From Prescottella subtropica (GTDB lineage: Bacteria > Actinomycetota > Actinomycetes > Mycobacteriales > Mycobacteriaceae): DNA of 64,000 bases. The position numbers and the translations under genes are program-made. Position 1 is the stretch's first letter. Every line of letters begins with the position of its first letter. The notes beneath the pieces were generated by a model. That model did no database searches and was not told the origin of the DNA. It saw only the letters and a list, made by a program, of their open reading frames with translations. Where the stretch lies: positions 1 through 64,000 of the forward strand of contig NZ_SKCH01000005.1 in NCBI RefSeq assembly GCF_005434945.1, in the 5' to 3' direction. Below are positions 1 to 64,000 of this stretch, one piece after another.

Positions 1-3
1 AGA

Positions 4-122
4 GTTACGGCGGCCATAGCGGAGGGGAAACGCCCGGTCCCATTCCGAACCCGGAAGCTAAGCCCTCCAGCGCCGATGGTACTGCACTCGACAGGGTGTG
101 GGAGAGTAGGACACCGCCGAAC
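4..122 (+). rRNA. rrf: 5S ribosomal RNA
   Basis: About 119 nt matching actinobacterial 5S rRNA. The terminal helix pairs the gttacggcgg start with ccgccgaac at the 3' end, and the conserved cccattccgaacccggaag loop region is present. It is the last gene of an rRNA operon; the 16S and 23S genes would lie left of the window. Confidence 0.95.
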
Positions 123-132
123 ATCCGTTACC

Positions 133-164
133 GAAAGGGGACCCGACATACTGGGTCCCCTTTC
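133..164 (+). terminator. rRNA operon terminator
   Basis: Perfect 12-bp inverted repeat gaaaggggaccc / gggtcccctttc with an 8-nt loop, starting about 10 nt after the 5S 3' end. Position and stem strength fit an intrinsic terminator for the rrn operon. Confidence 0.85.
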
Positions 165-190
165 GTGCTTTGTACTGAAAGGAATGGGTC

Positions 191-1273
191 GTGTCGGACA
201 GCAGTGGTGATCGTCGGGGCTTCCGCGGAGACGGCAGCCACCGATCCGAAGGATCTCGGGACGGTCGTCCCAGCGACCGTCGTGGTCCGAGTGGCGACCG
301 CAGTCAGGGGTACTCGGGTCAGGACCGGACCGGCGGACAGAACCGTGGATCCGGGCAGTGGCGTGACCGTGACGACCGCCGCGGTGACGATCGGCGAGAC
401 GACCGTCGTGGAGAAGATCGTCGCGGAGACGACCGCGGTGATCGTGGCGGTGACCGTCGGCAGTTCCAGGGTCGCGGCGGTGACGACCGTCGTCGCACCG
501 GCGGTGCTCCGCACCGACGTGGCGGCGAGGGCGGATTCGGACCCGCACGGGGACGCGACAACCGCGAATACCAGGGCCCGCAGCGGCGTGACGCCCGCCC
601 CGACGAACCGGACATCCCCGACGAGGTGGAACCCGGTGATCTCGACGGCGCGGTCCGGCGCGACCTGCTGAGCCTCGACAAGAACAACGCGAACACCGTC
701 GCCCGGCATCTCGTCATGGCGAGCCGGCTCATCGAGGACGATCCGGTCCTCGCGCTCGCGCACGCACGTGCGGCACGGCAGCGGGCCGGCCGTATCGCGG
801 TGGTCCGTGAGACCGCGGGCATCACCGCGTACCACGCCGGCGAGTGGGCCGAAGCGCTCTCCGAGCTGCGTGCGGCGCGACGGATGTCCGGGGGGCCGGG
901 CTTCCTGGCGATCATGGCCGACTGCGAACGCGGTCTCGGACGTTCGGAACGGGCCATCGAACTCGGGCGGAGCGAGGAGGCCCGCGCACTGACCGGTGAC
1001 GAAGCCGGCGAACTGCGCATGGTCGTCGCGGGTGCCCGCATGGATCTGGGGCAGTTCGACCAGGCCGTCGTCACGTTGCAGACACCTGATCTCGATCCCA
1101 AGCGCACCGGTCCCGCCGCGGCACGCCTGTTCTACGCATACGCCGACGCGCTCGTCGCGGCCGGACGCATCAAGGACGGCCTCGAATGGTTCCTCAATTC
1201 GGCGGCCGCCGATCTCGAGGGCGACACCGACGCGGAGGAGCGTGTGGCCGAACTGACCGGAGAAGGTCAGTGA
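191..1273 (+). CDS. TPR-like protein with Arg/Asp/Gly-rich N-terminal tail (Rv1691-type)
   Basis: GTG start; 360 aa. Residues 1 to about 130 are extreme low complexity, with many RGD, DDRRG and RGGDRR blocks, so this part is probably disordered and highly charged. Residues about 150-350 are alpha-helical, with A/L-rich paired helices of tetratricopeptide type (for example the segments around DPVLALAHARAARQRAG and GQFDQAVVTLQ). By position (directly before the HAD phosphatase and tlyA) it corresponds to M. tuberculosis Rv1691. No catalytic motif is visible, so a scaffold or RNA/protein-binding role is only inferred. It ends in a GTGA overlap with the next gene, so the two are probably co-translated. 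Confidence 0.85.
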   Translation: MSDSSGDRRGFRGDGSHRSEGSRDGRPSDRRGPSGDRSQGYSGQDRTGGQNRGSGQWRDRDDRRGDDRRDDRRGEDRRGDDRGDRGGDRRQFQGRGGDDRRRTGGAPHRRGGEGGFGPARGRDNREYQGPQRRDARPDEPDIPDEVEPGDLDGAVRRDLLSLDKNNANTVARHLVMASRLIEDDPVLALAHARAARQRAGRIAVVRETAGITAYHAGEWAEALSELRAARRMSGGPGFLAIMADCERGLGRSERAIELGRSEEARALTGDEAGELRMVVAGARMDLGQFDQAVVTLQTPDLDPKRTGPAAARLFYAYADALVAAGRIKDGLEWFLNSAAADLEGDTDAEERVAELTGEGQ

Positions 1274-2289
1274 CGGACGCGCACGACGCCGCCGGAACCA
1301 CGCTGCGAGGCGAGTACGACGTCCTGCTCCTGGACCTGGACGGCACCGTCTACCAGGGCCCGCACGCCATCCCCGGTGCGCGGGAGGCGCTCGCGGCGGG
1401 CGACGGGCGGCAGTTCTACGTCACGAACAACGCGAGCCGGACTCCGGGCGACGTCGCGCAGCACCTGCGCGATCTGGGATTCGATGCGGTCGACGAGGAC
1501 GTCGTCACGAGTTCGCAGTCCGCGGCGCGTCTCCTCGCCGAACGACTCGATCCCGGCGCTGCCGTTCTCGTCGTCGGGACCGAGGCGCTCGCCGGTGAGA
1601 TCACGAAGGTCGGACTGACCCCGGTCCGCCGGTTCCAGGACACGCCGGTGGCCGTCGTCCAAGGCCACAACCCGGACACCGGGTGGCGGATTCTCGCGGA
1701 GGCGACACTCGCGATCCGGTCCGGGGCGGTGTGGGTGGCGTCGAACATCGATACCACCCTGCCCACCGAACGCGGTCTCGTCCTGGGGAACGGATCGATG
1801 GTCGCGGCACTGCAGACGGCGACGGGACAGCAACCGCTGGTCGCAGGTAAACCGGCTGCCCCGCTGATGGAGGACGCGCTGCGTCGCTCGGGGGCCGACC
1901 GTCCCCTCGTCGTCGGCGACCGACTCGACACCGACATCGCCGGCGCGAACGCCGTCGGCGTGGATTCGCTGCTCGTGCTGACCGGCGTCAGCACCCCCGC
2001 GGATCTGCTGCGGGCCGATGCGTCGCACCGTCCGACATACGTCGCACGATCGCTCGACGCCCTCAACGGGCCGTCGACGGCCGCCCGGGTCGCCCCGCAC
2101 GACGGCTGGCGCGTCGAATTCGAGTCCGGTGACCTCGTCGTGCACGCCGACGGCGCACAGTCGTCCGACCGTTCCGGTGCGTTCCTGTCGGTGCTCGCCG
2201 CGGCGTGGCGTCATCCCGAGTTCGTGACAGTCCGGGCCGGCGACGACACCGCACGCGCCGCCACAGCCGTTCTCTCGGGTGACATCTGA
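1270..2289 (+). CDS. HAD-superfamily (class IIA, NagD-like) phosphatase
   Basis: 339 aa from a GTG that overlaps the upstream stop (GTGA). HAD motif I, DLDGT, is at residues 22-26 after a hydrophobic strand; TNNAS gives motif II, and GKPA plus GDRLDTDIAGA give motifs III/IV. A class II cap lies between motifs II and III. The C-terminal ~80 residues form an extra domain, as in M. tuberculosis Rv1692, reported as a glycerol-3-phosphate phosphatase in lipid recycling. That substrate is an inference from orthology and synteny here. A longer upstream reading would run back into the TPR gene, so the GTG is preferred. Confidence 0.9.
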   Translation: MTDAHDAAGTTLRGEYDVLLLDLDGTVYQGPHAIPGAREALAAGDGRQFYVTNNASRTPGDVAQHLRDLGFDAVDEDVVTSSQSAARLLAERLDPGAAVLVVGTEALAGEITKVGLTPVRRFQDTPVAVVQGHNPDTGWRILAEATLAIRSGAVWVASNIDTTLPTERGLVLGNGSMVAALQTATGQQPLVAGKPAAPLMEDALRRSGADRPLVVGDRLDTDIAGANAVGVDSLLVLTGVSTPADLLRADASHRPTYVARSLDALNGPSTAARVAPHDGWRVEFESGDLVVHADGAQSSDRSGAFLSVLAAAWRHPEFVTVRAGDDTARAATAVLSGDI

Positions 2290-2324
2290 CGGCACCGCCG
2301 AAGTGACATCTGACGGCACCGCCG
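2279..2324 (+). repeat. two-copy tandem direct repeat across a stop codon
   Basis: The 22-bp unit gtgacatctgacggcaccgc(cg) occurs at 2279-2300 and 2303-2324, separated by aa. The first copy contains the TGA stop of the HAD gene and the second is intergenic, so the copy reproduces the end of the coding region. Confidence 0.8.
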
Positions 2325-2351
2325 TCGGACCGATGGGCTAGGTTGGCACCG

Positions 2352-2570
2352 ATGAGCACGCCAGTACCACTTCCAGGCCGCCGCCTCCCGGAATCGGGTG
2401 GTGGCGCTGCCCCGGAGGACGTGCGCGCACGGGTCGACGCACTCCTGGCGAGGCTGACCGACGTGCCGTCCGATACGACCGGTGTGGACGAACTGGCGCG
2501 CCGGGCACAGATTCTCGAACGGGCTCACGAGGTTCTCGTCGAGTCCCTGGCAGCAGTGGACAAGGTCTGA
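2352..2570 (+). CDS. small conserved protein (Rv1693-type)
   Basis: 72 aa from ATG at 2352; a TTG three codons upstream is possible but less likely. It starts with a Pro/Gly-rich segment and continues as one or two helices (EDVRARVDALLARL and LARRAQILERAHEVLVESL), which look coiled-coil prone. It ends directly before tlyA (the GTG of tlyA is 2 nt after the stop), and the same small gene sits between the HAD phosphatase and tlyA in mycobacteria. Function unknown. Confidence 0.75.
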   Translation: MSTPVPLPGRRLPESGGGAAPEDVRARVDALLARLTDVPSDTTGVDELARRAQILERAHEVLVESLAAVDKV

Positions 2571-2571
2571 G

Positions 2572-3405
2572 GTGGCACGTCGAGCAAGGGTCGATGCGGA
2601 ACTCGTGCGGCGGGGGCTCGCCCGCTCCAGGGAACACGCGCAGGAACTGATCGGGGCCGGACGCGTCCTCATCGCGGGCACTGTCGCGACCAAGCCCGCG
2701 ACGGCCGTCGAGACCGGAACACCGCTCCTCGTCACCGACGTCGGCGAGGAGGTCTCGTGGGCGTCACGCGGCGCGCACAAACTGATCGGGGCACTCGACG
2801 CGTTCACCCCGCACGGGCTCACCGTGGAGGGACGCCGCTGCCTCGACGCCGGTGCCTCCACCGGCGGCTTCACCGATGTCCTGTTGCACCACGGTGCCCG
2901 GGAAGTGGTGGCCGTCGACGTCGGCTACGGCCAGCTGGTGTGGCGGCTGCAGTCCGACGACCGGGTGCACGTCGTCGACCGGACCAACGTGCGCTCCATC
3001 GACGCCGAGAAGATCGGTGGCCGCGTCGATCTCGTGGTGGCGGACCTGTCGTTCATCTCGCTGAAGCTGGTGCTGCCGGCGCTGGTGGCGTGCGTGAACG
3101 ACGGTGCCGATCTGGTGCCGATGGTCAAGCCGCAGTTCGAGGTCGGCAAGGATCGTGTCGGATCCGGTGGTGTGGTGCGCGATCCGGAACTGCGCGCGAG
3201 CGCGGTCCGCGAGGTCGCCGACGCCGCCGCCGCACTGGGACTGCGGACCCTGGGTGTCGTGGCGAGCCCGCTGCCGGGGCCGTCGGGCAACGTCGAATAC
3301 TTTCTGTGGCTACGCAAAGACGCTGCTGCGTCGCCGGCGGTGGACGAATCCGGCCCGTCCGTCGACGATCTGATCCGTCGTGCGGTCGAGGACGGCCCGC
3401 AGTGA
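2572..3405 (+). CDS. tlyA: 16S/23S rRNA 2'-O-methyltransferase TlyA
   Basis: 277 aa from GTG at 2572, close to the 268 aa of the mycobacterial enzyme. An N-terminal S4 RNA-binding domain (residues about 2-62, [19 protein letters not shown]) is followed by an FtsJ/RrmJ-type methyltransferase fold with the SAM motif [24 protein letters not shown] and the MVKPQFEVG strand carry the family's D and K residues. TlyA methylates C1409 (16S) and C1920 (23S) and sensitises ribosomes to capreomycin and viomycin. It is tightly packed with the 72-aa gene before it and overlaps the NAD kinase start by 4 nt. Confidence 0.95.
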
Positions 3406-4319
3406 CCGGCCGTCAGGTGCTGCTGGTCGCGCACTCCGGTCGCCCCGAGATCACCGAGACAGCACGTCGCGTCGCCGAGATCTGCGCCCGCGCCGGGATC
3501 GCCCTGCGCCTGCTCGAGAACGAAGTCGACGTCGACCGGGTCAAGGCCATCGCCGACGGCCCCGGCAGCCCGGTGATCACCGTCGTCCCGGAGGGGCCGG
3601 GAGCGGCCGCGGACTGCGAGATGGTGATCGTGCTCGGTGGCGACGGCAGCTTCCTGCGCGGCGCCGAACTCGCCCGGTCCACCGACGTTCCCGTCCTCGG
3701 TATCAACCTGGGCCGCATCGGGTTCCTCGCCGAAACCGAGGCCGAACACCTCGAGACGGCGATGGAACAGGTGGTGCGCCGCGAATACCGGATCGAGGCG
3801 CGCATGACCCTCGACGTGGTGATCCGCGTCGAGGACCGCATCGTGCAACGCGGCTGGGCCCTCAACGAGGCCAGCATCGAGAACCGGTCCCGCCTCGGGG
3901 TCCTCGAAGTGGTGCTCGAGGTCGACGGCCGTCCGGTGTCCGCGTTCGGCTGCGACGGGGTGCTCGTCGCGACCCCCACCGGGTCGACGGCGTACGCGTT
4001 CTCCGCCGGCGGTCCCATCGTGTGGCCGGAACTCGAAGCGCTGCTGGTGATCCCGAGCAATGCGCACGCACTGTTCGCGCGCCCGCTCGTCACCAGCCCG
4101 GAATCGATCGTCGCGATCGAGACGGTCGCGGACAGCCACGACGGCCTGGTGTTCTGCGACGGCCGCCGCACACTGGAATTGCCGGCCGGTGGCCGCGTCG
4201 AGGTGATCCGCGGCACGGACCCGATTCGTTGGGTGCGTCTCGACTCGGCGCCGTTCGCGGACCGTATGGTGACGAAGTTCGATCTTCCGGTGACGGGGTG
4301 GCGAGGGAGGAAACGGTAG
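3402..4319 (+). CDS. nadK: NAD kinase
   Basis: 305 aa from GTG at 3402 overlapping the tlyA stop (GTGA). The ATP/NAD-kinase signature GGDG is at residues 79-82 ([16 protein letters not shown]), followed by the [13 protein letters not shown] strand, the [10 protein letters not shown] motif and the glycine-rich [15 protein letters not shown] segment. It phosphorylates NAD+ to NADP+ in the cytosol. The longer in-frame extension upstream overlaps all of tlyA and is Arg-rich shadow sequence, so it was rejected. Confidence 0.95.
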
Positions 4320-4321
4320 CG

Positions 4322-6097
4322 GTGCTGGCGGAGATTCGGATCGACAACCTCGGGGCCATCTCGTCGGCCTGCGCGCAGTTCCATTCCGGTCTCACCGTGC
4401 TCACCGGCGAGACCGGTGCCGGCAAGACGATGGTGGTGACGAGCCTGCACCTGCTCAGCGGTGCCCGCGCCGACGCGGGCCGGGTCCGGGTCGGCGCCAC
4501 CCGCGCCGTCGTCGAGGGCCGGTTCCTCGTCGACGAGGACGCCCCCCGGATCGACGACGAGATCACCCGACTGCTCGAGTCGTGCGGTGCCGAACGCGAC
4601 GAGGACGGCAGCATCATCGCCGTCCGCACCGTCGGTGGCGACGGCCGTTCCCGCGCCCACCTGGGAGGGCGCAGCGTGCCCGCAGGTGTGCTGTCCGAGT
4701 TCACCGACCCGCTGCTCACCGTCCACGGGCAGAACGACCAGTTGCGGTTGCTGCGCCCCGATCAGCAGCGCGCGGCGCTCGACCGGTTCGCGGACAAGAC
4801 CGTCGCCCCGCTGCTCACGAAGTACCGCACCCACCGCACCGAATGGTCGACCGCCCGCGCCGAACTGATCGAACGGACCGGCAGGACCCGGGAACTCGCG
4901 CAGGAAGCGGACCGGTTGACGTTCGCGCTCGAGGAGATCGACCGGATCGCGCCCACCCCGGGGGAGGACACCGCGATTGTCGACGAGGTCCGCCGACTCG
5001 GCGACCTGGACTCGCTGCGCAGCACCGCCGAGGGCGCGCAGACCGCGCTGTCCGGCGCCGACGACACCGCCGGTGACACCACCGGAGCCCTCGACCTGCT
5101 CGGGGCCGCTCGGGCGCGCATCGAGGCGTCCGACGACCCCGCCCTCGCCGGACTCGGGCCGCGACTGGGGGAGGCGATCGCCGTCGTCGCCGACGTCGCC
5201 GGGGAACTGTCCGGATACCTGTCCGGGCTGCCGAGCGATCCGGGTGCCCTCGACACGCTGCTGACCCGTCAGGCCGAACTCAAGACTCTCACCCGTAAGT
5301 ACGCCGCCGACATCGACGGTGTCCTCGGCTGGGCGGACACCGCTCGGGACCGGCTGGCCCGCCTCGACACGTCCTCCGAGGCGCTGTCGGCGCTGGTGGC
5401 GGCCGTCGACCGGGCCGCCGCCGAGACCGCGGCGGCCGCGTCGAAACTGTCCGCGGCCCGGGTCCGGGCGGCGAAGAAACTCGCGAAGGCGGTCAGCGAC
5501 GAGTTGGCCGGTCTCGCGATGGGCCGGGCCGCACTCGAGGTGTCGGTACGGCCGCGCGAGGTGGGGCCGAACGATACGGCGCCGCTGACCGTGGACGGCC
5601 GGGAGGTGCACGCGGGGGCGTCCGGCGTCGACGAGGTGGAGTTCCGACTGGCCGCGCACTCCGGGGCCGCGGCACTGCCGATCAGCAAGAGCGCGTCCGG
5701 CGGTGAACTGTCCCGGGTGATGCTCGCCCTCGAGGTGGTGCTCGCCGGATCGGATCGCGGCGCGACGATGGTGTTCGACGAGGTCGACGCGGGTGTCGGT
5801 GGGCGGGCCGCCGTCGAGATCGGCCGCCGGCTGGCCCGGCTCGCCCGCACCCATCAGGTCATCGTCGTCACCCATCTGCCGCAGGTGGCGGCGTTCGCGG
5901 ACACCCACCTGGTGGTCGACAAGACCGACGACGTGCGCAGCGGCGTCGACAGCGGGGTCCGCACCCTCACCGAGGGGGATCGGGTCGTCGAACTCGCCCG
6001 CATGCTCGCCGGACTCGACGACACCGAGACGGGCCGCGCGCACGCGGAGGAATTGTTGACGATCGCGGGGCAGGAACGCAGCGCCGCGCACGCATGA
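4322..6097 (+). CDS. recN: DNA repair protein RecN (SMC-like ATPase)
   Basis: 591 aa from GTG at 4322, 2 nt after the NAD kinase stop. Walker A GETGAGKT is at residues 29-36, followed by the RecN-type HGQNDQ motif. Long central coiled-coil segments (about 170-420) precede the ABC signature SASGGELSR and Walker B MVFDEVDAGVGG, with the H-loop HLPQVAAFAD after it. Length matches the family. Acts in recombinational repair of double-strand breaks. The tlyA-nadK-recN order is conserved in actinobacteria. Confidence 0.95.
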   Translation: MLAEIRIDNLGAISSACAQFHSGLTVLTGETGAGKTMVVTSLHLLSGARADAGRVRVGATRAVVEGRFLVDEDAPRIDDEITRLLESCGAERDEDGSIIAVRTVGGDGRSRAHLGGRSVPAGVLSEFTDPLLTVHGQNDQLRLLRPDQQRAALDRFADKTVAPLLTKYRTHRTEWSTARAELIERTGRTRELAQEADRLTFALEEIDRIAPTPGEDTAIVDEVRRLGDLDSLRSTAEGAQTALSGADDTAGDTTGALDLLGAARARIEASDDPALAGLGPRLGEAIAVVADVAGELSGYLSGLPSDPGALDTLLTRQAELKTLTRKYAADIDGVLGWADTARDRLARLDTSSEALSALVAAVDRAAAETAAAASKLSAARVRAAKKLAKAVSDELAGLAMGRAALEVSVRPREVGPNDTAPLTVDGREVHAGASGVDEVEFRLAAHSGAAALPISKSASGGELSRVMLALEVVLAGSDRGATMVFDEVDAGVGGRAAVEIGRRLARLARTHQVIVVTHLPQVAAFADTHLVVDKTDDVRSGVDSGVRTLTEGDRVVELARMLAGLDDTETGRAHAEELLTIAGQERSAAHA

Positions 6098-6200
6098 CAC
6101 TCCGAAAAGAACCTGATGGTTGGTGTCGGTCGACGGTGTGTGATAGACGGTACGGCGCGCCTCCCGGACCATCCCGGCGCGGCACGGGATCATCGACGCC

Positions 6201-7385
6201 ATGAAGATGCCAGGGCTGCTCTCCCGTAAGACCGAATCCCTACCCGGTATCAGTGGCATCGCGCGCGTCGACCGGGACACCGGGAAACTGCTGCGCCGGG
6301 TCGGGGACGGCGACATCGTCGTCCTCGACGAGATCGATCTGGACCGTGTCACCGCGGACGCGCTCGTCACCGCCGGTGTGCTGGCGGTGGTCAACGCGTC
6401 GCCGTCCATCACGGGCCGCTACCCGAACCTCGGCCCGGAGGTGCTGGTCGCCAACGGCATCGTCCTGATCGACACGGCGGGCGCCGAGGTGTTCAAGGCG
6501 ATCAAGGACGGTTCGAAGATCCGCCTGCACGAGGGGTCGGTGTACGCGGGGGAGCGGGTGCTGGCGGAGGGCACCGAGCAGACCGAGGCCGAGATCTCCG
6601 ATCGGATGATCGAGGCGAAGACGGGACTCGTCGACCATCTCGAGGCGTTCTCGGGTAACACGATCGAGTTCATCCGCTCGGAGAGCCCGTTGCTCATCGA
6701 CGGTGTCGGTGTCCCCGACATCGATGTCGACCTCACGGACCGGCATGTCGTGGTCGTCGCCGACGGACCCGACCACGAGGCGGACCTCAAGGCCCTCAAG
6801 CCGTTCATCAAGGAGTATTCACCGATCCTGGTCGGTGTCGGTGTCGGTGCAGACGCCCTCACCAAGGCCGGTTACCGGCCGGATCTGATCGTCGGCGACC
6901 CCGACCGGATCACCTCCGAGACCCTCAAGTGCGGTGCCGAGGTGGTGTTGCCGGCCGACCCGGACGGGCACGCGCGCGGACTGGCCCGCATCCAGGACCT
7001 CGGGATCGGCGCCATGACGTTCCCGGCGTCGGCGTCGCCGTCGGATCTGGCGTTACTGCTGGTCGACCACCACGGGGCGTCGCTCATCGTCACGGTCGGT
7101 GCGGCCGTCTCGCTCGACGAGTTCTTCGACCGCGGCCGCCGCGACACCAACCCGGCCGCGTTCATGACCCGGCTGAAGGTCGGCCCGAAACTGGTCGACG
7201 CCAAGGCCGTGGCGACGCTGTACCGCAGCCGGGTCTCCGGTGCCGCGATCGCGCTGCTGGTCCTCGCGGCGCTGACCGCGGTGATCGTGGCGCTCGTCGT
7301 CTCGAACATCGGTGGGGACGCCCTCGACTGGGCGATCGCCACGTGGAACAGCTTCGCGCTGTGGGTGCAGGGGCTCTTCAGGTGA
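6201..7385 (+). CDS. steA: SteA-like septal ring protein
   Basis: 394 aa, ATG start after a 103-bp gap, so possibly with its own promoter. It has soluble domains of the thiamin-pyrophosphokinase-like family (HVVVVADGP, EYSPILVGVGVGADAL, PDLIVGDPD), then one transmembrane helix near residues 345-368 and a short Trp-rich tail. Orthologue by order of M. tuberculosis Rv1697 and Corynebacterium glutamicum SteA, which with SteB recruits the peptidoglycan hydrolase RipA to the septum. The stop overlaps the GTG of the next gene (GTGA), so the pair is probably translationally coupled. Confidence 0.88.
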   Translation: MKMPGLLSRKTESLPGISGIARVDRDTGKLLRRVGDGDIVVLDEIDLDRVTADALVTAGVLAVVNASPSITGRYPNLGPEVLVANGIVLIDTAGAEVFKAIKDGSKIRLHEGSVYAGERVLAEGTEQTEAEISDRMIEAKTGLVDHLEAFSGNTIEFIRSESPLLIDGVGVPDIDVDLTDRHVVVVADGPDHEADLKALKPFIKEYSPILVGVGVGADALTKAGYRPDLIVGDPDRITSETLKCGAEVVLPADPDGHARGLARIQDLGIGAMTFPASASPSDLALLLVDHHGASLIVTVGAAVSLDEFFDRGRRDTNPAAFMTRLKVGPKLVDAKAVATLYRSRVSGAAIALLVLAALTAVIVALVVSNIGGDALDWAIATWNSFALWVQGLFR

Positions 7386-8326
7386 TCTCTCTGCGTCAAC
7401 ACGCCATCTCCATCGCCGCGATCTTCCTGGCCCTCGCGATCGGGGTGGTCCTCGGATCCGGTTTGCTGTCGAACGGCATGCTGTCCGGGCTGCGCGACGA
7501 CAAGTCCCGGTTGCAGACCGAGATCGAGGATCTGCACGAGTCGAACAACCGGTTCACCGAGCAGCTGATCGCGGCGGACGGGTTCGATGCGACGGTCGCC
7601 GACCGGATCGTGCGGGACACCCTCGCGCAGCGGCCGGTGGTGGTGTTCACCACACCGGACACCGATCCGGGGGACCTCGAGGGCCTGACCCGGGCCGTCG
7701 GGCAGGCCGGTGGATCGGTGTCCGGGCGGGTCTCGCTCACCGAGTCGTTCGTCGACGCCGCGAACAGTGATCAGCTGCGCACCCTCGTGACCAACGTGGT
7801 GCCGGCCGGGACCCAGTTGCGGACCGGTGCGGTGGATCAGGGCAGCCTGACCGGCGACCTGCTCGGCTCGGTGCTGCTGCTGAACCCGCAGACTGCGCAG
7901 CCGCAGACCACCCCCGCCGAGCGGATGCTGGCCCTGGACACGCTGCGGGGCGGCGGATTCGTCGAATTCGACGGTGACGTGCAGCCCGGGCAGCTCGCGG
8001 TCGTGCTCACCGGTGCCGGGAACCCCGACAACACCGGCGGCAACCGGGGCGCGATCGTGGCGCGGTTCGCGGGTGCGCTCGACGGCCGCGGAGCCGGAAC
8101 CGTGCTCGCCGGGCCGACGGCGTCGGCGGAGGGTAACGGGCCGATCGCGGTGGCACGTGCGGACGCGGCGCTGGCCGCGGTGCTCTCGACCGTCGACGAC
8201 GTCGACCGGGAGTCGGGCCGGATCACCACCGTCCTGGCGCTGCAGGAGCAGTTGGCGGGCGGTTCCGGGCGTTACGGGACGGGGCCGGGAGCGGCCGCGG
8301 TGACCGTCGGTGCGGCGCAGCCGTGA
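7382..8326 (+). CDS. mctB: MctB/SteB family envelope protein
   Basis: 314 aa, the same length as M. tuberculosis MctB (Rv1698). An N-terminal signal anchor (residues about 8-27, SIAAIFLALAIGVVLGSGLL) is followed by a coiled coil (DDKSRLQTEIEDLHESNNRF) and an extracytoplasmic alpha/beta domain. MctB was described as a mycobacterial outer-membrane copper-efflux protein; the corynebacterial counterpart SteB partners SteA in cell separation. Both names apply to this family, and tight coupling with steA favours the division role here. Confidence 0.88.
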   Translation: MISLRQHAISIAAIFLALAIGVVLGSGLLSNGMLSGLRDDKSRLQTEIEDLHESNNRFTEQLIAADGFDATVADRIVRDTLAQRPVVVFTTPDTDPGDLEGLTRAVGQAGGSVSGRVSLTESFVDAANSDQLRTLVTNVVPAGTQLRTGAVDQGSLTGDLLGSVLLLNPQTAQPQTTPAERMLALDTLRGGGFVEFDGDVQPGQLAVVLTGAGNPDNTGGNRGAIVARFAGALDGRGAGTVLAGPTASAEGNGPIAVARADAALAAVLSTVDDVDRESGRITTVLALQEQLAGGSGRYGTGPGAAAVTVGAAQP

Positions 8327-8343
8327 CGCAGGTGTTACCGTGA

Positions 8344-10143
<1,800 letters not shown>

Positions 10144-10149
10144 CACGCG

Positions 10150-10800
10150 ATGATCCGGCCGGGTGAACACGAGTTCGACACCGTCTCCACGCGGGACGTG
10201 TACAGCGGTGCGATCATCGCGCTGCGCGTGGACCGGGTGGCGATGCCCGGTGGCCGCGAAGCGGACCGCGAGATCGTCGAGCACGACGGCGCGGTCGCCG
10301 TCGCGGTCCTCGACGACGCCGATCGGCTCGTGCTCGTCCGGCAGTACCGGCATCCGCTCGGCCGGCGGCTCTGGGAGCTGCCGGCCGGGCTGCTGGACCT
10401 GCCCGACGAGGACCCGGTGGACGCGGCCCGCCGGGAACTCGAGGAGGAGACCGGGCTGGCGGCCGATCACTGGTCGGTGCTCGTCGACGTCGCGCTCTCA
10501 CCCGGTTTCACCGACGAGTCGGTGCGGGTGTTCGTGGCGACGGGGGTGCGGGAGATCGGCCGCCCGGACGCGCACGACGAGGAGGCCGACCTCGAGATCG
10601 CCCGGATCCCGCTCGACGAGGCGGTCGCGATGACCCTGCGCGGGGAGATCGTGAACGCGACCGCGGTCGCCGGGATCCTGGCGCTCGCGGCGTCCCGGGC
10701 CCGCGGCGAGACGCTGCGGCCGGTGGACGCCGACTGGTCGGACCGGCCCGGCGCGTTCACCCGACGCACCCGCGACCGGTCCGGCAGCGCCTCCGCATGA
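10150..10800 (+). CDS. Nudix hydrolase, ADP-ribose pyrophosphatase type (Rv1700-like)
   Basis: 216 aa. The Nudix catalytic helix is clear: RELEEETGL at residues 95-103 within [13 protein letters not shown]...[12 protein letters not shown]. The spacing before the REL motif is slightly unlike the canonical GX5E, as in other ADP-ribose pyrophosphatases. M. tuberculosis Rv1700 in the same position hydrolyses ADP-ribose. It starts 6 nt after pyrG and overlaps xerD by 4 nt (ATGA). Confidence 0.9.
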
Positions 10801-11738
10801 CCGCTGCCGGGGGGCAGTTGGGGCGGCAGATCGGCACCTATCTGGACCACCTGGCCGTCGAACGCGGTGCCGCCCGCAACACGATCGGCTCGTACCGGCG
10901 GGACCTGGACCGGTACACCCGCCACCTGACCGGCCGCGGTATCGGAGACCTCGGTGCGGTGAGCGAGGCGGACGTCGGGGAGTTCGTCGTCGCGTTGCGG
11001 CGCGGGGACCCGGAGTCCGGTGTCCCGGCGCTCGCGGCGAGTTCCGCGGCCCGCGCCCTGATCGCGGTCCGCGGCCTGCACCGGTTCGCCGCCGCCGAGG
11101 GGATCACCCCCGGCGACGTCGCCCGTGCGGTGAAACCGCCCGCCCCGGGGCGTCGCCTGCCGAAATCGCTTCCACTCGACGACGTGCTCGCGATCCTGGA
11201 CGCCGTCGGCGGGGACGGGGCGTCGGACACGCCCCGCTCGTTGCGTGACCGCGCGCTGCTCGAGCTGCTGTACTCGACCGGCGCCCGCATCTCCGAGGCC
11301 GTCGGACTCGACGTCGACGACCTCGACACCGAGTCCCGCGCGGTGCTGCTGCGCGGCAAGGGCGGCAAGGACCGGGTCGTCCCGGTCGGGCGCCCGGCGA
11401 TCGTCGCGATCGACACGTACCTGGTGCGGGGCCGACCGGCCCTGGTGACCCGCGGCACCCCGGCCCTGTTCCTCAACGCCCGCGGCGGACGGCTGTCCCG
11501 GCAGAGCGCGTGGCAGGTGCTGCACGACGCCGCCGAGAAGGCCGGCATCGGGGTGCCGGTCTCCCCACACACGCTGCGGCACTCGTTCGCCACCCACCTC
11601 CTCGACGGCGGCGCCGACGTGCGCGTCGTGCAGGAATTGCTCGGGCACGCGTCCGTGACGACCACCCAGATCTACACGCTGGTCACCGTCGGTGCCCTGC
11701 GGGAGGTGTGGGCGCAGGCGCATCCCCGGGCCCGGTGA
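10797..11738 (+). CDS. xerD: tyrosine recombinase XerD
   Basis: 313 aa. An N-terminal SAM-like core-binding domain (about 8-105) is followed by the catalytic domain with the full tyrosine-recombinase set: R164 (TGARISE), the beta-hairpin K region (GKGGKDR), H258 and R261 ([10 protein letters not shown]), H284 (LLGHASV) and nucleophile Y293. XerD with XerC resolves chromosome dimers at dif. Its placement next to parA-scpAB groups segregation functions. ATGA overlap with the Nudix gene. Confidence 0.93.
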
Positions 11739-11853
11739 CGGACCGTACTGCCGTCGGTGCGTCGTGTCCGCCGTTCCAGGTCACGAAGCGGTAGCGTGAC
11801 GGTATCGGCTGGATCGGCAGAACGGGATCGACAGGACAGGGGACATCGGCACC

Positions 11854-12732
11854 GTGGTGACGCAGTTGCAGCAGGTAGCAGAGGGTGAGCACGAGACGCC
11901 GTACGGACCGACCGGTCGTCCACTGCGGGACGTGCCCGAACCCGGGCCCGTCGACCGCCACGGTCCGGCCCGCATCATCGCGATGTGCAACCAGAAGGGC
12001 GGCGTCGGCAAGACGACGTCGACGATCAATCTGGGGGCCGCCCTCGCCGAGTACGGGCGCCGGGTGCTGCTCGTGGACCTCGATCCGCAGGGCGCACTGT
12101 CGGCGGGGCTCGGCGTCGCCCACCACGATCTGGAGCTGACCGTCCACAACCTGCTGGTCGAGCGCCGCTCCGTCGACGACGTGCTCATGCGCACCCGCAT
12201 CGACGGCCTGGACCTGCTGCCCAGCAACATCGACCTGTCGGCCGCCGAGATCCAGCTCGTCACCGAGGTGGGCCGGGAACAGACCCTCGGCCGCGTCCTG
12301 CATCCGGTCCTCGACCGCTACGACTACGTGCTGGTGGACTGCCAGCCGTCGCTCGGGCTGCTCACCGTCAACGCGCTGGCCTGCGCGGACAGTGTCATTA
12401 TCCCGATGGAATGCGAGTACTTCTCGCTGCGCGGGCTGGCACTGCTCACCGACACGGTCGACAAGGTCCGGGACCGGCTCAACCCGCGGCTGACACTCGA
12501 GGGCATCGTCGTCACGATGTTCGACGCCCGCACCCTGCACGCCCGCGAGGTGATGTCGCGGGTCGTGGAGGTGTTCGGCGACCTCGTGTACGACACCGTC
12601 GTCAACCGCACCGTGCGGTTCCCCGAGACCAGTGTCGCGGGGGAGCCGATCACGACGTGGGCGCCGAAATCCGGTGGGGCGCAGGCATACCGGGCGCTCG
12701 CCCGTGAAGTCATCCACCGGTGCACCCGATGA
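11854..12732 (+). CDS. parA: ParA/Soj-family ATPase linked to scpAB
   Basis: 292 aa from GTG at 11854, preceded by an aggggac ribosome-binding site. After a ~38-residue variable tail comes the deviant Walker A KGGVGKTT (residues 48-55), then LVDLDPQGALSAGL and the DYVLVDCQPSLGLLT Walker B region, typical of MinD/ParA ATPases. It is not the oriC-linked parA (no parB follows). It sits before scpA and scpB as M. tuberculosis Rv1708 does, which suggests a role in nucleoid organisation with SMC-ScpAB. Confidence 0.92.
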   Translation: MVTQLQQVAEGEHETPYGPTGRPLRDVPEPGPVDRHGPARIIAMCNQKGGVGKTTSTINLGAALAEYGRRVLLVDLDPQGALSAGLGVAHHDLELTVHNLLVERRSVDDVLMRTRIDGLDLLPSNIDLSAAEIQLVTEVGREQTLGRVLHPVLDRYDYVLVDCQPSLGLLTVNALACADSVIIPMECEYFSLRGLALLTDTVDKVRDRLNPRLTLEGIVVTMFDARTLHAREVMSRVVEVFGDLVYDTVVNRTVRFPETSVAGEPITTWAPKSGGAQAYRALAREVIHRCTR

Positions 12733-13523
12733 GTGCCGACGCCGATACCGGCTTCCGGGTCCGGCTGCACAACTTCGAGGGCCCGTTCGACCTGCTGCTG
12801 ACGTTGATCAGCCGGCACCAGCTCGACGTCACCGAGATCGCGCTGCACACGGTGACCGACGAGTTCGTCGCCTACACCCGGCGGCTCGGCAGCGAACTGG
12901 GATTGGACGTGACCACCGAGTTCCTGGTGGTCGCGGCGACCCTGCTCGACCTCAAGGCCGCCCGGCTGCTGCCCGCCGGGGAGGTCGACGACGCCGAGGA
13001 CCTGGCGCTGCTCGAGGCGCGGGACCTGCTGTTCGCGCGGCTGCTGCAGTACCGGGCGTACAAGCAGGTGGCGGAGCTGTTCCGGGACCTCGAGGCGAGC
13101 GCGCTGCGCCGCTACCCGCGTTCCGTCCCGGTGGAGGACCGCTACGTCGACCTGCTTCCCGAGGTGCTGCTCGGGGTCGACCCGCGGCAGTTCGCGGAGA
13201 TCGCCGCGACCGCGTTCCGGCCGCGGCCGGTGCCCGAGGTCGGACTCGACCACCTGCACGTACCGGGCGTGTCGGTCCCGGAGCAGGCCGCCCTGATCCT
13301 GGAATTGCTGCGCGGCCGCGGCCGCGACGTGTGGACGCCGTTCACCGAACTGGTCACCGACTGCGACACCCCGGCGGCGGTCGTGGCCCGCTTCCTGGCG
13401 TTGCTCGAGCTGTACCGGCAGCGGTCGGTGCTGTTCGACCAGCCCGAACCGCTCGGGGATCTGGCGGTCAGCTGGACAGGGGAGACCGCGGACACCCCGG
13501 TGAGCGACGAGGAGTACCGATGA
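12729..13523 (+). CDS. scpA: segregation and condensation protein A
   Basis: 264 aa from the ATG of an ATGA overlap with parA. The N-terminal kleisin signature (FRVRLHNFEGPFDLLLTLIS) binds the SMC neck and the C-terminal winged-helix part binds the SMC head. ScpA bridges SMC heads in the bacterial condensin complex. Length and context (followed by scpB with a second ATGA overlap) are as expected. Confidence 0.94.
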   Translation: MSADADTGFRVRLHNFEGPFDLLLTLISRHQLDVTEIALHTVTDEFVAYTRRLGSELGLDVTTEFLVVAATLLDLKAARLLPAGEVDDAEDLALLEARDLLFARLLQYRAYKQVAELFRDLEASALRRYPRSVPVEDRYVDLLPEVLLGVDPRQFAEIAATAFRPRPVPEVGLDHLHVPGVSVPEQAALILELLRGRGRDVWTPFTELVTDCDTPAAVVARFLALLELYRQRSVLFDQPEPLGDLAVSWTGETADTPVSDEEYR

Positions 13524-14218
13524 CCGACACCGACATGAGCGCCTTCGAGGACGAGTTCGCCGACGGGTCGCCGCGGATGCCCGACGCCCGCCTCGCCGCG
13601 GCCCTCGAATCGATGCTCCTGATCCTGGACGCGCCCGCGACGCCCGCGGTCTTCGCCGACGCGCTCGACGAACCCGTGGACCGGGTCACGGCGATGCTGC
13701 AGACGCTGTCGGCCCGGTTCACCGCACACGGCAGCGGCATCGACCTGCGCTGCACCGGCGACGGCTGGCGGCTGTACACGCGCACCGAGTACGCGCCGTA
13801 CGTCGAACGGCTGTTGCAGGGCGGGGCCCGCTCGAAACTCACCAAGGCGGCACTCGAGACGCTCGCGGTGATCGCCTACCGGCAGCCGCTGACCCGGGCC
13901 CGGATCAGCGCGGTGCGCGGTGTCAATGTCGACGGCGTCGTGCGGACCCTGCTCGCCCGCGGCCTGATCGTCGAGGCCGGGCCGGACGAGGAGACGGCGG
14001 CCGTCACGTACGCGACCACCGAGTTGTTCCTGGAACGGCTGGGGCTGGCGTCGCTGCAGGATCTGCCGCCGCTCGCGCCGCTGCTCCCGGACGTCGATGT
14101 GATCGACGACATCGCCGGAATTATCGAAGACGATCCACGGTTTGCGACAATGGACAGGACTGCACAGTCCACGAGGTCGGCGACTCCGCCGGACCTCGAG
14201 ATCGACACCGAATACTGA
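13520..14218 (+). CDS. scpB: segregation and condensation protein B
   Basis: 232 aa starting at the ATGA overlap with scpA. Two winged-helix domains: residues about 25-95 (AALESMLLILDAPATPAVFADAL) and about 110-190 (TKAALETLAVIAYRQPLTRARISAVRGVNVDGVVRTLLARGLI), the latter very typical of ScpB. It forms the ScpA-ScpB kleisin subcomplex of condensin. The last ~30 residues are an acidic and then Ser/Thr-rich tail. Confidence 0.94.
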   Translation: MTDTDMSAFEDEFADGSPRMPDARLAAALESMLLILDAPATPAVFADALDEPVDRVTAMLQTLSARFTAHGSGIDLRCTGDGWRLYTRTEYAPYVERLLQGGARSKLTKAALETLAVIAYRQPLTRARISAVRGVNVDGVVRTLLARGLIVEAGPDEETAAVTYATTELFLERLGLASLQDLPPLAPLLPDVDVIDDIAGIIEDDPRFATMDRTAQSTRSATPPDLEIDTEY

Positions 14219-14231
14219 CAGGGATCGACAA

Positions 14232-15236
14232 GTGAACAAGCCCGCTCGCCGTGATGGCACACCGGACCGAAACAAGAGGCAGCCCGCCAAGGCCAAGGGT
14301 GGTTCTGCCGGCAAGCCCGCGCAGGGCGCCAAGCGCCCCCACCGTGGCGCGACCACCACGCCGGCGCTGAACAAGCGCGGCAAGCCGAAGGCCGCCAAGC
14401 CGCAGCGCACCGCGCAGGCGCAGGCCGCCCCCATGATCAGCAACGCCAAGCCGGCGAAGCACCAGTACACCGAGGCCGACCGGGATCTCGCGCCGATGAA
14501 GGGCGACGGCATCCGGCTGCAGAAGGTGCTCGCGCAGGCCGGTGTCGCGTCCCGCCGCGCCGCCGAGGAACTCATCGACCAGGGCCGCGTCGAGGTCGAC
14601 GGCCGGATCGTCCGCGAGCAGGGTCTGCGCGTCGACCCGGAGAACGCGGTCGTCCGGGTCGACGGCACCCGCGTCGTCGTCAAGAAGGATCTCGTGCACC
14701 TCGCGCTGAACAAGCCGCGCGGCTGGCAGTCCACGATGTCCGACGACCTCGGCCGCCCGTGCATCGGCGACATCGTCTCCGAGCGGGTCACCGCCGGTCA
14801 GCGCCTGTTCCACGTCGGGCGTCTCGACGCCGACACCGAGGGCCTGATCCTGCTCACCAACGACGGTGACCTCGCGCACCGGCTGATGCACCCGTCGTTC
14901 GAGGTGCCGAAGACGTACCTGGCGACCGTGCAGGGTGTCGTCGACCGCGGTCTCGGCAAGACCCTCAAGGCCGGTGTCGAACTCGACGACGGCCCCGCGA
15001 AGGTCGACGCGTTCGCGCTCCTCGACGTCAACGGCGGCAAGTCGCTGGTGAAGCTGGTGCTGCACGAGGGCCGCAAGCACATCGTCCGCCGTCTCCTCGA
15101 CGCCGTCGGGCATCCGGTGGTCCGGCTCGTCCGCACCGACATCGGTGTCGTCGCGCTCGGCGACGGGCGTCCCGGCACCCTGCGGGCGCTGGGCCGGCAC
15201 GAGGTCGGTGGCCTCTACGGGGCGGTCGGCCTGTGA
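14232..15236 (+). CDS. rluB: rRNA pseudouridine synthase RluB-type with Lys/Ala-rich N-terminal tail
   Basis: 334 aa from GTG at 14232. Residues 1 to about 92 are a Lys/Ala/Arg-rich, probably disordered tail. An S4 domain ([22 protein letters not shown]) and the RsuA/RluB pseudouridine synthase domain with catalytic Asp in [16 protein letters not shown] follow. The enzyme isomerises a uridine in 23S rRNA helix 89 in E. coli; the exact site here is assumed. Four-nt overlap with cmk. The GTG is preferred because an earlier start would run deep into scpB. Confidence 0.9.
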
Positions 15237-15931
15237 CCGCAGTGACGGGCGGACCGCTCGTCGTCGCGATCGACGGGCCGTCGGGAACCGGCAAGTCCAG
15301 CGTGTCCCGCCGGGTGGCGACCGCGCTGGGCGCCCGCTACCTCGACACCGGCGCGATGTACCGGATCGCGACCCTGCACGTGCTGCGCCGCGGCACCGAC
15401 CTCGGTGACCCCGCGGCGATCGCCCGCGCGACGGCGTCGCTGCCGTTGACGATCGGCACCGACCCGCTCGCGGACGGTGTCCGACTCGACGGTGAGGACG
15501 TCACCGCCGAGATCCGCGGCGCCGCCGTGACGCAGGCCGTGTCGGCCGTGTCCGCGGTCCCGGAGGTGCGCACGTTCCTGGTGGACCTGCAACGGCGGAT
15601 CGCCGGCCAGGCCGGTCGGATCGTCGTCGAGGGCCGCGACATCGGCACCGTCGTCCTCCCGGACGCGGACGCCAAGATCTTCCTGACCGCGTCCGCGGAG
15701 GCGCGGGCGCAGCGGCGCAACACCCAGAACATCGCCGAGGGCCGGGGCGACGACGTCGCAGCCGTCCTCGCCGACGTACAGCGCCGCGACCACCTCGACT
15801 CCACCCGCGCGGTCTCTCCGCTGCGTCCGGCCGACGATTCGGTGACGGTGGACACGAGTGAACTGGGTATCGACGACGTGATCGGCAGTGTGCTGCTCGT
15901 GATCGGTGAACGAACGGGAGCAGTGCAGTGA
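15233..15931 (+). CDS. cmk: cytidylate kinase
   Basis: 232 aa, GTG start in a GTGA overlap. P-loop GPSGTGKS is at residues 15-22, followed by [10 protein letters not shown] (CMP site), the [12 protein letters not shown] motif and the LID region [13 protein letters not shown]. Phosphorylates CMP and dCMP. The cmk-der pairing is conserved in actinobacteria, and cmk overlaps der by 4 nt. Confidence 0.95.
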
Positions 15932-17373
15932 CCGACGATTTCGCAAGTGAGGCAACATCCGGCGGCGGGTACGCCGGCGACGGTATCTGGAACGAGGAAT
16001 CCGACTGGGAGCTCGCCGACTTCCTCGACGGAGGCGACGACGAGGAACACATCGCGGTTCCCACCGTGGCGGTCGTCGGCCGACCCAACGTCGGCAAGTC
16101 GACGCTGGTCAACCGGATCATCGGCCGCCGTGAGGCCGTCGTCGAGGACTTCCCGGGCGTCACCCGCGACCGGGTGTCGTACGACGCGTCGTGGGCCGGA
16201 CGCCGGTTCATGGTGCAGGACACCGGCGGCTGGGAACCCGACGCCAAGGGACTGCAGCAGTCGGTGGCCCGGCAGGCCGAGCAGGCGATGCGCACCGCCG
16301 ACGCGATCCTGCTGGTCGTCGACGCCGTCGTCGGCGCCACCGGCACCGACGAGGCGGCCGTGAAGGTACTGCGCCGCTCCAAGACGCCGGTCATCCTCGT
16401 CGCCAACAAGGTCGACGACACCCGCACGGAGGCCGAGGCCGCCGCACTGTGGTCGCTGGGCCTGGGCGAGCCGTACATGGTGTCCGCCACCCACGGCCGC
16501 GGCACCGGTGACCTGCTCGACGAGCTGCTGCGGGTGATGCCGGAAACCCCGCGCGAGGGCACCGGCGGCAGCGGACCGCGTCGTGTCGCGCTGGTCGGCA
16601 AGCCGAACGTCGGCAAGTCCAGCCTGCTCAACAAGCTGTCCGGGGACGAACGGTCCGTCGTGCACGACGTCGCCGGCACCACCGTCGACCCGGTCGACTC
16701 GCTCGTCGAACTCGGCGGCAAGGTGTGGAAGTTCATCGACACCGCCGGCCTGCGCAAGAAGGTCAGCCACGCCAGCGGCCACGAGTTCTACGCGTCGCTG
16801 CGCACCAAGTCGGCGATCGAGGCCGCCGAGGTCGCGATCATGCTGATCGACGGATCCGTGCCGATCACCGAACAGGACCTGCGGGTGCTGTCGATGGTGT
16901 CCGACGCGGGACGTGCGCTGGTGCTCGCGTTCAACAAGTGGGACCTCGTCGACGAGGACCGGCGGCTCATGCTGGAGAAGGAGATCGACCGCGAACTCGT
17001 GCGGGTGCCGTGGGCGCAGCGCGTCAACATCTCCGCACACACCGGTCGCGCCGTCCAGAAGCTGGTGCCGGCGATCGAGACGGCACTCGACTCGTGGGAC
17101 AAGCGCATCCCCACCGGCCGACTCAACAACTGGCTCAAGGAGGTCGTCGCCGCGACCCCGCCTCCGATGCGTGGCGGCCGCCTGCCGCGGATCATGTTCG
17201 CCACCCAGGCGGGTACCCGCCCGCCGACGTTCGTGCTGTTCACCACCGGCTTCCTCGAGGCCGGCTACCGCCGCTTCCTCGAGCGGCGGCTGCGTGAGGA
17301 GTTCGGCTTCGACGGCAGCCCCGTCCGCATCTCGGTGCGGGTGCGCGAGAAGCGGGACCGCAAGAAGAAGTGA
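15928..17373 (+). CDS. der: ribosome biogenesis GTPase Der (EngA)
   Basis: 481 aa. There are two consecutive Era-like GTPase domains: the first G1 is GRPNVGKST, with DTGGW and NKVD; the second G1 is GKPNVGKSS, with DTAGLRKK and NKWD. A C-terminal KH-like domain follows and the protein ends in a basic KRDRKKK tail. An acidic N-terminal extension of about 45 residues is typical of actinobacterial Der. Needed for 50S subunit maturation. Last gene of the left-hand array. Confidence 0.96.
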
Positions 17374-17416
17374 CGCCAGCCCGTCCCGCCCTCGAAATAG
17401 CCTCCTGGCCAGCCGA

Positions 17417-17447
17417 TTCGCTTTCCCCCGCGATGCTGTTGTAATCT
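17417..17447 (+). promoter_or_regulatory. candidate promoter for tRNA-Pro
   Basis: A -10-like taatct at 17442-17447 lies about 27 nt before the tRNA 5' end. Upstream ttcgct at 17417-17422 is a poor -35 with long (19-nt) spacing. Suggestive only. Confidence 0.35.
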
Positions 17448-17474
17448 TCTGAGGCGCCCGAACGAGGGTGTGGA

Positions 17475-17548
<74 letters not shown>

Positions 17549-17555
17549 CCGTGAG

Positions 17556-17588
17556 GAACCCGGATGAAGCACTGCTTCATCCGGGTTC
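17556..17588 (+). terminator. terminator after tRNA-Pro
   Basis: 14-bp perfect inverted repeat gaacccggatgaag / cttcatccgggttc with a 5-nt loop, followed by ttt, 7 nt after the tRNA 3' end. Confidence 0.85.
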
Positions 17589-17736
17589 TTTCGTATGTAC
17601 GGGTACCTCGCCGCGGGAAGTCGGGTAGTCGAACAGGTAGTTGTGCCGTCCCCGTGTAACGCTCGACACGGCAGGCTGGACATAGCAATCGACGAGACTG
17701 AAGTCGACGAGGCGGGAAGCGAGAGGACGATCCGAG

Positions 17737-17922
17737 ATGTTGCGCCGGGGACGGAAGACGATGATCGCGCTCGACAGCGGCGACTGGTGCCTGGCGCGGG
17801 TCGTCGGCAAGCGTAGTAACGAGTCGGGTGTCCGGGTGCGGTTCGTGGCGCACCGGGCGGGGGAGCGGTACCCGACGTACACGATCGTCGAGTGCAACGC
17901 CGGTGACGGTTTCGCGCTGTAG
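17737..17922 (+). CDS. small hypothetical protein
   Basis: 61 aa, ATG start with a weak purine-rich stretch (gagaggacg) upstream. Mixed beta-type sequence with a basic N-terminus (MLRRGRKTMIALDSGD) and a Tyr-rich C-terminal half. I do not recognise a domain. Codon use at third positions is G/C rich like its neighbours, which supports coding, but the evidence is modest. It lies alone between the tRNA-Pro terminator and the oxidoreductase gene. Confidence 0.55.
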   Translation: MLRRGRKTMIALDSGDWCLARVVGKRSNESGVRVRFVAHRAGERYPTYTIVECNAGDGFAL

Positions 17923-17986
17923 GGCCGAAAGCATCGGTTCTGTCTCGTTGAGCGGGAAAATACGACATGCGGTCGTTGGTGCTCAC

Positions 17987-17992
17987 TAGCTT
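17987..17992 (+). promoter_or_regulatory. candidate -10 box for a leaderless transcript
   Basis: tagctt fits the actinobacterial TANNNT pattern and ends 6 nt before the GTG at 17999, so transcription would start at or next to the start codon. No Shine-Dalgarno is visible. The -35 is not recognisable. Confidence 0.3.
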
Positions 17993-17998
17993 TCGGGT

Positions 17999-20128
17999 GT
18001 GACGACGATTCAGCCCCAGACTTTCCCTCATTTGCTCGCCCCGGGCACCATCGGCCCGATCACCCTCGACAACCGGGTCGTCCTGCCCGCCATGGACATG
18101 AACCTGTGCGAGGACGGCGAGATCCACCAGGGGGACATCGACCACTTCGTGGCGCGTGCCGCCGGCGGCACCGGCCTCATCATCACCGGGTGCTGCGCGG
18201 TCGCCTACCCGACCGGGTCGACGAGCCTCAAGGAGCCGGGGCTGTCGGAGGACCGGTTCATTCCCGGGTTGAAGGCGCTCGCCGACGCCGTCCACGACGC
18301 CGGCAGCAAGCTGTGCGTGCAGATGACGCATCACGGCCGGGTGGCCCGCATCGACACCCTCGAGGGTCGCGCGATGCTGGTGCCGTCGCCGCCGACGCCG
18401 CCGAGCGACATGAGCGCCATGATCGACTGCACCCCTGAGGAACTCGGGAAGATGGCCGAGATCCAGGGCGGCAAGAAGGCGTCGTACCACGAGGCGACGC
18501 ACGAGGACCTGGCGTGGCTCGTGCGGGTGTTCGCGGAGGCCGCCGAGCGGGTCCGCAAGGCCGGGATCGATGCCGTCGAGATCCACTGCGCCCACAACTA
18601 CGTGCTCGGCGGCTTCCTGAGCCGCTACTCGAACCAGCGCACCGACGAGTACGGCGGATCGCTGGAGAACCGGGCCCGGCTCGCCTGCGAGGTCGTGCGC
18701 GCCGTCAAGGACGCGGTCGGCGACGACCTCGCCGTCATCGTGCGCCTGGCCGGTCAGGAGTACGGCGAGACGAACGGCATGACCGCCGACGAATCGGCTG
18801 CTGCCGCAGTACTGCTGGAGAAGGCCGGCGCCGACGCGATCCACGTCACCGGCACCGCGCTCAACGCGTTCGCGAACTTCACCGACGGCCCGCTGCCGAA
18901 CACCGTCGGCTACTACACCGACAACGCGGCCGTCATCAAGCGTGCCGTGACGATCCCCGTCATCACCGTCGGCCGCATGCTCCCCGAGGTCGGCGAGACG
19001 ATGATCGCGCAGGGCCGCACCGACTTCGTCGCGATGGGCCGCCAGCTGCTCGCCGACCCGGACCTGGTGAACAAGCTGAAGGCCGGGTCCGCCGAACGGG
19101 TCCGCCCGTGCATCAACTGCTACGTGTGCGTGCAGGAGAACTTCTGGGACGACACCCCGCTGTGTGCCGTCAACCCGACACTCGGCAACGAGACCCTGCT
19201 GCCGTTCCCGAAGATCGAGGCCCGCAAGCACGTCGTCGTCGTCGGCTCCGGCCCGGGCGGACTCGAATCGGCCCGCATCGCCGCCGAACGCGGCCACCGG
19301 GTGACGGTCCTCGAGAAGACCGATCGCGTCGGCGGCACTCTGTGGTTCTCGACGCTGACCACCCCCGACAACGAGCGGCTCCTGGACTGGCTGACCGGTG
19401 AGGTCACCCGGCTGGGCATCGACGTCCGGCTGAACACCACCGCCACCCCGGCGGTCGTCGCGGCGCTCGCCCCCGACACCGTCGTCGTCGCGACCGGCGC
19501 CGTCCGGGAGCGGCCGAGCGTGCCCGGCGGCACCCTGCCGCACGTGCACACCGGCGACTCGATGCGTGCCCTGATGACCGGGGCCGGCGACGTGTCCGAC
19601 CAGTCGCCGCTGCTGCGGATCATGGCGAAGGCCGCCGGGCTCCTCGGCATCACCAAGAGCCCGGCCACGATCCGCGACCTGAGCCGCAGGTTCCTGAAGT
19701 TCCTGCCGATGAGCCGCAACGTCGTCGTCGTCGGAGGCTCCCTCGTCGGCCTCGAACTGGCCGAGTTCCTCGCCGAACGCGGCAGTCGCGTCACCCTCAT
19801 CGAGGAAGGCAAGCAGCTCGGTGTCCCGATGGCCATGCCGCGCCGCTGGACCGCTGTCAAGCACGCCCGCGAGGTCGGCGTGAACATCCACCGCGGCGCG
19901 ACCCTCGAGCGCATCACCCGCAAGACCGTCGAGTTCCGGGCCGGCGGCGAAACCCTGTCCGTGCCCGCGTCGATGGTCGTCGTCGCGACCGGCGTGTCCG
20001 CGGCCGCACCACTCGCCGACGCGCTCACCGCGTCGGGGGTCGACGTCCGCGTCGTCGGTGACGCCGGCTCCGTCGACTACATCGAGGGCGCGATCCACTC
20101 GGCGTGGAAGGCCGCGGCCGACATCTAG
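17999..20128 (+). CDS. FMN / [4Fe-4S] / FAD oxidoreductase, old yellow enzyme plus pyridine-nucleotide oxidoreductase (2,4-dienoyl-CoA reductase type)
   Basis: 709 aa. Residues 1 to about 375 are an old-yellow-enzyme TIM barrel (KLCVQMTHHGR, HCAHNYVLGGFLSRYSNQRTDEYGGS). Then comes the Fe-S cysteine cluster CINCYVC followed by a further Cys (LCAV), and about 400-700 is an FAD/NAD(P) reductase (VVVVGSGPGGLESARIAAERGHRV, plus a second Rossmann motif VVVVGGSLVGLELAEFLAERG). This is the layout of FadH and trimethylamine dehydrogenase relatives; the substrate cannot be named. The GTG start has no clear Shine-Dalgarno, while tagctt (17987-17992) sits 6 nt before it, which suggests a leaderless mRNA. 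The stop codon lies inside the target duplication of the adjacent IS. Confidence 0.9.
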   Translation: MTTIQPQTFPHLLAPGTIGPITLDNRVVLPAMDMNLCEDGEIHQGDIDHFVARAAGGTGLIITGCCAVAYPTGSTSLKEPGLSEDRFIPGLKALADAVHDAGSKLCVQMTHHGRVARIDTLEGRAMLVPSPPTPPSDMSAMIDCTPEELGKMAEIQGGKKASYHEATHEDLAWLVRVFAEAAERVRKAGIDAVEIHCAHNYVLGGFLSRYSNQRTDEYGGSLENRARLACEVVRAVKDAVGDDLAVIVRLAGQEYGETNGMTADESAAAAVLLEKAGADAIHVTGTALNAFANFTDGPLPNTVGYYTDNAAVIKRAVTIPVITVGRMLPEVGETMIAQGRTDFVAMGRQLLADPDLVNKLKAGSAERVRPCINCYVCVQENFWDDTPLCAVNPTLGNETLLPFPKIEARKHVVVVGSGPGGLESARIAAERGHRVTVLEKTDRVGGTLWFSTLTTPDNERLLDWLTGEVTRLGIDVRLNTTATPAVVAALAPDTVVVATGAVRERPSVPGGTLPHVHTGDSMRALMTGAGDVSDQSPLLRIMAKAAGLLGITKSPATIRDLSRRFLKFLPMSRNVVVVGGSLVGLELAEFLAERGSRVTLIEEGKQLGVPMAMPRRWTAVKHAREVGVNIHRGATLERITRKTVEFRAGGETLSVPASMVVVATGVSAAAPLADALTASGVDVRVVGDAGSVDYIEGAIHSAWKAAADI

Positions 20129-20131
20129 ACC
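20122..20131. repeat. left target-site duplication of the IS element
   Basis: catctagacc directly abuts the left terminal inverted repeat and is repeated exactly at 21650-21659. It contains the TAG stop codon of the upstream oxidoreductase. Confidence 0.95.
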
Positions 20132-20144
20132 CAATGCCGCGCAG

Positions 20145-21512
20145 TTAGGGGTATCGACCGTCTGTCCAATCCGACGGTTTGAGTACATGGATGGCGATGT
20201 CGACCGCGGGATAGTTCGTGCGGTCGACATCGCCTTTGGCTCGATGTTTGGAGATCGCTCTCTTGACCACGCGAGGACAATCACGTGCTCGGCGTACAGG
20301 ATTGAGGTCGGCCAGGACTGCGCGGCCGATCTTGCCGACCAGATCGACGGTGGTGCCGGCAATCACGCCCGACGCGAGTACCACCAGGTCGCGGGCGGTG
20401 GTGAGGGCAACGGTGAAGCTCGCGCGCAGCGGTGGGATGTCCGTCCCGGTCGTCGCGTCGGCGATCGCGATACGCAACGCCTGGTAAGTGGTCAACAGCG
20501 CGTAGACCTCCTGGGTGACCCCGGCCGGGGTACGGGCCCGTAACATCGCGTCACCGAGAATGGTCGACTTCAACTCCAGGTAGGTCGTCTCGATCTCCCA
20601 TCGCTGGTGATACAGCCGAACCAGCTCCGATGCCGGGTAACGGCGATGATCACTGAGGGTGGTGATCAGCCGGTATCGGCAGGTGCGGGGCGTGCTGCCT
20701 TTCGGGGTGATCACAATCTCGGCATCGATGACGCGGACGACCACCGTGCCGATCGGGGCGAGCCAGGACCCGTCGGGCAACTGTTCGATGGAGGGAAGCT
20801 TGCGGTTGCTCTTGCAGCGGATGAGCAGGTCGGCCTTGACGTCCACGATCTGCTCAACCAACGAGGCGACGGCGAAGTTACGGTCGGCCAACAACAGCAT
20901 GCCATCGCGTAGGCATCCGAACAGTTTTGGTGCATAGGCGATCTCGGAAACACCGTAGGTGCCGAACACGGCATCGACGATGGTGCGGGTGCCGCACGCC
21001 ACCACGGCGAGCATGCGCACCATCGGGTAGCCCGAGTCGCCGCGCGGGCCCCCGGTTTGACGGTGGTAGACGCCGAGGTTGGCGACCGTGTCGGGCACGA
21101 ACATCGAGGTTCCGTCGATCGCGCACACCAACAGTCCTCGCCACCGAGCGGCACCGGGCCTGGGGCCCTTGACCAGGCTGAACAACTCTCGCAGCGGTGC
21201 GGCGCCGATGCGCAGGCGGGCCTGCGACAATGCCGAGGAACCCGGATGAGCCACCGCACCGGTGAGGCCCGCGGTCAGCTTCGCCCACACGCGGGTATAG
21301 CCGATATCGGGGAACAGGCACGCGGACAACAACAGGTAGACCACGACTCGCGACGGCAACTCCCGCAATCGAGCCTGTGTCGCTCTCGCCGACTCGAGTG
21401 CGGCATCGACCATCTCGAATGGCACGATCTGCGTCAACTCACCGAGATGTCCCGGCGCGAACGGCCCGGTGGCTACCACCGACTCGTGTTTGATGACAGA
21501 CTGAACGGACAA
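20145..21512 (-). CDS. IS4-family DDE transposase
   Basis: 455 aa from TTG at 21512, with aggag 6 nt upstream. The first catalytic Asp is in CAIDGTSM, the second in LLADRNF, and the IS4 YREK signature is exact in YHQRWEIETTYLELK (Y-2-R-3-E-6-K). A putative DNA-binding N-terminal region (about 1-110) precedes the catalytic core. Full length, no frameshift. Its start region forms the 3' arm of a 16-bp inverted repeat that would block translation of read-through transcripts. Confidence 0.95.
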   Translation of the reverse strand: MSVQSVIKHESVVATGPFAPGHLGELTQIVPFEMVDAALESARATQARLRELPSRVVVYLLLSACLFPDIGYTRVWAKLTAGLTGAVAHPGSSALSQARLRIGAAPLRELFSLVKGPRPGAARWRGLLVCAIDGTSMFVPDTVANLGVYHRQTGGPRGDSGYPMVRMLAVVACGTRTIVDAVFGTYGVSEIAYAPKLFGCLRDGMLLLADRNFAVASLVEQIVDVKADLLIRCKSNRKLPSIEQLPDGSWLAPIGTVVVRVIDAEIVITPKGSTPRTCRYRLITTLSDHRRYPASELVRLYHQRWEIETTYLELKSTILGDAMLRARTPAGVTQEVYALLTTYQALRIAIADATTGTDIPPLRASFTVALTTARDLVVLASGVIAGTTVDLVGKIGRAVLADLNPVRRARDCPRVVKRAISKHRAKGDVDRTNYPAVDIAIHVLKPSDWTDGRYP

Positions 21513-21572
21513 CGGAACTCCTGGTGGGGCTTGTCTTTGGCGGACAAAACCTCATTACCAGGAGTTCCGTTG
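21510..21572 (-). promoter_or_regulatory. internal inverted repeat sequestering the transposase start
   Basis: Perfect 16-bp inverted repeat, caacggaactcctggt at 21510-21525 and accaggagttccgttg at 21557-21572, with a 31-nt loop. On the minus-strand transcript the 3' arm contains the Shine-Dalgarno aggag and ends with the TTG start codon. A transcript entering from outside would fold and hide both. A transcript starting within the loop would lack the 5' arm. Confidence 0.85.
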
Positions 21573-21649
21573 CCTATCTCACGACACGCCCAGCGTCACG
21601 GCTCGCAGTCGCTTGACCTGTCAGGCCAATCCCTAACTGCGCGGCATTG

Positions 21650-21659
21650 CATCTAGACC
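21650..21659. repeat. right target-site duplication of the IS element
   Basis: Exact copy of catctagacc adjoining the right inverted repeat. Confidence 0.95.
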
Positions 21660-21667
21660 GGGTGCGA

Positions 21668-21700
21668 CGCCTCGGTCAGGACTCGTTCTCGACCGAGGCG
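21668..21700. terminator. bidirectional terminator candidate
   Basis: 10-bp perfect inverted repeat cgcctcggtc / gaccgaggcg with a 13-nt loop. It spans the stop codon of the minus-strand 100-aa gene and, before the IS inserted, lay just 3' of the oxidoreductase gene, so it may have served both converging genes. Confidence 0.6.
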
Positions 21701-21978
21701 ATCGCGTCCCGCCACGTGGGGTGGGTGCCGACGAGGTCGCCGCCCGCATCGCTGTCGGCCGTCCGCCACACACCCCAGCGGCCGGCGTCGCTGCCGACGG
21801 TGATCCGGCGGACCGCCCACTGCGGGGGCCGGTGCGGCTCGAGATCGGGCAGACCCAGGATACGACGCATCTCCGCGTACCCGATGGGCTGCGGCGGCTC
21901 CGGCTCGGACATGTCCGGCAGCCCCAGCAGGCGGCGCATCTCGTCGTAGCCGAGGGCCGGATCCGTATCGCGGCTCAC
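21676..21978 (-). CDS. small protein with internal tandem repeat
   Basis: 100 aa from GTG at 21978, which overlaps the stop of the upstream DUF732 gene (GTGA). Residues about 9-46 contain two copies of a ~22-residue unit, GYDEMRRLLGLPDM and GYAEMRRILGLPDL, separated by a Pro/Glu linker. The C-terminal half (WAVRRITVGSDAGRWGVW) looks like a small beta domain. No signal peptide. Function unknown. Co-translation with the lipoprotein suggests a linked role. Confidence 0.75.
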   Translation of the reverse strand: MSRDTDPALGYDEMRRLLGLPDMSEPEPPQPIGYAEMRRILGLPDLEPHRPPQWAVRRITVGSDAGRWGVWRTADSDAGGDLVGTHPTWRDAIASVENES

Positions 21979-22475
21979 CGGGTGGCCCCGTCGAATTCGG
22001 GGCAGTACGCGGACGTCGCCGCGCCGAGGGCGTTGTCGATCTCGGCGGGCGAGAAGACGCCCTCCCCGCGGTACTCGGTGACCACCTCGGGTGCGCTCTG
22101 CCCGCGGTAGAGCGCGTTGCACATCGACAGCCCCAACCGGATCTGGTCGCTCTCCGGCTTCGCCAGGAGCGTGAACTCGGTGATGTACGACAGGAACAGC
22201 AGATCCTCGGTGCCGAGATCGTCGCTCACCTCGGGTACCGCGGCAGCCGGTTCCGGGACCGCAGCCGGCGCACTCGACGCGACCGCGGACGGGCGGACCG
22301 GTGCCGGAGTGACCGGGGCACGGTGCGTCGTCGTCGGCGGCTCGTGGGTGGATCGGGCGATCACCACGGGCTCGCCGTCGGTGGGGGTACTGCTGCATCC
22401 GGCCAGGACCGGGAGCGTGAGGGAGAGCGCGGCGGCCAGGCCGAACCGGATGGAGCGGGTCACGGAAGAAATCAT
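21975..22475 (-). CDS. DUF732-type secreted lipoprotein
   Basis: 166 aa from ATG at 22475. Signal peptide with lipobox LAGC (Cys27), then a Pro/Thr/Ala-rich linker (about 30-90) and a C-terminal DUF732-like helical domain with two cysteines (LGLSMCNALYRG and SAYCPEF), expected to form a disulphide outside the membrane. This family is common in Mycobacteriales and has no established function. A longer frame upstream exists but only the ATG at 22475 gives a signal peptide. Confidence 0.82.
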   Translation of the reverse strand: MISSVTRSIRFGLAAALSLTLPVLAGCSSTPTDGEPVVIARSTHEPPTTTHRAPVTPAPVRPSAVASSAPAAVPEPAAAVPEVSDDLGTEDLLFLSYITEFTLLAKPESDQIRLGLSMCNALYRGQSAPEVVTEYRGEGVFSPAEIDNALGAATSAYCPEFDGATR

Positions 22476-22556
22476 GCCGCACCAGCACTGCGGTGGCGAT
22501 TCCGGGGCGACACGACGATGATGCGTCGAAGATCGGTGCCACGGCGGTCCGACAGT

Positions 22557-22604
22557 GGCATCGGGTAGCAGCGGCATCGGATAGCAGTGACATCGGATAT
22601 CGGA
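22557..22604 (+). repeat. 16-bp tandem repeat upstream of a Nudix gene
   Basis: ggcatcgggtagcagc (22557-22572) and ggcatcggatagcagt (22573-22588) are followed by a decayed third copy gacatcggatatcgga (22589-22604). The array ends in the Shine-Dalgarno of the next gene, so it could affect its transcription or translation. Confidence 0.7.
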
Positions 22605-22611
22605 GGTGGCG

Positions 22612-23238
22612 ATGACGGACACGGTCCGGCGCACCCGCGGCGACATCGCGGCGGCGCTGGCACGATTCGACGCGCGCACCGTCCCGGTGGGTGACCGGCG
22701 GGCGGCCGCCGTCGTGATCGCGGTGATGCGCGGCGCCGACGGCGTCCCGGTGTTCCCGCTGACGATGCGCCCGGCGACCATGCGCGCCCACGCCGGCCAG
22801 TTCGCGCTGCCCGGCGGCCGCCTCGACGACGGGGAGAGCGCCCGCGACGCGGCGCTGCGGGAACTGCACGAGGAACTCGGCGTCGTGGTCGACGCCGAGA
22901 ACGTGCTCGGCCGGCTCGACGACTACGTCACCCGCTCCGGGTACGTGATGTCCCCGTTCGTGGTGTGGACCGGCCTGCGCGTCGACGACGTCGTCCCCAA
23001 CCCGGCCGAGGTGGCGCACGTGTTCGCGGTGCCGCTCGACGAACTGGACGTGCCGACCGAGTACGCGCCGGTCCCCGGCTCGCCGGATCCGTCGGAACTG
23101 CTGGCGCGGTGGGCTTTCCGCGGCGATCATATCCACGCACCCACCGGTGCCGTCATCCACCAGTTCTGCGAGGTGGTCCTGCACGGCCGGCCCACCCGCG
23201 TCGCGGACCTGGCGCAGCCGAGGTTCGCATGGCGGTGA
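22612..23238 (+). CDS. Nudix hydrolase, CoA-pyrophosphatase type
   Basis: 208 aa from ATG at 22612, with ggagg at 22602-22606; a GTG at 22606 overlaps the Shine-Dalgarno and is less likely. The Nudix box is canonical: GRLDDGESARDAALRELHEELGV fits GX5EX7REUXEEXGU. The preceding LTMRPATMRAHAGQFALPGG resembles the CoA diphosphatase signature (LxxRxxxLxxHxGQxxFPGG), which favours CoA or acyl-CoA as substrate. Transcribed divergently from the lipoprotein gene. Confidence 0.88.
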   Translation: MTDTVRRTRGDIAAALARFDARTVPVGDRRAAAVVIAVMRGADGVPVFPLTMRPATMRAHAGQFALPGGRLDDGESARDAALRELHEELGVVVDAENVLGRLDDYVTRSGYVMSPFVVWTGLRVDDVVPNPAEVAHVFAVPLDELDVPTEYAPVPGSPDPSELLARWAFRGDHIHAPTGAVIHQFCEVVLHGRPTRVADLAQPRFAWR

Positions 23239-23313
23239 ACCGGCCGCAGACCGGTCTGTGACAAGCTGACCACCGGCACGACGGACAGTTTTCGGGTACC
23301 GAGAGGAACACGG

Positions 23314-23946
23314 GTGGACGCGGTGGAACAGGGGCGGCCGGGCATCCCCGAGAGCGTGGCGCCGACCGATCGCATCGTGACGATCCCGAACCTGCTCAGC
23401 CTGATCCGGCTCGCCGGCGTCCCGGTGTTCCTGTACCTGCTGCTCGGCCCACAGGCCGACGGGTGGGCACTCGCGATCCTGATGCTCAGCGGTTTCACCG
23501 ACTGGGCCGACGGCAAACTCGCCCGCCTGCTGAACCAGATGTCGCGGCTCGGCGCGATCCTCGACCCGCTCGTCGACCGGCTGTACGTGATCACGACACT
23601 GATCGCGTTCGTGGTGCGCGGCATCGTCCCGTGGTGGGTCGCCGCGATCCTCGTCGGCCGGGATCTGCTCCTCGCGTTGACATTGCCGATCTACCGCCGG
23701 CGCGGACTCCCGCCGCCGGAGGTCGTGTACCTGGGCAAGGCCGCGACGTTCGCGCTGATGTTCGCGATGCCGCTGCTGCTCGCCGCACAGATGGACTGGG
23801 CCGTCGCGGCCGCCGCGCACACGGCGGGCTACGCACTGCTGGTGTGGGGGACCGCGCTGTACGTGTGGACCGCCGGTATCTACGTCGCGAAGGCGGCCGG
23901 TGTCGCCCGGACGGTGCCGCCGCTCGCGGCGCGGGGCGGGCCGTGA
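23314..23946 (+). CDS. pgsA2: CDP-alcohol phosphatidyltransferase (PgsA2-like)
   Basis: 210 aa, GTG start with gagagga upstream. The CDP-alcohol transferase signature DG(X)2AR(X)8G(X)3D(X)3D is complete in DGKLARLLNQMSRLGAILDPLVD (given here as a span; key residues are the three Asp after DG). Four to six membrane helices. It makes phosphatidylglycerophosphate or a related phospholipid; M. tuberculosis Rv1822 holds the same position. GTGA overlap with the DUF881 gene. Confidence 0.9.
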   Translation: MDAVEQGRPGIPESVAPTDRIVTIPNLLSLIRLAGVPVFLYLLLGPQADGWALAILMLSGFTDWADGKLARLLNQMSRLGAILDPLVDRLYVITTLIAFVVRGIVPWWVAAILVGRDLLLALTLPIYRRRGLPPPEVVYLGKAATFALMFAMPLLLAAQMDWAVAAAAHTAGYALLVWGTALYVWTAGIYVAKAAGVARTVPPLAARGGP

Positions 23947-24827
23947 CGGACCTGCGGCGAGCCGACCGGCAGGTGCGGCGCGTGCGACGGAACCCGGTTC
24001 CGTCGCTGCTGAAGTCGCTCATGAACGATCACCTCGATCCCGGTTACGCCGCCGCGGCCGAGGACCGCCGCCGTGGGCACGTGAAGCCGACCCGATGGGG
24101 TGCCGGTGCCTGGCCGGTGGTCGGAGCGGTCCTCGTCGGCGCGGTGCTCGGGACCGCGTACGCGCAGGCGTCGTCGTCCGCTTCCGACGTGGACCGCACC
24201 CGCGCCGAGATGCTGAGCAAGGTGCGCGCCGCCGAGGAGGCAGGACGGGCCCTCACCGCCGGCCGGGACGATCTGGTCGTCCGCGTCGAGGACCTGCGGG
24301 CGCGGGTCCTCACCGGTGACGCGGAGGGCACACGCGTGCTCGACCGGTTGCGCACACTCGAATCGGCCGCCGCGACCGAGTCGATGACCGGTCCCGGACT
24401 GGTGGTCACGCTGACCGACCCGACCGCCCGACCCGACCTGACCGATTCGTCGCAGCGCGCCGCCGGGGCCGCACGCACCGGGGTCCTCGACCGCGACCTG
24501 CAGTCCGTCGTCAACGCGCTGTGGGCGTCGGGTGCCGAGGCCGTCGCCGTCGGCGGTGTCCGGATCGGACCCGGCGTCACGATCCGGCAGGCGGGCGGCG
24601 CGATGCTGGTCGACAATCAACCGGTGCCGTCGCCCTACCGGGTGGAGGCGATCGGTGCGCCGAGAGCACTCGAAACCGGATTCGTGGTGAGCGACGCCTA
24701 CCTGCGGATGGCCGCGGTCCGCGACTTCTACGGCGTCGGGTTCGCATTGTCCGCCGCCGACACGCTGCAACTGCCCGCTGCGACGGGCCGAGACGCACGG
24801 TACGCACAGGAAACGGGGGGATCGTGA
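23943..24827 (+). CDS. DUF881 membrane-anchored protein (Rv1823-type)
   Basis: 294 aa, GTG start in a 4-nt overlap. A basic cytoplasmic N-terminus (about 55 residues) leads to one transmembrane helix (WPVVGAVLVGAVLGTAYAQA), a coiled coil (about 85-125) and the extracytoplasmic DUF881 domain (GPGLVVTLTDP, VVNALWASGAEAVAVGGVRI). DUF881 proteins flank the small basic protein in Firmicutes and Actinobacteria near division or sporulation genes. Function not established. Confidence 0.9.
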   Translation: MTDLRRADRQVRRVRRNPVPSLLKSLMNDHLDPGYAAAAEDRRRGHVKPTRWGAGAWPVVGAVLVGAVLGTAYAQASSSASDVDRTRAEMLSKVRAAEEAGRALTAGRDDLVVRVEDLRARVLTGDAEGTRVLDRLRTLESAAATESMTGPGLVVTLTDPTARPDLTDSSQRAAGAARTGVLDRDLQSVVNALWASGAEAVAVGGVRIGPGVTIRQAGGAMLVDNQPVPSPYRVEAIGAPRALETGFVVSDAYLRMAAVRDFYGVGFALSAADTLQLPAATGRDARYAQETGGS

Positions 24828-25192
24828 CACAGACGACGACAGGTAGGAGCGGCAACGCGCTCTACGGGGTGCTCGCGCTCGTCGCGGGCATCGCGATCGG
24901 GATCGTGTTCAGCCCGCAGGTGCCCGACGCGGCGGCACCGTACCTGCCGATCGCGGTGGTCGCCGCCCTCGACGCGGTCTTCGGCGGGCTGCGTGCCTAC
25001 CTCGACGAGATCTTCGACGCCAAGGTGTTCGTCGTGTCGTTCGTGTTCAACGTCCTCGTCGCGGCCCTGCTGGTGTGGCTCGGTGACCAACTCGGGGTCG
25101 GCACGCAACTCTCGACCGCGATCATCGTCGTCCTCGGTATCCGCATCTTCGGTAACGCGGCCGCGTTGCGCCGCAGGCTGTTCGGGGCGTGA
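24824..25192 (+). CDS. sbp: small basic membrane protein (DUF1290, Sbp)
   Basis: 122 aa, GTG start in a GTGA overlap. Three or four hydrophobic helices (GVLALVAGIAIGIVF, LPIAVVAALDAVFGGL, VFVVSFVFNVLVAALLVWLG, AIIVVLGIRIFGN) and a basic C-terminus (RRRLFGA). The FGGLRAYLDEIFD motif is typical of the family. It sits between two DUF881 genes as in M. tuberculosis Rv1823-Rv1825, and all overlap by 4 nt, implying a stoichiometric complex in the membrane. Confidence 0.92.
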   Translation: MTQTTTGRSGNALYGVLALVAGIAIGIVFSPQVPDAAAPYLPIAVVAALDAVFGGLRAYLDEIFDAKVFVVSFVFNVLVAALLVWLGDQLGVGTQLSTAIIVVLGIRIFGNAAALRRRLFGA

Positions 25193-25962
25193 CGGGCATG
25201 GGGGACGGCGACGGCCGGCACGAGATGCCCGCACCGGCGGTGAACCGGACCCGCGGCCGGCTCGGTTTCGGTCTGCTGGCGGTGCTGCTCATGGCGGCAC
25301 TCGGTGTCGGGATCGTCACCCAGGTCACCAGTACCGGCTCCGGTGACAACCTCGACTCGGCGCGCCCCGCGGACCTCCTCACGGTGCTCGGCAACCTGAA
25401 CCAGCGCGAGGCCGCACTGCGGCAGGAGATCACCGGGCTGGAGCAGACACTGTCGAAACTCGAGGCGGGTGGCGGCAGCGGTGCTGCGCTCGACGAGGCC
25501 CGGACCCGGCTGGCGGCGCTGTCCGTCCAGGTGGGGGCCGTCGCGGCAACCGGGCCGGGCGTGGTGCTCACCGCCGCCGACCCCGGGCACGCGGTGGGGT
25601 CGGAGGTGCTGCTGGATCTGGTGCAGGAACTGCGCGCCGCGGGAGCCGAGGCGATCGAGTTCGGCGGCACGACCGATGCCGGCACCGGTGGAGACACCGC
25701 ACCGGTGCGGATCGGCGTCGACTCGTGGTTCACCGGCACGTCCGGCAACGTCGTCGTCGACGGCCGGAAGGTCGCCGCCCCGTTCCGGATCGTCGCCATC
25801 GGCGACCCGCCGACGCTCGCCGCGGCCCTCAACATTCCCGGAGGCGTCGTCGACACCGTCGCCCGCGCCGGCGGCAGCCTGCAGATCGAACAATCCGCGC
25901 AGGTCACCGTGTCCGCCTTGCGGGACGTCGCACCGCGTCAATACGCTCGACCCGCAAACTGA
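25189..25962 (+). CDS. DUF881 membrane-anchored protein (Rv1825-type)
   Basis: 257 aa from GTG at 25189 (an ATG at 25198 is also possible). One transmembrane helix (FGLLAVLLMAALGVGIVTQV) leads to a coiled coil (LNQREAALRQEITGLEQTLSKLE) and the DUF881 domain (GPGVVLTAADP, LVQELRAAGAEAIEFGG). Second DUF881 paralogue of the cluster, overlapping the small basic protein gene by 4 nt. Confidence 0.9.
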   Translation: MTGMGDGDGRHEMPAPAVNRTRGRLGFGLLAVLLMAALGVGIVTQVTSTGSGDNLDSARPADLLTVLGNLNQREAALRQEITGLEQTLSKLEAGGGSGAALDEARTRLAALSVQVGAVAATGPGVVLTAADPGHAVGSEVLLDLVQELRAAGAEAIEFGGTTDAGTGGDTAPVRIGVDSWFTGTSGNVVVDGRKVAAPFRIVAIGDPPTLAAALNIPGGVVDTVARAGGSLQIEQSAQVTVSALRDVAPRQYARPAN

Positions 25963-25966
25963 TCTT

Positions 25967-25999
25967 CTTTCGGCCCGTTTCCCGGGTCGTTTCCGAAAG
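25967..25999 (+). promoter_or_regulatory. hairpin over the gcvH ribosome-binding site
   Basis: ctttcgg (25967-25973) pairs with ccgaaag (25993-25999), and an inner cccg/cggg pair lies in the loop. The 3' arm overlaps the Shine-Dalgarno gaaagg just before the GTG of gcvH. Could limit translation; no aptamer is recognisable. Confidence 0.4.
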
Positions 26000-26008
26000 G
26001 ACGCCACC

Positions 26009-26413
26009 GTGAGTGAGCTCGCAACCCCCGCCGATCTGCGTTACACGGCAGAGCACGAATGGGTGCGACGGACGGGTCCGACGACCGTGCGGGTGGGCAT
26101 CACCGACTTCGCGCAGTCGCAGCTCGGCGACGTCGTGTTCGTGCAGCTGCCGGCCGAGGGCGATGCCGTGGCCGCGGGCGACTCGTTCGGCGAGGTGGAG
26201 TCCACCAAGAGCGTGTCCGACATCTTCGCGCCGCTGACGTCGAAGGTCGTCGCGGTCAACGCGGACCTGGACGGAAGCCCGGAACTGGTCAACAGCGATC
26301 CGTACGCCGGTGGCTGGCTCGTCGACCTCGAGATGGAGTCCGAGGCGGCGCTGGACGAGGCGCTCGCCGGGACACTGGACGCCGACGGATACCGCGCGGT
26401 CTCCGGAAGCTGA
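26009..26413 (+). CDS. gcvH: glycine cleavage system H protein
   Basis: 134 aa from GTG at 26009, gaaagg 9 nt upstream. The lipoyl attachment site is clear: FGEVESTKSVSDIFAPL, with the Lys that carries lipoamide. EHEWVRRTGPTTVRVGITDFAQ is the usual N-terminal hammerhead segment. It shuttles the methylamine group between P, T and L proteins. gcvP lies 3 kb downstream, and no gcvT or lpd was seen in the window. Confidence 0.96.
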   Translation: MSELATPADLRYTAEHEWVRRTGPTTVRVGITDFAQSQLGDVVFVQLPAEGDAVAAGDSFGEVESTKSVSDIFAPLTSKVVAVNADLDGSPELVNSDPYAGGWLVDLEMESEAALDEALAGTLDADGYRAVSGS

Positions 26414-26422
26414 CTTCCGGAG
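26401..26422 (+). terminator. short hairpin across the gcvH stop
   Basis: ctccggaag / cttccggag, 9 bp, with loop CTGA that contains the gcvH stop codon. No T run follows, so termination is uncertain. Confidence 0.45.
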
Positions 26423-26570
26423 TCCCTCGCGGGATTTCGCGGATCGCCGCACGGCCTGTCCACCTACACGCACCGTCACTCTCAGGGTACGGTCGAGGGG
26501 AACGCAATGCCGTGTCGGTGTGCTGATCCGCATCGGAATGTGATCGTGGCCGAGATTCGTCTGGGCCTAG

Positions 26571-26637
26571 TTGTATCGCGTGCAGTTGTGTCGCGTGCAC
26601 CGGATGTCCTCGGCAGTGCCGAAAGCATCCGGTGCAC
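26571..26637 (+). promoter_or_regulatory. structured garA leader: tandem repeat plus hairpin
   Basis: Two tandem 15-mers, ttgtatcgcgtgcag (26571-26585) and ttgtgtcgcgtgcac (26586-26600), are followed by a 12-bp perfect stem gtgcaccggatg (26595-26606) / catccggtgcac (26626-26637) with a nested tcggca/tgccga stem in its loop. It ends 21 nt before the garA GTG and its gaggaggag ribosome-binding site. It may be a gcvH terminator or a garA leader element. Confidence 0.55.
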
Positions 26638-26658
26638 CCGGACTGAGGAGGAGAAACG

Positions 26659-27153
26659 GTGACCGAGAACGGCAACGATGCGGTTTACGGAGAGACGCCG
26701 GCCGAGACCACGTCGGTTTTCCGTGCGGACTTCCTGGGCGAGATGGACAGTGCGGCGGCGCAGACCGCCGAGGCGCCCGTCTCCGGAGTCGAGGGTCTGC
26801 CCGCAGGCTCTGCGCTGCTCGTCGTGAAGCGGGGCCCGAACGCCGGTTCGCGGTTCCTGCTCGACCAGCCGACCACGTCGGCCGGTCGGCATCCCGACAG
26901 CGACATCTTCCTGGACGACGTCACGGTCAGCCGCCGCCATGCGGAGTTCCGGCAGGACGACGACGAGTTCCAGGTGGTCGACGTGGGCAGCCTCAACGGC
27001 ACCTACGTCAACCGTGAGCCTGTCGACTCGGCGGTCCTCGCGAACGGTGACGAGGTGCAGATCGGCAAGTTCCGACTGGTGTTCCTGACCGGCCCCCGCA
27101 CGGGCGGCGGCTCGCAGATCGGCGAATCCGCGGCAGGTGCGGGCAACCAATGA
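26659..27153 (+). CDS. garA: FHA-domain regulator GarA (OdhI-type)
   Basis: 164 aa, GTG start with a strong gaggaggag ribosome-binding site. The N-terminal phosphorylation motif ETTSVF is at residues 16-21, the substrate site of PknG/PknB-type kinases. The FHA domain (about 52-145) has the phosphopeptide-binding residues R77 (GRHPDSD), S91-x2-H94 (SRRH) and N113 (SLNGTYV). Unphosphorylated GarA inhibits 2-oxoglutarate dehydrogenase and NAD-glutamate dehydrogenase and activates glutamate synthase; phosphorylation makes it self-bind. The following MerR gene overlaps by 4 nt. Confidence 0.96.
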   Translation: MTENGNDAVYGETPAETTSVFRADFLGEMDSAAAQTAEAPVSGVEGLPAGSALLVVKRGPNAGSRFLLDQPTTSAGRHPDSDIFLDDVTVSRRHAEFRQDDDEFQVVDVGSLNGTYVNREPVDSAVLANGDEVQIGKFRLVFLTGPRTGGGSQIGESAAGAGNQ

Positions 27154-27887
27154 CCGCTGTTCGGCAGGAAGCCGCCGCGGGCATGTCCATCGGGACTGTC
27201 CTCGACCGGCTCCGTCCGGATTTTCCGGACGTGACGATCTCCAAGATCCGGTTCCTCGAAGCGGAGGGACTGATCAGCCCGGAGCGGACCCCGTCCGGAT
27301 ATCGGCGGTTCTCGATCGCCGACGTCGAACGGCTGCGGTACGTACTCACCGCGCAACGGGACCAGTACCTGCCGTTGAAGGTGATCAAGGAACAGCTCGA
27401 GGCGATCGACAAGGGTGTGGCGACAGTGGGCGCCGTGGATTCGGTTCCCCGGCGCCCCCGCCCGCTCGCCGTCGCACCGGGGGAGGTCTCTCCCGAGGAG
27501 TTCCGTGCCGACCGTGAGGTGCGGATCAGCCGGGACGACCTGATCATCCGCTCCGGTATCGACGACAAGTTCCTCACCGAACTGCTGCGCAGTGGACTCG
27601 TCGTGCCCGGGGCGGCCGGCTTCTTCGACGAGGACGCCGTCACGCTGGCCCGCACTGCACGGGCCATGTCGGAGTTCGGACTCGAGGTGCGGCATCTGCG
27701 GGCGTTCAAGCTCGCCGCCGATCGCGAGGCGAGTCTCGTCGCGCAGATCGCCGGGCCGGTCGCGAAGGGCCGGGACTCGGGTGCCCGCGCTCGGGCCGAG
27801 GAAATGGTGCGGGAGTTGGCCGCACTGTCCTTGACTCTGCACACGTGCCTGGTCAAGGCGGCGGTCCGGGGCGCTCTCGATCGCTGA
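27150..27887 (+). CDS. MerR-family transcriptional regulator (Rv1828-type)
   Basis: 245 aa in an ATGA overlap with garA. An N-terminal winged helix of MerR type (MSIGTVLDRLRPDFPDVTISKIRFLEAEGLISPERTPSGYRRF is the full region; key piece RFLEAEGLI) is followed by a helical effector or dimerisation part (EEFRADREVRISRDDLI and later LRAFKLAADREAS). No metal-binding cysteine cluster. Same position as M. tuberculosis Rv1828. DNA target unknown. Confidence 0.9.
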   Translation: MTAVRQEAAAGMSIGTVLDRLRPDFPDVTISKIRFLEAEGLISPERTPSGYRRFSIADVERLRYVLTAQRDQYLPLKVIKEQLEAIDKGVATVGAVDSVPRRPRPLAVAPGEVSPEEFRADREVRISRDDLIIRSGIDDKFLTELLRSGLVVPGAAGFFDEDAVTLARTARAMSEFGLEVRHLRAFKLAADREASLVAQIAGPVAKGRDSGARARAEEMVRELAALSLTLHTCLVKAAVRGALDR

Positions 27888-27948
27888 CGGCCCGGACGTG
27901 AACGAATAGAATCGGGGAGTAGACCACCGGCCCGAGTTGGAGGATGCG

Positions 27949-28422
27949 ATGAGCGAGATGCGTGTGATCGGTATCCGTGTCGAACAGCCGCAGAACCAAC
28001 CGGTGTTGCTGCTGCGCGAGACCGACGGCGAACGTTATCTGCCGATCTGGATCGGGCAGACGGAGGCCACCGCGATCGCCCTCGAACAGCAGGGCGTCGA
28101 ACCCGCGCGCCCACTCACCCACGATTTGATCAAGGACCTTCTCGACGCCTTCGGGCACACCCTGCTCGAGGTGCGGATCGTGGATCTGCAGGCCGGCACC
28201 TTCTATGCGGATCTGGTGTTCGAGGGTGACGTGCGGGTCTCGGCCCGGCCGTCGGATTCGGTGGCCGTCGCGCTGCGGGTGGGGGTGCCGATCTTCGTCG
28301 AGGAGAACGTGCTCGCCGAGGCGGGTCTGGTGATGCCGGACGAACGCGAGGACGAGGTCGAGAAGTTCAAGGAGTTCCTCGAGTCGGTGTCACCGGACGA
28401 TTTCAAGGCCACGGACGGCTGA
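27949..28422 (+). CDS. bifunctional nuclease family protein (DUF151)
   Basis: 157 aa from ATG at 27949, with ggagg 5 nt upstream; a TTG at 27937 overlaps the Shine-Dalgarno and was rejected. The DUF151 fold is recognisable: LRETDGERYLPIWIGQTEATAIAL, RPLTHDLIKDLL, TFYADLVFEGD and RPSDSVAVALR. An acidic C-terminal tail follows. Family members in plants have RNase/DNase activity; the role in actinobacteria is not settled. It lies between two MerR regulators as in M. tuberculosis Rv1828-Rv1830. Confidence 0.92.
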   Translation: MSEMRVIGIRVEQPQNQPVLLLRETDGERYLPIWIGQTEATAIALEQQGVEPARPLTHDLIKDLLDAFGHTLLEVRIVDLQAGTFYADLVFEGDVRVSARPSDSVAVALRVGVPIFVEENVLAEAGLVMPDEREDEVEKFKEFLESVSPDDFKATDG

Positions 28423-28476
28423 CTCCTCGAACGGTCGCGTGTGTGCGACGACAGGTCGGTTCCACATGGTGGACGC

Positions 28477-28507
28477 TTGACCAACTTATTCAACTTTCGA
28501 GTAGATG
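28477..28507 (+). promoter_or_regulatory. candidate promoter upstream of the second MerR gene
   Basis: ttgacc at 28477-28482 as a -35 and tagatg at 28502-28507 as a weak -10 (19-nt spacing) lie in a locally AT-rich stretch of the 232-bp gap before the MerR gene. The rest of the gap shows nothing recognisable. Confidence 0.35.
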
Positions 28508-28654
28508 ATCCTGGTGTGTCGCATTGACCCACGTTTGTCGGGGTTCTAGCGTCTGAGCCCGAACGTCCGCCGCGCCGTGAGTCCACGGCGTACGCTGAGT
28601 GCATCCACCGATCGGGTTCACTCGAAGTTACGAGTGCGCGAGAGGGAGTAGTCC

Positions 28655-29245
28655 GTGGGAGAACGGCAGCATCAACACCAGTCCGGCGGCGCTGACATCA
28701 GCGATGTGCAGCCGGGCCTGTTCCCCGACAACCGGGTGCCCGACGAACTCGTCGGCTACCGCGTCCCCACCGCATGCCAGATCGCCGGCATCACCTATCG
28801 GCAACTCGACTACTGGGCGCGCACCAATCTGGTCGTCCCGTCTATTCGCGGTGCGGCCGGTTCGGGCAGTCAGCGGCTGTACTCGTTCAAGGACATCCTG
28901 GTCCTCAAGATCGTCAAACGCCTGCTCGACACCGGGATCTCGCTGCAGAACATCCGCGTCGCCGTCGACCATCTCCGGGGCCGCGGGGTCGCCGACCTGG
29001 CGCGCATCACCCTGTTCTCCGACGGCATCACCGTGTACGAGTGCACGTCCGCCGAGGAGGTCGTCGACCTGCTCCAGGGCGGGCAGGGCGTCTTCGGGAT
29101 CGCGGTCAGCGGCGCGATGCGCGAATTGACCGGCACCATCGCGAACTTCCCCGCCGAACGCGCCGACGGCGGCGACACCACCGACCGACCCGAGGACGAA
29201 CTGGCGTCCCGTCGGCGCAACAAGGGCGACCGCAAGACCGGTTGA
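28655..29245 (+). CDS. MerR-family transcriptional regulator (Rv1830-type)
   Basis: 196 aa, GTG start with gagggagtag upstream. After a 33-residue tail comes the MerR helix-turn-helix (VGYRVPTACQIAGITYRQLDYWARTNLV) and wing (GSQRLYSFKDILVLKIVKRLLDTG), then a coiled helix and a regulatory region with FSDGITVYECTSAEEVVDLL. Basic C-terminal tail. It corresponds to M. tuberculosis Rv1830, reported to influence cell division and antibiotic tolerance. Located just before the glycine riboswitch but separated by it. Confidence 0.9.
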   Translation: MGERQHQHQSGGADISDVQPGLFPDNRVPDELVGYRVPTACQIAGITYRQLDYWARTNLVVPSIRGAAGSGSQRLYSFKDILVLKIVKRLLDTGISLQNIRVAVDHLRGRGVADLARITLFSDGITVYECTSAEEVVDLLQGGQGVFGIAVSGAMRELTGTIANFPAERADGGDTTDRPEDELASRRRNKGDRKTG

Positions 29246-29267
29246 TAGACTGTCCGGGCGTCGACGT

Positions 29268-29475
29268 CGCGCGGGAGAGTTCCGTGCGGGCACCAGCTGT
29301 CTGCACGGACGCCGAAGGAGCAACACCTCCCCGTCAATCTCTCAGGCACCCGGGACCGTGCGGGCTACGACGCCTCTGGAAAGCGGTGGGAGCACCCACC
29401 CGCCCACGGGGAAAGGCGTAAGCCGAATCTCTCAGGCGCTCGGATCGTTCCGGGCAGGCGACAGAGGGGGAGGAC
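29268..29475 (+). promoter_or_regulatory. tandem glycine riboswitch
   Basis: Two glycine aptamers in series. The first (about 29268-29365) begins gcgcgggagagtt and carries gccgaaggagcaa and aatctctcaggca. The second (about 29371-29470) begins gcctctggaaag and carries aaaggcgtaagccgaatctctcaggcg and gacagaggg. The gccgaaggagcaa and tctctcaggc pieces are diagnostic. A cgttccg-tgtc-cggaacg hairpin at 29476-29493 follows and may be part of the expression platform. It should switch gcvP on when glycine is high. Confidence 0.93.
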
Positions 29476-29527
29476 CGTTCCGTGTCCGGAACGCATCCTG
29501 TACCTGTCGAACCGCCTGGGAGTTCAC

Positions 29528-32365
29528 TTGATCGACGCTCGTAGCCACTCGTTCGCCGACCGTCACGTCGGCCCCGATGCGGGCGAGTTGGCGCGCATCC
29601 TCGACGTCGTCGGCGTCGCCTCGCTCGACGAACTGGCCGCCCGTGCCGTGCCCGCGAGTATTCTCGATCCGTCGACGAACGGCGTCGCCGCCGGCCTCGA
29701 TGCGCTCGGTGAGCCGCTGTCCGAGCACGACGCGCTGGCCACGCTCACGGAACTCGCCGGACGGAACACGACGGCCGTCTCGATGATCGGCCTCGGCTAC
29801 TACGACACCCTCACCCCGCCGGTGCTGGTGCGCAACATCCTCGAGAACCCGGCCTGGTACACCGCCTACACGCCGTACCAGCCGGAGATCAGCCAGGGCC
29901 GGCTCGAGGCCCTGCTCAACTTCCAGACGATGATCGCCGACCTGACCGGCATGGAGATCGCGAACTCGTCGATGCTCGACGAGGGCACCGCCGCCGCCGA
30001 GGCGATGACGCTGCTGCGTCGCGCGTCGCGCAGCACGTCCCCGCGGTTCGTCATCGACACCGACCTGTTCCCGCAGACCCGCGCGATCGTCGTCACCCGC
30101 GCCGAGCCGCTCGGCATCGAGATCGTCGAGGCCGACCTCACCCGCGGGCTGCCGGACGGCGACTTCTACGGTGTCCTCGCGCAGGTTCCGGGTGCGTCGG
30201 GCCGGGTCGTCGACCACGCCGCGCTCATCGCGGCCGCCCACGACCGCGGCGCCCTCGTCGCCGTCGGCGCCGACCTGCTCGCGCTGACGCTGCTCACCCC
30301 GCCCGGCGAGATGGGTGCGGACGCGTGTTTCGGCACCACACAGCGGTTCGGTGTCCCGATGGGCTTCGGCGGCCCGCACGCCGGCTACCTCGCCGTCCAC
30401 GCCAAGCTCGCCCGCCAGCTGCCGGGCCGGCTCGTCGGCCTGTCCGTCGACGCCGACGGCAACAAGGCGTACCGGCTCGCGCTGCAGACCCGGGAACAGC
30501 ACATTCGCCGTGAGAAGGCGACCAGCAACATCTGCACCGCGCAGGTGCTGCTCGCCGTCGTCGCCGCGATGTACGCCTCCTACCACGGCGCGGAGGGCCT
30601 GAAGGCCATCGCGCAGCGCGTCCACGGCCATGCCGCCCGCCTCGCGACCGGTCTGCGGGCCGCCGGCGTCGACGTCGTGCACGAGCAGTTCTTCGACACC
30701 GTCCTGGCGCACGTGCCGGGCCGGGCCGCGGACGTCGTCGCCCGCGCGAAGGCGTGGAACGTCAACCTGCGTCTCGTCGACGCCGACCACGTCGGGATCG
30801 CGTGCGACGAGGCCACCACCGATGTGCACGTCGACTCCGTGCTCGCCGCGTTCGGGTCGTCCACCGTGGCCGCGCACATCCCGGCGCCGTTCGGTGACCG
30901 CACGTCGGAGTACCTGCAGCACGAGTCGTTCCGCAGGTACCGCACCGAGACCGCGATGCTGCGCTACCTGCGGTCCCTGTCCGACAAGGACATCGCCCTC
31001 GACCGCAGCATGATCCCGCTCGGCTCGTGCACCATGAAGCTCAACGCGACCGCCGAGATGGAGCCCATCACGTGGCCCGGCTTCTCGAAGCTGCACCCGT
31101 TCGCGCCGGTCGCGGACGTGCCCGGCATGCTGCAGGTGATCACGGATCTGCAGGACTGGCTGGTCGCCATCACCGGCTACGACGCGGTCAGCCTGCAGCC
31201 CAACGCGGGCAGCCAGGGCGAGTACGCGGGCCTGCTCGCGATCCGCAACTATCACCTGTCCCGCGGGGACGATCACCGCACGGTGTGCCTGATCCCGTCG
31301 AGCGCGCACGGCACCAACGCCGCGTCCGCGGTCATGGCCGGCATGCGGGTCGTCGTGGTCGCGTGCCGCGAGAACGGTGACGTCGACGTCGACGACCTGC
31401 GCGCCAAGGTCGCCGAGCACGCCACCGACCTGTCCACGATCATGATCACCTACCCGTCGACACACGGCGTGTACGAGCACGAGATCGGCGAGATCTGCGC
31501 GGCCGTGCACGACGCCGGCGGCCAGGTGTACGTCGACGGCGCCAACCTCAACGCGCTCGTCGGCCTGGCCCGCCCGGGCCGGTTCGGCGGCGACGTCAGC
31601 CACCTGAACCTGCACAAGACGTTCTGCATCCCGCACGGTGGCGGCGGTCCGGGTGTCGGCCCGATCGGTGTCCGCTCGCACCTGGCACCGTTCCTGCCCG
31701 GCCATCCGATGGCCCCCGAACTCGGCGGCAGCGGACCGGTGTCGGCGGCACCGTACGGCAGCGCGTCGATCCTGCCGATCACCTGGACGTACATCACGAT
31801 GATGGGCGCCCAGGGGCTGCGGCGGGCGTCGCTGACGGCGATCGCGTCGGCCAACTACATCGCCCGTCGTCTCGACGAGTACTTCCCGGTGCTGTACACC
31901 GGTGAGAACGGAATGGTCGCGCACGAGTGCATCCTGGATCTGCGTCCGCTCACCAAGGAGACCGGTGTGACGGTCGACGACGTCGCGAAGCGTCTGGCGG
32001 ACTACGGTTTCCACGCGCCGACGATGAGCTTCCCGGTCGCCGGCACCCTGATGGTGGAGCCGACCGAGTCGGAGAACCTCGACGAGATCGACCAGTTCAT
32101 CGACGCGATGATCGCGATCCGCGGTGAGATCGACCGGGTCGCGGCGGGGGAGTGGCCGGTCGACGACAACCCGCTGCGCGGCGCCCCGCACACCGCCCGG
32201 TGCCTCGTTGCCGAATGGAATCACCCGTACTCGCGGGAGATCGCGGTGTACCCGCAGGGGATGGATCGGCCGAAGGTGTGGCCGTCGGTGCGCCGCATCG
32301 ACGGGGCGCACGGCGACCGCAACCTGGTGTGCTCGTGCCCGCCGATCGAGGCGTTCAGCAGCTGA
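29528..32365 (+). CDS. gcvP: glycine dehydrogenase (decarboxylating), P protein
   Basis: 945 aa single-chain (homodimeric) type, from TTG at 29528 with gggag 5 nt upstream. Both halves of the fused P protein are present; the pyridoxal-phosphate Lys is in [17 protein letters not shown] of the C-terminal half, and [13 protein letters not shown] marks its start. It decarboxylates glycine and loads the methylamine on GcvH. Controlled by the tandem glycine riboswitch directly upstream and closed by a strong terminator. Confidence 0.97.
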
Positions 32366-32386
32366 TGCGCCCGCTGAACTGATCTG

Positions 32387-32433
32387 ACGACGTCGGCCCG
32401 GATGCCCGAGGGGAGCATCCGGGCCGACGTCGT
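32387..32433 (+). terminator. gcvP terminator
   Basis: 19-bp perfect inverted repeat acgacgtcggcccggatgc / gcatccgggccgacgtcgt with a 9-nt loop, 21 nt after the gcvP stop. Confidence 0.85.
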
Positions 32434-32459
32434 TCACCGAGGTTGAAACTCCGATCGAG

Positions 32460-32484
32460 ACGGAACAAAAAGAAATACCGAAAA
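32460..32484 (+). repeat. AT-rich 25-bp motif, copy 1
   Basis: acggaac, two variable bases (aa), then aaagaaataccgaaaa. A second direct copy with tt at the variable bases lies at 33911-33935 (23 of 25 identical). The AT content is far above the surrounding DNA. Confidence 0.75.
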
Positions 32485-32549
32485 CCTCAACTCGGTCGAC
32501 CCTGAATCTCTCGTTGACCACCTCGACGTCGCAGGCACATGATCGAAGG

Positions 32550-33398
32550 ATGACCGAGGTACCGGGTGCAGCCGGGTCCGAGCGGATCGCGGACCTGTTC
32601 GATCTCGTCGCCGACAGCTACGACAACGTCGGCGTGGACTTCTTCGGCCCGATCGCCGAACGATTGGTCGCGGCGGTCGGCCCGCCCGCCGGCGCGCGGG
32701 TGCTCGACATCGGCTGTGGTCGGGGCGCGGTGCTGTTCCGGCTCGCCGCGGCGGTCGGCTCGGACGGGGAGGTGACCGGAATCGACCTGTCCCCGAACAT
32801 GGTGGCTGCGACCGCGCACGACGCCCGCGCGCACGGTCTGGCGAACGTGCACGTGCAGATGATGGACGCGATGGATCCGCGGCTGCCGCAGGGGGCGTTC
32901 GACGCGATCACGGCGTCGTTCATGATCTTCTTCCTGCCGGATCCGGCGGCGGCGCTGACCCGCTGGCGGTCGCTGCTGGTGCCGCGGGGGACCGTCGCCG
33001 TGTCGACGTTCAGTGCCTGGGATCCGCGGTGGGCGCAACTCGAGGATCTGTTCACGCCCTACCACGGCGAGGGTGGCCGGGACTTCTTCCCGATCGACCC
33101 GCGAGATCCGAACGGCCCTTTCGGATCCGATGCCGGCGTCGAAGCGCTGATGCACGAGGCCGGCCTGGTCGACGCACGCTCGACGAGTTTCGAACTCGTA
33201 CAACGATTCGACGACGCGGCACAGTGGTTCGCGTGGACGCGGTCGCACGGGCAGCGCATGCTGTGGGAGGCGATACCCGCCGAGGAGGTGGACCGGGTAC
33301 GGGATGCCGCGTTCGAACGTCTCGACGGTTGGCGTGACGACGAGGGGCGGATCACGGCGCGGCACCGCATCCGGATCACGCTCGCGCAGCGACCGTAG
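32550..33398 (+). CDS. class I SAM-dependent methyltransferase
   Basis: 282 aa from ATG at 32550 with gaagg immediately upstream. Motif I VLDIGCGRG is at residues 51-59, then VTGIDLSPNMV and the motif II/III region FDAITASFMIFFLPDPAAAL, of UbiE/menaquinone-methyltransferase type. The C-terminal ~100 residues (substrate lid) are not diagnostic, so the substrate is unknown. Bounded by the two AT-rich 25-bp motifs together with the next gene. Confidence 0.85.
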   Translation: MTEVPGAAGSERIADLFDLVADSYDNVGVDFFGPIAERLVAAVGPPAGARVLDIGCGRGAVLFRLAAAVGSDGEVTGIDLSPNMVAATAHDARAHGLANVHVQMMDAMDPRLPQGAFDAITASFMIFFLPDPAAALTRWRSLLVPRGTVAVSTFSAWDPRWAQLEDLFTPYHGEGGRDFFPIDPRDPNGPFGSDAGVEALMHEAGLVDARSTSFELVQRFDDAAQWFAWTRSHGQRMLWEAIPAEEVDRVRDAAFERLDGWRDDEGRITARHRIRITLAQRP

Positions 33399-33447
33399 CG
33401 CGGTTTCCGCACCCGGGGTGCGGCGCGAGCCGACGAGAGGGGGAGCG

Positions 33448-33888
33448 GTGGCGCGCATTCTGGCCGCGGTGATCACGGTGGCGGTACTCGTCGGGTGCGG
33501 GGTGGTGGCGGTGCGGGGGTGGTCGACGCTGTCGCAGACGTCGTCGTCGCGCACGCTCGACGACCGGACTGTCGAGCTGGACGGGAAGCCGGTCACGTGC
33601 GCGACCCTGGTCCCGGGCGGCTGCGATTTCGATCTGCAGTTCGCGTTCGACCGGTGGGGCGGCCAGATCGGCGTGTACGCGGCCGCGGATCTGGGTCCGT
33701 GGGCGAGGGGGGCGGGGACGTCGCAGTCGGTGGTGCTGGGGCTGCGGGCATGCAGTGTCTCGCGTACGCCGGGGAAGACGTTCCTCGAGTTCGTCGACGT
33801 CGCGCATCGCACGGTCCCGGACGCGTCGAGTCCGGAGTTGTTCCCGATCTGGCGGCAGGCACGGACGGTGCTCTGCCCGACCGTGTGA
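33448..33888 (+). CDS. secreted or membrane-anchored hypothetical protein
   Basis: 146 aa from GTG at 33448, preceded by gaggggga. The N-terminus (ARILAAVITVAVLVGCG) is a signal peptide with a possible lipobox LVGC or a signal anchor. The remainder has three further cysteines (VTCATLVPGGC, LRACSVS, TVLCPTV), compatible with disulphides outside the cell. No family recognised. A longer frame starting at 33304 would overlap the methyltransferase and has an unlikely Ser/Arg-rich start. Confidence 0.65.
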   Translation: MARILAAVITVAVLVGCGVVAVRGWSTLSQTSSSRTLDDRTVELDGKPVTCATLVPGGCDFDLQFAFDRWGGQIGVYAAADLGPWARGAGTSQSVVLGLRACSVSRTPGKTFLEFVDVAHRTVPDASSPELFPIWRQARTVLCPTV

Positions 33889-33910
33889 CCGGTACCGAAC
33901 TCTGCGTGAT

Positions 33911-33935
33911 ACGGAACTTAAAGAAATACCGAAAA
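33911..33935 (+). repeat. AT-rich 25-bp motif, copy 2
   Basis: Same orientation and sequence as copy 1 at 32460-32484 except two bases. It lies in the 79-bp space between the converging hypothetical gene and the LuxR regulator gene. Confidence 0.75.
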
Positions 33936-33967
33936 AACCAGGGTACCAACGCACCTCACGACATCAC

Positions 33968-36262
33968 TCAGAGGAGAAGGCCCAGGCCCCGGGCCTTCGT
34001 GAGGGCCTCGGCGCGGGAGCCGGCACCGAGTTTCCGGAACAGGGTGCGGCGGTGGGTCTTCACCGTCGAGAGCGACACGAACAGGGTGGCGGCGATGCCG
34101 GCGGCGGTCTCCCCGCGGGCGAGTCCGTCGAGGACGTTCCGTTCCCGGGCTGTGAGTTCGGGGACAGCGGGGGTGGCGGCGAACTGTTCGACGGCACCGG
34201 AATGCAGAAACCGGGCCAGAGCGTGGCACGGGTGCGGTGACTGTGCGGCCAGGGCTGCGGCGACACCGCGGGGGACGGTGGCGAACGCCGATGCGATACC
34301 GGTCCGGTCGGCCAGTTCGCAGGCCCGTGCCCAGGTGCGGGTTGCGGCGGCGACGTGTCCGAGGGCGTGCTGGGCGGCGGACTCGACGAGCAGCGCACCG
34401 AGGTACGGCCGGGTGTAGGGGGTGCCGAGCCAGTCGAACCGGCGGCAGGTCCGGATCGCGGCGGTGTGGTCGCCGGTGGCCAGGTGGACGTGGGCGACGG
34501 CGAGCGTCGCCCAGGCGGTGTCGCACCGTACGCGGTCGGCGAGGTCGCGGGCACGGGCGGCGTCACCGGCCGCGAGGTGCGCCTCGATCGTGGCGGCGTC
34601 GAGCAGGGATCGGACGAACGTGCCACGCGCGCGGGCCCGTTCGTCGGGGAATGCGGTGAGGGTCGCGAGGGCGGTGTCGGGCCGTCCCGCCGCCACCGCG
34701 TACCGGCTGCGGGCGTGGACCACGAACGGCCACAGTTCGGTGAGGGCGGGCAGATCGTCGAGGGTGGCGAGGAGGGTGGCCGCCCGGGTGGTGTCGAGTC
34801 GGTCGAGGGCGGTGTGGACGCGGGCGACGACGCCGCCGATCCGGGTGAGCGCCTCGACGCGGTCGGTGGCCGGGGGATGCGCGGCCTCGTGGTCGAGCCA
34901 CTGCTGTACGCGGGTGGGTTCCCCGGCGAGCGCCCAGTGCAGGGCGATGTTCCCGGCGGCGTTGCGGGCGACGAAGCCGACGCGGCGTGCCGTGCCGAGC
35001 GTGTAGGCGAGATGCAGTTCGGCAACCGATTCGGTGAAGTCCCCGGCCAGTTGGAGGGTCAGTCCCCACTGCAGTCGCAGGAACGGGATCAGGTCGGCGA
35101 GGTCGTCGGGCCGGGTGGCGAGGATGCCGTCGACGGTGGTGCGGATCCGGTCGGTCAGTTCCGCGGCGGTGTCGTAGCGGCCGGCGATGCGCAGCATGAT
35201 CGCCTGGTGGCCGACGAGTCCGACGGCGCGGGCGACGTCGTCGGACGTGGCGGCCAGGCGCAGGTCGGTGACGCCGCGGGTGACGGTCTCGCGGTGCAGG
35301 TCGCCGGCGAGGTGGGCGAGGAGTTCGCGGCCCTCCCGGAAACCGGGGTGTGCGTCGAGGACGGGTCGGGGGATCGCGAACAGGGTGTCGCGCAGGAGTT
35401 CCAGGTGGTCGCCGACGAGCATGATCCAGTGGTCGGCGACGAGGTCGACGGCGAGAGTCCAGTCCTGTGCGTCGGTGGCGCAACGGAGGGCGCCGGCGAT
35501 GTCGCCGCGGACCCGGAGGTGGTGGGCGAGGCGGGCCGAGCGGGTGGCCGCGTCCGGGCCGGTCTGCAGGTCGCGGAGGACGGCGCGGACGGGGGCGGGT
35601 ATCCGCCAGGACGGTCCGGTCGGGGTGTCGCGGTGTTCGACGAGTCCGGCGGTGTCGAGGGCGTCGAGGAGTGGTTCGGGGTCCGGGCCGGCGCCGAGAT
35701 GGCGGGCGATGTCGGTGGTGAGGGTGGGGGCGGTCGCGAGGTCGAGGAGCAGTGCGCGGTGTGCGGGGTGGGCGTCGTCGAGGATGGCCCGGATGCGGGT
35801 GGGGTCGTCGTCGTGCAGGGCGGTGAGGTCGTCGGCGGTGAGGAGGTCGTGGGTCGGGTCGAGGAGCAGGGGGTCGGTGAAGTGTCGGCGTCCGACGACG
35901 GTGACGAGCACCTCGAGGTGCGGGCACTGTTCGACGAGGTCGAGGATCTGTCGGTCGACGGTCGGGTCGGCGATCAGGTCGATCCGTTCGAGGGCGAGGC
36001 GCAGTGGGGTGTCGGGGTCGGTGAGGTCTGGGACGCCGGCGGCGGTGAGGGCGTCGGCGCAGTGCTGCCGGAAGTCGGTGTCCCGGGGCGGGGGCGGGAC
36101 GTGGACGCCGACGCGTCCGAACTCCGGTGCGGCCGCGGTCCAGGCTGCGGCGAGTGCCGCCTTGCCGGTGCCGTGGGGGGCGCGGACGAGGATGAGTGGG
36201 GTGCCGCGGTCGAGGCGGGCCGACAGGTCGGGGGGAAGTGTTCGGGGTGGTGCAGACGTCAC
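33968..36262 (-). CDS. large LuxR-family (LAL-type) transcriptional regulator
   Basis: 764 aa from GTG at 36262. Order: degenerate P-loop (residues about 22-35, RAPHGTGKAALAAAW, with Ala instead of the usual Ser/Thr after GK), winged-helix part, a long TPR-rich helical middle (about 270-680), and a C-terminal LuxR helix-turn-helix (ELTARERNVLDGLARGETAAGIAATLFVSLSTVKTH). Resembles MalT/LAL regulators. Start lies 11 nt after the metallophosphoesterase stop, so it is the last gene of the VWA-phosphoesterase-regulator unit. Inducer unknown. Confidence 0.87.
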   Translation of the reverse strand: MTSAPPRTLPPDLSARLDRGTPLILVRAPHGTGKAALAAAWTAAAPEFGRVGVHVPPPPRDTDFRQHCADALTAAGVPDLTDPDTPLRLALERIDLIADPTVDRQILDLVEQCPHLEVLVTVVGRRHFTDPLLLDPTHDLLTADDLTALHDDDPTRIRAILDDAHPAHRALLLDLATAPTLTTDIARHLGAGPDPEPLLDALDTAGLVEHRDTPTGPSWRIPAPVRAVLRDLQTGPDAATRSARLAHHLRVRGDIAGALRCATDAQDWTLAVDLVADHWIMLVGDHLELLRDTLFAIPRPVLDAHPGFREGRELLAHLAGDLHRETVTRGVTDLRLAATSDDVARAVGLVGHQAIMLRIAGRYDTAAELTDRIRTTVDGILATRPDDLADLIPFLRLQWGLTLQLAGDFTESVAELHLAYTLGTARRVGFVARNAAGNIALHWALAGEPTRVQQWLDHEAAHPPATDRVEALTRIGGVVARVHTALDRLDTTRAATLLATLDDLPALTELWPFVVHARSRYAVAAGRPDTALATLTAFPDERARARGTFVRSLLDAATIEAHLAAGDAARARDLADRVRCDTAWATLAVAHVHLATGDHTAAIRTCRRFDWLGTPYTRPYLGALLVESAAQHALGHVAAATRTWARACELADRTGIASAFATVPRGVAAALAAQSPHPCHALARFLHSGAVEQFAATPAVPELTARERNVLDGLARGETAAGIAATLFVSLSTVKTHRRTLFRKLGAGSRAEALTKARGLGLLL

Positions 36263-36273
36263 ATCATGATCAT

Positions 36274-37413
36274 CTACCGGGATGGGCGGATTGTTTCGAT
36301 GATCGTGATTTCCGGTGGGGCGCCGACCCGGACCGGGGGACCCCACGCGCCGGCACCGTAGGAGGTGTACAGGACGGTGTCGCCGATGCGGTCGAGGCCG
36401 GTGACGGAGGGTTGCTGCAGGGGTACCAGGTAGCGCAGCGGCCACATCTGGCCGCCGTGGGTGTGTCCGGACAGTTGTAGGTCGACGCCGAGTTCGGACG
36501 CTTCGATCGCCTGTTTCGGCTGGTGGGCGAGGAGGAGGACGAACCGGTCGGGGTCGCGTCCGGTGAGGGCGGCGGGCAGGTCCGGTTCGTACGGTGCGGG
36601 GGAGGTGCGGTCGTGGATGCCGGCGAGGTCGATGACGGCGTCGTCGCGGCGGATCTCGACGCGTTCGTTGCGGAGGGTGCGGATGCCGAGGGTGTCCCAC
36701 AGGTCGAGCCAGCGGCCGCCGTCGCCGGCGTAGAACTCGTGGTTGCCGCTGACCCCGAACACGCCGAGGGGGGCGTGCAGGTCCGCGAGGGGTGCGAGGT
36801 CGGGGCCGACCTTGGTGACGGTGCCGTCGACGAGGTCGCCGCCGAGCAGGATCAGGTCCGGTTGCTGTGCGGTGACGAGGTCGACGACCCTGCGGGTGAA
36901 TCCGATGCCGCGGGCGGGGCCGACGTGCAGGTCGGTGACGAGGGCGATGCGGGTGCCGGTGAACCGGTCGGGGAGCCGGTCGAGGGGGATGCGGACGTGG
37001 CGGATGCGGGGGGTGTGGGCTTCGGTGACGCCGTAGCCGGCGGCGCCGACGGCAGCGAGGGTGACGGCGGCGGTGGCGCCGCGCAGCACGGTGCGCCGGG
37101 AAGGGTCGGTGGGTTGCGGGTGTCCGGTGAGGCGGGCGATGCCGGAGCCGGCGGCGACGACGAGCAGGCCGAGGACCAGGTAGAGCAGGGCGGCGAGCCA
37201 TACCCAGCCGACGAATCCGGGGATCCGCGCCCAGGTGGGGTCGAACACCTCGCCGGCGCCGATGCCGACGAGGGCGAGCACCCACGCGGTGATCAGGGTG
37301 GCGCCGGCGGTGTGGGCGGGCCGTCCGGTGAGGCCGGTGGCGCGGACCAGGCGTCGGTGTACCCACCAGGTGACGAGGGCGAGGAAGACGCCGAAGACGG
37401 CGATGCGGATCAC
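36274..37413 (-). CDS. membrane-bound metallophosphoesterase
   Basis: 379 aa from GTG at 37413 (GTGA overlap with the VWA gene). Three N-terminal membrane helices (about 1-95) are followed by a twin-arginine-like motif SRRTVLRG with a fourth hydrophobic stretch, then a calcineurin-type phosphoesterase domain: TDLHVG, GGDLVDG, GNHEFYAG and SGHTHGGQMWPL supply the dimetal ligands. The catalytic domain should face outside. The family includes UDP-2,3-diacylglucosamine and phospholipid hydrolases; the substrate is not known here. Confidence 0.9.
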   Translation of the reverse strand: MIRIAVFGVFLALVTWWVHRRLVRATGLTGRPAHTAGATLITAWVLALVGIGAGEVFDPTWARIPGFVGWVWLAALLYLVLGLLVVAAGSGIARLTGHPQPTDPSRRTVLRGATAAVTLAAVGAAGYGVTEAHTPRIRHVRIPLDRLPDRFTGTRIALVTDLHVGPARGIGFTRRVVDLVTAQQPDLILLGGDLVDGTVTKVGPDLAPLADLHAPLGVFGVSGNHEFYAGDGGRWLDLWDTLGIRTLRNERVEIRRDDAVIDLAGIHDRTSPAPYEPDLPAALTGRDPDRFVLLLAHQPKQAIEASELGVDLQLSGHTHGGQMWPLRYLVPLQQPSVTGLDRIGDTVLYTSYGAGAWGPPVRVGAPPEITIIETIRPSR

Positions 37414-38627
37414 GGCTGTCCCAGCATGGTGGTGAGGGCGGCGGCCAGTTCGGGGCCGTGCGCGTCGGGGACGGTGACGAGGGTGCCGCCGGTGCGGTCG
37501 GTGACCTGCTCGAGGGTGGCGCGGTCTGGGTCGTTGCGGTCGTCGCCGAGGAAGATGACGTCGATGCGGACGGGGTGGGCGGCGGTGGCGAGGGCCTGCT
37601 CGAGTCCGGCGGTGCCGGTGCCGGAGTCGTCGGGTCCGTCGGTGATGAGCAGTACCGAGTTGGTGCGGCCGTCGGTGTAGCCGTCGACGGCGGCGGTGTG
37701 GGCGGCGGTCAGCGACGTGTACGTGGAGGTGGCGGTGCGGGGGCGCAGGCCACGCAGTTCGGTGGCGAGTCGGGTGCGACGGTCGTCGTCGGCGAGCGGT
37801 CCGGTGGGGACCTCGATCCGGTAGGGCTTGGTGGCGTCGAGGCCACGGCTGTACACCCACAGGCCGAGGTTCGTGTCGTCGGGAAGGGTGTCGATGCGGG
37901 TGGTGAGGGCGGCGGCGGTGTTGTTCAGTCGGGTGCCGGTGAGGTCGTCGGCGCCCATGGAGCCGGAGACGTCGAGCAGGATCGTGGTGGTCCGGCCGGC
38001 CGGTGCGGGCGCGGGGGCGGGAGGGTCGACGGTGTCGAATCCGGCGGCGGTCAGGGTCTGCTGCTGTTCGGGTTTGCGGAGGTAGTCGACGAAGGCGGCG
38101 GCGGCGCGGGCGGCGGTGTCGTCGACCCAGGTGGTGTCGAGGATCGCGGCGGGGCGGCCGGCGACCGGTTTGGGTCCGCCGTCGAGCACGCCGGCGGGGA
38201 CCCGATCGGTGGCGGCGGTGGATGTCGGGATCCACAGGGCCGGGGCGGGGCCGAGGGTGTCGGTCCAGGTGCCGTCGGTCAGGGCGGCGACGGCGGCGTC
38301 GGTGGCGGCGTCGTGCACGGCGACGGTGATGCAGTGGTCGCGGACCACGGGGCGGGTGCCGGTGAAGCGGGCGGCGAGTTCACGGATCGGGGGGGCGAGG
38401 GCGGGGTCGGCGGCGACGGTGAGGGTGGCGGCGCCCTCGACGCAGAGGCCGGCGGCGGCGGTGCCCTGCTCGTCGGTGCGGTCCCGCAGTTGGAACCAGC
38501 CGAGTACCCCGAGGACGAGGAGGAGCACGGCTCCGGCGGCGGCGAGCGGGCCCTTGCTGACGCCGCGGAGGCGCCTGTCATTGCGATGTCGTCCCACGGG
38601 TCGCAGTCTAGTGAGCGAGTCGGACAT
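37410..38627 (-). CDS. VWA-domain membrane protein (Rv1836c-related)
   Basis: 405 aa from ATG at 38627. One transmembrane helix (about 27-46, LAAAGAVLLLVLGVLGWF), then a periplasmic-binding-like region (about 60-220), then a von Willebrand A domain with the MIDAS sequence DVSGS in TTILLDVSGSMG and a late LITDGPDDSG. It is shorter than M. tuberculosis Rv1836c (about 677 aa as I recall), whose neighbour is also glcB. A GTG at 38651 lies inside the glcB terminator hairpin, so the ATG is preferred. Confidence 0.82.
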   Translation of the reverse strand: MSDSLTRLRPVGRHRNDRRLRGVSKGPLAAAGAVLLLVLGVLGWFQLRDRTDEQGTAAAGLCVEGAATLTVAADPALAPPIRELAARFTGTRPVVRDHCITVAVHDAATDAAVAALTDGTWTDTLGPAPALWIPTSTAATDRVPAGVLDGGPKPVAGRPAAILDTTWVDDTAARAAAAFVDYLRKPEQQQTLTAAGFDTVDPPAPAPAPAGRTTTILLDVSGSMGADDLTGTRLNNTAAALTTRIDTLPDDTNLGLWVYSRGLDATKPYRIEVPTGPLADDDRRTRLATELRGLRPRTATSTYTSLTAAHTAAVDGYTDGRTNSVLLITDGPDDSGTGTAGLEQALATAAHPVRIDVIFLGDDRNDPDRATLEQVTDRTGGTLVTVPDAHGPELAAALTTMLGQP

Positions 38628-38640
38628 CCCCGACGTGTGC

Positions 38641-38670
38641 GGCCCCGGCACCGAGGTCGGTGCCGGGGCC
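38641..38670 (-). terminator. glcB terminator
   Basis: 11-bp perfect stem ggccccggcac / gtgccggggcc with an 8-nt loop, 20 nt after the glcB stop on the minus strand. Confidence 0.75.
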
Positions 38671-38690
38671 GGGTGGGGTGTGGTCGTCGA

Positions 38691-40886
38691 TCAGGCGTGT
38701 GCGGCCTTGTACTCGCGGCGGCGGCGGTGCAGGATCGGCTCGGTGTAGCCGCTGGGCTGGGTGGCGCCCTCGAGGATCAGTTCCTTGGCGGCCTGGAAGG
38801 CGATGTTGGTGTCGAAGTCGGGGGCCATGTTCCGGTAGGTGGCGTCGCCGGCGTTCTGCCGGTCGACGACCGGGGCCATCCGCTGCAGGCTCGCGACGAC
38901 ATCGGCCTCGGTGACGACGCCGTGCCGGATCCAGTTGGCGAGGAGCTGGCTCGAGATGCGCAGGGTGGCGCGGTCCTCCATGAGGGCGACGTCGTGGATG
39001 TCGGGGACCTTGGAGCAGCCGACACCGGCGTCGATCCAGCGGACGACGTAGCCGAGGATGGACTGGCAGTTGTTGTCCATCTCCTGCTGCTTCTCGGCGT
39101 CCGACCAGTCCGTGGACGGGGCGAGGGGGATGGTGAGGATCTGCTCGACCGTCGCCCGCGGGGTGCCCTTGAGCTTCTCCTGGACGGCGAACACGTCGAC
39201 CTGGTGGTAGTGGGTGGCGTGCAGGGTGGCGCCGGTGGGCGAGGGCACCCACGCGGTGGTGGCGCCGGCGCGGGGGTGGCCGATCTTCTGGTCGAGCATG
39301 TCGGCCATCAGGTCGGTCATGGCCCACATGCCCTTGCCGATCTGCGCCTTGCCGTCGAGTCCGCAGGCGAGGCCGGTGTCGACGTTCCAGTCCTCGTAGG
39401 CGGCGATCCACGTCTGCTTCTTCATGTCGGCCTTGCGGACCATCGGCCCGGCCTCCATCGAGGTGTGGATCTCGTCGCCGGTGCGGTCGAGGAAACCGGT
39501 GTTGATGAACACGACCCGCTCGGCCGCCTCCTGGATGCAGGCGGCGAGGTTGACGGTGGTGCGCCGCTCCTCGTCCATGATGCCGACCTTCATCGTGTTC
39601 GCGGGCAGGCCCAGGATCTGCTCGACGCGGCCGAACAGTTCGGTGGTGAACGCGACCTCGTCGGGGCCGTGCTGCTTGGGCTTGACGATGTAGATCGAGC
39701 CGGTGCGGGAATTGTCCAGGGGGCCGGTGGCGTCGGTGCGGGACAGGCCGTGGATCGCGCAGGCGCCGGTGATCAGGGCGTCGAGGATGCCCTCCGGGAG
39801 TTCCACCCCGTCGGCGTCGAGGATCGCCGGGTTCGTCATGAGGTGGCCGACGTTGCGGACGAACAGCAGGGAGCGGCCGTGCAGGGTCAGTTCCCCGCCG
39901 TCCGGCGTGGTGTAGGTGCGGTCACCGTTGAGGGTGCGGGTGACGGTCTTGCCGGCCTTGTCGAACGACTCGGACAGGTCGCCGCGGTTCAGGCCGAGCC
40001 AGTTGCGGTAGCCGCCGACCTTGTCGTCGGCGTCGACGGCGGCGACGGAGTCCTCGAAGTCCATGATCGTGGTGATCGCCGACTCGAGCACGACGTCCTC
40101 GACGCCGGCGCCGTCGGTCCGCCCGATCGGGGAGGTGGGGTCGATCATGATCTCGATGTGCAGGCCGTGGTTGCGCAGCAGCACCGAGGTGGGGGTGTCG
40201 TCGTCGCCGGTGTAGCCGACGAACTTCTCCGGCTGCGCCAGTGTCGTGACGACCTCGCCGCCGAGTTCGACGGCCAGTCTGCCGTCGACGACGCTGTAGC
40301 GGGTTGCCTCGGCGTGCGAGCCCTTCGCGAGCGGGGTGGCGGTGTCGAGGAAGTCGCGGGCCCACGCGATGACCTTGTCGCCGCGGACCTTGTTGTAGCC
40401 GGGTTTCCCGTTGAGCGTCTTGTCGGCGCCGCCGGTTTCGGGGATGGCGTCGGTGCCGTACAGCGCGTCGTACAGCGAGCCCCAGCGGGCATTGGATGCG
40501 TTGAGGGCGAAGCGGGCGTTGAGGACCGGGACCACCAGCTGCGGTCCGGCGGTGGCGGTGATCTCGGTGTCCACGCCCGCGGTGGTCACCTCGAACGGGG
40601 CCGGGACGGGCACCAGGTAGCCGATGTCCTGCAGGAACGTCTTGTACTCGGCGGCGTCGAGCGGCTTGCCGGCCCGCTCCCGATGCCAGGCGTCGATCCG
40701 GCTCTGGAGATCGTCGCGGGTGGCGAGCAACGCCCGGTTCTTCGGGGCCAGGTCGGCGAACAGCGTCCCGGCGCCCTCCCAGAACGCGGCGGCGTCGACG
40801 CCGGTGCCCGGCAGCGCCTCCTCGTTGACGAAATCGTAGAGAACCTTGGCGACCTGAAGACCACCGACCTGCACGCGTTCAGTCAT
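38691..40886 (-). CDS. glcB: malate synthase G
   Basis: 731 aa (741 in M. tuberculosis). Full-length malate synthase G: N-terminal [27 protein letters not shown] region, the acetyl-CoA/glyoxylate barrel with [11 protein letters not shown] and [12 protein letters not shown], and the C-terminal [15 protein letters not shown] plug. Condenses glyoxylate and acetyl-CoA to malate (glyoxylate shunt). Transcribed alone, away from the accessory island, with terminator downstream. Confidence 0.97.
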
Positions 40887-41183
40887 GGAACTGCCTCACT
40901 TTTCGGTACCAGCGGCGTCCGCGACGCACGAGGGGTGCGGGGACACCGAACGGGACGAGCACAATGTTACCCGGCAGTAGCTTCCGGGGAAGATCGGTCC
41001 GGAACGCGTGTCGGGGCGTCGACGAATACAGCTATCGGCGAGCTGAGGCGCGTGCGGTGGGCGCCGACCGTGACGCGAACACTCGGTACGGGTTCGCGCG
41101 CAGTCTCGATCACGATCGGCGAGTGAGCCGATCCGTGACGAATGCTACTGCCGCGGTTGCGGGGTCGCGCGGCGGGGCAGGGC

Positions 41184-41307
41184 GGGTCCGGTGAACGGTT
41201 GGTCGGGTGCGGTGAGTGGTGCGGGAGCGTGCAGCGGGTGCTGCTGCGCGCGAGTCGACACGGTGCGCGCGCAATCGGGCGCGCAGGAGGCGAAGTCGCG
41301 CGCGGCG
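41184..41307. repeat. 124-bp dispersed direct repeat, copy A
   Basis: Starts gggtccggtgaacggtt and ends gaagtcgcgcgcggcg. Copy B at 43800-43923 has the same length and orientation with three mismatches by eye. It lies in the 508-bp gene-free stretch between glcB and the toxin gene; the rest of that stretch (40887-41183 and 41308-41394) holds no gene I can support. Confidence 0.92.
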
Positions 41308-41394
41308 CCTCACGGCTGCGATCGATCGACTCGAGAGCGGTGGCGGGGTCGAGGGCGATCTCGTCGAATGAGGTCCGCGTCGACAGACTCTCGG

Positions 41395-41757
41395 TCAGGA
41401 CTTCCAGATGTCGGTGATCATCGCCGTGACTTCCTCGGCGATCGGGCGGTTATCCCAGGTTGCGAGCCTGGATTTGGCGAGCTCGTAGCATTTGTCGTCG
41501 GCGCGTTCGGCGATCACCCAGATGACGACGACGGTGTCGTCCGCGTCGACGCGGTAGATGATCCGGCACTGGCGGTCACCGACGACGAGTTTGCGGAACC
41601 CGGTGAGGTCGCTGGAGGCCCGACTGCCCAGCGGCTGACCACGTTTCGACGGTTCGCTCTCGAGTTTCCGCAGGGCTTTGACGACGAGTTTCTGCGCGGA
41701 CTTGTCGAGGTCGGCGAGGTCGTCCTTCGCATCGTCGGTGAGTTCGATCCGGGCCAT
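41395..41757 (-). CDS. RelE/ParE-superfamily toxin
   Basis: 120 aa from ATG at 41757. RelE-type pattern: IELTDDAKDDLADLDKSAQKLVVKALRKLESEP, then GFRKLVVGDRQCRIIYRVDADDTVVVIWVIAERADD. The C-terminal ~30 residues (YELAKSRLATWDNRPIAEEV) extend beyond the minimal RelE fold. Predicted ribosome-dependent mRNA interferase or gyrase inhibitor; the two cannot be told apart by eye. Seven nt downstream of its antitoxin gene. Confidence 0.87.
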   Translation of the reverse strand: MARIELTDDAKDDLADLDKSAQKLVVKALRKLESEPSKRGQPLGSRASSDLTGFRKLVVGDRQCRIIYRVDADDTVVVIWVIAERADDKCYELAKSRLATWDNRPIAEEVTAMITDIWKS

Positions 41758-41764
41758 GTTCGGG

Positions 41765-42049
41765 TCAGTCCTCGTCGATCCCGAGTTCGGCCACGACATC
41801 GTCGAGGGAGTGCCGACGTCCACTGTCGGTGCCGACGCGAACCAGGGTGAGGGCGAGGAACTTGAGGTCCCGCTCGGCCTCCTCGAGTCGCTGGAGGCGC
41901 TCCATCTGCTCTGGTCCGATGATGCAGGCGGCGGGGCTGTTGTTCTTCATGACGACGAACGTGCGTCCGTCGCCGGCCTCGGCGATGACCCGGGACAGAT
42001 CACGGGTCAGCTCCGTGGCGCTGACGATGTCGTTCGAGTCGATCTGCAT
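41765..42049 (-). CDS. Phd/YefM-type antitoxin
   Basis: 94 aa from ATG at 42049. The N-terminal Phd/YefM DNA-binding fold is typical: SATELTRDLSRVIAEAGDGRTFVVMKNNSPAACIIGPEQMERL. A C-terminal helix would wrap the toxin. Antitoxin precedes toxin, the usual order for autoregulation. tacagt (minus strand, 42061-42056) ends 6 nt before the ATG and no Shine-Dalgarno is visible, so translation may be leaderless. Confidence 0.9.
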   Translation of the reverse strand: MQIDSNDIVSATELTRDLSRVIAEAGDGRTFVVMKNNSPAACIIGPEQMERLQRLEEAERDLKFLALTLVRVGTDSGRRHSLDDVVAELGIDED

Positions 42050-42055
42050 GGCATC

Positions 42056-42102
42056 ACTGTACCCATGATTCTTTGAAGATTTCTACGGAAAAATGTTTTC
42101 CG
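42056..42102 (-). promoter_or_regulatory. candidate toxin-antitoxin promoter and operator
   Basis: The -10-like tacagt lies at 42056-42061 (read on the minus strand). An AT-rich 7-bp inverted repeat cggaaaa-atg-ttttccg is at 42086-42102, a plausible operator for autorepression. The -35 is not clear. Confidence 0.4.
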
Positions 42103-42270
42103 AGGTGGGCGCCCGCGAAGCGGGGTGTCCGTACACGAACACGTCTCCGGCACGGTCCACATTGCTTCGACGCGAAGGAGTGATCGACCCCGAGGATGAC
42201 CCGATGCATCCGACGTGATGATGGATGAGGTGCGCTCTTAGCGCGTCGCCGCACCGAATACGATGCAGGC

Positions 42271-43707
42271 GTGAGTGATCGCCGCGTTCGATTACAGGGG
42301 CTACGCCGCCGCGCGAAGCGTCTCCTACCGTCCATATCTCCGAATCCGAAGTGGAACGCAGGAGTGGCTGCCGATGAGCCGCCCATCGCGACATCACTCA
42401 AGGACGGGGTGACCGGGGATCAACACCTCACGGTCTCACCGGCCGAAGAAGGGGCGTCACGTGAGGCGGTCATCACGGCGACCCGTCCTGAGTCGCCGTT
42501 CGATCGCGAACTCGATCAGTACCGGTTGGCCGCCGAAGAGCTTGCCGTGCAGGAGCAGGGCCTCCGCGCCAAACTGGACGAGTGCCGCGACGGCGGTGAC
42601 CTGCTGGTGGACTACCGGCAATACGACAGTCAGCTACGTCGGATACAGGCGTGGCAGCGGAATCTGGCGGTCAGCCGGGGGCGGTACATCGCCGACCGGG
42701 ACCGGCTCGCCGCGTGGGGTTCGACCGAGGACTGGGTTGTGGCCGGGTCCATCGTGACCGTTCGCTATCTGGACGGATCCCGAGACACGTTCGTGCTCAC
42801 CGAGCGCCACGCCGACACCGAGTACGAGACCGTCTCGTACTCGTCGCCGATGGGCCAGGCTGTCCGGAAGCGGAGGGTGGGCGACAAGGTCTCGCTGCCG
42901 GCGGGAGCTCCGCTGGTGATCGACAGCATCATTCCCGGGTTCAGGATGACCGTTTCTCGCGCCGACGGTCTTCAGGAAGCCGATCCGCCCGCTCCTCTCG
43001 CACCGAGACGGACGGTGCCGACCGCCGCGACGTCTGGTGAAGCACTTGCCGGGCAACTGTGCCGGGACAAGGCCTATCGCGACGATCTCTTTGGGCGGCG
43101 GTACGCCCCGAGTGTTCGGTTGATCAACGAGTACGTTGACGAGTTGCGGTCCCGGCGTCACGTATCCATTCCGTATGTGGCCCCGACCTACGGCGGTATC
43201 GACGCACGGTTGCTCACGCTCATGCAAGATCCCGGCCCGAAGACCGACCTGGCCAATGCCGACGGCTCCGGCATGATCTGCCTCGAGAACGTCGACCTCT
43301 CGGCCGCTCGGCAGAAGTTCTTCCTGGACGAAGCTGGCATCCGCATTTCGGAGATCGTGTCGTGGAACGCCTACCCGTGGCCGAAGCCGCACCCCCAGAC
43401 CGGTCGGTCGGATCGCGAGGCGGCCGAGGCGCTTCGCGGGTTCCTCATGCTGATTCCGGGTTTGGAGGTCGTGATCCTCAACGGTGCAGTTGCCAAGCGT
43501 GTTTGGCGTGTGCTCGAGGAGATCGACCCCGCGTGCGTGGCCGGCATCTCGTCGTACCCGACATTCCATACGAGCGAACGAGCGGTCAATCCAACCCAGA
43601 GGTCTGTCGAGTACATCGCCAACGTCCACGGTGACCTGAGCAGCAAGTACGCAGCAGCTGCCCACCGGTTGCGCAGTACGGGGGCTCATCGTCGTTCGTC
43701 CGAGTAG
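42271..43707 (+). CDS. Gre-factor / uracil-DNA-glycosylase-like fusion protein
   Basis: 478 aa, GTG start. Residues 1-75: basic, then disordered. Residues 78-148: a coiled coil resembling the GreA N-terminal hairpin, with a GDLLVDYRQYDSQ segment that lines up with GreA tip GDLKENAEY (Asp kept, Glu lost). Residues 155-222: GreA/GreB C-terminal domain (AGSIVTVRYLDGS, VSYSSPMGQAVRKRRVGDKV). Residues about 265-465: uracil-DNA-glycosylase-like fold with MQDPGP (318-323), WNAYPWP (365-371), VVILNGAVAKRVW and SSYPTFHTS (427-435). Domain calls are by pattern only. It lies between the two 124-bp repeats, divergent from the toxin-antitoxin pair. Possible transcription-coupled base excision or defence role. 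Confidence 0.75.
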   Translation: MSDRRVRLQGLRRRAKRLLPSISPNPKWNAGVAADEPPIATSLKDGVTGDQHLTVSPAEEGASREAVITATRPESPFDRELDQYRLAAEELAVQEQGLRAKLDECRDGGDLLVDYRQYDSQLRRIQAWQRNLAVSRGRYIADRDRLAAWGSTEDWVVAGSIVTVRYLDGSRDTFVLTERHADTEYETVSYSSPMGQAVRKRRVGDKVSLPAGAPLVIDSIIPGFRMTVSRADGLQEADPPAPLAPRRTVPTAATSGEALAGQLCRDKAYRDDLFGRRYAPSVRLINEYVDELRSRRHVSIPYVAPTYGGIDARLLTLMQDPGPKTDLANADGSGMICLENVDLSAARQKFFLDEAGIRISEIVSWNAYPWPKPHPQTGRSDREAAEALRGFLMLIPGLEVVILNGAVAKRVWRVLEEIDPACVAGISSYPTFHTSERAVNPTQRSVEYIANVHGDLSSKYAAAAHRLRSTGAHRRSSE

Positions 43708-43799
43708 CGGAACCGCTGCTGTTCACCATCGAGAGCGACGCTGCTGATGTTTCCACCGTCAAACGACGGGCTGCTACTCGGGGCTCGATGGGGCGGGGT

Positions 43800-43923
43800 G
43801 GGTCCGGTGAACGGTTGTTCGGGTGCGGTGAGTGGTGCGGGAGCGTGCAGCGGGTGCTGCTGCGCGCAAGTTGACACGGTGCGCGCGCAATCGGGCGCGC
43901 AGGAGGCGAAGTCGCGCGCGGCG
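43800..43923. repeat. 124-bp dispersed direct repeat, copy B
   Basis: Direct copy of 41184-41307 with three mismatches, offset 2616 bp. It ends exactly where recognisable yoeB coding sequence begins, so it has replaced or interrupted the 5' part of that gene. Confidence 0.92.
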
Positions 43924-44058
43924 GTGGCGGTGCGTATTACCCGGGACGGATTCCACGGCCACTGGTCGCGGCGTATCACCGACGAACACCGACTCGTCTA
44001 CGAAATCGTCGACGACGAGATCCGGATCGCGGCCTGCCGCTACCACTACGGCAGGTGA
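43924..44058 (+). pseudogene. truncated yoeB toxin (C-terminal fragment)
   Basis: About 44 codons encoding [20 protein letters not shown] followed by [20 protein letters not shown]. The WSRRI..EHRLVY...ACRYHY end is the C-terminus of YoeB, including its catalytic His/Arg and terminal Tyr region. The first ~45 residues of a normal ~85-aa YoeB are missing; upstream in frame is the repeat. An in-frame read-through from 43747 would add unrelated repeat-encoded sequence. No yefM antitoxin adjoins it. Non-functional fragment. Confidence 0.85.
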
Positions 44059-44061
44059 CGG

Positions 44062-44520
44062 TCAGGGAGTGACAGGGACGTAGAGGCGCACGTCGACGTC
44101 GGGCAGTTCGGTGAACGCCTGCCGGATCCGGGGTTCGACGTCGGCCCAGTCGAGTCCGCCGTGACCGCAGCCCAACGGCGGCACTGCAATCGAGGTGATG
44201 CCGCGGTCGCGGATCACGCGCACCAGGTCGGTGAGGCCGGTATCGATATCGGCGAGTCGTGACCGGGACCGCCAGTGCCCCTTGGTGGGGAAGTTGACGA
44301 CGAACCGCGGACTCTCGGGGGCGTCTGTTTCCCACACGTGCATGCAGCCGAGGTGGACCTCACCGGCCCGGCATGCCCGCACATAATCGGTGAACATGTC
44401 CGGGTAGGTGCGGCGGAACTGCCGGGCGATGCCCTTGCCCATGACACCGACGGTGTTGACGGCGTTGACGAGAGCGTCGGCGTCGGCGTCGAGCAGGTTT
44501 CCGGTGGCGGTGGTGAGCAT
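44062..44520 (-). CDS. macrodomain protein, DarG/TARG1-like ADP-ribosyl hydrolase
   Basis: 152 aa from ATG at 44520. A stand-alone macrodomain: GNLLDADADALVNAVNTVGVMGKGIARQF, FPTKGHWRSRSRLADIDTGL and IAVPPLGCGHGGLDW. The GKGIA loop and the PTKGHWRS...DID segment are the hallmarks of the DarG/TARG1 branch, which removes ADP-ribose from DNA bases or acidic residues. No DarT (DNA ADP-ribosyltransferase) gene is next to it, so it is either an orphan antitoxin remnant or an independent hydrolase. It converges on the yoeB fragment with a 3-nt gap. Confidence 0.88.
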   Translation of the reverse strand: MLTTATGNLLDADADALVNAVNTVGVMGKGIARQFRRTYPDMFTDYVRACRAGEVHLGCMHVWETDAPESPRFVVNFPTKGHWRSRSRLADIDTGLTDLVRVIRDRGITSIAVPPLGCGHGGLDWADVEPRIRQAFTELPDVDVRLYVPVTP

Positions 44521-44558
44521 GCCGGCACGCTATCGGGCGGCACCGACACCGAGCGGTG

Positions 44559-45014
44559 TCACGCAGTCGGTGTCGCCGCCGCAACCTTGTCCGCCACCGC
44601 GCCGAGGTCGATGCCGTCGGCGGCGAGGGCGGGGAGCAGCAGGTCGGCGGTCTTGCCGATCAGGACGACGAGTAGGACGCGCAGGGCGCTGATGTCGGCG
44701 GCGATGCGGACCCGGTCGGTGCTGCCGCAGGAGAGTCGCGAGTAGGCCTGTTCGACCATCTGCCATTCGCCGGCGAGGCCCTCGACGAGGAGTTGTGCGC
44801 GGCCGACGGGGGCGGCCGCCGGGTACAGGTGTTCTTCGACGGCCCGATGCCACGGGCGCAGGGTGTGTTCGGCGAAGTCGACGACCGCCTTGTGGGCGGC
44901 CTCGAAGTCGGGGCCGCCGGGGCCGACGGCCGCGAACACGTCCCGCTCGAGGCCGGCGATCCGGCCGAGCAGTTCGAACATCGTGTCCTGCAACGTTTCC
45001 ACCGCATCCGTCAT
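44559..45014 (-). CDS. hemerythrin-like four-helix protein
   Basis: 151 aa from ATG at 45014; a GTG at 45023 is also possible. Four-helix pattern with histidines placed as in HHE proteins (FEAAHKAVVDFAEHTLRPWHRAVEEHLYPAAA). It is similar in layout to the N-terminal half of the next gene, so the two are likely paralogues (shared VDFxxxxxxPWxxxxEHxLxP and RVRIxxDIxALRVLL patterns). Predicted non-heme iron/O2 or NO binding; not all ligand positions can be confirmed by eye. Confidence 0.72.
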   Translation of the reverse strand: MTDAVETLQDTMFELLGRIAGLERDVFAAVGPGGPDFEAAHKAVVDFAEHTLRPWHRAVEEHLYPAAAPVGRAQLLVEGLAGEWQMVEQAYSRLSCGSTDRVRIAADISALRVLLVVLIGKTADLLLPALAADGIDLGAVADKVAAATPTA

Positions 45015-45073
45015 GGCCGTCACCGTAGCGGCCCGTCCGTGGCGGCCGGTGTGGTGGTCCCGCTGGCCGGTCG

Positions 45074-45835
45074 TCACAGTCGGGTCAGCATCAGCCGCCA
45101 CGCCTCGGGGCCGCGCTGCTCGTAGGTGACCTCGAGGTGGCCGTCGGTGCGTTGGGCGAGTTGCCGGAGCAGGGGGATCGGGTCGTGGTGGGCGATGAGG
45201 ATCATCGACTCGCCGGGGGTGACGGCGTCGAACGCGCCGAAGACGGTGGCGTGCCGGATGGCGTGGGGGATGGTGCGGACGTCGAGTTCGGGAATGTCGG
45301 GGTCGTGTTCGCCGCACGCGCATCCGCCGGTGCGGATGGTGGCGGTGGGCAGATTCTCGACCAGGCAGGTCAGGTTCACGGTCGGGGCCTCGGCGAGGGC
45401 GGGCATGAGCAGTTCGGTGGTCGTGCCGAAGAACACCTCGAGCAGTACCCGTAGGGCGCCGATGTCGGAGATGATGCGGACCCGGTCGGCGCCGATGCCG
45501 GTGCCGGCACCGGCGATGCGGGCGGCGGCCTGTTCGATCATCCGGAGTTGGCCGAGGAGGCCTTCGGTGAGGAGTCGGGTCCTGTCGAGGTCGGCGGCGC
45601 CGGGCAGCAGCCGGTGCTCGGCGGCGGTCAGCCACGGCGCGACCTGGAATGCGGTGAAGTCGACGACGGCGCGGTGGGCGTCGTCGAATCCGGTTCCGGT
45701 GGCGTCGCCGGCCCGGAACACGGCCTGTTCGTGGGCGGTCATGCGGCCGAGCAGTTCGGTGACCGCGTCCCGCTGCTGTTCGAGGGTGTTCGCGTCCGCG
45801 GCGGTCGAGGCCATGATCACGTCGTCGGTGCTCAT
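45074..45835 (-). CDS. hemerythrin-like plus DUF2249 protein
   Basis: 253 aa from ATG at 45835 with aaagggga upstream. The N-terminal four-helix part (about 20-165) resembles the neighbouring 151-aa protein. The C-terminal ~75 residues are a DUF2249/SirA-like domain (LDVRTIPHAIRHATVF, ILIAHHDPIPLLRQL, YEQRGPEAWRLMLTR). A short CxC (GGCACGEHDP) joins the two and may bind metal. This pairing is common in NO-responsive gene sets. Divergent from the regulator, sharing a 46-bp promoter region. Confidence 0.82.
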   Translation of the reverse strand: MSTDDVIMASTAADANTLEQQRDAVTELLGRMTAHEQAVFRAGDATGTGFDDAHRAVVDFTAFQVAPWLTAAEHRLLPGAADLDRTRLLTEGLLGQLRMIEQAAARIAGAGTGIGADRVRIISDIGALRVLLEVFFGTTTELLMPALAEAPTVNLTCLVENLPTATIRTGGCACGEHDPDIPELDVRTIPHAIRHATVFGAFDAVTPGESMILIAHHDPIPLLRQLAQRTDGHLEVTYEQRGPEAWRLMLTRL

Positions 45836-45881
45836 CGGGATCCCCTTTCGGCTCGCGCCCCAATTTACTACGGTAGAAGCC
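45836..45881. promoter_or_regulatory. divergent promoter and operator candidate
   Basis: 46 bp separate the divergent genes. ctacggtag at 45868-45876 is an inverted repeat (ctac-g-gtag). On the plus strand tacggt (45869-45874) ends 7 nt before the regulator's GTG, which suggests a leaderless message. On the minus strand taaatt is a possible -10 for the hemerythrin gene. A regulator bound here would cover both. Confidence 0.45.
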
Positions 45882-46583
45882 GTGAATAAAAGCCCCGTGC
45901 CCCTCGGACCCGCCCCCGCCGCGGGCCCGGAGCGGCGCCGGCCCCTCACCGAACCGCAGGCCGCCGCCCTCGACGACCTGCGCCGCCGCCAGCAGCCGAC
46001 CCGGGTCGGCGACGTCGCCGCCGCACTCGGTCTGCACGTCAACACCGTCCGGGAACATCTCGATGCGCTCGTCGCCGCCGGCCTGGCCGCCCGCACCCGC
46101 GCCCACGCCGACGGGCGCGGCCGGCCCGCCTGGCTGTACGACGCGGTCGACGACCCGGAACCCGATGTGCGGCTGCGGGACTACGCGGGCTTGGCGATCG
46201 CCCTGGCCGGACATCTGCAGGAGACCGGGGAGGATCCGTCCGCGACCGCCCTCGCCATCGGCCGCCGCTGGGGCCGGGATCTGGCCCGGCAGGAACTCGC
46301 GCAGCATCCGCGGGGGGTGGGCACGCCGCGGGAGCGGGTCCTCGACCTGCTCACCGGCCTCGGATTCGCCCCCACCCGCCCCGACCCGGCCACCCCGATC
46401 GCGTTGCGGCGCTGCCCGCTGCTCGACGCCGCCCGCCGCTACCCGGACGTCGTGTGCCGGGTGCATCTGGGGATCGTGCGCGGCGCCCTCGAGACGTTCG
46501 GTGACACCGGCACTTCGAGCGAGCTGACCGCGTTCGCCGAACCCGGCTGCTGCACACTCGAACTCGGCCGCGGCGAGGGGTGA
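45882..46583 (+). CDS. winged-HTH regulator with C-terminal cysteine cluster
   Basis: 233 aa from GTG at 45882. An N-terminal winged helix (RRRQQPTRVGDVAAALGLHVNTVREHLDALVAAGLAARTRA; key core LHVNTVREHLDAL) of ArsR/SufR type. The C-terminal part has cysteines in RRCPLLDAARRYPDVVC, HLGIVRGALE and EPGCCTLEL, a pattern like Fe-S sensing SufR-type regulators. It likely senses NO, O2 or redox state and controls the divergent hemerythrin gene and the downstream copper/hemerythrin genes (3-nt gap to the next). Confidence 0.8.
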   Translation: MNKSPVPLGPAPAAGPERRRPLTEPQAAALDDLRRRQQPTRVGDVAAALGLHVNTVREHLDALVAAGLAARTRAHADGRGRPAWLYDAVDDPEPDVRLRDYAGLAIALAGHLQETGEDPSATALAIGRRWGRDLARQELAQHPRGVGTPRERVLDLLTGLGFAPTRPDPATPIALRRCPLLDAARRYPDVVCRVHLGIVRGALETFGDTGTSSELTAFAEPGCCTLELGRGEG

Positions 46584-46586
46584 CCT

Positions 46587-48263
46587 GTGGTGACGTTGCG
46601 GGCGTGGCACCTGCGCACCGGCGCGGTGGTGCTGACGTGGCTGGTGGCACTGGTCGTGGTCGCCGCCGCGAATGCGGAGCTGGCGCAGTCGCATTGGCTG
46701 ATGATCCACCTCCTCGGCCTGGGGGCCGCGTCGAACGCCATCCTGATCTGGAGCTGGTACTTCACCGAGGCGGTGCTGCGGCTGTCGCACAGCGAGCAGC
46801 GGCGCCCGCAGGGGCTGCGGCTGGTGCTGTTCAACGCCGGTGCGCTGGCCGTCGTGGTCGGCTACGGCAGTCACGGCACCGGTGCCCGGTTCGTCGTCCT
46901 GGCCGGGGCGCTTGCCGCGCTCGCCGCGATCGCCTGGCACGTGGGTGCGTTGCTGCGCCGGCTGGCGACCGCGCTGCCGTCCCGGTTCGGGCCGATCGTC
47001 CGCTACTACGTCGCGTCCGGGGCGTGCCTGCTGGTCGGGATCGGATTCGGGGCCGCCCTCGCCTCCGGCACCCTGCCCGGCAGTTGGTCGCCGCGGCTGG
47101 CCGTCGCGCACGCGGCCGTGAACGTGCTCGGCTGGATCGGGTTGACGGTGATCGGCACCCTGGTCACCCTGTGGCCGACGATCCTGCGCACCCGCATGGC
47201 CGCCGGGGTCGAGCGCGCCGCGGTCCGGGGGCTGCCGGTGCTGATCGGGGCGGTCGCTGTCGTCGTCGCCGGCGCCCTGACCGGGATCCTGCCGGTCGCC
47301 GCGGCCGGGATCGCCGGTTACGCCGCCGCCCTCGGCTACGTCGCGTGGGCGCACGCCGACGAGGTGCGCCGCAAGCATCCCACCAGTTTCGCGGCCCTGT
47401 CGGTGCTCGCCGGTCTGGTGTGGCTATTGGTCACTCTGATCGTGCTGGCGGTCGGATACGTGACCGCGCCCGACTGGTTCGCCGCCGAGGACCGGTTGGC
47501 GACGGCGACGACCGCGCTGCTCGGCGGGTTCCTCGCGCAGGTGCTGCTCGGGGCGCTCAGCTATCTGATCCCGGTGGTAGTCGGGAACCGGCCGTCCGCC
47601 ACCCAGGCCGCGACCGCGGTCCTCGACACCGCCGGGCCGGCGAGGGTCGCCGCCGCCAACGCGGGCCTGTTGGTGTGGGCGCTGCCCGGCACCGGGCTGC
47701 CGTCCACCCTGTGCGCGGCCGTCGCGGTGGCCGCGCTGGCCGGTGTGGTGCCGTTGACGGTGCGGGCGGTGCTCGTCGCCCGCCGCCCGGTGGACCCGGA
47801 TGTGCCGCGGCGGCGGGGCCGGCGCCCCGACCCGGCGACCGGGGTGCTGCTCGGGTCGGGGGCGGCGGGGCTGGCCGTCGTCGTGGTCGCCGCCGCGCTC
47901 GGGGTGGCCGCCGACCCGGCTGCGGTCGGGCTGTCCGGCCGTACCGGCACACCACCGGCGGCGGCGTCCGGGCACACCACCCGCGTCGACGTGTCCGTCG
48001 CGGGCATGCGGTTCGTGCCCGACCGTCTCGCGGTGCCGGCCGGGAACCGGCTCGTGATCACCCTGACCAACACCGGCGACCGGACCCACGACCTGGTGCT
48101 GTCCGGCGGCGCGCGGACCCCCCGGTTGTCCCCGGGCGGGCAGGCCACCGTCGACGCCGGGGTGATCACCGGCAGCGGGCAGGGCTGGTGTTCGGTGGCC
48201 GGGCACCGGCAGATGGGCATGGTCCTGGACATCACCGTCGAACCGTCACGACAGGAAGGTTGA
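46587..48263 (+). CDS. polytopic membrane protein with C-terminal cupredoxin domain
   Basis: 558 aa, GTG start. About ten membrane helices fill residues 10-450, with His/Trp-rich segments (WLMIHLLGLGAASNAILIWSWYFTEAVLRLSH, GYGSHG) that could bind heme or metal. Residues about 465-550 are a cupredoxin with a complete type-1 copper ligand set: His in THDLVL, Cys in GWCSVAG, His in GHRQ and Met in QMGM. Resembles the N-terminal portion of actinobacterial membrane-fused multicopper/nitrite-reductase-like proteins, but the catalytic multicopper domains are absent. Probable electron-transfer or NO/copper role. Confidence 0.8.
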   Translation: MVTLRAWHLRTGAVVLTWLVALVVVAAANAELAQSHWLMIHLLGLGAASNAILIWSWYFTEAVLRLSHSEQRRPQGLRLVLFNAGALAVVVGYGSHGTGARFVVLAGALAALAAIAWHVGALLRRLATALPSRFGPIVRYYVASGACLLVGIGFGAALASGTLPGSWSPRLAVAHAAVNVLGWIGLTVIGTLVTLWPTILRTRMAAGVERAAVRGLPVLIGAVAVVVAGALTGILPVAAAGIAGYAAALGYVAWAHADEVRRKHPTSFAALSVLAGLVWLLVTLIVLAVGYVTAPDWFAAEDRLATATTALLGGFLAQVLLGALSYLIPVVVGNRPSATQAATAVLDTAGPARVAAANAGLLVWALPGTGLPSTLCAAVAVAALAGVVPLTVRAVLVARRPVDPDVPRRRGRRPDPATGVLLGSGAAGLAVVVVAAALGVAADPAAVGLSGRTGTPPAAASGHTTRVDVSVAGMRFVPDRLAVPAGNRLVITLTNTGDRTHDLVLSGGARTPRLSPGGQATVDAGVITGSGQGWCSVAGHRQMGMVLDITVEPSRQEG

Positions 48264-48266
48264 AGC

Positions 48267-48731
48267 ATGAGCAGCGACACCCGGGTCGCCACACCGTTGA
48301 GTGCGGCCCTGACCCGTGAACATCACGACATCGACGCCGGGATCGCGGCGTTCGTCGAGGGCCGGGACGTCGCGGCCCTCACCCGGGCCGCGGACGCGTT
48401 GCGCCGGCACATCTATCTCGAGGAGGAGTTCCTGTTCCCGCCGCTGCGGGCGGCCGGGTTGATGGGCCCGGTGCTGGTGATGCTGCGGGAACACGGGCTG
48501 ATCTGGCGGGCCCTCGACCGGGTCCAGGATGCCGTCGAGCTCGGCGGGGATCCGCTGCCGGCGCTCGACGAACTCGCCGGGCTCCTCGACCGGCACAACA
48601 CCAAGGAGGAACCGATCCTGTACCCGGGGGCCGACACCGTCCTGGATGCGGCCGCCGCCCGGCAGCTCACCGGGTTCCTGGCGTCCGGGCGGATGCCGGA
48701 CGGGTGGGTGTGCGCGCATGCCGGCGAATGA
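48267..48731 (+). CDS. hemerythrin domain protein
   Basis: 154 aa, ATG start 3 nt after the upstream stop. Full HHE pattern: REHHDIDAGI (helix 1), LRRHIYLEEEFLFPPL (helix 2), LREHGLIWRAL (helix 3) and LDRHNTKEEPILYPGAD (helix 4), giving the expected five His and two carboxylate di-iron ligands. Likely O2/NO binding or iron-sulphur repair. It overlaps the next gene by 14 nt. Confidence 0.9.
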   Translation: MSSDTRVATPLSAALTREHHDIDAGIAAFVEGRDVAALTRAADALRRHIYLEEEFLFPPLRAAGLMGPVLVMLREHGLIWRALDRVQDAVELGGDPLPALDELAGLLDRHNTKEEPILYPGADTVLDAAAARQLTGFLASGRMPDGWVCAHAGE

Positions 48732-49182
48732 CGGGGTGCGGTCGGCCGGGAACTGGCGCACCGGTGGCCTGTTCCTGCTCACCGGGGCGGCCGCCGTCGT
48801 CGCCGGTGGGCTGCTCGCCGCGGTGACCGCGTCGGCGCCCACCGAGCACGCGGTGTGGGCGTCGGCGTATCTGGTGCTGGTGGCCGGGGTGTGCCAGATC
48901 GTGGTCGGCGGGGTGACCGCGCTCCTGGCCGACCGGTTCGGCGGGGTGCTCGCGGCGGCGTGGATCGTGTTCACGTCGGCGAACGCCGCGGTGATCGGTG
49001 GGACCGTCACCGAGACCACCCCGGTGCTGTGGGTGGGGGCGCTGCTGCTGCTCGCGAGCCTGGTGCTGCTGCTGGTCGCGGTCCGGGGGGTCCGCGGCGG
49101 CGTGCTGCTGTGGGGGTATCGGGCGGTGCTGATCGTGCTGGCCGTCTCGACTCCGATCGGGTTGCTCCTCGAACGCCGGTGA
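48718..49182 (+). CDS. small polytopic membrane protein
   Basis: 154 aa from ATG at 48718, inside the end of the hemerythrin gene. Four to five hydrophobic helices (GGLFLLTGAAAVVAGGLLAAV, VWASAYLVLVAGVCQIVVGGV, LAAAWIVFTSANAAVIG, VLWVGALLLLASLVLLLVA). No recognised family. Its overlap with the hemerythrin gene puts it in the same operon, possibly as a partner of the cupredoxin membrane protein. Confidence 0.75.
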   Translation: MPANDGVRSAGNWRTGGLFLLTGAAAVVAGGLLAAVTASAPTEHAVWASAYLVLVAGVCQIVVGGVTALLADRFGGVLAAAWIVFTSANAAVIGGTVTETTPVLWVGALLLLASLVLLLVAVRGVRGGVLLWGYRAVLIVLAVSTPIGLLLERR

Positions 49183-49203
49183 CCCGCCGATAGGCTGCCC
49201 GTC

Positions 49204-50253
49204 ATGCGTGGTGAGTACAAGGTTCCCGGTGGCAAACTCGTGATCGTCGACGTGGAGGTGGACGACGGACACCTGGCGCAGGTGGCGTTGTCGGGGGATT
49301 TCTTCCTCGAACCCGACGAGGCGCTCGACGACATCACCGCCGCGGTGACCGGCATGTCGGCGGCCGCGAACGCCGCCCAGTTGGGGGCCGCGATCACCGC
49401 AGCCCTCGGTGACGACGTGGCGCTGATCGGGTTCACCCCGGAATCGGTGGGGATCGCGATCCGCCGCGCCCTCGGGCACGCCACCAGCTGGCACGACCAC
49501 GAATTCGATATCGTCGGCCCGGTCGTGCTGGATCCGGCGCTGCACGTCGCCCTCGACGAGGTCATCGCGCGGGAGGTCGCGGCCGGTCAGCGGCGGCCCA
49601 CACTGCGGTTCTGGGACTGGGATGCGCCGCTGGTGGTGCTGGGATCGTTCCAGTCGGTGCGCAACGAGGTCGACGCCGACGGCGCCGCCCGGCACGGGAT
49701 CGGGGTCGTCCGCCGTATCTCCGGCGGCGGCGCGATGTTCATGGAGCCGGGCAACTGCATCACCTATTCGCTGGCGGTGCCCACCTCACTGGTCGACGGC
49801 CTGAGTTTCGAGCAGTCGTACGTGTTCCTCGACCAGTGGGTGATGGGGGCGCTCGCCGACGTCGGTATCACCGCCCGGTACGTGCCGCTCAACGACATCG
49901 CCTCCGAGCAGGGCAAGATCGCCGGCGCCGCCCAGAAACGGTTCGCCGCCGGCGCCGTCCTGCACCACGTGACGATGGCGTACGACATCGACGCCGACAA
50001 GATGACCGAGGTGCTGCGCATCGGCCGGGAGAAGATCTCCGACAAGGGCATCACCTCCTCCGGGAAACGTGTCGACCCGATGCGCTCCCAGACCGGCATG
50101 ACCCGCGACGCCATCATCGACGCCTTCACCGCCCACTTCCGGGCCCGCTACACCACCCACGACGCCGGCTACACCGAGGCGGAACTCGCCGCGGCCCGCG
50201 CGCTGGTGGACAGCAAGTTCAAGGACGACACCTGGACGTACCGGGTGCCGTGA
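49204..50253 (+). CDS. lplA: lipoate-protein ligase A family protein
   Basis: 349 aa, ATG start. The first ~80 residues (GEYKVPGGKLVIVDVEV, LSGDFFLEPDEALDD) look like the small accessory domain that is C-terminal in E. coli LplA, so the order here is swapped. The catalytic domain follows with LRFWDWDAPLVVLGSFQ, RRISGGGAMFMEPGN and the lipoyl-AMP Lys in EQGKIAGAAQKR. Transfers lipoate to E2/GcvH-type domains, relevant to gcvH in this window. Converges on pknK with a 13-nt gap. Confidence 0.9.
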   Translation: MRGEYKVPGGKLVIVDVEVDDGHLAQVALSGDFFLEPDEALDDITAAVTGMSAAANAAQLGAAITAALGDDVALIGFTPESVGIAIRRALGHATSWHDHEFDIVGPVVLDPALHVALDEVIAREVAAGQRRPTLRFWDWDAPLVVLGSFQSVRNEVDADGAARHGIGVVRRISGGGAMFMEPGNCITYSLAVPTSLVDGLSFEQSYVFLDQWVMGALADVGITARYVPLNDIASEQGKIAGAAQKRFAAGAVLHHVTMAYDIDADKMTEVLRIGREKISDKGITSSGKRVDPMRSQTGMTRDAIIDAFTAHFRARYTTHDAGYTEAELAAARALVDSKFKDDTWTYRVP

Positions 50254-50266
50254 CCGGGGCGGCGGC

Positions 50267-53200
50267 TCACCCGGCCCGCACCGATTCGGCGATCCAGGTG
50301 GCGACCTGCACCCGGGAGGTGAACCCGAGTTTGGACAGGATGTGGTCGACGTGCCCGTCGACGGTGCGCTGCGAGATCGTCAGCCGGGTCGCGATCTCCT
50401 TGTTGGTGAGGCCCTCGGCGACCAGGTCGGCGACCTGGCGTTCCCGTTTGGTGAGTGGTGTCGTCTCCAGTGCGGTGCCGTCGGGTTCCTGGTCGCGTTC
50501 CCCGAGCGCGTAGGCGAGGGCGGCCTCGGTGGACATGGCGGCGCCCTCGTGGCAGGCGGTGGCGAGGACGTCCTCGTCGAGGCCCGCCCGGACGGTCTCC
50601 TCGAATTCCTGCTGGTGGGCGAGCAGATTCGGGAACAGGACGGGGTGGCTGCCGACGAGCCGCCGATGCGCCGTCGCGGCGCCCATCAGCACCACGGCGC
50701 GCCGTAGTTGTCCCCGCTCCGCGGTGATCCACGCCAGCGCCTGCAGGCACGTGAACACCATCAGCGGATCGTCGGTTTCCCGGGTGAGCCGCAGCCCGGC
50801 TTCGAGGAGTTCGACGGCGTGTTCGACGTTCCCGGACCGCCACATGTCGACGCCGTTCGCCCACAGCGCGTACCCGCGGTGGACGTACTCGCCGGACGCC
50901 TGCGCCAACGCCAGCGCCCGCCCCTGATAGGTGAGGGCGCGGGTGGTGTTGTCGCCCACGTGCGCCCAGCCCAGCAGGCTCAGCGCCTCGAGGTGCAGCT
51001 GCGGGTGGGCGTCGATGCCGGGGGTGTCGGCGGCGTCGGCCAACCGCTGCCGGGCCCGGGTGAAGTCGCCGCTGCAGAACGCGGTGACCCCGTCGGCGAT
51101 CGCGACGTAGGCGCGGGTGAACGGGTCGGCGTCCGCGGTGTCGAGGGCGGCCGCCTGCGCGACCCGGGCACTCGCCGCGGCCAGGTCACCCTGGAAGGCG
51201 GCCAGGATGGCGGCCGCGAACAGGGCCTTGGCCTGCAGGAACGGGGGTTGCGGGTAGTTCTGCGCCAAGGCCCGGTCCAGGGCGTGCCGGCCCCCGGTGA
51301 ACCGGCCGCGGGCCATCCAGAACGGGTACATCGCCGCCGCGAACGGCACTGCGTCGCCCTCGGTGTCGGCGAGGGCGAACTCGAACGCCTCCCGCAGGTT
51401 CGGCAGTTCCCGGAACAGTCGGGCACTCCACTCGAGCTGGCGGGGGCTGATCCAGTCGGCCTCGGCGTCCCGGGCCATGCGCAGATACCAGGTGCGGAAC
51501 CGGTTCCGCACCTCCTGATACCAGTCGCTGCGTTCGAGGTTCTCGATGCCGTACTCGCGGACCGTTTCCAGTATCCGGTAGTAGACGCGGCCGTCGGCGT
51601 CGTCGCACACCACGATCGACTTGTCCACCAGCGAGGCGAGGACGTCGAGCAGGTCCGGCACCGACGGGTCCTCCCCGACCCGGCTGCACACCTGCTCGGC
51701 GTCGTCGAGGTCGAAGCCGCCGACGAACAGCGACAACCGGTTCCACAGCCGCTGCTCGACGGGGGTGCACAGGTCGTAGCTCCAGTCGATGGACAGCCGC
51801 AGTGTCTGTTGCCGCTCCGGGACCCCCCGGTTTCCCCACGTGGGCAGGGTGTGGCGTTCGGTGAGCTGCTGCAGGATCTGCTCGACCGACAGGGCGCGGG
51901 TGCGGGCCGCCGCCAGTTCGATCGCCAGCGGCAGCCCGTCGAGTCGGGTGCAGATCGCGGCGACGGCCGCGGTGTTGTCGTCGGTGAGCGTGAACCCCGG
52001 GGCGGCGGCTGCCGCCCGCTCCGCGAACAGCTGCACCGCGTCGGCGCGGGACATGCCGGTCGTCGACTGGGGCCGCTCCGGGTCCGGGGTGTGCAGGGGG
52101 GCGACCGGCACCACCGTTTCACCGCCGAGTCCCAACAGTTCCCGGCTGGTGGCCAGGACCCGCAGATCCGGGCAGTGTCCCAGCAGGCCTTCGACCAGTT
52201 CGGCGACCGCGCCGATCACCTGTTCGCAGTTGTCGAGGACCAGCAGCCCGGTGCGTTCGGTCAATGCGTCGACGAGGGCCGCCCGCAGCGGCCGGCCCGC
52301 GAAGTTCCGGACCCCGAGGGCGGTGGCGACGGCGTCGACGACGAGTGCCGGGTCGTGGACACCGGCGAGTTCGACGAGCCACACCCCGTCGGGGAAACTG
52401 CGCCGCACCGCGGCCGCCGCCCGGAACGCGAGCCGGGTCTTGCCGACGCCGCCGATCCCGGTCAATGTCACCAGTCGGGCGGTGTCCAGGGCGTGCCGGA
52501 TCGTGGCCAGTTCCCGTTGGCGGCCGACGAAACTGGTGACGTCCGCGGGCAGATCGGCGCGGGGCTGCAACGCAGTCCGGGTGCTGACGGCACCGGAGGA
52601 GACGTCGTCGTACAGCTGGCCGAGCAGCTCGGCGAGGTCGGTCGCCGACGGCCGCTCGGCGGGATCGCGGGCCATGGCCCGCTCGACGACGGTACTGACG
52701 TCGTCGGGGATGCCGCCGTCCCGCAGGTCCGGCACCGGCGCGGTGGTGATCCGCAGGAACTGGGCGACGACCTGTTCGCCGCTGCGCCGCTCGAACGCGG
52801 CATGCCCGGTCAGGGCGCAGAACAGGGTGGCGCCGAGACCGTAGATGTCGGAGGCCGAGCTGGGGGCATCCCCCTCGAGGACCTCGGGGGCGGTGAACGC
52901 GGGGGAGCCGGTGATGGTGCCGGCCGCGGTCTGGAAGCCGCCGGAGACGTGCGCGATCCCGAAGTCGGCGAGCGCCGGTTCGCCGTAGTCGGTGAACAGG
53001 ATGTTCGCCGGTTTCACATCGCGGTGCACGATGCCGTGTTCGTGGACGGTCTGCAGCGCCTCGGACAGTTTCGCCCCCACCTGCAGCACCTCGATGGCCG
53101 GGAGGGGACCGCCGTCCCGGATGCGTTGCTCGAGGTTGCCGAGGCGGTGGTACGGCATCACCAGGAACGGATGCCCGGCCGCCGTTTCCCCGACCCGCAG

Positions 53201-53566
53201 GACCCCGACGACGTTCGGATGCCCGGTCAGCTGCCCCATCGCCCGCTGCTCCCGCTCGAACCGGGCCCGGTTCTGCTCGTCGAGGGCGGTGGTGAGGACC
53301 TTCACCGCGACGGTGCGGTCGAGTTCGGTCTCGGTGCAGCGGAAGACGGTGCCGAACCCACCCCGCCCGATCTCCTCGGCGTCGGTGAACCCGGCCGCCG
53401 CCAGCTCGGACGCCAGCACGCCGTCGGTCTCCGGTGCGGCCTGCGGGACGGGACCCGCCTGCGTCCGCAGCAGATCGGCCTGCGTGCCCTGACCCAGCCG
53501 GGTCCGCAACGCATCGTCCTGCGGACTCGGTTGCGCCTGCGTTAGGAGCGGGTCGGACTCGACCAT
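50267..53566 (-). CDS. pknK: PknK-type Ser/Thr kinase fused to an AAA/TPR/LuxR regulator
   Basis: 1099 aa (M. tuberculosis PknK is 1110). Kinase domain at about 60-310: glycine loop GRGGFGTVF, K89 in AVKV, HRDVKPAN with D183, DFG at 201-203. A NACHT/AAA-type ATPase follows at about 345-600 (P-loop GIGGVGKT, LLVLDNCEQ), then long TPR-like helices (about 680-1020) and a C-terminal LuxR helix-turn-helix (LTKRERQVADLVAEGLTNKEIATRLTISQRTVDGH). Cytosolic, no membrane helix. Growth-phase and stress regulator in mycobacteria. Confidence 0.95.
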   Translation of the reverse strand: MVESDPLLTQAQPSPQDDALRTRLGQGTQADLLRTQAGPVPQAAPETDGVLASELAAAGFTDAEEIGRGGFGTVFRCTETELDRTVAVKVLTTALDEQNRARFEREQRAMGQLTGHPNVVGVLRVGETAAGHPFLVMPYHRLGNLEQRIRDGGPLPAIEVLQVGAKLSEALQTVHEHGIVHRDVKPANILFTDYGEPALADFGIAHVSGGFQTAAGTITGSPAFTAPEVLEGDAPSSASDIYGLGATLFCALTGHAAFERRSGEQVVAQFLRITTAPVPDLRDGGIPDDVSTVVERAMARDPAERPSATDLAELLGQLYDDVSSGAVSTRTALQPRADLPADVTSFVGRQRELATIRHALDTARLVTLTGIGGVGKTRLAFRAAAAVRRSFPDGVWLVELAGVHDPALVVDAVATALGVRNFAGRPLRAALVDALTERTGLLVLDNCEQVIGAVAELVEGLLGHCPDLRVLATSRELLGLGGETVVPVAPLHTPDPERPQSTTGMSRADAVQLFAERAAAAAPGFTLTDDNTAAVAAICTRLDGLPLAIELAAARTRALSVEQILQQLTERHTLPTWGNRGVPERQQTLRLSIDWSYDLCTPVEQRLWNRLSLFVGGFDLDDAEQVCSRVGEDPSVPDLLDVLASLVDKSIVVCDDADGRVYYRILETVREYGIENLERSDWYQEVRNRFRTWYLRMARDAEADWISPRQLEWSARLFRELPNLREAFEFALADTEGDAVPFAAAMYPFWMARGRFTGGRHALDRALAQNYPQPPFLQAKALFAAAILAAFQGDLAAASARVAQAAALDTADADPFTRAYVAIADGVTAFCSGDFTRARQRLADAADTPGIDAHPQLHLEALSLLGWAHVGDNTTRALTYQGRALALAQASGEYVHRGYALWANGVDMWRSGNVEHAVELLEAGLRLTRETDDPLMVFTCLQALAWITAERGQLRRAVVLMGAATAHRRLVGSHPVLFPNLLAHQQEFEETVRAGLDEDVLATACHEGAAMSTEAALAYALGERDQEPDGTALETTPLTKRERQVADLVAEGLTNKEIATRLTISQRTVDGHVDHILSKLGFTSRVQVATWIAESVRAG

Positions 53567-53726
53567 CGCGCCACCTACGATTCACCGTCGGATTCGATTC
53601 TCGGGGCTGCTCGGCCCGCCGCGGTGACGACGCTCGGGCGGTCGTCACGACCAGCCGCACAGCATAATTCGAGGCTACACCCGCCGGATCTGCCCGGACG
53701 GGACCGAACGGTGGGTCCGGGGGTGG

Positions 53727-54599
53727 TCAGGTGCCGGACAGGAGGGTCCGGCACCGGCCCAGCAGGTGTTCGCGCAGCACCGCCGCCCGCTCCGACAGCG
53801 CCTGCTGTTCACGCACGTAGTCGGCGCGGCCGGCCGGGGTTTCGATGCGGACCGGGTCGTAGCCGTAGCCGGACAGGTCGTAGGGGCTGGCCCGCATGTC
53901 CAGTTCCCGCGCATCGGTGGCCAGCCGGAAACAGTCGAGGACGGTCGCGGAGTCGACCAGCGGGCCCAGCTTGGCCGCCCACTTGTACAGGTCCATGCCG
54001 GCGTGCAGGCAGCCCGGTTGCTCGCGGCCGATCTGGTCCTCCCGCGCCAACGGGATCTCGTTGCGGGGGGCCGCGTCGGGGGTGAAGAACCGGAACGCGT
54101 CGTAATGCGTGCACCGCAACTGCATGGAGTCGACGACCGCGTCGGTGCCGGTGTGCCCGAGCCGCAGCGGCACCTGTGCGTGCCGGACCGCGTCGTCGCC
54201 GCCGCGGTACACCATCGCCCACTCGTGCAGCCCGAAACAGCTCAGGTGCGGGCGCCGGGACGCGGTCGCCGCCAGCAGTGCGGTCACGAACTCGACCGTC
54301 GCCCGCCGCTTGTCGAGCAGGTCGGGGGAGACGGTGACCCCGCCGGAACCCTCGACGTAGCCGGCGTACGTCAGGTAGTCGCGGGCGGCGTCGCCGGTGA
54401 GTACCGTCCCGAACCCGGGATGCCAGCGCCGCAGCTGGGCGGGCCGGACACTGTAGTAGGTGAACAGGAAGTCGTGCACCGGATGCGGGAGCCCGTCGGC
54501 CTTGCGCTGCAGGTGCGGGCCGAGCAGGACCGCCACCGCGGCGCGGTGGCGGTCCCGTCGGGCGGTCCACACCTCTTCCGGCAGAATCGCCGAGGTCAT
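53727..54599 (-). CDS. conserved actinobacterial protein of unknown function
   Basis: 290 aa from ATG at 54599. Distinct features: HPVHDFLFTYYSVRPAQLRRWHPGFG near the start, LSCFGLHEWAMVY, a THYDAFRFFTP motif and a His/Cys-containing CLHAGMDLYKWA segment. I recall relatives labelled 3-methyladenine DNA glycosylase in databases, but I see no helix-hairpin-helix or glycosylase active site, so I do not adopt that name. Six nt after the CNNM-type gene, probably same operon. Confidence 0.75.
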   Translation of the reverse strand: MTSAILPEEVWTARRDRHRAAVAVLLGPHLQRKADGLPHPVHDFLFTYYSVRPAQLRRWHPGFGTVLTGDAARDYLTYAGYVEGSGGVTVSPDLLDKRRATVEFVTALLAATASRRPHLSCFGLHEWAMVYRGGDDAVRHAQVPLRLGHTGTDAVVDSMQLRCTHYDAFRFFTPDAAPRNEIPLAREDQIGREQPGCLHAGMDLYKWAAKLGPLVDSATVLDCFRLATDARELDMRASPYDLSGYGYDPVRIETPAGRADYVREQQALSERAAVLREHLLGRCRTLLSGT

Positions 54600-54605
54600 C
54601 TGCGG

Positions 54606-55694
54606 TCAGACCGCCTTCTGCCCGGGGATCACGTCGTCGATCCGGTGGGTGCCGTCGCGGACGGTGCCGACGAACTCCTCCACCAGATCCTCGAGCGCGA
54701 CGATGCCGATCACGGCACCGGAGCCGTCGATCACGGCACCGAGGTGGGCGCCGGCCCGCCGCAGCGCGGCCAGGGCGTCGTCGAGTTGCAGGGTCACCGA
54801 GATCAGCGGCAGCCGGCGGACGTCGGTGCGGGGGATCGCGGTGTCCGGTCCGGCGGACTCGTCGGCCACCCGGTCGAGGATGTCCTTGATGTGCACGTAG
54901 CCGACGAGGGTGCCGTCGGCGGCCCGCACCGGGTACCGCGAATAGCCGGTCGCGGTGACCGCCGCCTCCACCGCCCCGAGGGTGGTGCCGCCGGCGACCG
55001 CCGGGACGCAGCGCATCTTCTCCGACGGGATGAGCACGTCGGCGACGGTGCGGCCCTCGGTGTGCAGGGCCTGCGTGAGCCGGCGGTGTTCCTCCTCGTC
55101 GATGAGGCCCTCGGTGTGTGATTCGCCGATCATCTCCGACAGTTCGAGCGTGGAGACGGTGGCGTCGAGTTCGTCCTTCGGTTCGACCCGGAACGCCCGC
55201 AGGATCGCGTTGGCGGTGATGTTGTAGAACGCGATCAGCGGGCGCACCACCTTGATGAACGCCAGGTGCGCGGGCACCAGCAGCATCGCCGACTTCTCCG
55301 GTCCGGCGATCGCGATGTTCTTCGGGACCATCTCGCCGAGCAGGATGTGCAGCACCACCACCAGCGACAATGCGATCGTGAACGAGATCGGGTGCAGCAG
55401 CGCGTCCGGGACACCCATCGCGTCCATCGGCTTCTCGAGCAGATGCGCGATGGCCGGTTCGCCGACCTTGCCGAGCAGGATCGAGCAGATCGTGATGCCC
55501 AGCTGGGCGCCCGCGAGCATCAGCGACAGATGCCGGCCGGCCTCGATGACGGTCGCGGCCCGCTTCTTGCCCTGCGCGTGCAGCGCCTCGAGCCGGTCCC
55601 GTCGGGCGGTGATGAGGGCGAACTCGGCGCCCACGAAGAACGCGTTGCCCGCCAGCAGGAAGACCGTGAGTCCCACGGCCGCCAGGTCACCCAC
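54606..55694 (-). CDS. CNNM/CBS-domain membrane protein (Rv1841c-type)
   Basis: 362 aa from GTG at 55694, overlapping its partner by 8 nt. DUF21/CNNM transmembrane domain at 1-190 ([39 protein letters not shown]), then a CBS pair at about 210-345 ([53 protein letters not shown]). It lacks the C-terminal CorC/HlyC transporter-associated domain. CNNM proteins take part in Mg2+/Co2+ transport. Confidence 0.93.
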
Positions 55695-57066
55695 GGCGCA
55701 CCTCCCCGGAGTCGGTCTCGATCGCCGGGACCGGGGTCAGCAGCACCCGGTCGATGCGGCGCCCGTCCATCGCCAGGACCCGGGCGATCCAGCCGTGCTC
55801 GCCGCCGGTCGGGGTGCGCCCGTCCGCCGCCGGTAGCGCAGTCTCGTCGCCGTCGACGGGGATCCGTCCCAGGCAGGTCAGGACCAGGCCGCCGAGCGTG
55901 TCGTACTCGCCGTCGGGGGCGATGTAGCCGGTGGCGCGGGAGATCTCGTCGGTGCGCAGCAGACCCGAACAGGACCAGCTGTGCCCGACGCGTTGGACGT
56001 CGATCTCGGTGGCGTCGTGCTCGTCGCGGACGTCGCCGATGATTTCTTCGATCAGATCCTCCATGGTCACCAGGCCGGCGGTGCCGCCGTACTCGTCGAC
56101 GACGAGCGCGACCTGCATGCCGTCGGCCCGCACCTGTTCCATCACGGCGTCCCCGTCGAGGGTCGACGGGACCGCCGGCACGGTCTGGGCGAGGGTGACG
56201 AGCCGGGTGGTGGCGCGCTGCGCGGCCGGGACGGTGAACGCGCGTTTGACGTGGACGACACCGATCGTGTCGTCCAGGTCGCCGTCGACGATCGGGAACC
56301 GGGAGAACCCGGTGCGGGACGCCGCCGCGATGAGGTCGGTGACGGTGGCGTCGGTGTCGAGGGATTCGATCTTCACGCGCGGGGTCATCAGCTCCTCGGC
56401 GCTGAGTTCACCGAACCGCAGCGACCGGTTGACCAGCAGCGCGGTCCCGGCGTCGAGGGAGCCGCGTTCGGCGGACGTGCGCACCAGCGACCCGAGTTCC
56501 TGCGGGGAGCGGGCCGAGCGCAGTTCCTCCGCCGGTTCGATGCCGAGGCGGCGGACGATCCAGTTCGCGGCGCCGTTGAGGCCGTTGATCGCCCACCGGA
56601 AGATCAGTGAGAACCCGGCCTGCAGGCCCGCGGTGGCGCGGGCGGTCGGCAGCGGCCGGGAGATGGCCAGGTTCTTCGGCACCAGCTCGCCGAAGATCAT
56701 CGAGAACGAGGTCGCGAGGATCAGGGCCAGCGCCAGCGAGACACCGCCCGCGGCGCCCGCGGGCACGCCGACGGCGGTGAGGATCGGGGTGATGAACCGG
56801 GCGAGCACGGGTTCGGCGAGGTAACCGGTGATCAGGGTGGTGATCGTGATACCGAGCTGGGCGCCGGACAGCTGGAACGACAGGGTGCGGTGCGCACGCT
56901 GGACCTGCCGGGCGCGGCGGTCGCCGTCGCGCGCGTGGGCGTCGACGGTACTGCGTTCGAGCGCGGTCAGGGAGAATTCGGCCGCCACGAAGAGGGCGGT
57001 GCCTGCGGTCAAGGCGACGAAGCCGACCAGGCTGAGCGTGGTGAGTGCGATGGTGGCGATGTCCAT
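55687..57066 (-). CDS. CNNM/CBS-domain membrane protein with CorC_HlyC domain (Rv1842c-type)
   Basis: 459 aa, ATG start. DUF21/CNNM transmembrane domain (about 1-200, [34 protein letters not shown]), CBS pair (about 215-345, [39 protein letters not shown]) and a CorC/HlyC C-terminal domain (about 360-450). Paired with the shorter paralogue by an 8-nt overlap, suggesting a heteromer for divalent-cation transport. Confidence 0.93.
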
Positions 57067-57320
57067 GTCAGCACCACCCGCTCGGGGTGCGGGGCGGGCC
57101 GGGTTTGTCTCCCGGCTCGGTAGAGGAACCCTCCGCGGTGTCGGAATCCGATCCGGGGGAGGGGCCGTCGGGATGTGCGTCAGGGGGTGTCGGTATGGGT
57201 GCCTCGGGCACCTCGGTCCTCTCTGTCGGGCAGCGCATGTCGTGACGGTTCAACCGTGTCGGCGCCGCACATATTTCCGAAAATGAGTTTTCACTGTACC
57301 GGAGCCGCCCGTTAAACGGA

Positions 57321-58205
57321 TTAAACGGACACGCCGGGGGTGGTCCCGGCCCGGGTCTGCCGGGTGGCCTGCTCCCGGGACAGGGCGATGGTGGCGGCGA
57401 TCATCACGACCACCGCCGCCGCGACGACCACGGCCCCGACCCCGGACGTGCGCAGCCGCTCGTCGAGGACCGTCGTACCCAGCACGATCGCCACCACCGG
57501 CTCGCCGATCGTGATCGCCGGCAGCGACGCCGACAGCGGGCCCACCTGGAACGCCCGCTGCTGCAGATACACCCCGACCGCGCCGGCCGCGAGCAGCGCG
57601 TACGTCTGCCACGCACCGGCGACCGCCCCCAGGCCGTGCCCGAACAGGTCGGTGACGTACTTGGTGAACGCGACCGCCACCCCGTACAGGCCGCCGCTCG
57701 CCGCCCCGAGCAGCAGTGCCCGCCGACCGGCGTCGACCCGCGGGGACAGTCCCGCCAGAGCGGCGACGGCGAGAACGACGACCACCGCGGTCAGCGGCAG
57801 CGCCCACCGTGCCCACGGCGCGTCGATGTTCCCGTCGGTGGGGTCACCGACGATCAGGAACACCGCCAGCGCCACCGTCAGCGCCCCGGCCAGCGCCCAC
57901 GACCGGCGGGTCAGCCGACACCCGGAGAACCGCGCCGACAGCGGCAACGCGAACAGCAGCATCGACACCAGCAGCGGCTGCACCACCAGCACCGAGCCGA
58001 GGGCGAGGGCCGCGACCTGCAGCAGGTAGCCGCCGCCGTCCCCGACGATCCCCGCCCACCAGCGGGGGCTGCGGAGCAGCGACCCGATCAGCGGCCGGTC
58101 CTCGGGCACCGCGGCCGCCGCGGTCTGCTGCGCCACCGACGCGCACGCGAACAGCAGGGCGGCGGCCAGCGCACACCCGATCGCGGCGACCGGCAGACCC
58201 GACAT
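57321..58205 (-). CDS. DMT-superfamily (EamA-like) permease
   Basis: 294 aa from ATG at 58205, 5 nt after the helicase stop. Ten hydrophobic helices in two repeats of five (starts PVAAIGCALAAALLFACASVAQ; second half ALLLGAASGGLYGVAVAFTKYV). Drug/metabolite transporter fold; substrate unknown. The 254-bp gap to the CNNM pair on its 3' side holds a ccgttaaacgg palindrome at 57309-57319 and no gene I can support. Confidence 0.85.
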   Translation of the reverse strand: MSGLPVAAIGCALAAALLFACASVAQQTAAAAVPEDRPLIGSLLRSPRWWAGIVGDGGGYLLQVAALALGSVLVVQPLLVSMLLFALPLSARFSGCRLTRRSWALAGALTVALAVFLIVGDPTDGNIDAPWARWALPLTAVVVVLAVAALAGLSPRVDAGRRALLLGAASGGLYGVAVAFTKYVTDLFGHGLGAVAGAWQTYALLAAGAVGVYLQQRAFQVGPLSASLPAITIGEPVVAIVLGTTVLDERLRTSGVGAVVVAAAVVVMIAATIALSREQATRQTRAGTTPGVSV

Positions 58206-58210
58206 GCGGG

Positions 58211-59536
58211 TCAGTGTCCCCCGCGGCGGCGCCGGCCGCGACCGGAACCGGTGGGACGATGATGCTGCTGCTCGCCGCGGGACCGGAAGCGGCCGGTGCC
58301 GGGACGCGGCTTCTCCGGTGCCTCCGGTTGTTTCGGCGGGGTCGGCTCGGCGACGGGGGTGCCGCTGGGCCGGCGGGCCCCGGTGACCGTCTCCCAGCGC
58401 CGGTCGTCGCCGCCGACCGGCAGGATCGTCGCGTCGACGCCCGCGGCCCGCATCACCGCCGCGGCCGGCGCGTACTCGTCCTCGGTGACGATCGTGACGA
58501 CGGCGCCGGATTCGCCGGCGCGGGCGGTGCGGCCCGCCCGGTGCAGGTACGCCTTCGGGTCGGTCGGCGGATCGACGTGCACCACCAGGGACACGTCGTC
58601 GACATGAATTCCCCGCGCCGCGACATCCGTGGCGACCAGTACCGGAATCGTGCCGCCGGCGAACTCGGCGAGGATCCGGGTGCGCTGGTTCTGAGGTTTG
58701 TCGCCGTGCAGACCGCGCGCGCACACCCCGGCCGCCCGCAACTCGTCGGTGAGCCGGTCCACCCCGGCCTTGGTGCGCACGAACAGCAGCGTCCGCCCCT
58801 TGCGGGCGGCGACGCGGGCGACGATGTCCCACTTGAGTTTCCGGGGCACCTGCAGCACGTGATGGGTCATGGTGTCGACGGCGGCGACGGCCTCCGCGGT
58901 GGCATGGGTGACCGGGTCGTGCAGGTACTTCTCGACGAGGGTGTCGACCTCCCCGTCGAGGGTCGCCGAGAACAGCAGCCGCTGCGCCGCGTCCGGGGTG
59001 CGGTCCAGGACCGCGGTGACCTGCGGCAGGAACCCGAGTTCGGCCATGTGATCGGCCTCGTCGATCACAGTGACGAGCACGTCGTCGAGGGTGACGGTGC
59101 GTTTGCCGAGATGGTCGACCAGCCGGCCCGGGGTGGCGAGCACCACGTCCACGCCGCGGCCCAGCCGCGCCGCCTGCGCCTTGAGCGGCACCCCGCCGAC
59201 CAGCGACACCAGCCGCAGCCCCAACGCCAGCGCCGACTCGTCGAGCGCCGACTCGATCTGCTGCGCCAGTTCCCGCGTCGGCACCAGCACCACCGCCCGC
59301 GGCCGGCCCGGCCGCGACGCGCCGCCGGTCAACCGCATCAGCATCGGCAACCCGAACGCCAGGGTCTTCCCCGACCCGGTCGGGCCGCGGCCCAGCACGT
59401 CCCGCCCGGCGAGGATGTCCGGGATCGTGGCCGCCTGGATCGGGAACGGTGTCGTGATCTTCTCCCGGCCGAGGGCATGGAGCAGCGGCACCGGCAGCCC
59501 GAGCTGCGCGAACGAGGAAACAGGGCGGTCGGGCAT
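58211..59536 (-). CDS. DEAD-box RNA helicase
   Basis: 441 aa, ATG start. All core motifs are present: Q motif (FPIQ), GPTGSGKT, PTRELAQQ, DEAD (IDEADHM), SAT (LLFSATLD), LLFVRTK, ARGIHVDDV and HRAGRTAR. The C-terminal ~70 residues are a Pro/Arg/Gly-rich basic tail that should bind RNA. RhlE/DeaD-like, for ribosome assembly or mRNA decay. Followed closely by the DMT permease. Confidence 0.95.
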   Translation of the reverse strand: MPDRPVSSFAQLGLPVPLLHALGREKITTPFPIQAATIPDILAGRDVLGRGPTGSGKTLAFGLPMLMRLTGGASRPGRPRAVVLVPTRELAQQIESALDESALALGLRLVSLVGGVPLKAQAARLGRGVDVVLATPGRLVDHLGKRTVTLDDVLVTVIDEADHMAELGFLPQVTAVLDRTPDAAQRLLFSATLDGEVDTLVEKYLHDPVTHATAEAVAAVDTMTHHVLQVPRKLKWDIVARVAARKGRTLLFVRTKAGVDRLTDELRAAGVCARGLHGDKPQNQRTRILAEFAGGTIPVLVATDVAARGIHVDDVSLVVHVDPPTDPKAYLHRAGRTARAGESGAVVTIVTEDEYAPAAAVMRAAGVDATILPVGGDDRRWETVTGARRPSGTPVAEPTPPKQPEAPEKPRPGTGRFRSRGEQQHHRPTGSGRGRRRRGGH

Positions 59537-59580
59537 GAGCGGGGGTGGGCCTTCCGTAGGGGAAATGCCAGGCTACCGCG

Positions 59581-59628
59581 CTGCGGCGCGTCTCCCGCAC
59601 CCGAGCGAGTGTGGGAGACGCGCCGCAG
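59581..59628 (-). terminator. terminator after the acyl-CoA operon
   Basis: Stem ctgcggcgcgtctccc pairs with gggagacgcgccgcag, 16 bp, then gcac/gtg with a one-base bulge, and a 10-nt loop. It begins 20 nt past the acyl-CoA dehydrogenase stop on the minus strand. Confidence 0.8.
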
Positions 59629-59647
59629 CCGAGCCGATCGCGGCCGG

Positions 59648-60802
59648 TCAGAGGCCGCGGGAGATCACCAGCCGCATGATGTCCGACGTGCCCTCCTCGA
59701 TCTCCTCGAGCTTGACGTCACGCATCCACTGCTCGACCGGGTACTCCCGCGAGTAGCCCCAGCCGCCGAGGGTCTGCACCGCGGCATGGGTGACGAACAT
59801 CGCCATCTCGGACGCGGTCAGCTTCGCCATCGCCGCCAGGGCGGTGGTGTCGCGGCCCGCGTCGATCGAGCGGGCGGCGTGCAGCACCAGCAGCCGGGCC
59901 GACTCGATCCGGGTGGCCATGTCCGCCAGCCGGAACGCGACCGCCTGGTGTTCGATGATCGGCTTGCCGAACTGGGTGCGGGTCCGGGCGTAGTCGAGGG
60001 CGTACTCGTAGGCGGCGCGGGCCGACCCGACAGCGGCGGCCCCCAGGACGGTGCGGGAGATGTCGAACGTCTTCATCAGCCCGTAGAAGCCCTGGCCCTC
60101 GTCGCCGAGCCGGTCCTCGTCGGGCACGAACACGTTGTCGAAGAACAACTCCCGGCACACGATCGCGCGCTGGCCCATCTTCTTCATCGGCTCGCCCCAC
60201 GTGAAGCCCTCGGCGTCCTTCCGGAGCAGGAACGCGGTGACCCCCTTGGAGCGTTCGGCGCGGTCGGTCTTGGCGAACACCACGTACTGGTCGGCGGCGC
60301 CGGCGTTGGAGATCCACGCCTTCTGCCCGTTGATCCGGTAGCCGCCGTCGACCTTGGTGGCGTGCGTGACGATCGACGCCGCATCCGAACCGGAGCCCGG
60401 TTCGGTGGTGGCCAGGGAGGTGATCAGCGGCGACGTCCCGGTGAGGGGGCGCAGCCACGTCTCCTTCTGCTCCTCGGTGCCGAGCGCGAGCAACGGATCG
60501 GAGAAGAACCCGTTGGAGCACACGAAGTTGCCGATACCGGGATCACCCCAGCACAGTTCCTCCTGCACCAGGCACTGGGTGAACACATCGGTCATCCCGC
60601 CGCCGCCGAACTCCTCGGGGATCATGTAATCGGTGATCCCGATCTGGGCGGCCTTGGCGAAGATGTCGACGGGGGTGACCACGTCGGCCTCGTCGACCTC
60701 GCGGCCGCGGGGCCGGATCTCCTTCTCGGCGAAGTCACGGCACAGCTTGACGATCTCGCGCTGCTCGGTGGTCAGGGTCCAGGGCTCGAACATCTCGGTC
60801 AT
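59648..60802 (-). CDS. acyl-CoA dehydrogenase
   Basis: 384 aa, ATG start. FAD-binding ACAD fold: signature ATTEPGSGSDAASI (usually AMTEPxAGSD), WISNAG, QFGKPIIEHQAVAFRLADMA and the catalytic-base Glu region LEEIEEGTSDIMRL. Oxidises an acyl-CoA to the enoyl-CoA and passes electrons to ETF. Last gene of the catabolic operon with the synthetase, SDR and aldehyde dehydrogenase upstream (89 nt after the latter). Confidence 0.95.
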   Translation of the reverse strand: MTEMFEPWTLTTEQREIVKLCRDFAEKEIRPRGREVDEADVVTPVDIFAKAAQIGITDYMIPEEFGGGGMTDVFTQCLVQEELCWGDPGIGNFVCSNGFFSDPLLALGTEEQKETWLRPLTGTSPLITSLATTEPGSGSDAASIVTHATKVDGGYRINGQKAWISNAGAADQYVVFAKTDRAERSKGVTAFLLRKDAEGFTWGEPMKKMGQRAIVCRELFFDNVFVPDEDRLGDEGQGFYGLMKTFDISRTVLGAAAVGSARAAYEYALDYARTRTQFGKPIIEHQAVAFRLADMATRIESARLLVLHAARSIDAGRDTTALAAMAKLTASEMAMFVTHAAVQTLGGWGYSREYPVEQWMRDVKLEEIEEGTSDIMRLVISRGL

Positions 60803-60891
60803 TTCACAGTCCTTTCGTGACCGACGGGTCGGTCGAGAATTTTTCGGTCGTGCGGTGGGTGCGGGTGGCGGGGAGCGGGGCGGTCACGGCG

Positions 60892-62319
60892 TCATACCTG
60901 CACCGCCGTCCACTCGATGCACTCGTCGAATCCGACGGACCCCAGTTCGCGGCCCAGCCCGGACGCCTTCCAACCACCGAACGGGGCGAGCGGGTTGAAC
61001 GGGGCGCCGTTGACGTCGACCTGCCCGGTGTCCATCCGCAGCGCTACGTCGATCGCGCGATCCGTGTCGCCCGACCACACCGCGCCGGCCAGCCCGTACT
61101 CGGTGGCGTTGGCGAGGGCGACGGCGTCGTCGTCCCCGTCGTGCGGTTCGACGACCAGGACCGGGCCGAACACCTCGTCGCGGGTGATCGGGTCGCCGCG
61201 CTCGAGGTCGGCGAGCACGGTGGGCCGGTGGTAGAAGCCGCCGTCGAGCCCGGGAACCGGTGCGGTGCCGCCGGCCGCCACCCGCGCACCGCGGGCGATC
61301 GCGGCGTCCACCATGGCCCGGACGGACGCCAGTTGGGTGTCCGACACCAGCGGGCCGAGATCGGTGCCGCGGGACGTCGGATCGCCGACGACGAGCGTGT
61401 CGGCGCACGCCGCGGCCAGCTCCACCGCCTCGGTGTACCGGGCGCGGGGGACCAGCAGCCGGGTCCAGGCGCTGCACGTCTGCCCGCTGTTGAGCATCGC
61501 CGACGACACCGTGGCGGTGACTGCGGCCCGCAGGTCGGCGTCGTCGAGGACGACGGACGCCGATTTGCCGCCCAGTTCCAGGCAGGCCCGCTTGATCAGC
61601 CGGCCGGCCTGGGCGCCGACCTGCCGGCCGACCGTCGTCGACCCGGTGAACGAGACCACCGCGACGTCGGGGTGTTCGATCAGCGCCGGGCCGAGGACCG
61701 AGCCGCGGCCGGGCAGCAGGTTCACCGCCCCCGCCGGCAGGTCCGTCTCGAGGACGGCGTCGCAGAACAGGTATGTGCCGAGCGGGGTCAGTTCGGCCGG
61801 TTTGACGACGACGGTGCAGCCGGCGGCGAGCGCCGCCCCGACCTTCGCGGCGAGCTGGTAGACCGGGTAGTTCCACGGGGTGATGCAGGCGACGACCCCC
61901 GCCGGGCGGCGCACCGTGATCGTGTTGCCGACCCGCTGCCGCAGCGGCGTGTCGGCGGCGATCCGGGCGAACGAGTCGATGATCTCGATCGCCAGATCGA
62001 TGTGGGATTCCTCGGCGACCGTCACCGGCGCGCCGACCTCGGCGACGGTGGCCGCCACCAGGTCGTCGCGGCGGTCCCGCAGCCGGTCCGCCAGCTGGGT
62101 GAGCACCGTCGACCGCTCCTGCGCCGACCGGGCCGCCCAGACCCGGCCCGCCGCGCGTGCGGCGGCGACGGCGGCGTCCGCGTCGGCGGTCGTGGCGACC
62201 CCGGCCCGGCCGACGATCCGGCCGGTCGCCGGATTCACGACGTCCGAGGTGTGCGCGCACTCGATCCAGCGGCCGTCGACCAGTGCGGTCGACCGCCACC
62301 ATCCGGGTGTCGTGTCCAT
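60892..62319 (-). CDS. NAD(P)+-dependent aldehyde dehydrogenase
   Basis: 475 aa from ATG at 62319 with ggaggat upstream. Classical ALDH: PWNYPVYQLAAKVGAALAAG, VVKPAELTP, catalytic Glu in LELGGKSAS and nucleophilic Cys in NSGQTCSAWTR, then DEVFGPVL. Position in an acyl-CoA operon suggests it oxidises an aldehyde intermediate before CoA activation. Substrate unknown. Confidence 0.94.
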   Translation of the reverse strand: MDTTPGWWRSTALVDGRWIECAHTSDVVNPATGRIVGRAGVATTADADAAVAAARAAGRVWAARSAQERSTVLTQLADRLRDRRDDLVAATVAEVGAPVTVAEESHIDLAIEIIDSFARIAADTPLRQRVGNTITVRRPAGVVACITPWNYPVYQLAAKVGAALAAGCTVVVKPAELTPLGTYLFCDAVLETDLPAGAVNLLPGRGSVLGPALIEHPDVAVVSFTGSTTVGRQVGAQAGRLIKRACLELGGKSASVVLDDADLRAAVTATVSSAMLNSGQTCSAWTRLLVPRARYTEAVELAAACADTLVVGDPTSRGTDLGPLVSDTQLASVRAMVDAAIARGARVAAGGTAPVPGLDGGFYHRPTVLADLERGDPITRDEVFGPVLVVEPHDGDDDAVALANATEYGLAGAVWSGDTDRAIDVALRMDTGQVDVNGAPFNPLAPFGGWKASGLGRELGSVGFDECIEWTAVQV

Positions 62320-62354
62320 GCGGGATCCTCCTCGCGTGGTGGTGCCGGTGGCGG

Positions 62355-63161
62355 TCATCGGGCACCGTCCGGGTCGGTGTAGACGGCCTTGCCGAGCCAC
62401 TGGCCGCCGTCGACGACGAGGACCTCGCCGGTGACGTAGGCGGCCCGGTCCGAGAGCAGGAATGCCGCCGACTCGGCGACCTCGTCGGGGGTGGTGAACC
62501 GGGCGGCCGGGACACTCGCCAGGACGCGGGCGCGGGCCTCGTCGGTCGGCCACAGTGCCGCCCCGGCCCCTTCGGTCTCGGTGGGGCCGGGGGCGATGCA
62601 GTTCACGCGGACCCCGCGGGCCGCCCACTCGACGGCGAGGGTGCGGGTCATCGCCACGACCCCGGCCTTCGCGGCGGCGCTGTGCACGGTGCCCGGGTGG
62701 CCGTGCCACGCGTAGGTGGCGATGGTGTTGAGGATCGCGCCGTGGCCGGCGTCGAGCATGTGCTTCGCGGCGGCCCGGGTGCCGTGGAAGGTGCCGTTGA
62801 GGACGATGTCGATGACGGCCTTCCAGCCGTTCGCGGACAGCTTTTCGCCGGGGACCACGAAGTTGCCGGCGGCGTTGTTGACGAGCACGTCGAGGCGGCC
62901 GAACCGGTCGACGACACCGTCGACGACGTCCTCGACGGCGGCGGCGTCCCGGACGTCGCAGGTCAGGGCGATGCCCTTGCCGCCGGCGGCCTCGACGAGC
63001 GCGACGGTCTCGGCGAGCGGTTCCTCGCGGCGGCCGACGACGGCGACGGTGCCGCCGGCGGCGGCGTAGCGGACCGCGACGGAGCGGCCGATGCCGGAGC
63101 CGCCGCCGGTGACGACCGCGACCCGGTCGGCGAATTCGTGGCGGATGTCTGGTGCGGTCAT
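62355..63161 (-). CDS. short-chain dehydrogenase/reductase, 2,4-dienoyl-CoA reductase-like
   Basis: 268 aa from ATG at 63161 (ATGA overlap with the synthetase stop). NAD(P) motif TGGGSGIGRS, DVRD, NNAAGNF and the LSANGWKAVIDIVLNGTF helix are SDR-like. The usual catalytic YxxxK is HSAAAK here (TVHSAAAKAGVVAMTRTLAVEW), a substitution found in 2,4-dienoyl-CoA reductases, whose APGP segment also fits. Likely reduces an unsaturated acyl-CoA with NADPH. Confidence 0.9.
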   Translation of the reverse strand: MTAPDIRHEFADRVAVVTGGGSGIGRSVAVRYAAAGGTVAVVGRREEPLAETVALVEAAGGKGIALTCDVRDAAAVEDVVDGVVDRFGRLDVLVNNAAGNFVVPGEKLSANGWKAVIDIVLNGTFHGTRAAAKHMLDAGHGAILNTIATYAWHGHPGTVHSAAAKAGVVAMTRTLAVEWAARGVRVNCIAPGPTETEGAGAALWPTDEARARVLASVPAARFTTPDEVAESAAFLLSDRAAYVTGEVLVVDGGQWLGKAVYTDPDGAR

Positions 63162-64000
63162 GCTCGGTACTCCTCGGGATGTGTGGGGGTGGTCTGGGGG
63201 CCGCGGACGACGAGGGCGTCGACAGCGAGTACGCCGTCCGGGCCGACCCGCAGCGGGTTGATCTCGACTTCGGTGATCGCCGGGGCGGCCGCGGCGCGCT
63301 CCGACACCGCGACGACGAGGTCGGCGAGCGCGTCGACGTCGACGGCGGGGCGTCCCCGCCAGCCGCACAGCAGCCGGTGGGCGGTGAGCCGGCGCAGCAT
63401 GCGGTGCGCGGTGGCGTGGTCGACGGGCGCCATCTCGAGCGCGACGTCGCGGTACAGTTCGGCCTCGGTGCCGCCGGCGCCGACGAGGACCACCGGCCCC
63501 AGGTCGGGGTCGCGGCGGACCCCGAGGATGACCTCGACGACGTCGGGCCGGCCGTCCATCTCCTCGACGACGTAGTCGCCGTCACCGAGGCGGGCGTGCA
63601 CGGCCGTGAACGCGGCGTGCAGTGCGTCCACGTCCGCGATCCCGACCTGCACGCCGCCAGCCTCGCTCTTGTGCTCGAGCCACGACGCCTTGAGCACGTA
63701 GGGCGGGGTGAGATCGGTCGCCGCGGCCGCGGTGGCTGCCGTGTCCGTGGGGGAGTGCACGATCCGCGCGGCCGGGAAGCGGACCCCGACGGGACGCAGG
63801 AACTCCTGCGCCGCCAGGTATCCGGTGCCGGTGAGATCCGCGGCCGGCGCGGTCGGGGCCGGCAGCGGCCGGGCCGGGGCGGCGAGCCGGGTGGCCACGG
63901 CGAGCGCGTCCACCGCGGTCTCGATGCTCGGGTAGACGGGCACCCCGTGCGCCCTCATCGCCTCGATCGTCGGTCCGGCCGCGACCATCGAGTGCACGAC
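63158..64000 (-). CDS. NDP-forming acyl-CoA synthetase (partial, 5' end off window)
   Basis: At least 281 codons; the start is outside the window. The visible part is the end of the CoA-ligase subunit (HSMVAAGPTIEAMRAHGVPVYPSIETAVDAL) followed by a linker and the ATP-grasp domain (FLRPVGVRFPAARIVHSP, YVLKASWLEHKSEAGGVQVGI, YVVEEMDGRPDVVEVILGVRRDPDLGPV, EVEINPLRVGPDG). Fused alpha-beta acetate-CoA-ligase family. First visible gene of the catabolic operon; 4-nt overlap with the SDR gene. Confidence 0.9.
   Translation of the reverse strand, partial: VVHSMVAAGPTIEAMRAHGVPVYPSIETAVDALAVATRLAAPARPLPAPTAPAADLTGTGYLAAQEFLRPVGVRFPAARIVHSPTDTAATAAAATDLTPPYVLKASWLEHKSEAGGVQVGIADVDALHAAFTAVHARLGDGDYVVEEMDGRPDVVEVILGVRRDPDLGPVVLVGAGGTEAELYRDVALEMAPVDHATAHRMLRRLTAHRLLCGWRGRPAVDVDALADLVVAVSERAAAAPAITEVEINPLRVGPDGVLAVDALVVRGPQTTPTHPEEYRA

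Follow-up and report, generated by a model that had tools for sequence, protein, structure and literature searches.

What might a cell, or a genetic element carried by it, gain from joining a Gre transcript-cleavage factor to a uracil-DNA glycosylase (UDG) in a single protein? The question is raised by a gene in a stretch of 64,000 nucleotides from Prescottella subtropica (assembly GCF_005434945.1, contig NZ_SKCH01000005.1, positions 1 to 64,000), here called the window. A sequence-only reading of this DNA had claimed a chain of 478 residues with a Gre-like half and a glycosylase-like half, an architecture that it did not know as a described system. The open reading frame was found where that reading had placed it, the segments named within it are at their positions (Table 1), and each half returned matches to the family proposed for it.

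Table 1. Positions in the window of the fusion gene, the parts of its product and the features around it
Feature	Position	Strand	Basis and remarks
Gre-UDG fusion gene	42271..43707	+	478 aa, GTG start, open frame
N-terminal basic helix (residues ~2-21), then a low-confidence stretch as far as residue 76	42271..42498	+	predicted structure
Gre-like coiled coil, residues 77-150, tip GDLLVD 109-114 (D110)	42499..42720	+	profile match, predicted helices
Gre C-terminal domain, residues 153-225, SSPMG motif (S192)	42727..42945	+	PF01272 153-211
UDG-superfamily domain, residues 259-470	43045..43680	+	profile and fold matches
UDG motif 1, MQDPGP 318-323 (D320)
UDG motif 2, WNAYPWP 365-371 (N366)
UDG motif 3, FHTS 432-435 (H433)
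Left 141-nt direct repeat of cassette	41167..41307	.	repeat comparison
ParE-type toxin in cassette	41395..41757	-	PF05016 E 1.6e-8 on ORF 41395-41823; start by gene caller
Phd/YefM-type antitoxin, divergent neighbour in cassette	41765..42049	-	PF02604 E 8.9e-9
Right 141-nt direct repeat of cassette	43783..43923	.	94% identical to left
Truncated YoeB toxin gene	43879-44058		profile 48-80 of 80 (C-terminal part only); overlaps right repeat
DarG-like macrodomain gene	44062-44520		PADLOC E 4.8e-73; beyond right repeat

The GTG start is supported by the homologue on an R. ruber plasmid, which has a GTG in the corresponding position, and the G+C content of the gene by codon position is 0.68/0.50/0.77. 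A promoter scan for the gene found none; TACGAT, noticed by eye just 5' of the GTG, would fit a leaderless start. The structure model of the full protein is of low confidence (mean pLDDT 54, pTM 0.42), with helices predicted at residues 2-21, 76-106 and 112-148 and a pLDDT below 50 across residues 18-76; the basic N-terminus is alike in some homologues. Against three homologues, dN/dS is ~0.13-0.24 by domain, which points to purifying selection on both halves. This selection on each half rules out an artefactual fusion of reading frames, as do homologues of 67-81% identity that cover both domains in one frame, and chance resemblance of either domain is ruled out by the combined Pfam, profile, fold and homologue evidence. 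The fusion protein had no match in PHROGs (E<=5) or PADLOC (E<=1).

For the Gre half, PF01272 matches residues 153-211 with E 8.9e-8 and 32.4 bits, above its cut-off of 26.9, which identifies a GreA_GreB C-terminal domain. The NCBIfam GreA model aligns over residues 89-213 (E 7.2e-8) with 32.3 bits, below its equivalog cut-off of 161. In a profile-profile comparison, the Gre modules of seven of the nine fusion loci (L046 and L082 being left out) matched four GreA proteins over 131 columns with a probability of 98.5 and E 1.5e-15; the same seven-module profile compared with the UDG profile as a control gave a probability of 0.2. In mycobacterial Gre, according to extracts of one mutational study, S127 is needed for polymerase binding and the tip aspartate D43 for cleavage, and an E46R variant is still active (PMC3132773). 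S192 of the window protein aligns with S127, and this serine is invariant in 7/7 aligned fusion modules. The coiled coil is predicted and aligned, and of its two tip acids D110 is kept and the glutamate is replaced by V113. An acid occupies the D110 position in 6/7 aligned modules, the eight-residue tip being deleted in the copy from genome G486, and the second tip acid has become V, A, V and V in the four window-type modules. With the serine invariant and the tip variable, the docking residue is better conserved than the tip. Because the polymerase-binding serine is invariant in all seven aligned modules, we infer that the Gre module may dock on RNA polymerase. Judging from its tip residues, transcript cleavage by the module is doubtful, and given the activity of E46R the loss of the glutamate is no proof of lost cleavage.

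The glycosylase half was recognised by profile and fold. Searched as a whole protein, it gave no UDG match in Pfam at E<=1; the UDG domain alone matched PF03167 at E 0.021 with 15.3 bits, below the curated cut-off of 24.3. The same family was matched at E<=1 by 9 of the 13 members of the alignment, the window protein included, at best with 3.7e-10. A profile search returned the Thermus thermophilus UDG 2d3y at E 6.5e-4, followed by a de novo designed protein at 2.7e-3. Among the VIA-align matches listed, 49 of 50 fall on the UDG part and are structures of UDG, UdgX, SMUG1 and TDG and of one unnamed conserved protein, the remaining one being a designed coiled coil. By profile and predicted fold, the domain belongs to the UDG superfamily, in agreement with the sequence-only reading. 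No outcome of the kind that would have contradicted that reading turned up, the structure model being of low confidence.

In this superfamily, the characteristic roles are taken by a polar residue in motif 1, an asparagine in motif 2 and a histidine in motif 3, and all are present here as D320, N366 and H433. In an alignment of 63 rows, D320 is found in 4/4 rows of the window clade with letters at that place and in 22/25 related rows, N366 in 5/5 and 24/25, and H433 likewise in 5/5 and 24/25. The farther 33 rows, by a division between near and far that was chosen by the author after the tree, mostly have Ser or Asn in motif 1 and keep N366 in 32 and H433 in 24. Motif 3 reads HTS versus the commoner HPS. 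The asparagine of motif 2 is presumably that of ordinary uracil-reading UDGs, and the glycine of motif 1 stands at what we take to be the position of the UNG tyrosine that excludes thymine. Since motif 1 has an aspartate as in UNG and a glycine for the tyrosine, the domain may possess a uracil-reading pocket with room at C5. Motif 1 reads Q-D-P-G-P, with its aspartate at the position of the catalytic aspartate of UNG, named as D64 in an extract of PMC13160076.

The sequence-only reading had proposed a survey of homologues for the same fusion and for neighbouring defence genes, and the fusion does recur, its Gre-first relatives lying beside defence genes. Homologues were found in Gordonia paraffinivorans (67% identity over residues 62-467) and on two Rhodococcus plasmids (81% over 61-476 and 74% over 34-476), where the annotation "GreA/GreB family elongation factor" hides the second domain. 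In R. aetherivorans the gene is split by a contig end, with its parts on two contigs. The distant copy of G486, at 29% identity, has weak Pfam matches (UDG 8.4e-4, GreA_GreB 0.0046) and no tip. The reversed order, UDG first, occurs in three genomes of one genus; one such protein matches Pfam UDG at 0.003 and GreA_GreB at 0.0034, both below cut-off.

Spread of the fusion is sporadic and in part plasmid-borne. As the genome scans score few candidates per genome, their counts are lower bounds: at least 7 of 401 family genomes have a fusion of any kind, a match at E<=1e-15 was obtained in at least 47 of the 401, and matches were found in at least 54 of 397 genomes of the order at E<=1e-3 and in at least 6 of 396 of the phylum at E<=1e-12. 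None of the 13 congeners scanned matched the fusion protein at E<=1e-15. The 29 UDG loci from the order scan include one fusion, the reversed L004. With the Gre-module profile, at least 4 of 377 genomes of the order matched at E<=1e-9, namely two UDG fusions and two canonical GreA proteins, and no other fusion partner of the module was seen among these genomes at that threshold. Five of the six Gre-only loci of the first scan (L033, L034, L036, L037 and L038; L035 was left out) are ordinary GreA. A phage gene is ruled out by the lack of any match to the fusion protein in 50,697 phage records and by searches of viral contigs, of which a sequence pattern search gave 0 matches, one alignment-based search no relative and another a single standalone UDG. 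This last gene (L094, 3977-6014) adjoins, by eye, a serine-integrase-like gene near the end of its contig.

In a tree of the 63 UDG rows, one clade (100/100) unites the five window-type rows, one of them partial (R. aetherivorans being represented by its C-terminal piece only, with the N-terminal piece left out), and a second clade (100/98) unites the three reversed-order rows; standalone UDGs lie between these clades and around them. The G486 fusion is placed far away from both, next to a standalone UDG (100/98), on a long branch of 1.38. Two distant UDG subclades thus include fusions in the Gre-UDG order, and the reversed order appears in a single place. The table of tree labels covers the UDG halves only, omits unlabelled standalone UDGs and gives a minimum of one change per label, so that each order may have arisen once and then been lost repeatedly. 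The two modules may have been brought together or shifted on several occasions, or else a fusion formed long ago has disappeared from many lineages; in both scenarios the pairing of Gre and UDG has been kept, to judge by the dN/dS values. The Gre-UDG architecture is real and recurrent. Elsewhere on the branch, the UDGs of L087 (7098-8735) and L088 (8269-9885) carry long Ala/Pro/Lys-rich, histone-like tails.

The Gre-first fusion is mobile, being found on two plasmids and, in the window, in a repeat-bounded cassette for which a congener has an empty site. Three genes, the fusion and the Phd/ParE pair, lie between the 141-nt repeats, in DNA of ~61-68% G+C flanked by ~68-80%. The congener G520 aligns on either side and lacks 41307-44480, and neither the toxin-antitoxin pair nor the fusion was found in the corresponding stretches of 13 congeners, not all of which reach the right flank. 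In 12 of 14 genomes of the genus, a portion of the repeat recurs as a dispersed element, in places matching on either strand, so the repeat may be a recombination site and not the mark of a specific transposon. The sequence-only reading had put the gene in a small island and named a macrodomain and a toxin-antitoxin pair as its neighbours there. The pair does share the cassette with the fusion; the macrodomain gene, which lies outside the repeats and is present independently at the same locus in G432 (76%), where neither the pair nor the fusion was seen, was left out of the unit. Genes called next to the macrodomain gene of the window do not look like DarT.

Relatives of the window fusion are located in defence islands. 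The R. ruber plasmid fusion adjoins DISARM genes (by annotation), that of G. paraffinivorans lies beside Wadjet JetA/B/C, that of plasmid pDF02 beside an Mrr-like nuclease (Pfam E 1.2e-4), and that of G486 near a type IIG restriction-methylation enzyme. In R. aetherivorans the broken fusion gene stands antisense at both contig ends, with BrxC/PglY-PglZ-BrxD on one contig and BrxHII and JetC2 on the other. The window is the weakest case: its own neighbours are the toxin-antitoxin pair and the macrodomain gene outside the cassette, the latter being the only strong defence-model match nearby. The reversed-order fusions lie beside ethanolamine-lyase-like and other metabolic genes in 3/3 genomes (by eye, from N-termini), and 0/3 of these loci have strong PADLOC neighbours. 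Between the G486 fusion and the type IIG enzyme (L083, 10973-15035) are genes of 849 and 422 aa that match no Pfam family at E<=0.01.

Of the 33 genes that lie no more than three genes away from a Gre-first fusion (six loci, with L083 contributing its right-hand neighbours only), at least 11 match PADLOC at E<=1e-20, as counted from family names. The control, a small sample of other UDG loci and not of random genome positions, comprised 102 genes at 18 loci (15 without Gre and 3 reversed), after removal of three ORFs that overlapped the UDG and of two genes longer than 1,300 aa; 15 families matched there, representing 6 genes at four loci (L040, L044, L045 and L089). By locus, the comparison is 5/6 versus 4/18 (one-sided Fisher 0.015), or 4/6 versus 4/18 without the macrodomain match of the window (one-sided Fisher 0.07); by gene, it is at least 11/33 versus 6/102 (Fisher 0.0002), with genes of the same operon not being independent. 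Given this dependence, and a control that has some defence association of its own, these figures are support and not proof.

The matched control loci have features of their own. In L040 (G074, 2-8763), a long ORF right after PglW-PglX (BREX type 2) contains a non-fused UDG of the branch to which the fusion belongs; the ORF as called, of 785 aa, matches no Pfam family at E<=0.01. In L044 (G089, 3317-7164), a standalone UDG, likewise of this branch, directly follows a type IV methyl-directed restriction gene (PADLOC E 0). The UDGs of L045 (2988-9616) and L089 (3765-13462), from two families, are near SMC/RecF-like ATPases of 831 and 833 aa with 41% mutual identity, and each locus has a gene of 119-132 aa near the UDG; a ThsA-like (STALD) gene is additionally present in L045, and type I methyltransferase-like and exonuclease-like genes in L089. 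These two loci possibly represent a separate UDG-associated system.

Comparison with known proteins sets the fusion apart on both sides. A KRRIH loop with a covalent histidine is the signature of UdgX, and membership in that family is ruled out by the lack of a KRRIH string in the translated window protein, whose UDG domain is 16-19% identical to UdgX and 12% to family 4 UDGs. SMUG1 has an asparagine in motif 1 where the window protein has an aspartate, and the motif 3 of the latter is HTS. A coiled coil with a GDL tip and an S-P-x-G C-terminal domain are common to the fusion and to GreA/GreB, Gfh1 and Rv3788, from which the fusion differs in the valine at the second tip acid and in the attached glycosylase. 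Restriction glycosylases such as R.PabI have a fold different from that of UDG. In extracts of PMC10273834, they are described as excising bases to abasic sites at recognition sequences unless these are methylated, and the role proposed below for the fusion would likewise be defence by base excision to abasic sites.

The nearest functional parallels are Brig1 and Brig3, UDG-superfamily anti-phage glycosylases obtained from soil DNA (PMC11078745, 2024; PMC13160076, 2026). According to extracts of these papers, Brig1 has 261 aa and comes from a probable actinobacterium, near ThsA-like and Wadjet genes, and a figure legend shows Pgl/BREX genes as well as an ADP-ribosyl glycohydrolase near a Brig1 homologue. 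The fusion shares with them the superfamily and the company of defence genes. It differs in its Gre module, of which the Brig extracts make no mention. The pocket residues in these extracts are E147 in Brig1 and D127 in Brig3, acting on modified cytosines (PMC11078745; PMC13160076), whereas the base reader of the window protein would be Asn366 of motif 2; its target, if viral, would accordingly be a uracil-type base rather than a modified cytosine. No Gre-UDG fusion was found among the matches listed from full-text literature on Gre, UDG and defence systems, and so the architecture is, as far as found, undescribed, in keeping with the sequence-only reading. The extracts of a 2026 BREX survey contain no glycosylase, UDG or uracil term, and in those of the DefensePredictor paper UDG is named only in a legend of predicted systems.

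We tentatively favour the reading that the Gre-first fusion is a mobile DNA glycosylase directed against phages (or plasmids) and carried along by RNA polymerase. Its Gre-type module would dock at the rim of the secondary channel of the host polymerase, and a flexibly tethered UDG domain would thereby be placed beside the DNA under transcription. There it could excise uracil, or C5-substituted uracil such as phages use, leaving abasic sites that would block transcription or replication of the invader and might so protect the host. Confidence in the defence reading is tempered by the strict comparison by locus, which gives 0.07, and by the possibility that the fusion arose only once; since no phage record has a match, no target is suggested from the phage side. 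The sequence-only reading had offered phage-DNA recognition as its alternative to repair at a stalled polymerase, and of the two it is this alternative that the neighbourhoods support.

Repair of the host or plasmid is an unlikely explanation of the fusion as a whole, and possible chiefly for its reversed-order version, which keeps, as judged by eye, the same metabolic neighbours in the three genomes (all of one genus) that carry it. Under transcription-coupled base-excision repair, Gre would find the stalled polymerase and the UDG would remove a template uracil or oxidised pyrimidine, and the defence neighbourhoods would be no more than the usual company of accessory genes. Cytosine deamination afflicts G+C-rich genomes, and the motif 2 asparagine is that of ordinary uracil-reading UDGs. 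For the Gre-first copies, repair is at odds with their sporadic occurrence, no match being found in the 13 congeners and any fusion in at least 7 of 401 family genomes, and with their location on plasmids or beside DISARM, BREX, Wadjet and restriction genes.

It is rather improbable that the fusion is a Brig-like defence effector whose Gre module has nothing to do with polymerase and is simply a tether that binds DNA, RNA or a partner. Other relatives (L087, L088, L091 and L092) carry Ala/Pro/Lys-rich tails or basic N-termini instead of Gre, so that the common theme may be a mere tether; the invariance of the polymerase-binding serine in all seven aligned modules argues against this. About as improbable is a sensor in which the UDG domain binds foreign or uracil-containing DNA and a cleavage-dead Gre inhibits polymerase and so leads to abortive infection, in the manner of Gfh1 and Rv3788, both reported to inhibit it (extracts of PMC4598747): the tip is indeed unlike that of GreA (Val or Ala for Glu in the four window-type modules, absent in G486), and Rv3788, with both acids, shows no cleavage stimulation, which its authors blame on a missing Asn and Tyr, but the tip glutamate is dispensable for cleavage (E46R; extracts of PMC3132773) and the UDG catalytic residues, needless for a pure sensor, are conserved.

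For the biology of these bacteria and their mobile elements, the fusion would matter in the defence reading and in the repair reading alike. If it serves repair, bacteria would have in it a transcription-coupled base-excision factor, likewise absent among the literature matches listed. If it serves defence, it would extend what the Brig papers have established, that UDG-superfamily glycosylases can act against phage, by suggesting that some are delivered by RNA polymerase; such delivery would account for the timely arrival of a scarce glycosylase at its target, and the idea of polymerase as the search vehicle of a defence enzyme would become testable. A categorically new mode of action is possible, and we know of no earlier polymerase-tethered base-excision enzyme. 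Its fullest form would be transcription-coupled base-excision immunity, which we consider conceivable and on the whole doubtful, in which a glycosylase riding on polymerase by means of a repurposed Gre module removes modified phage bases where they are expressed. If true, base chemistry combined with active transcription would distinguish self from non-self, which would be a new mode of defence.
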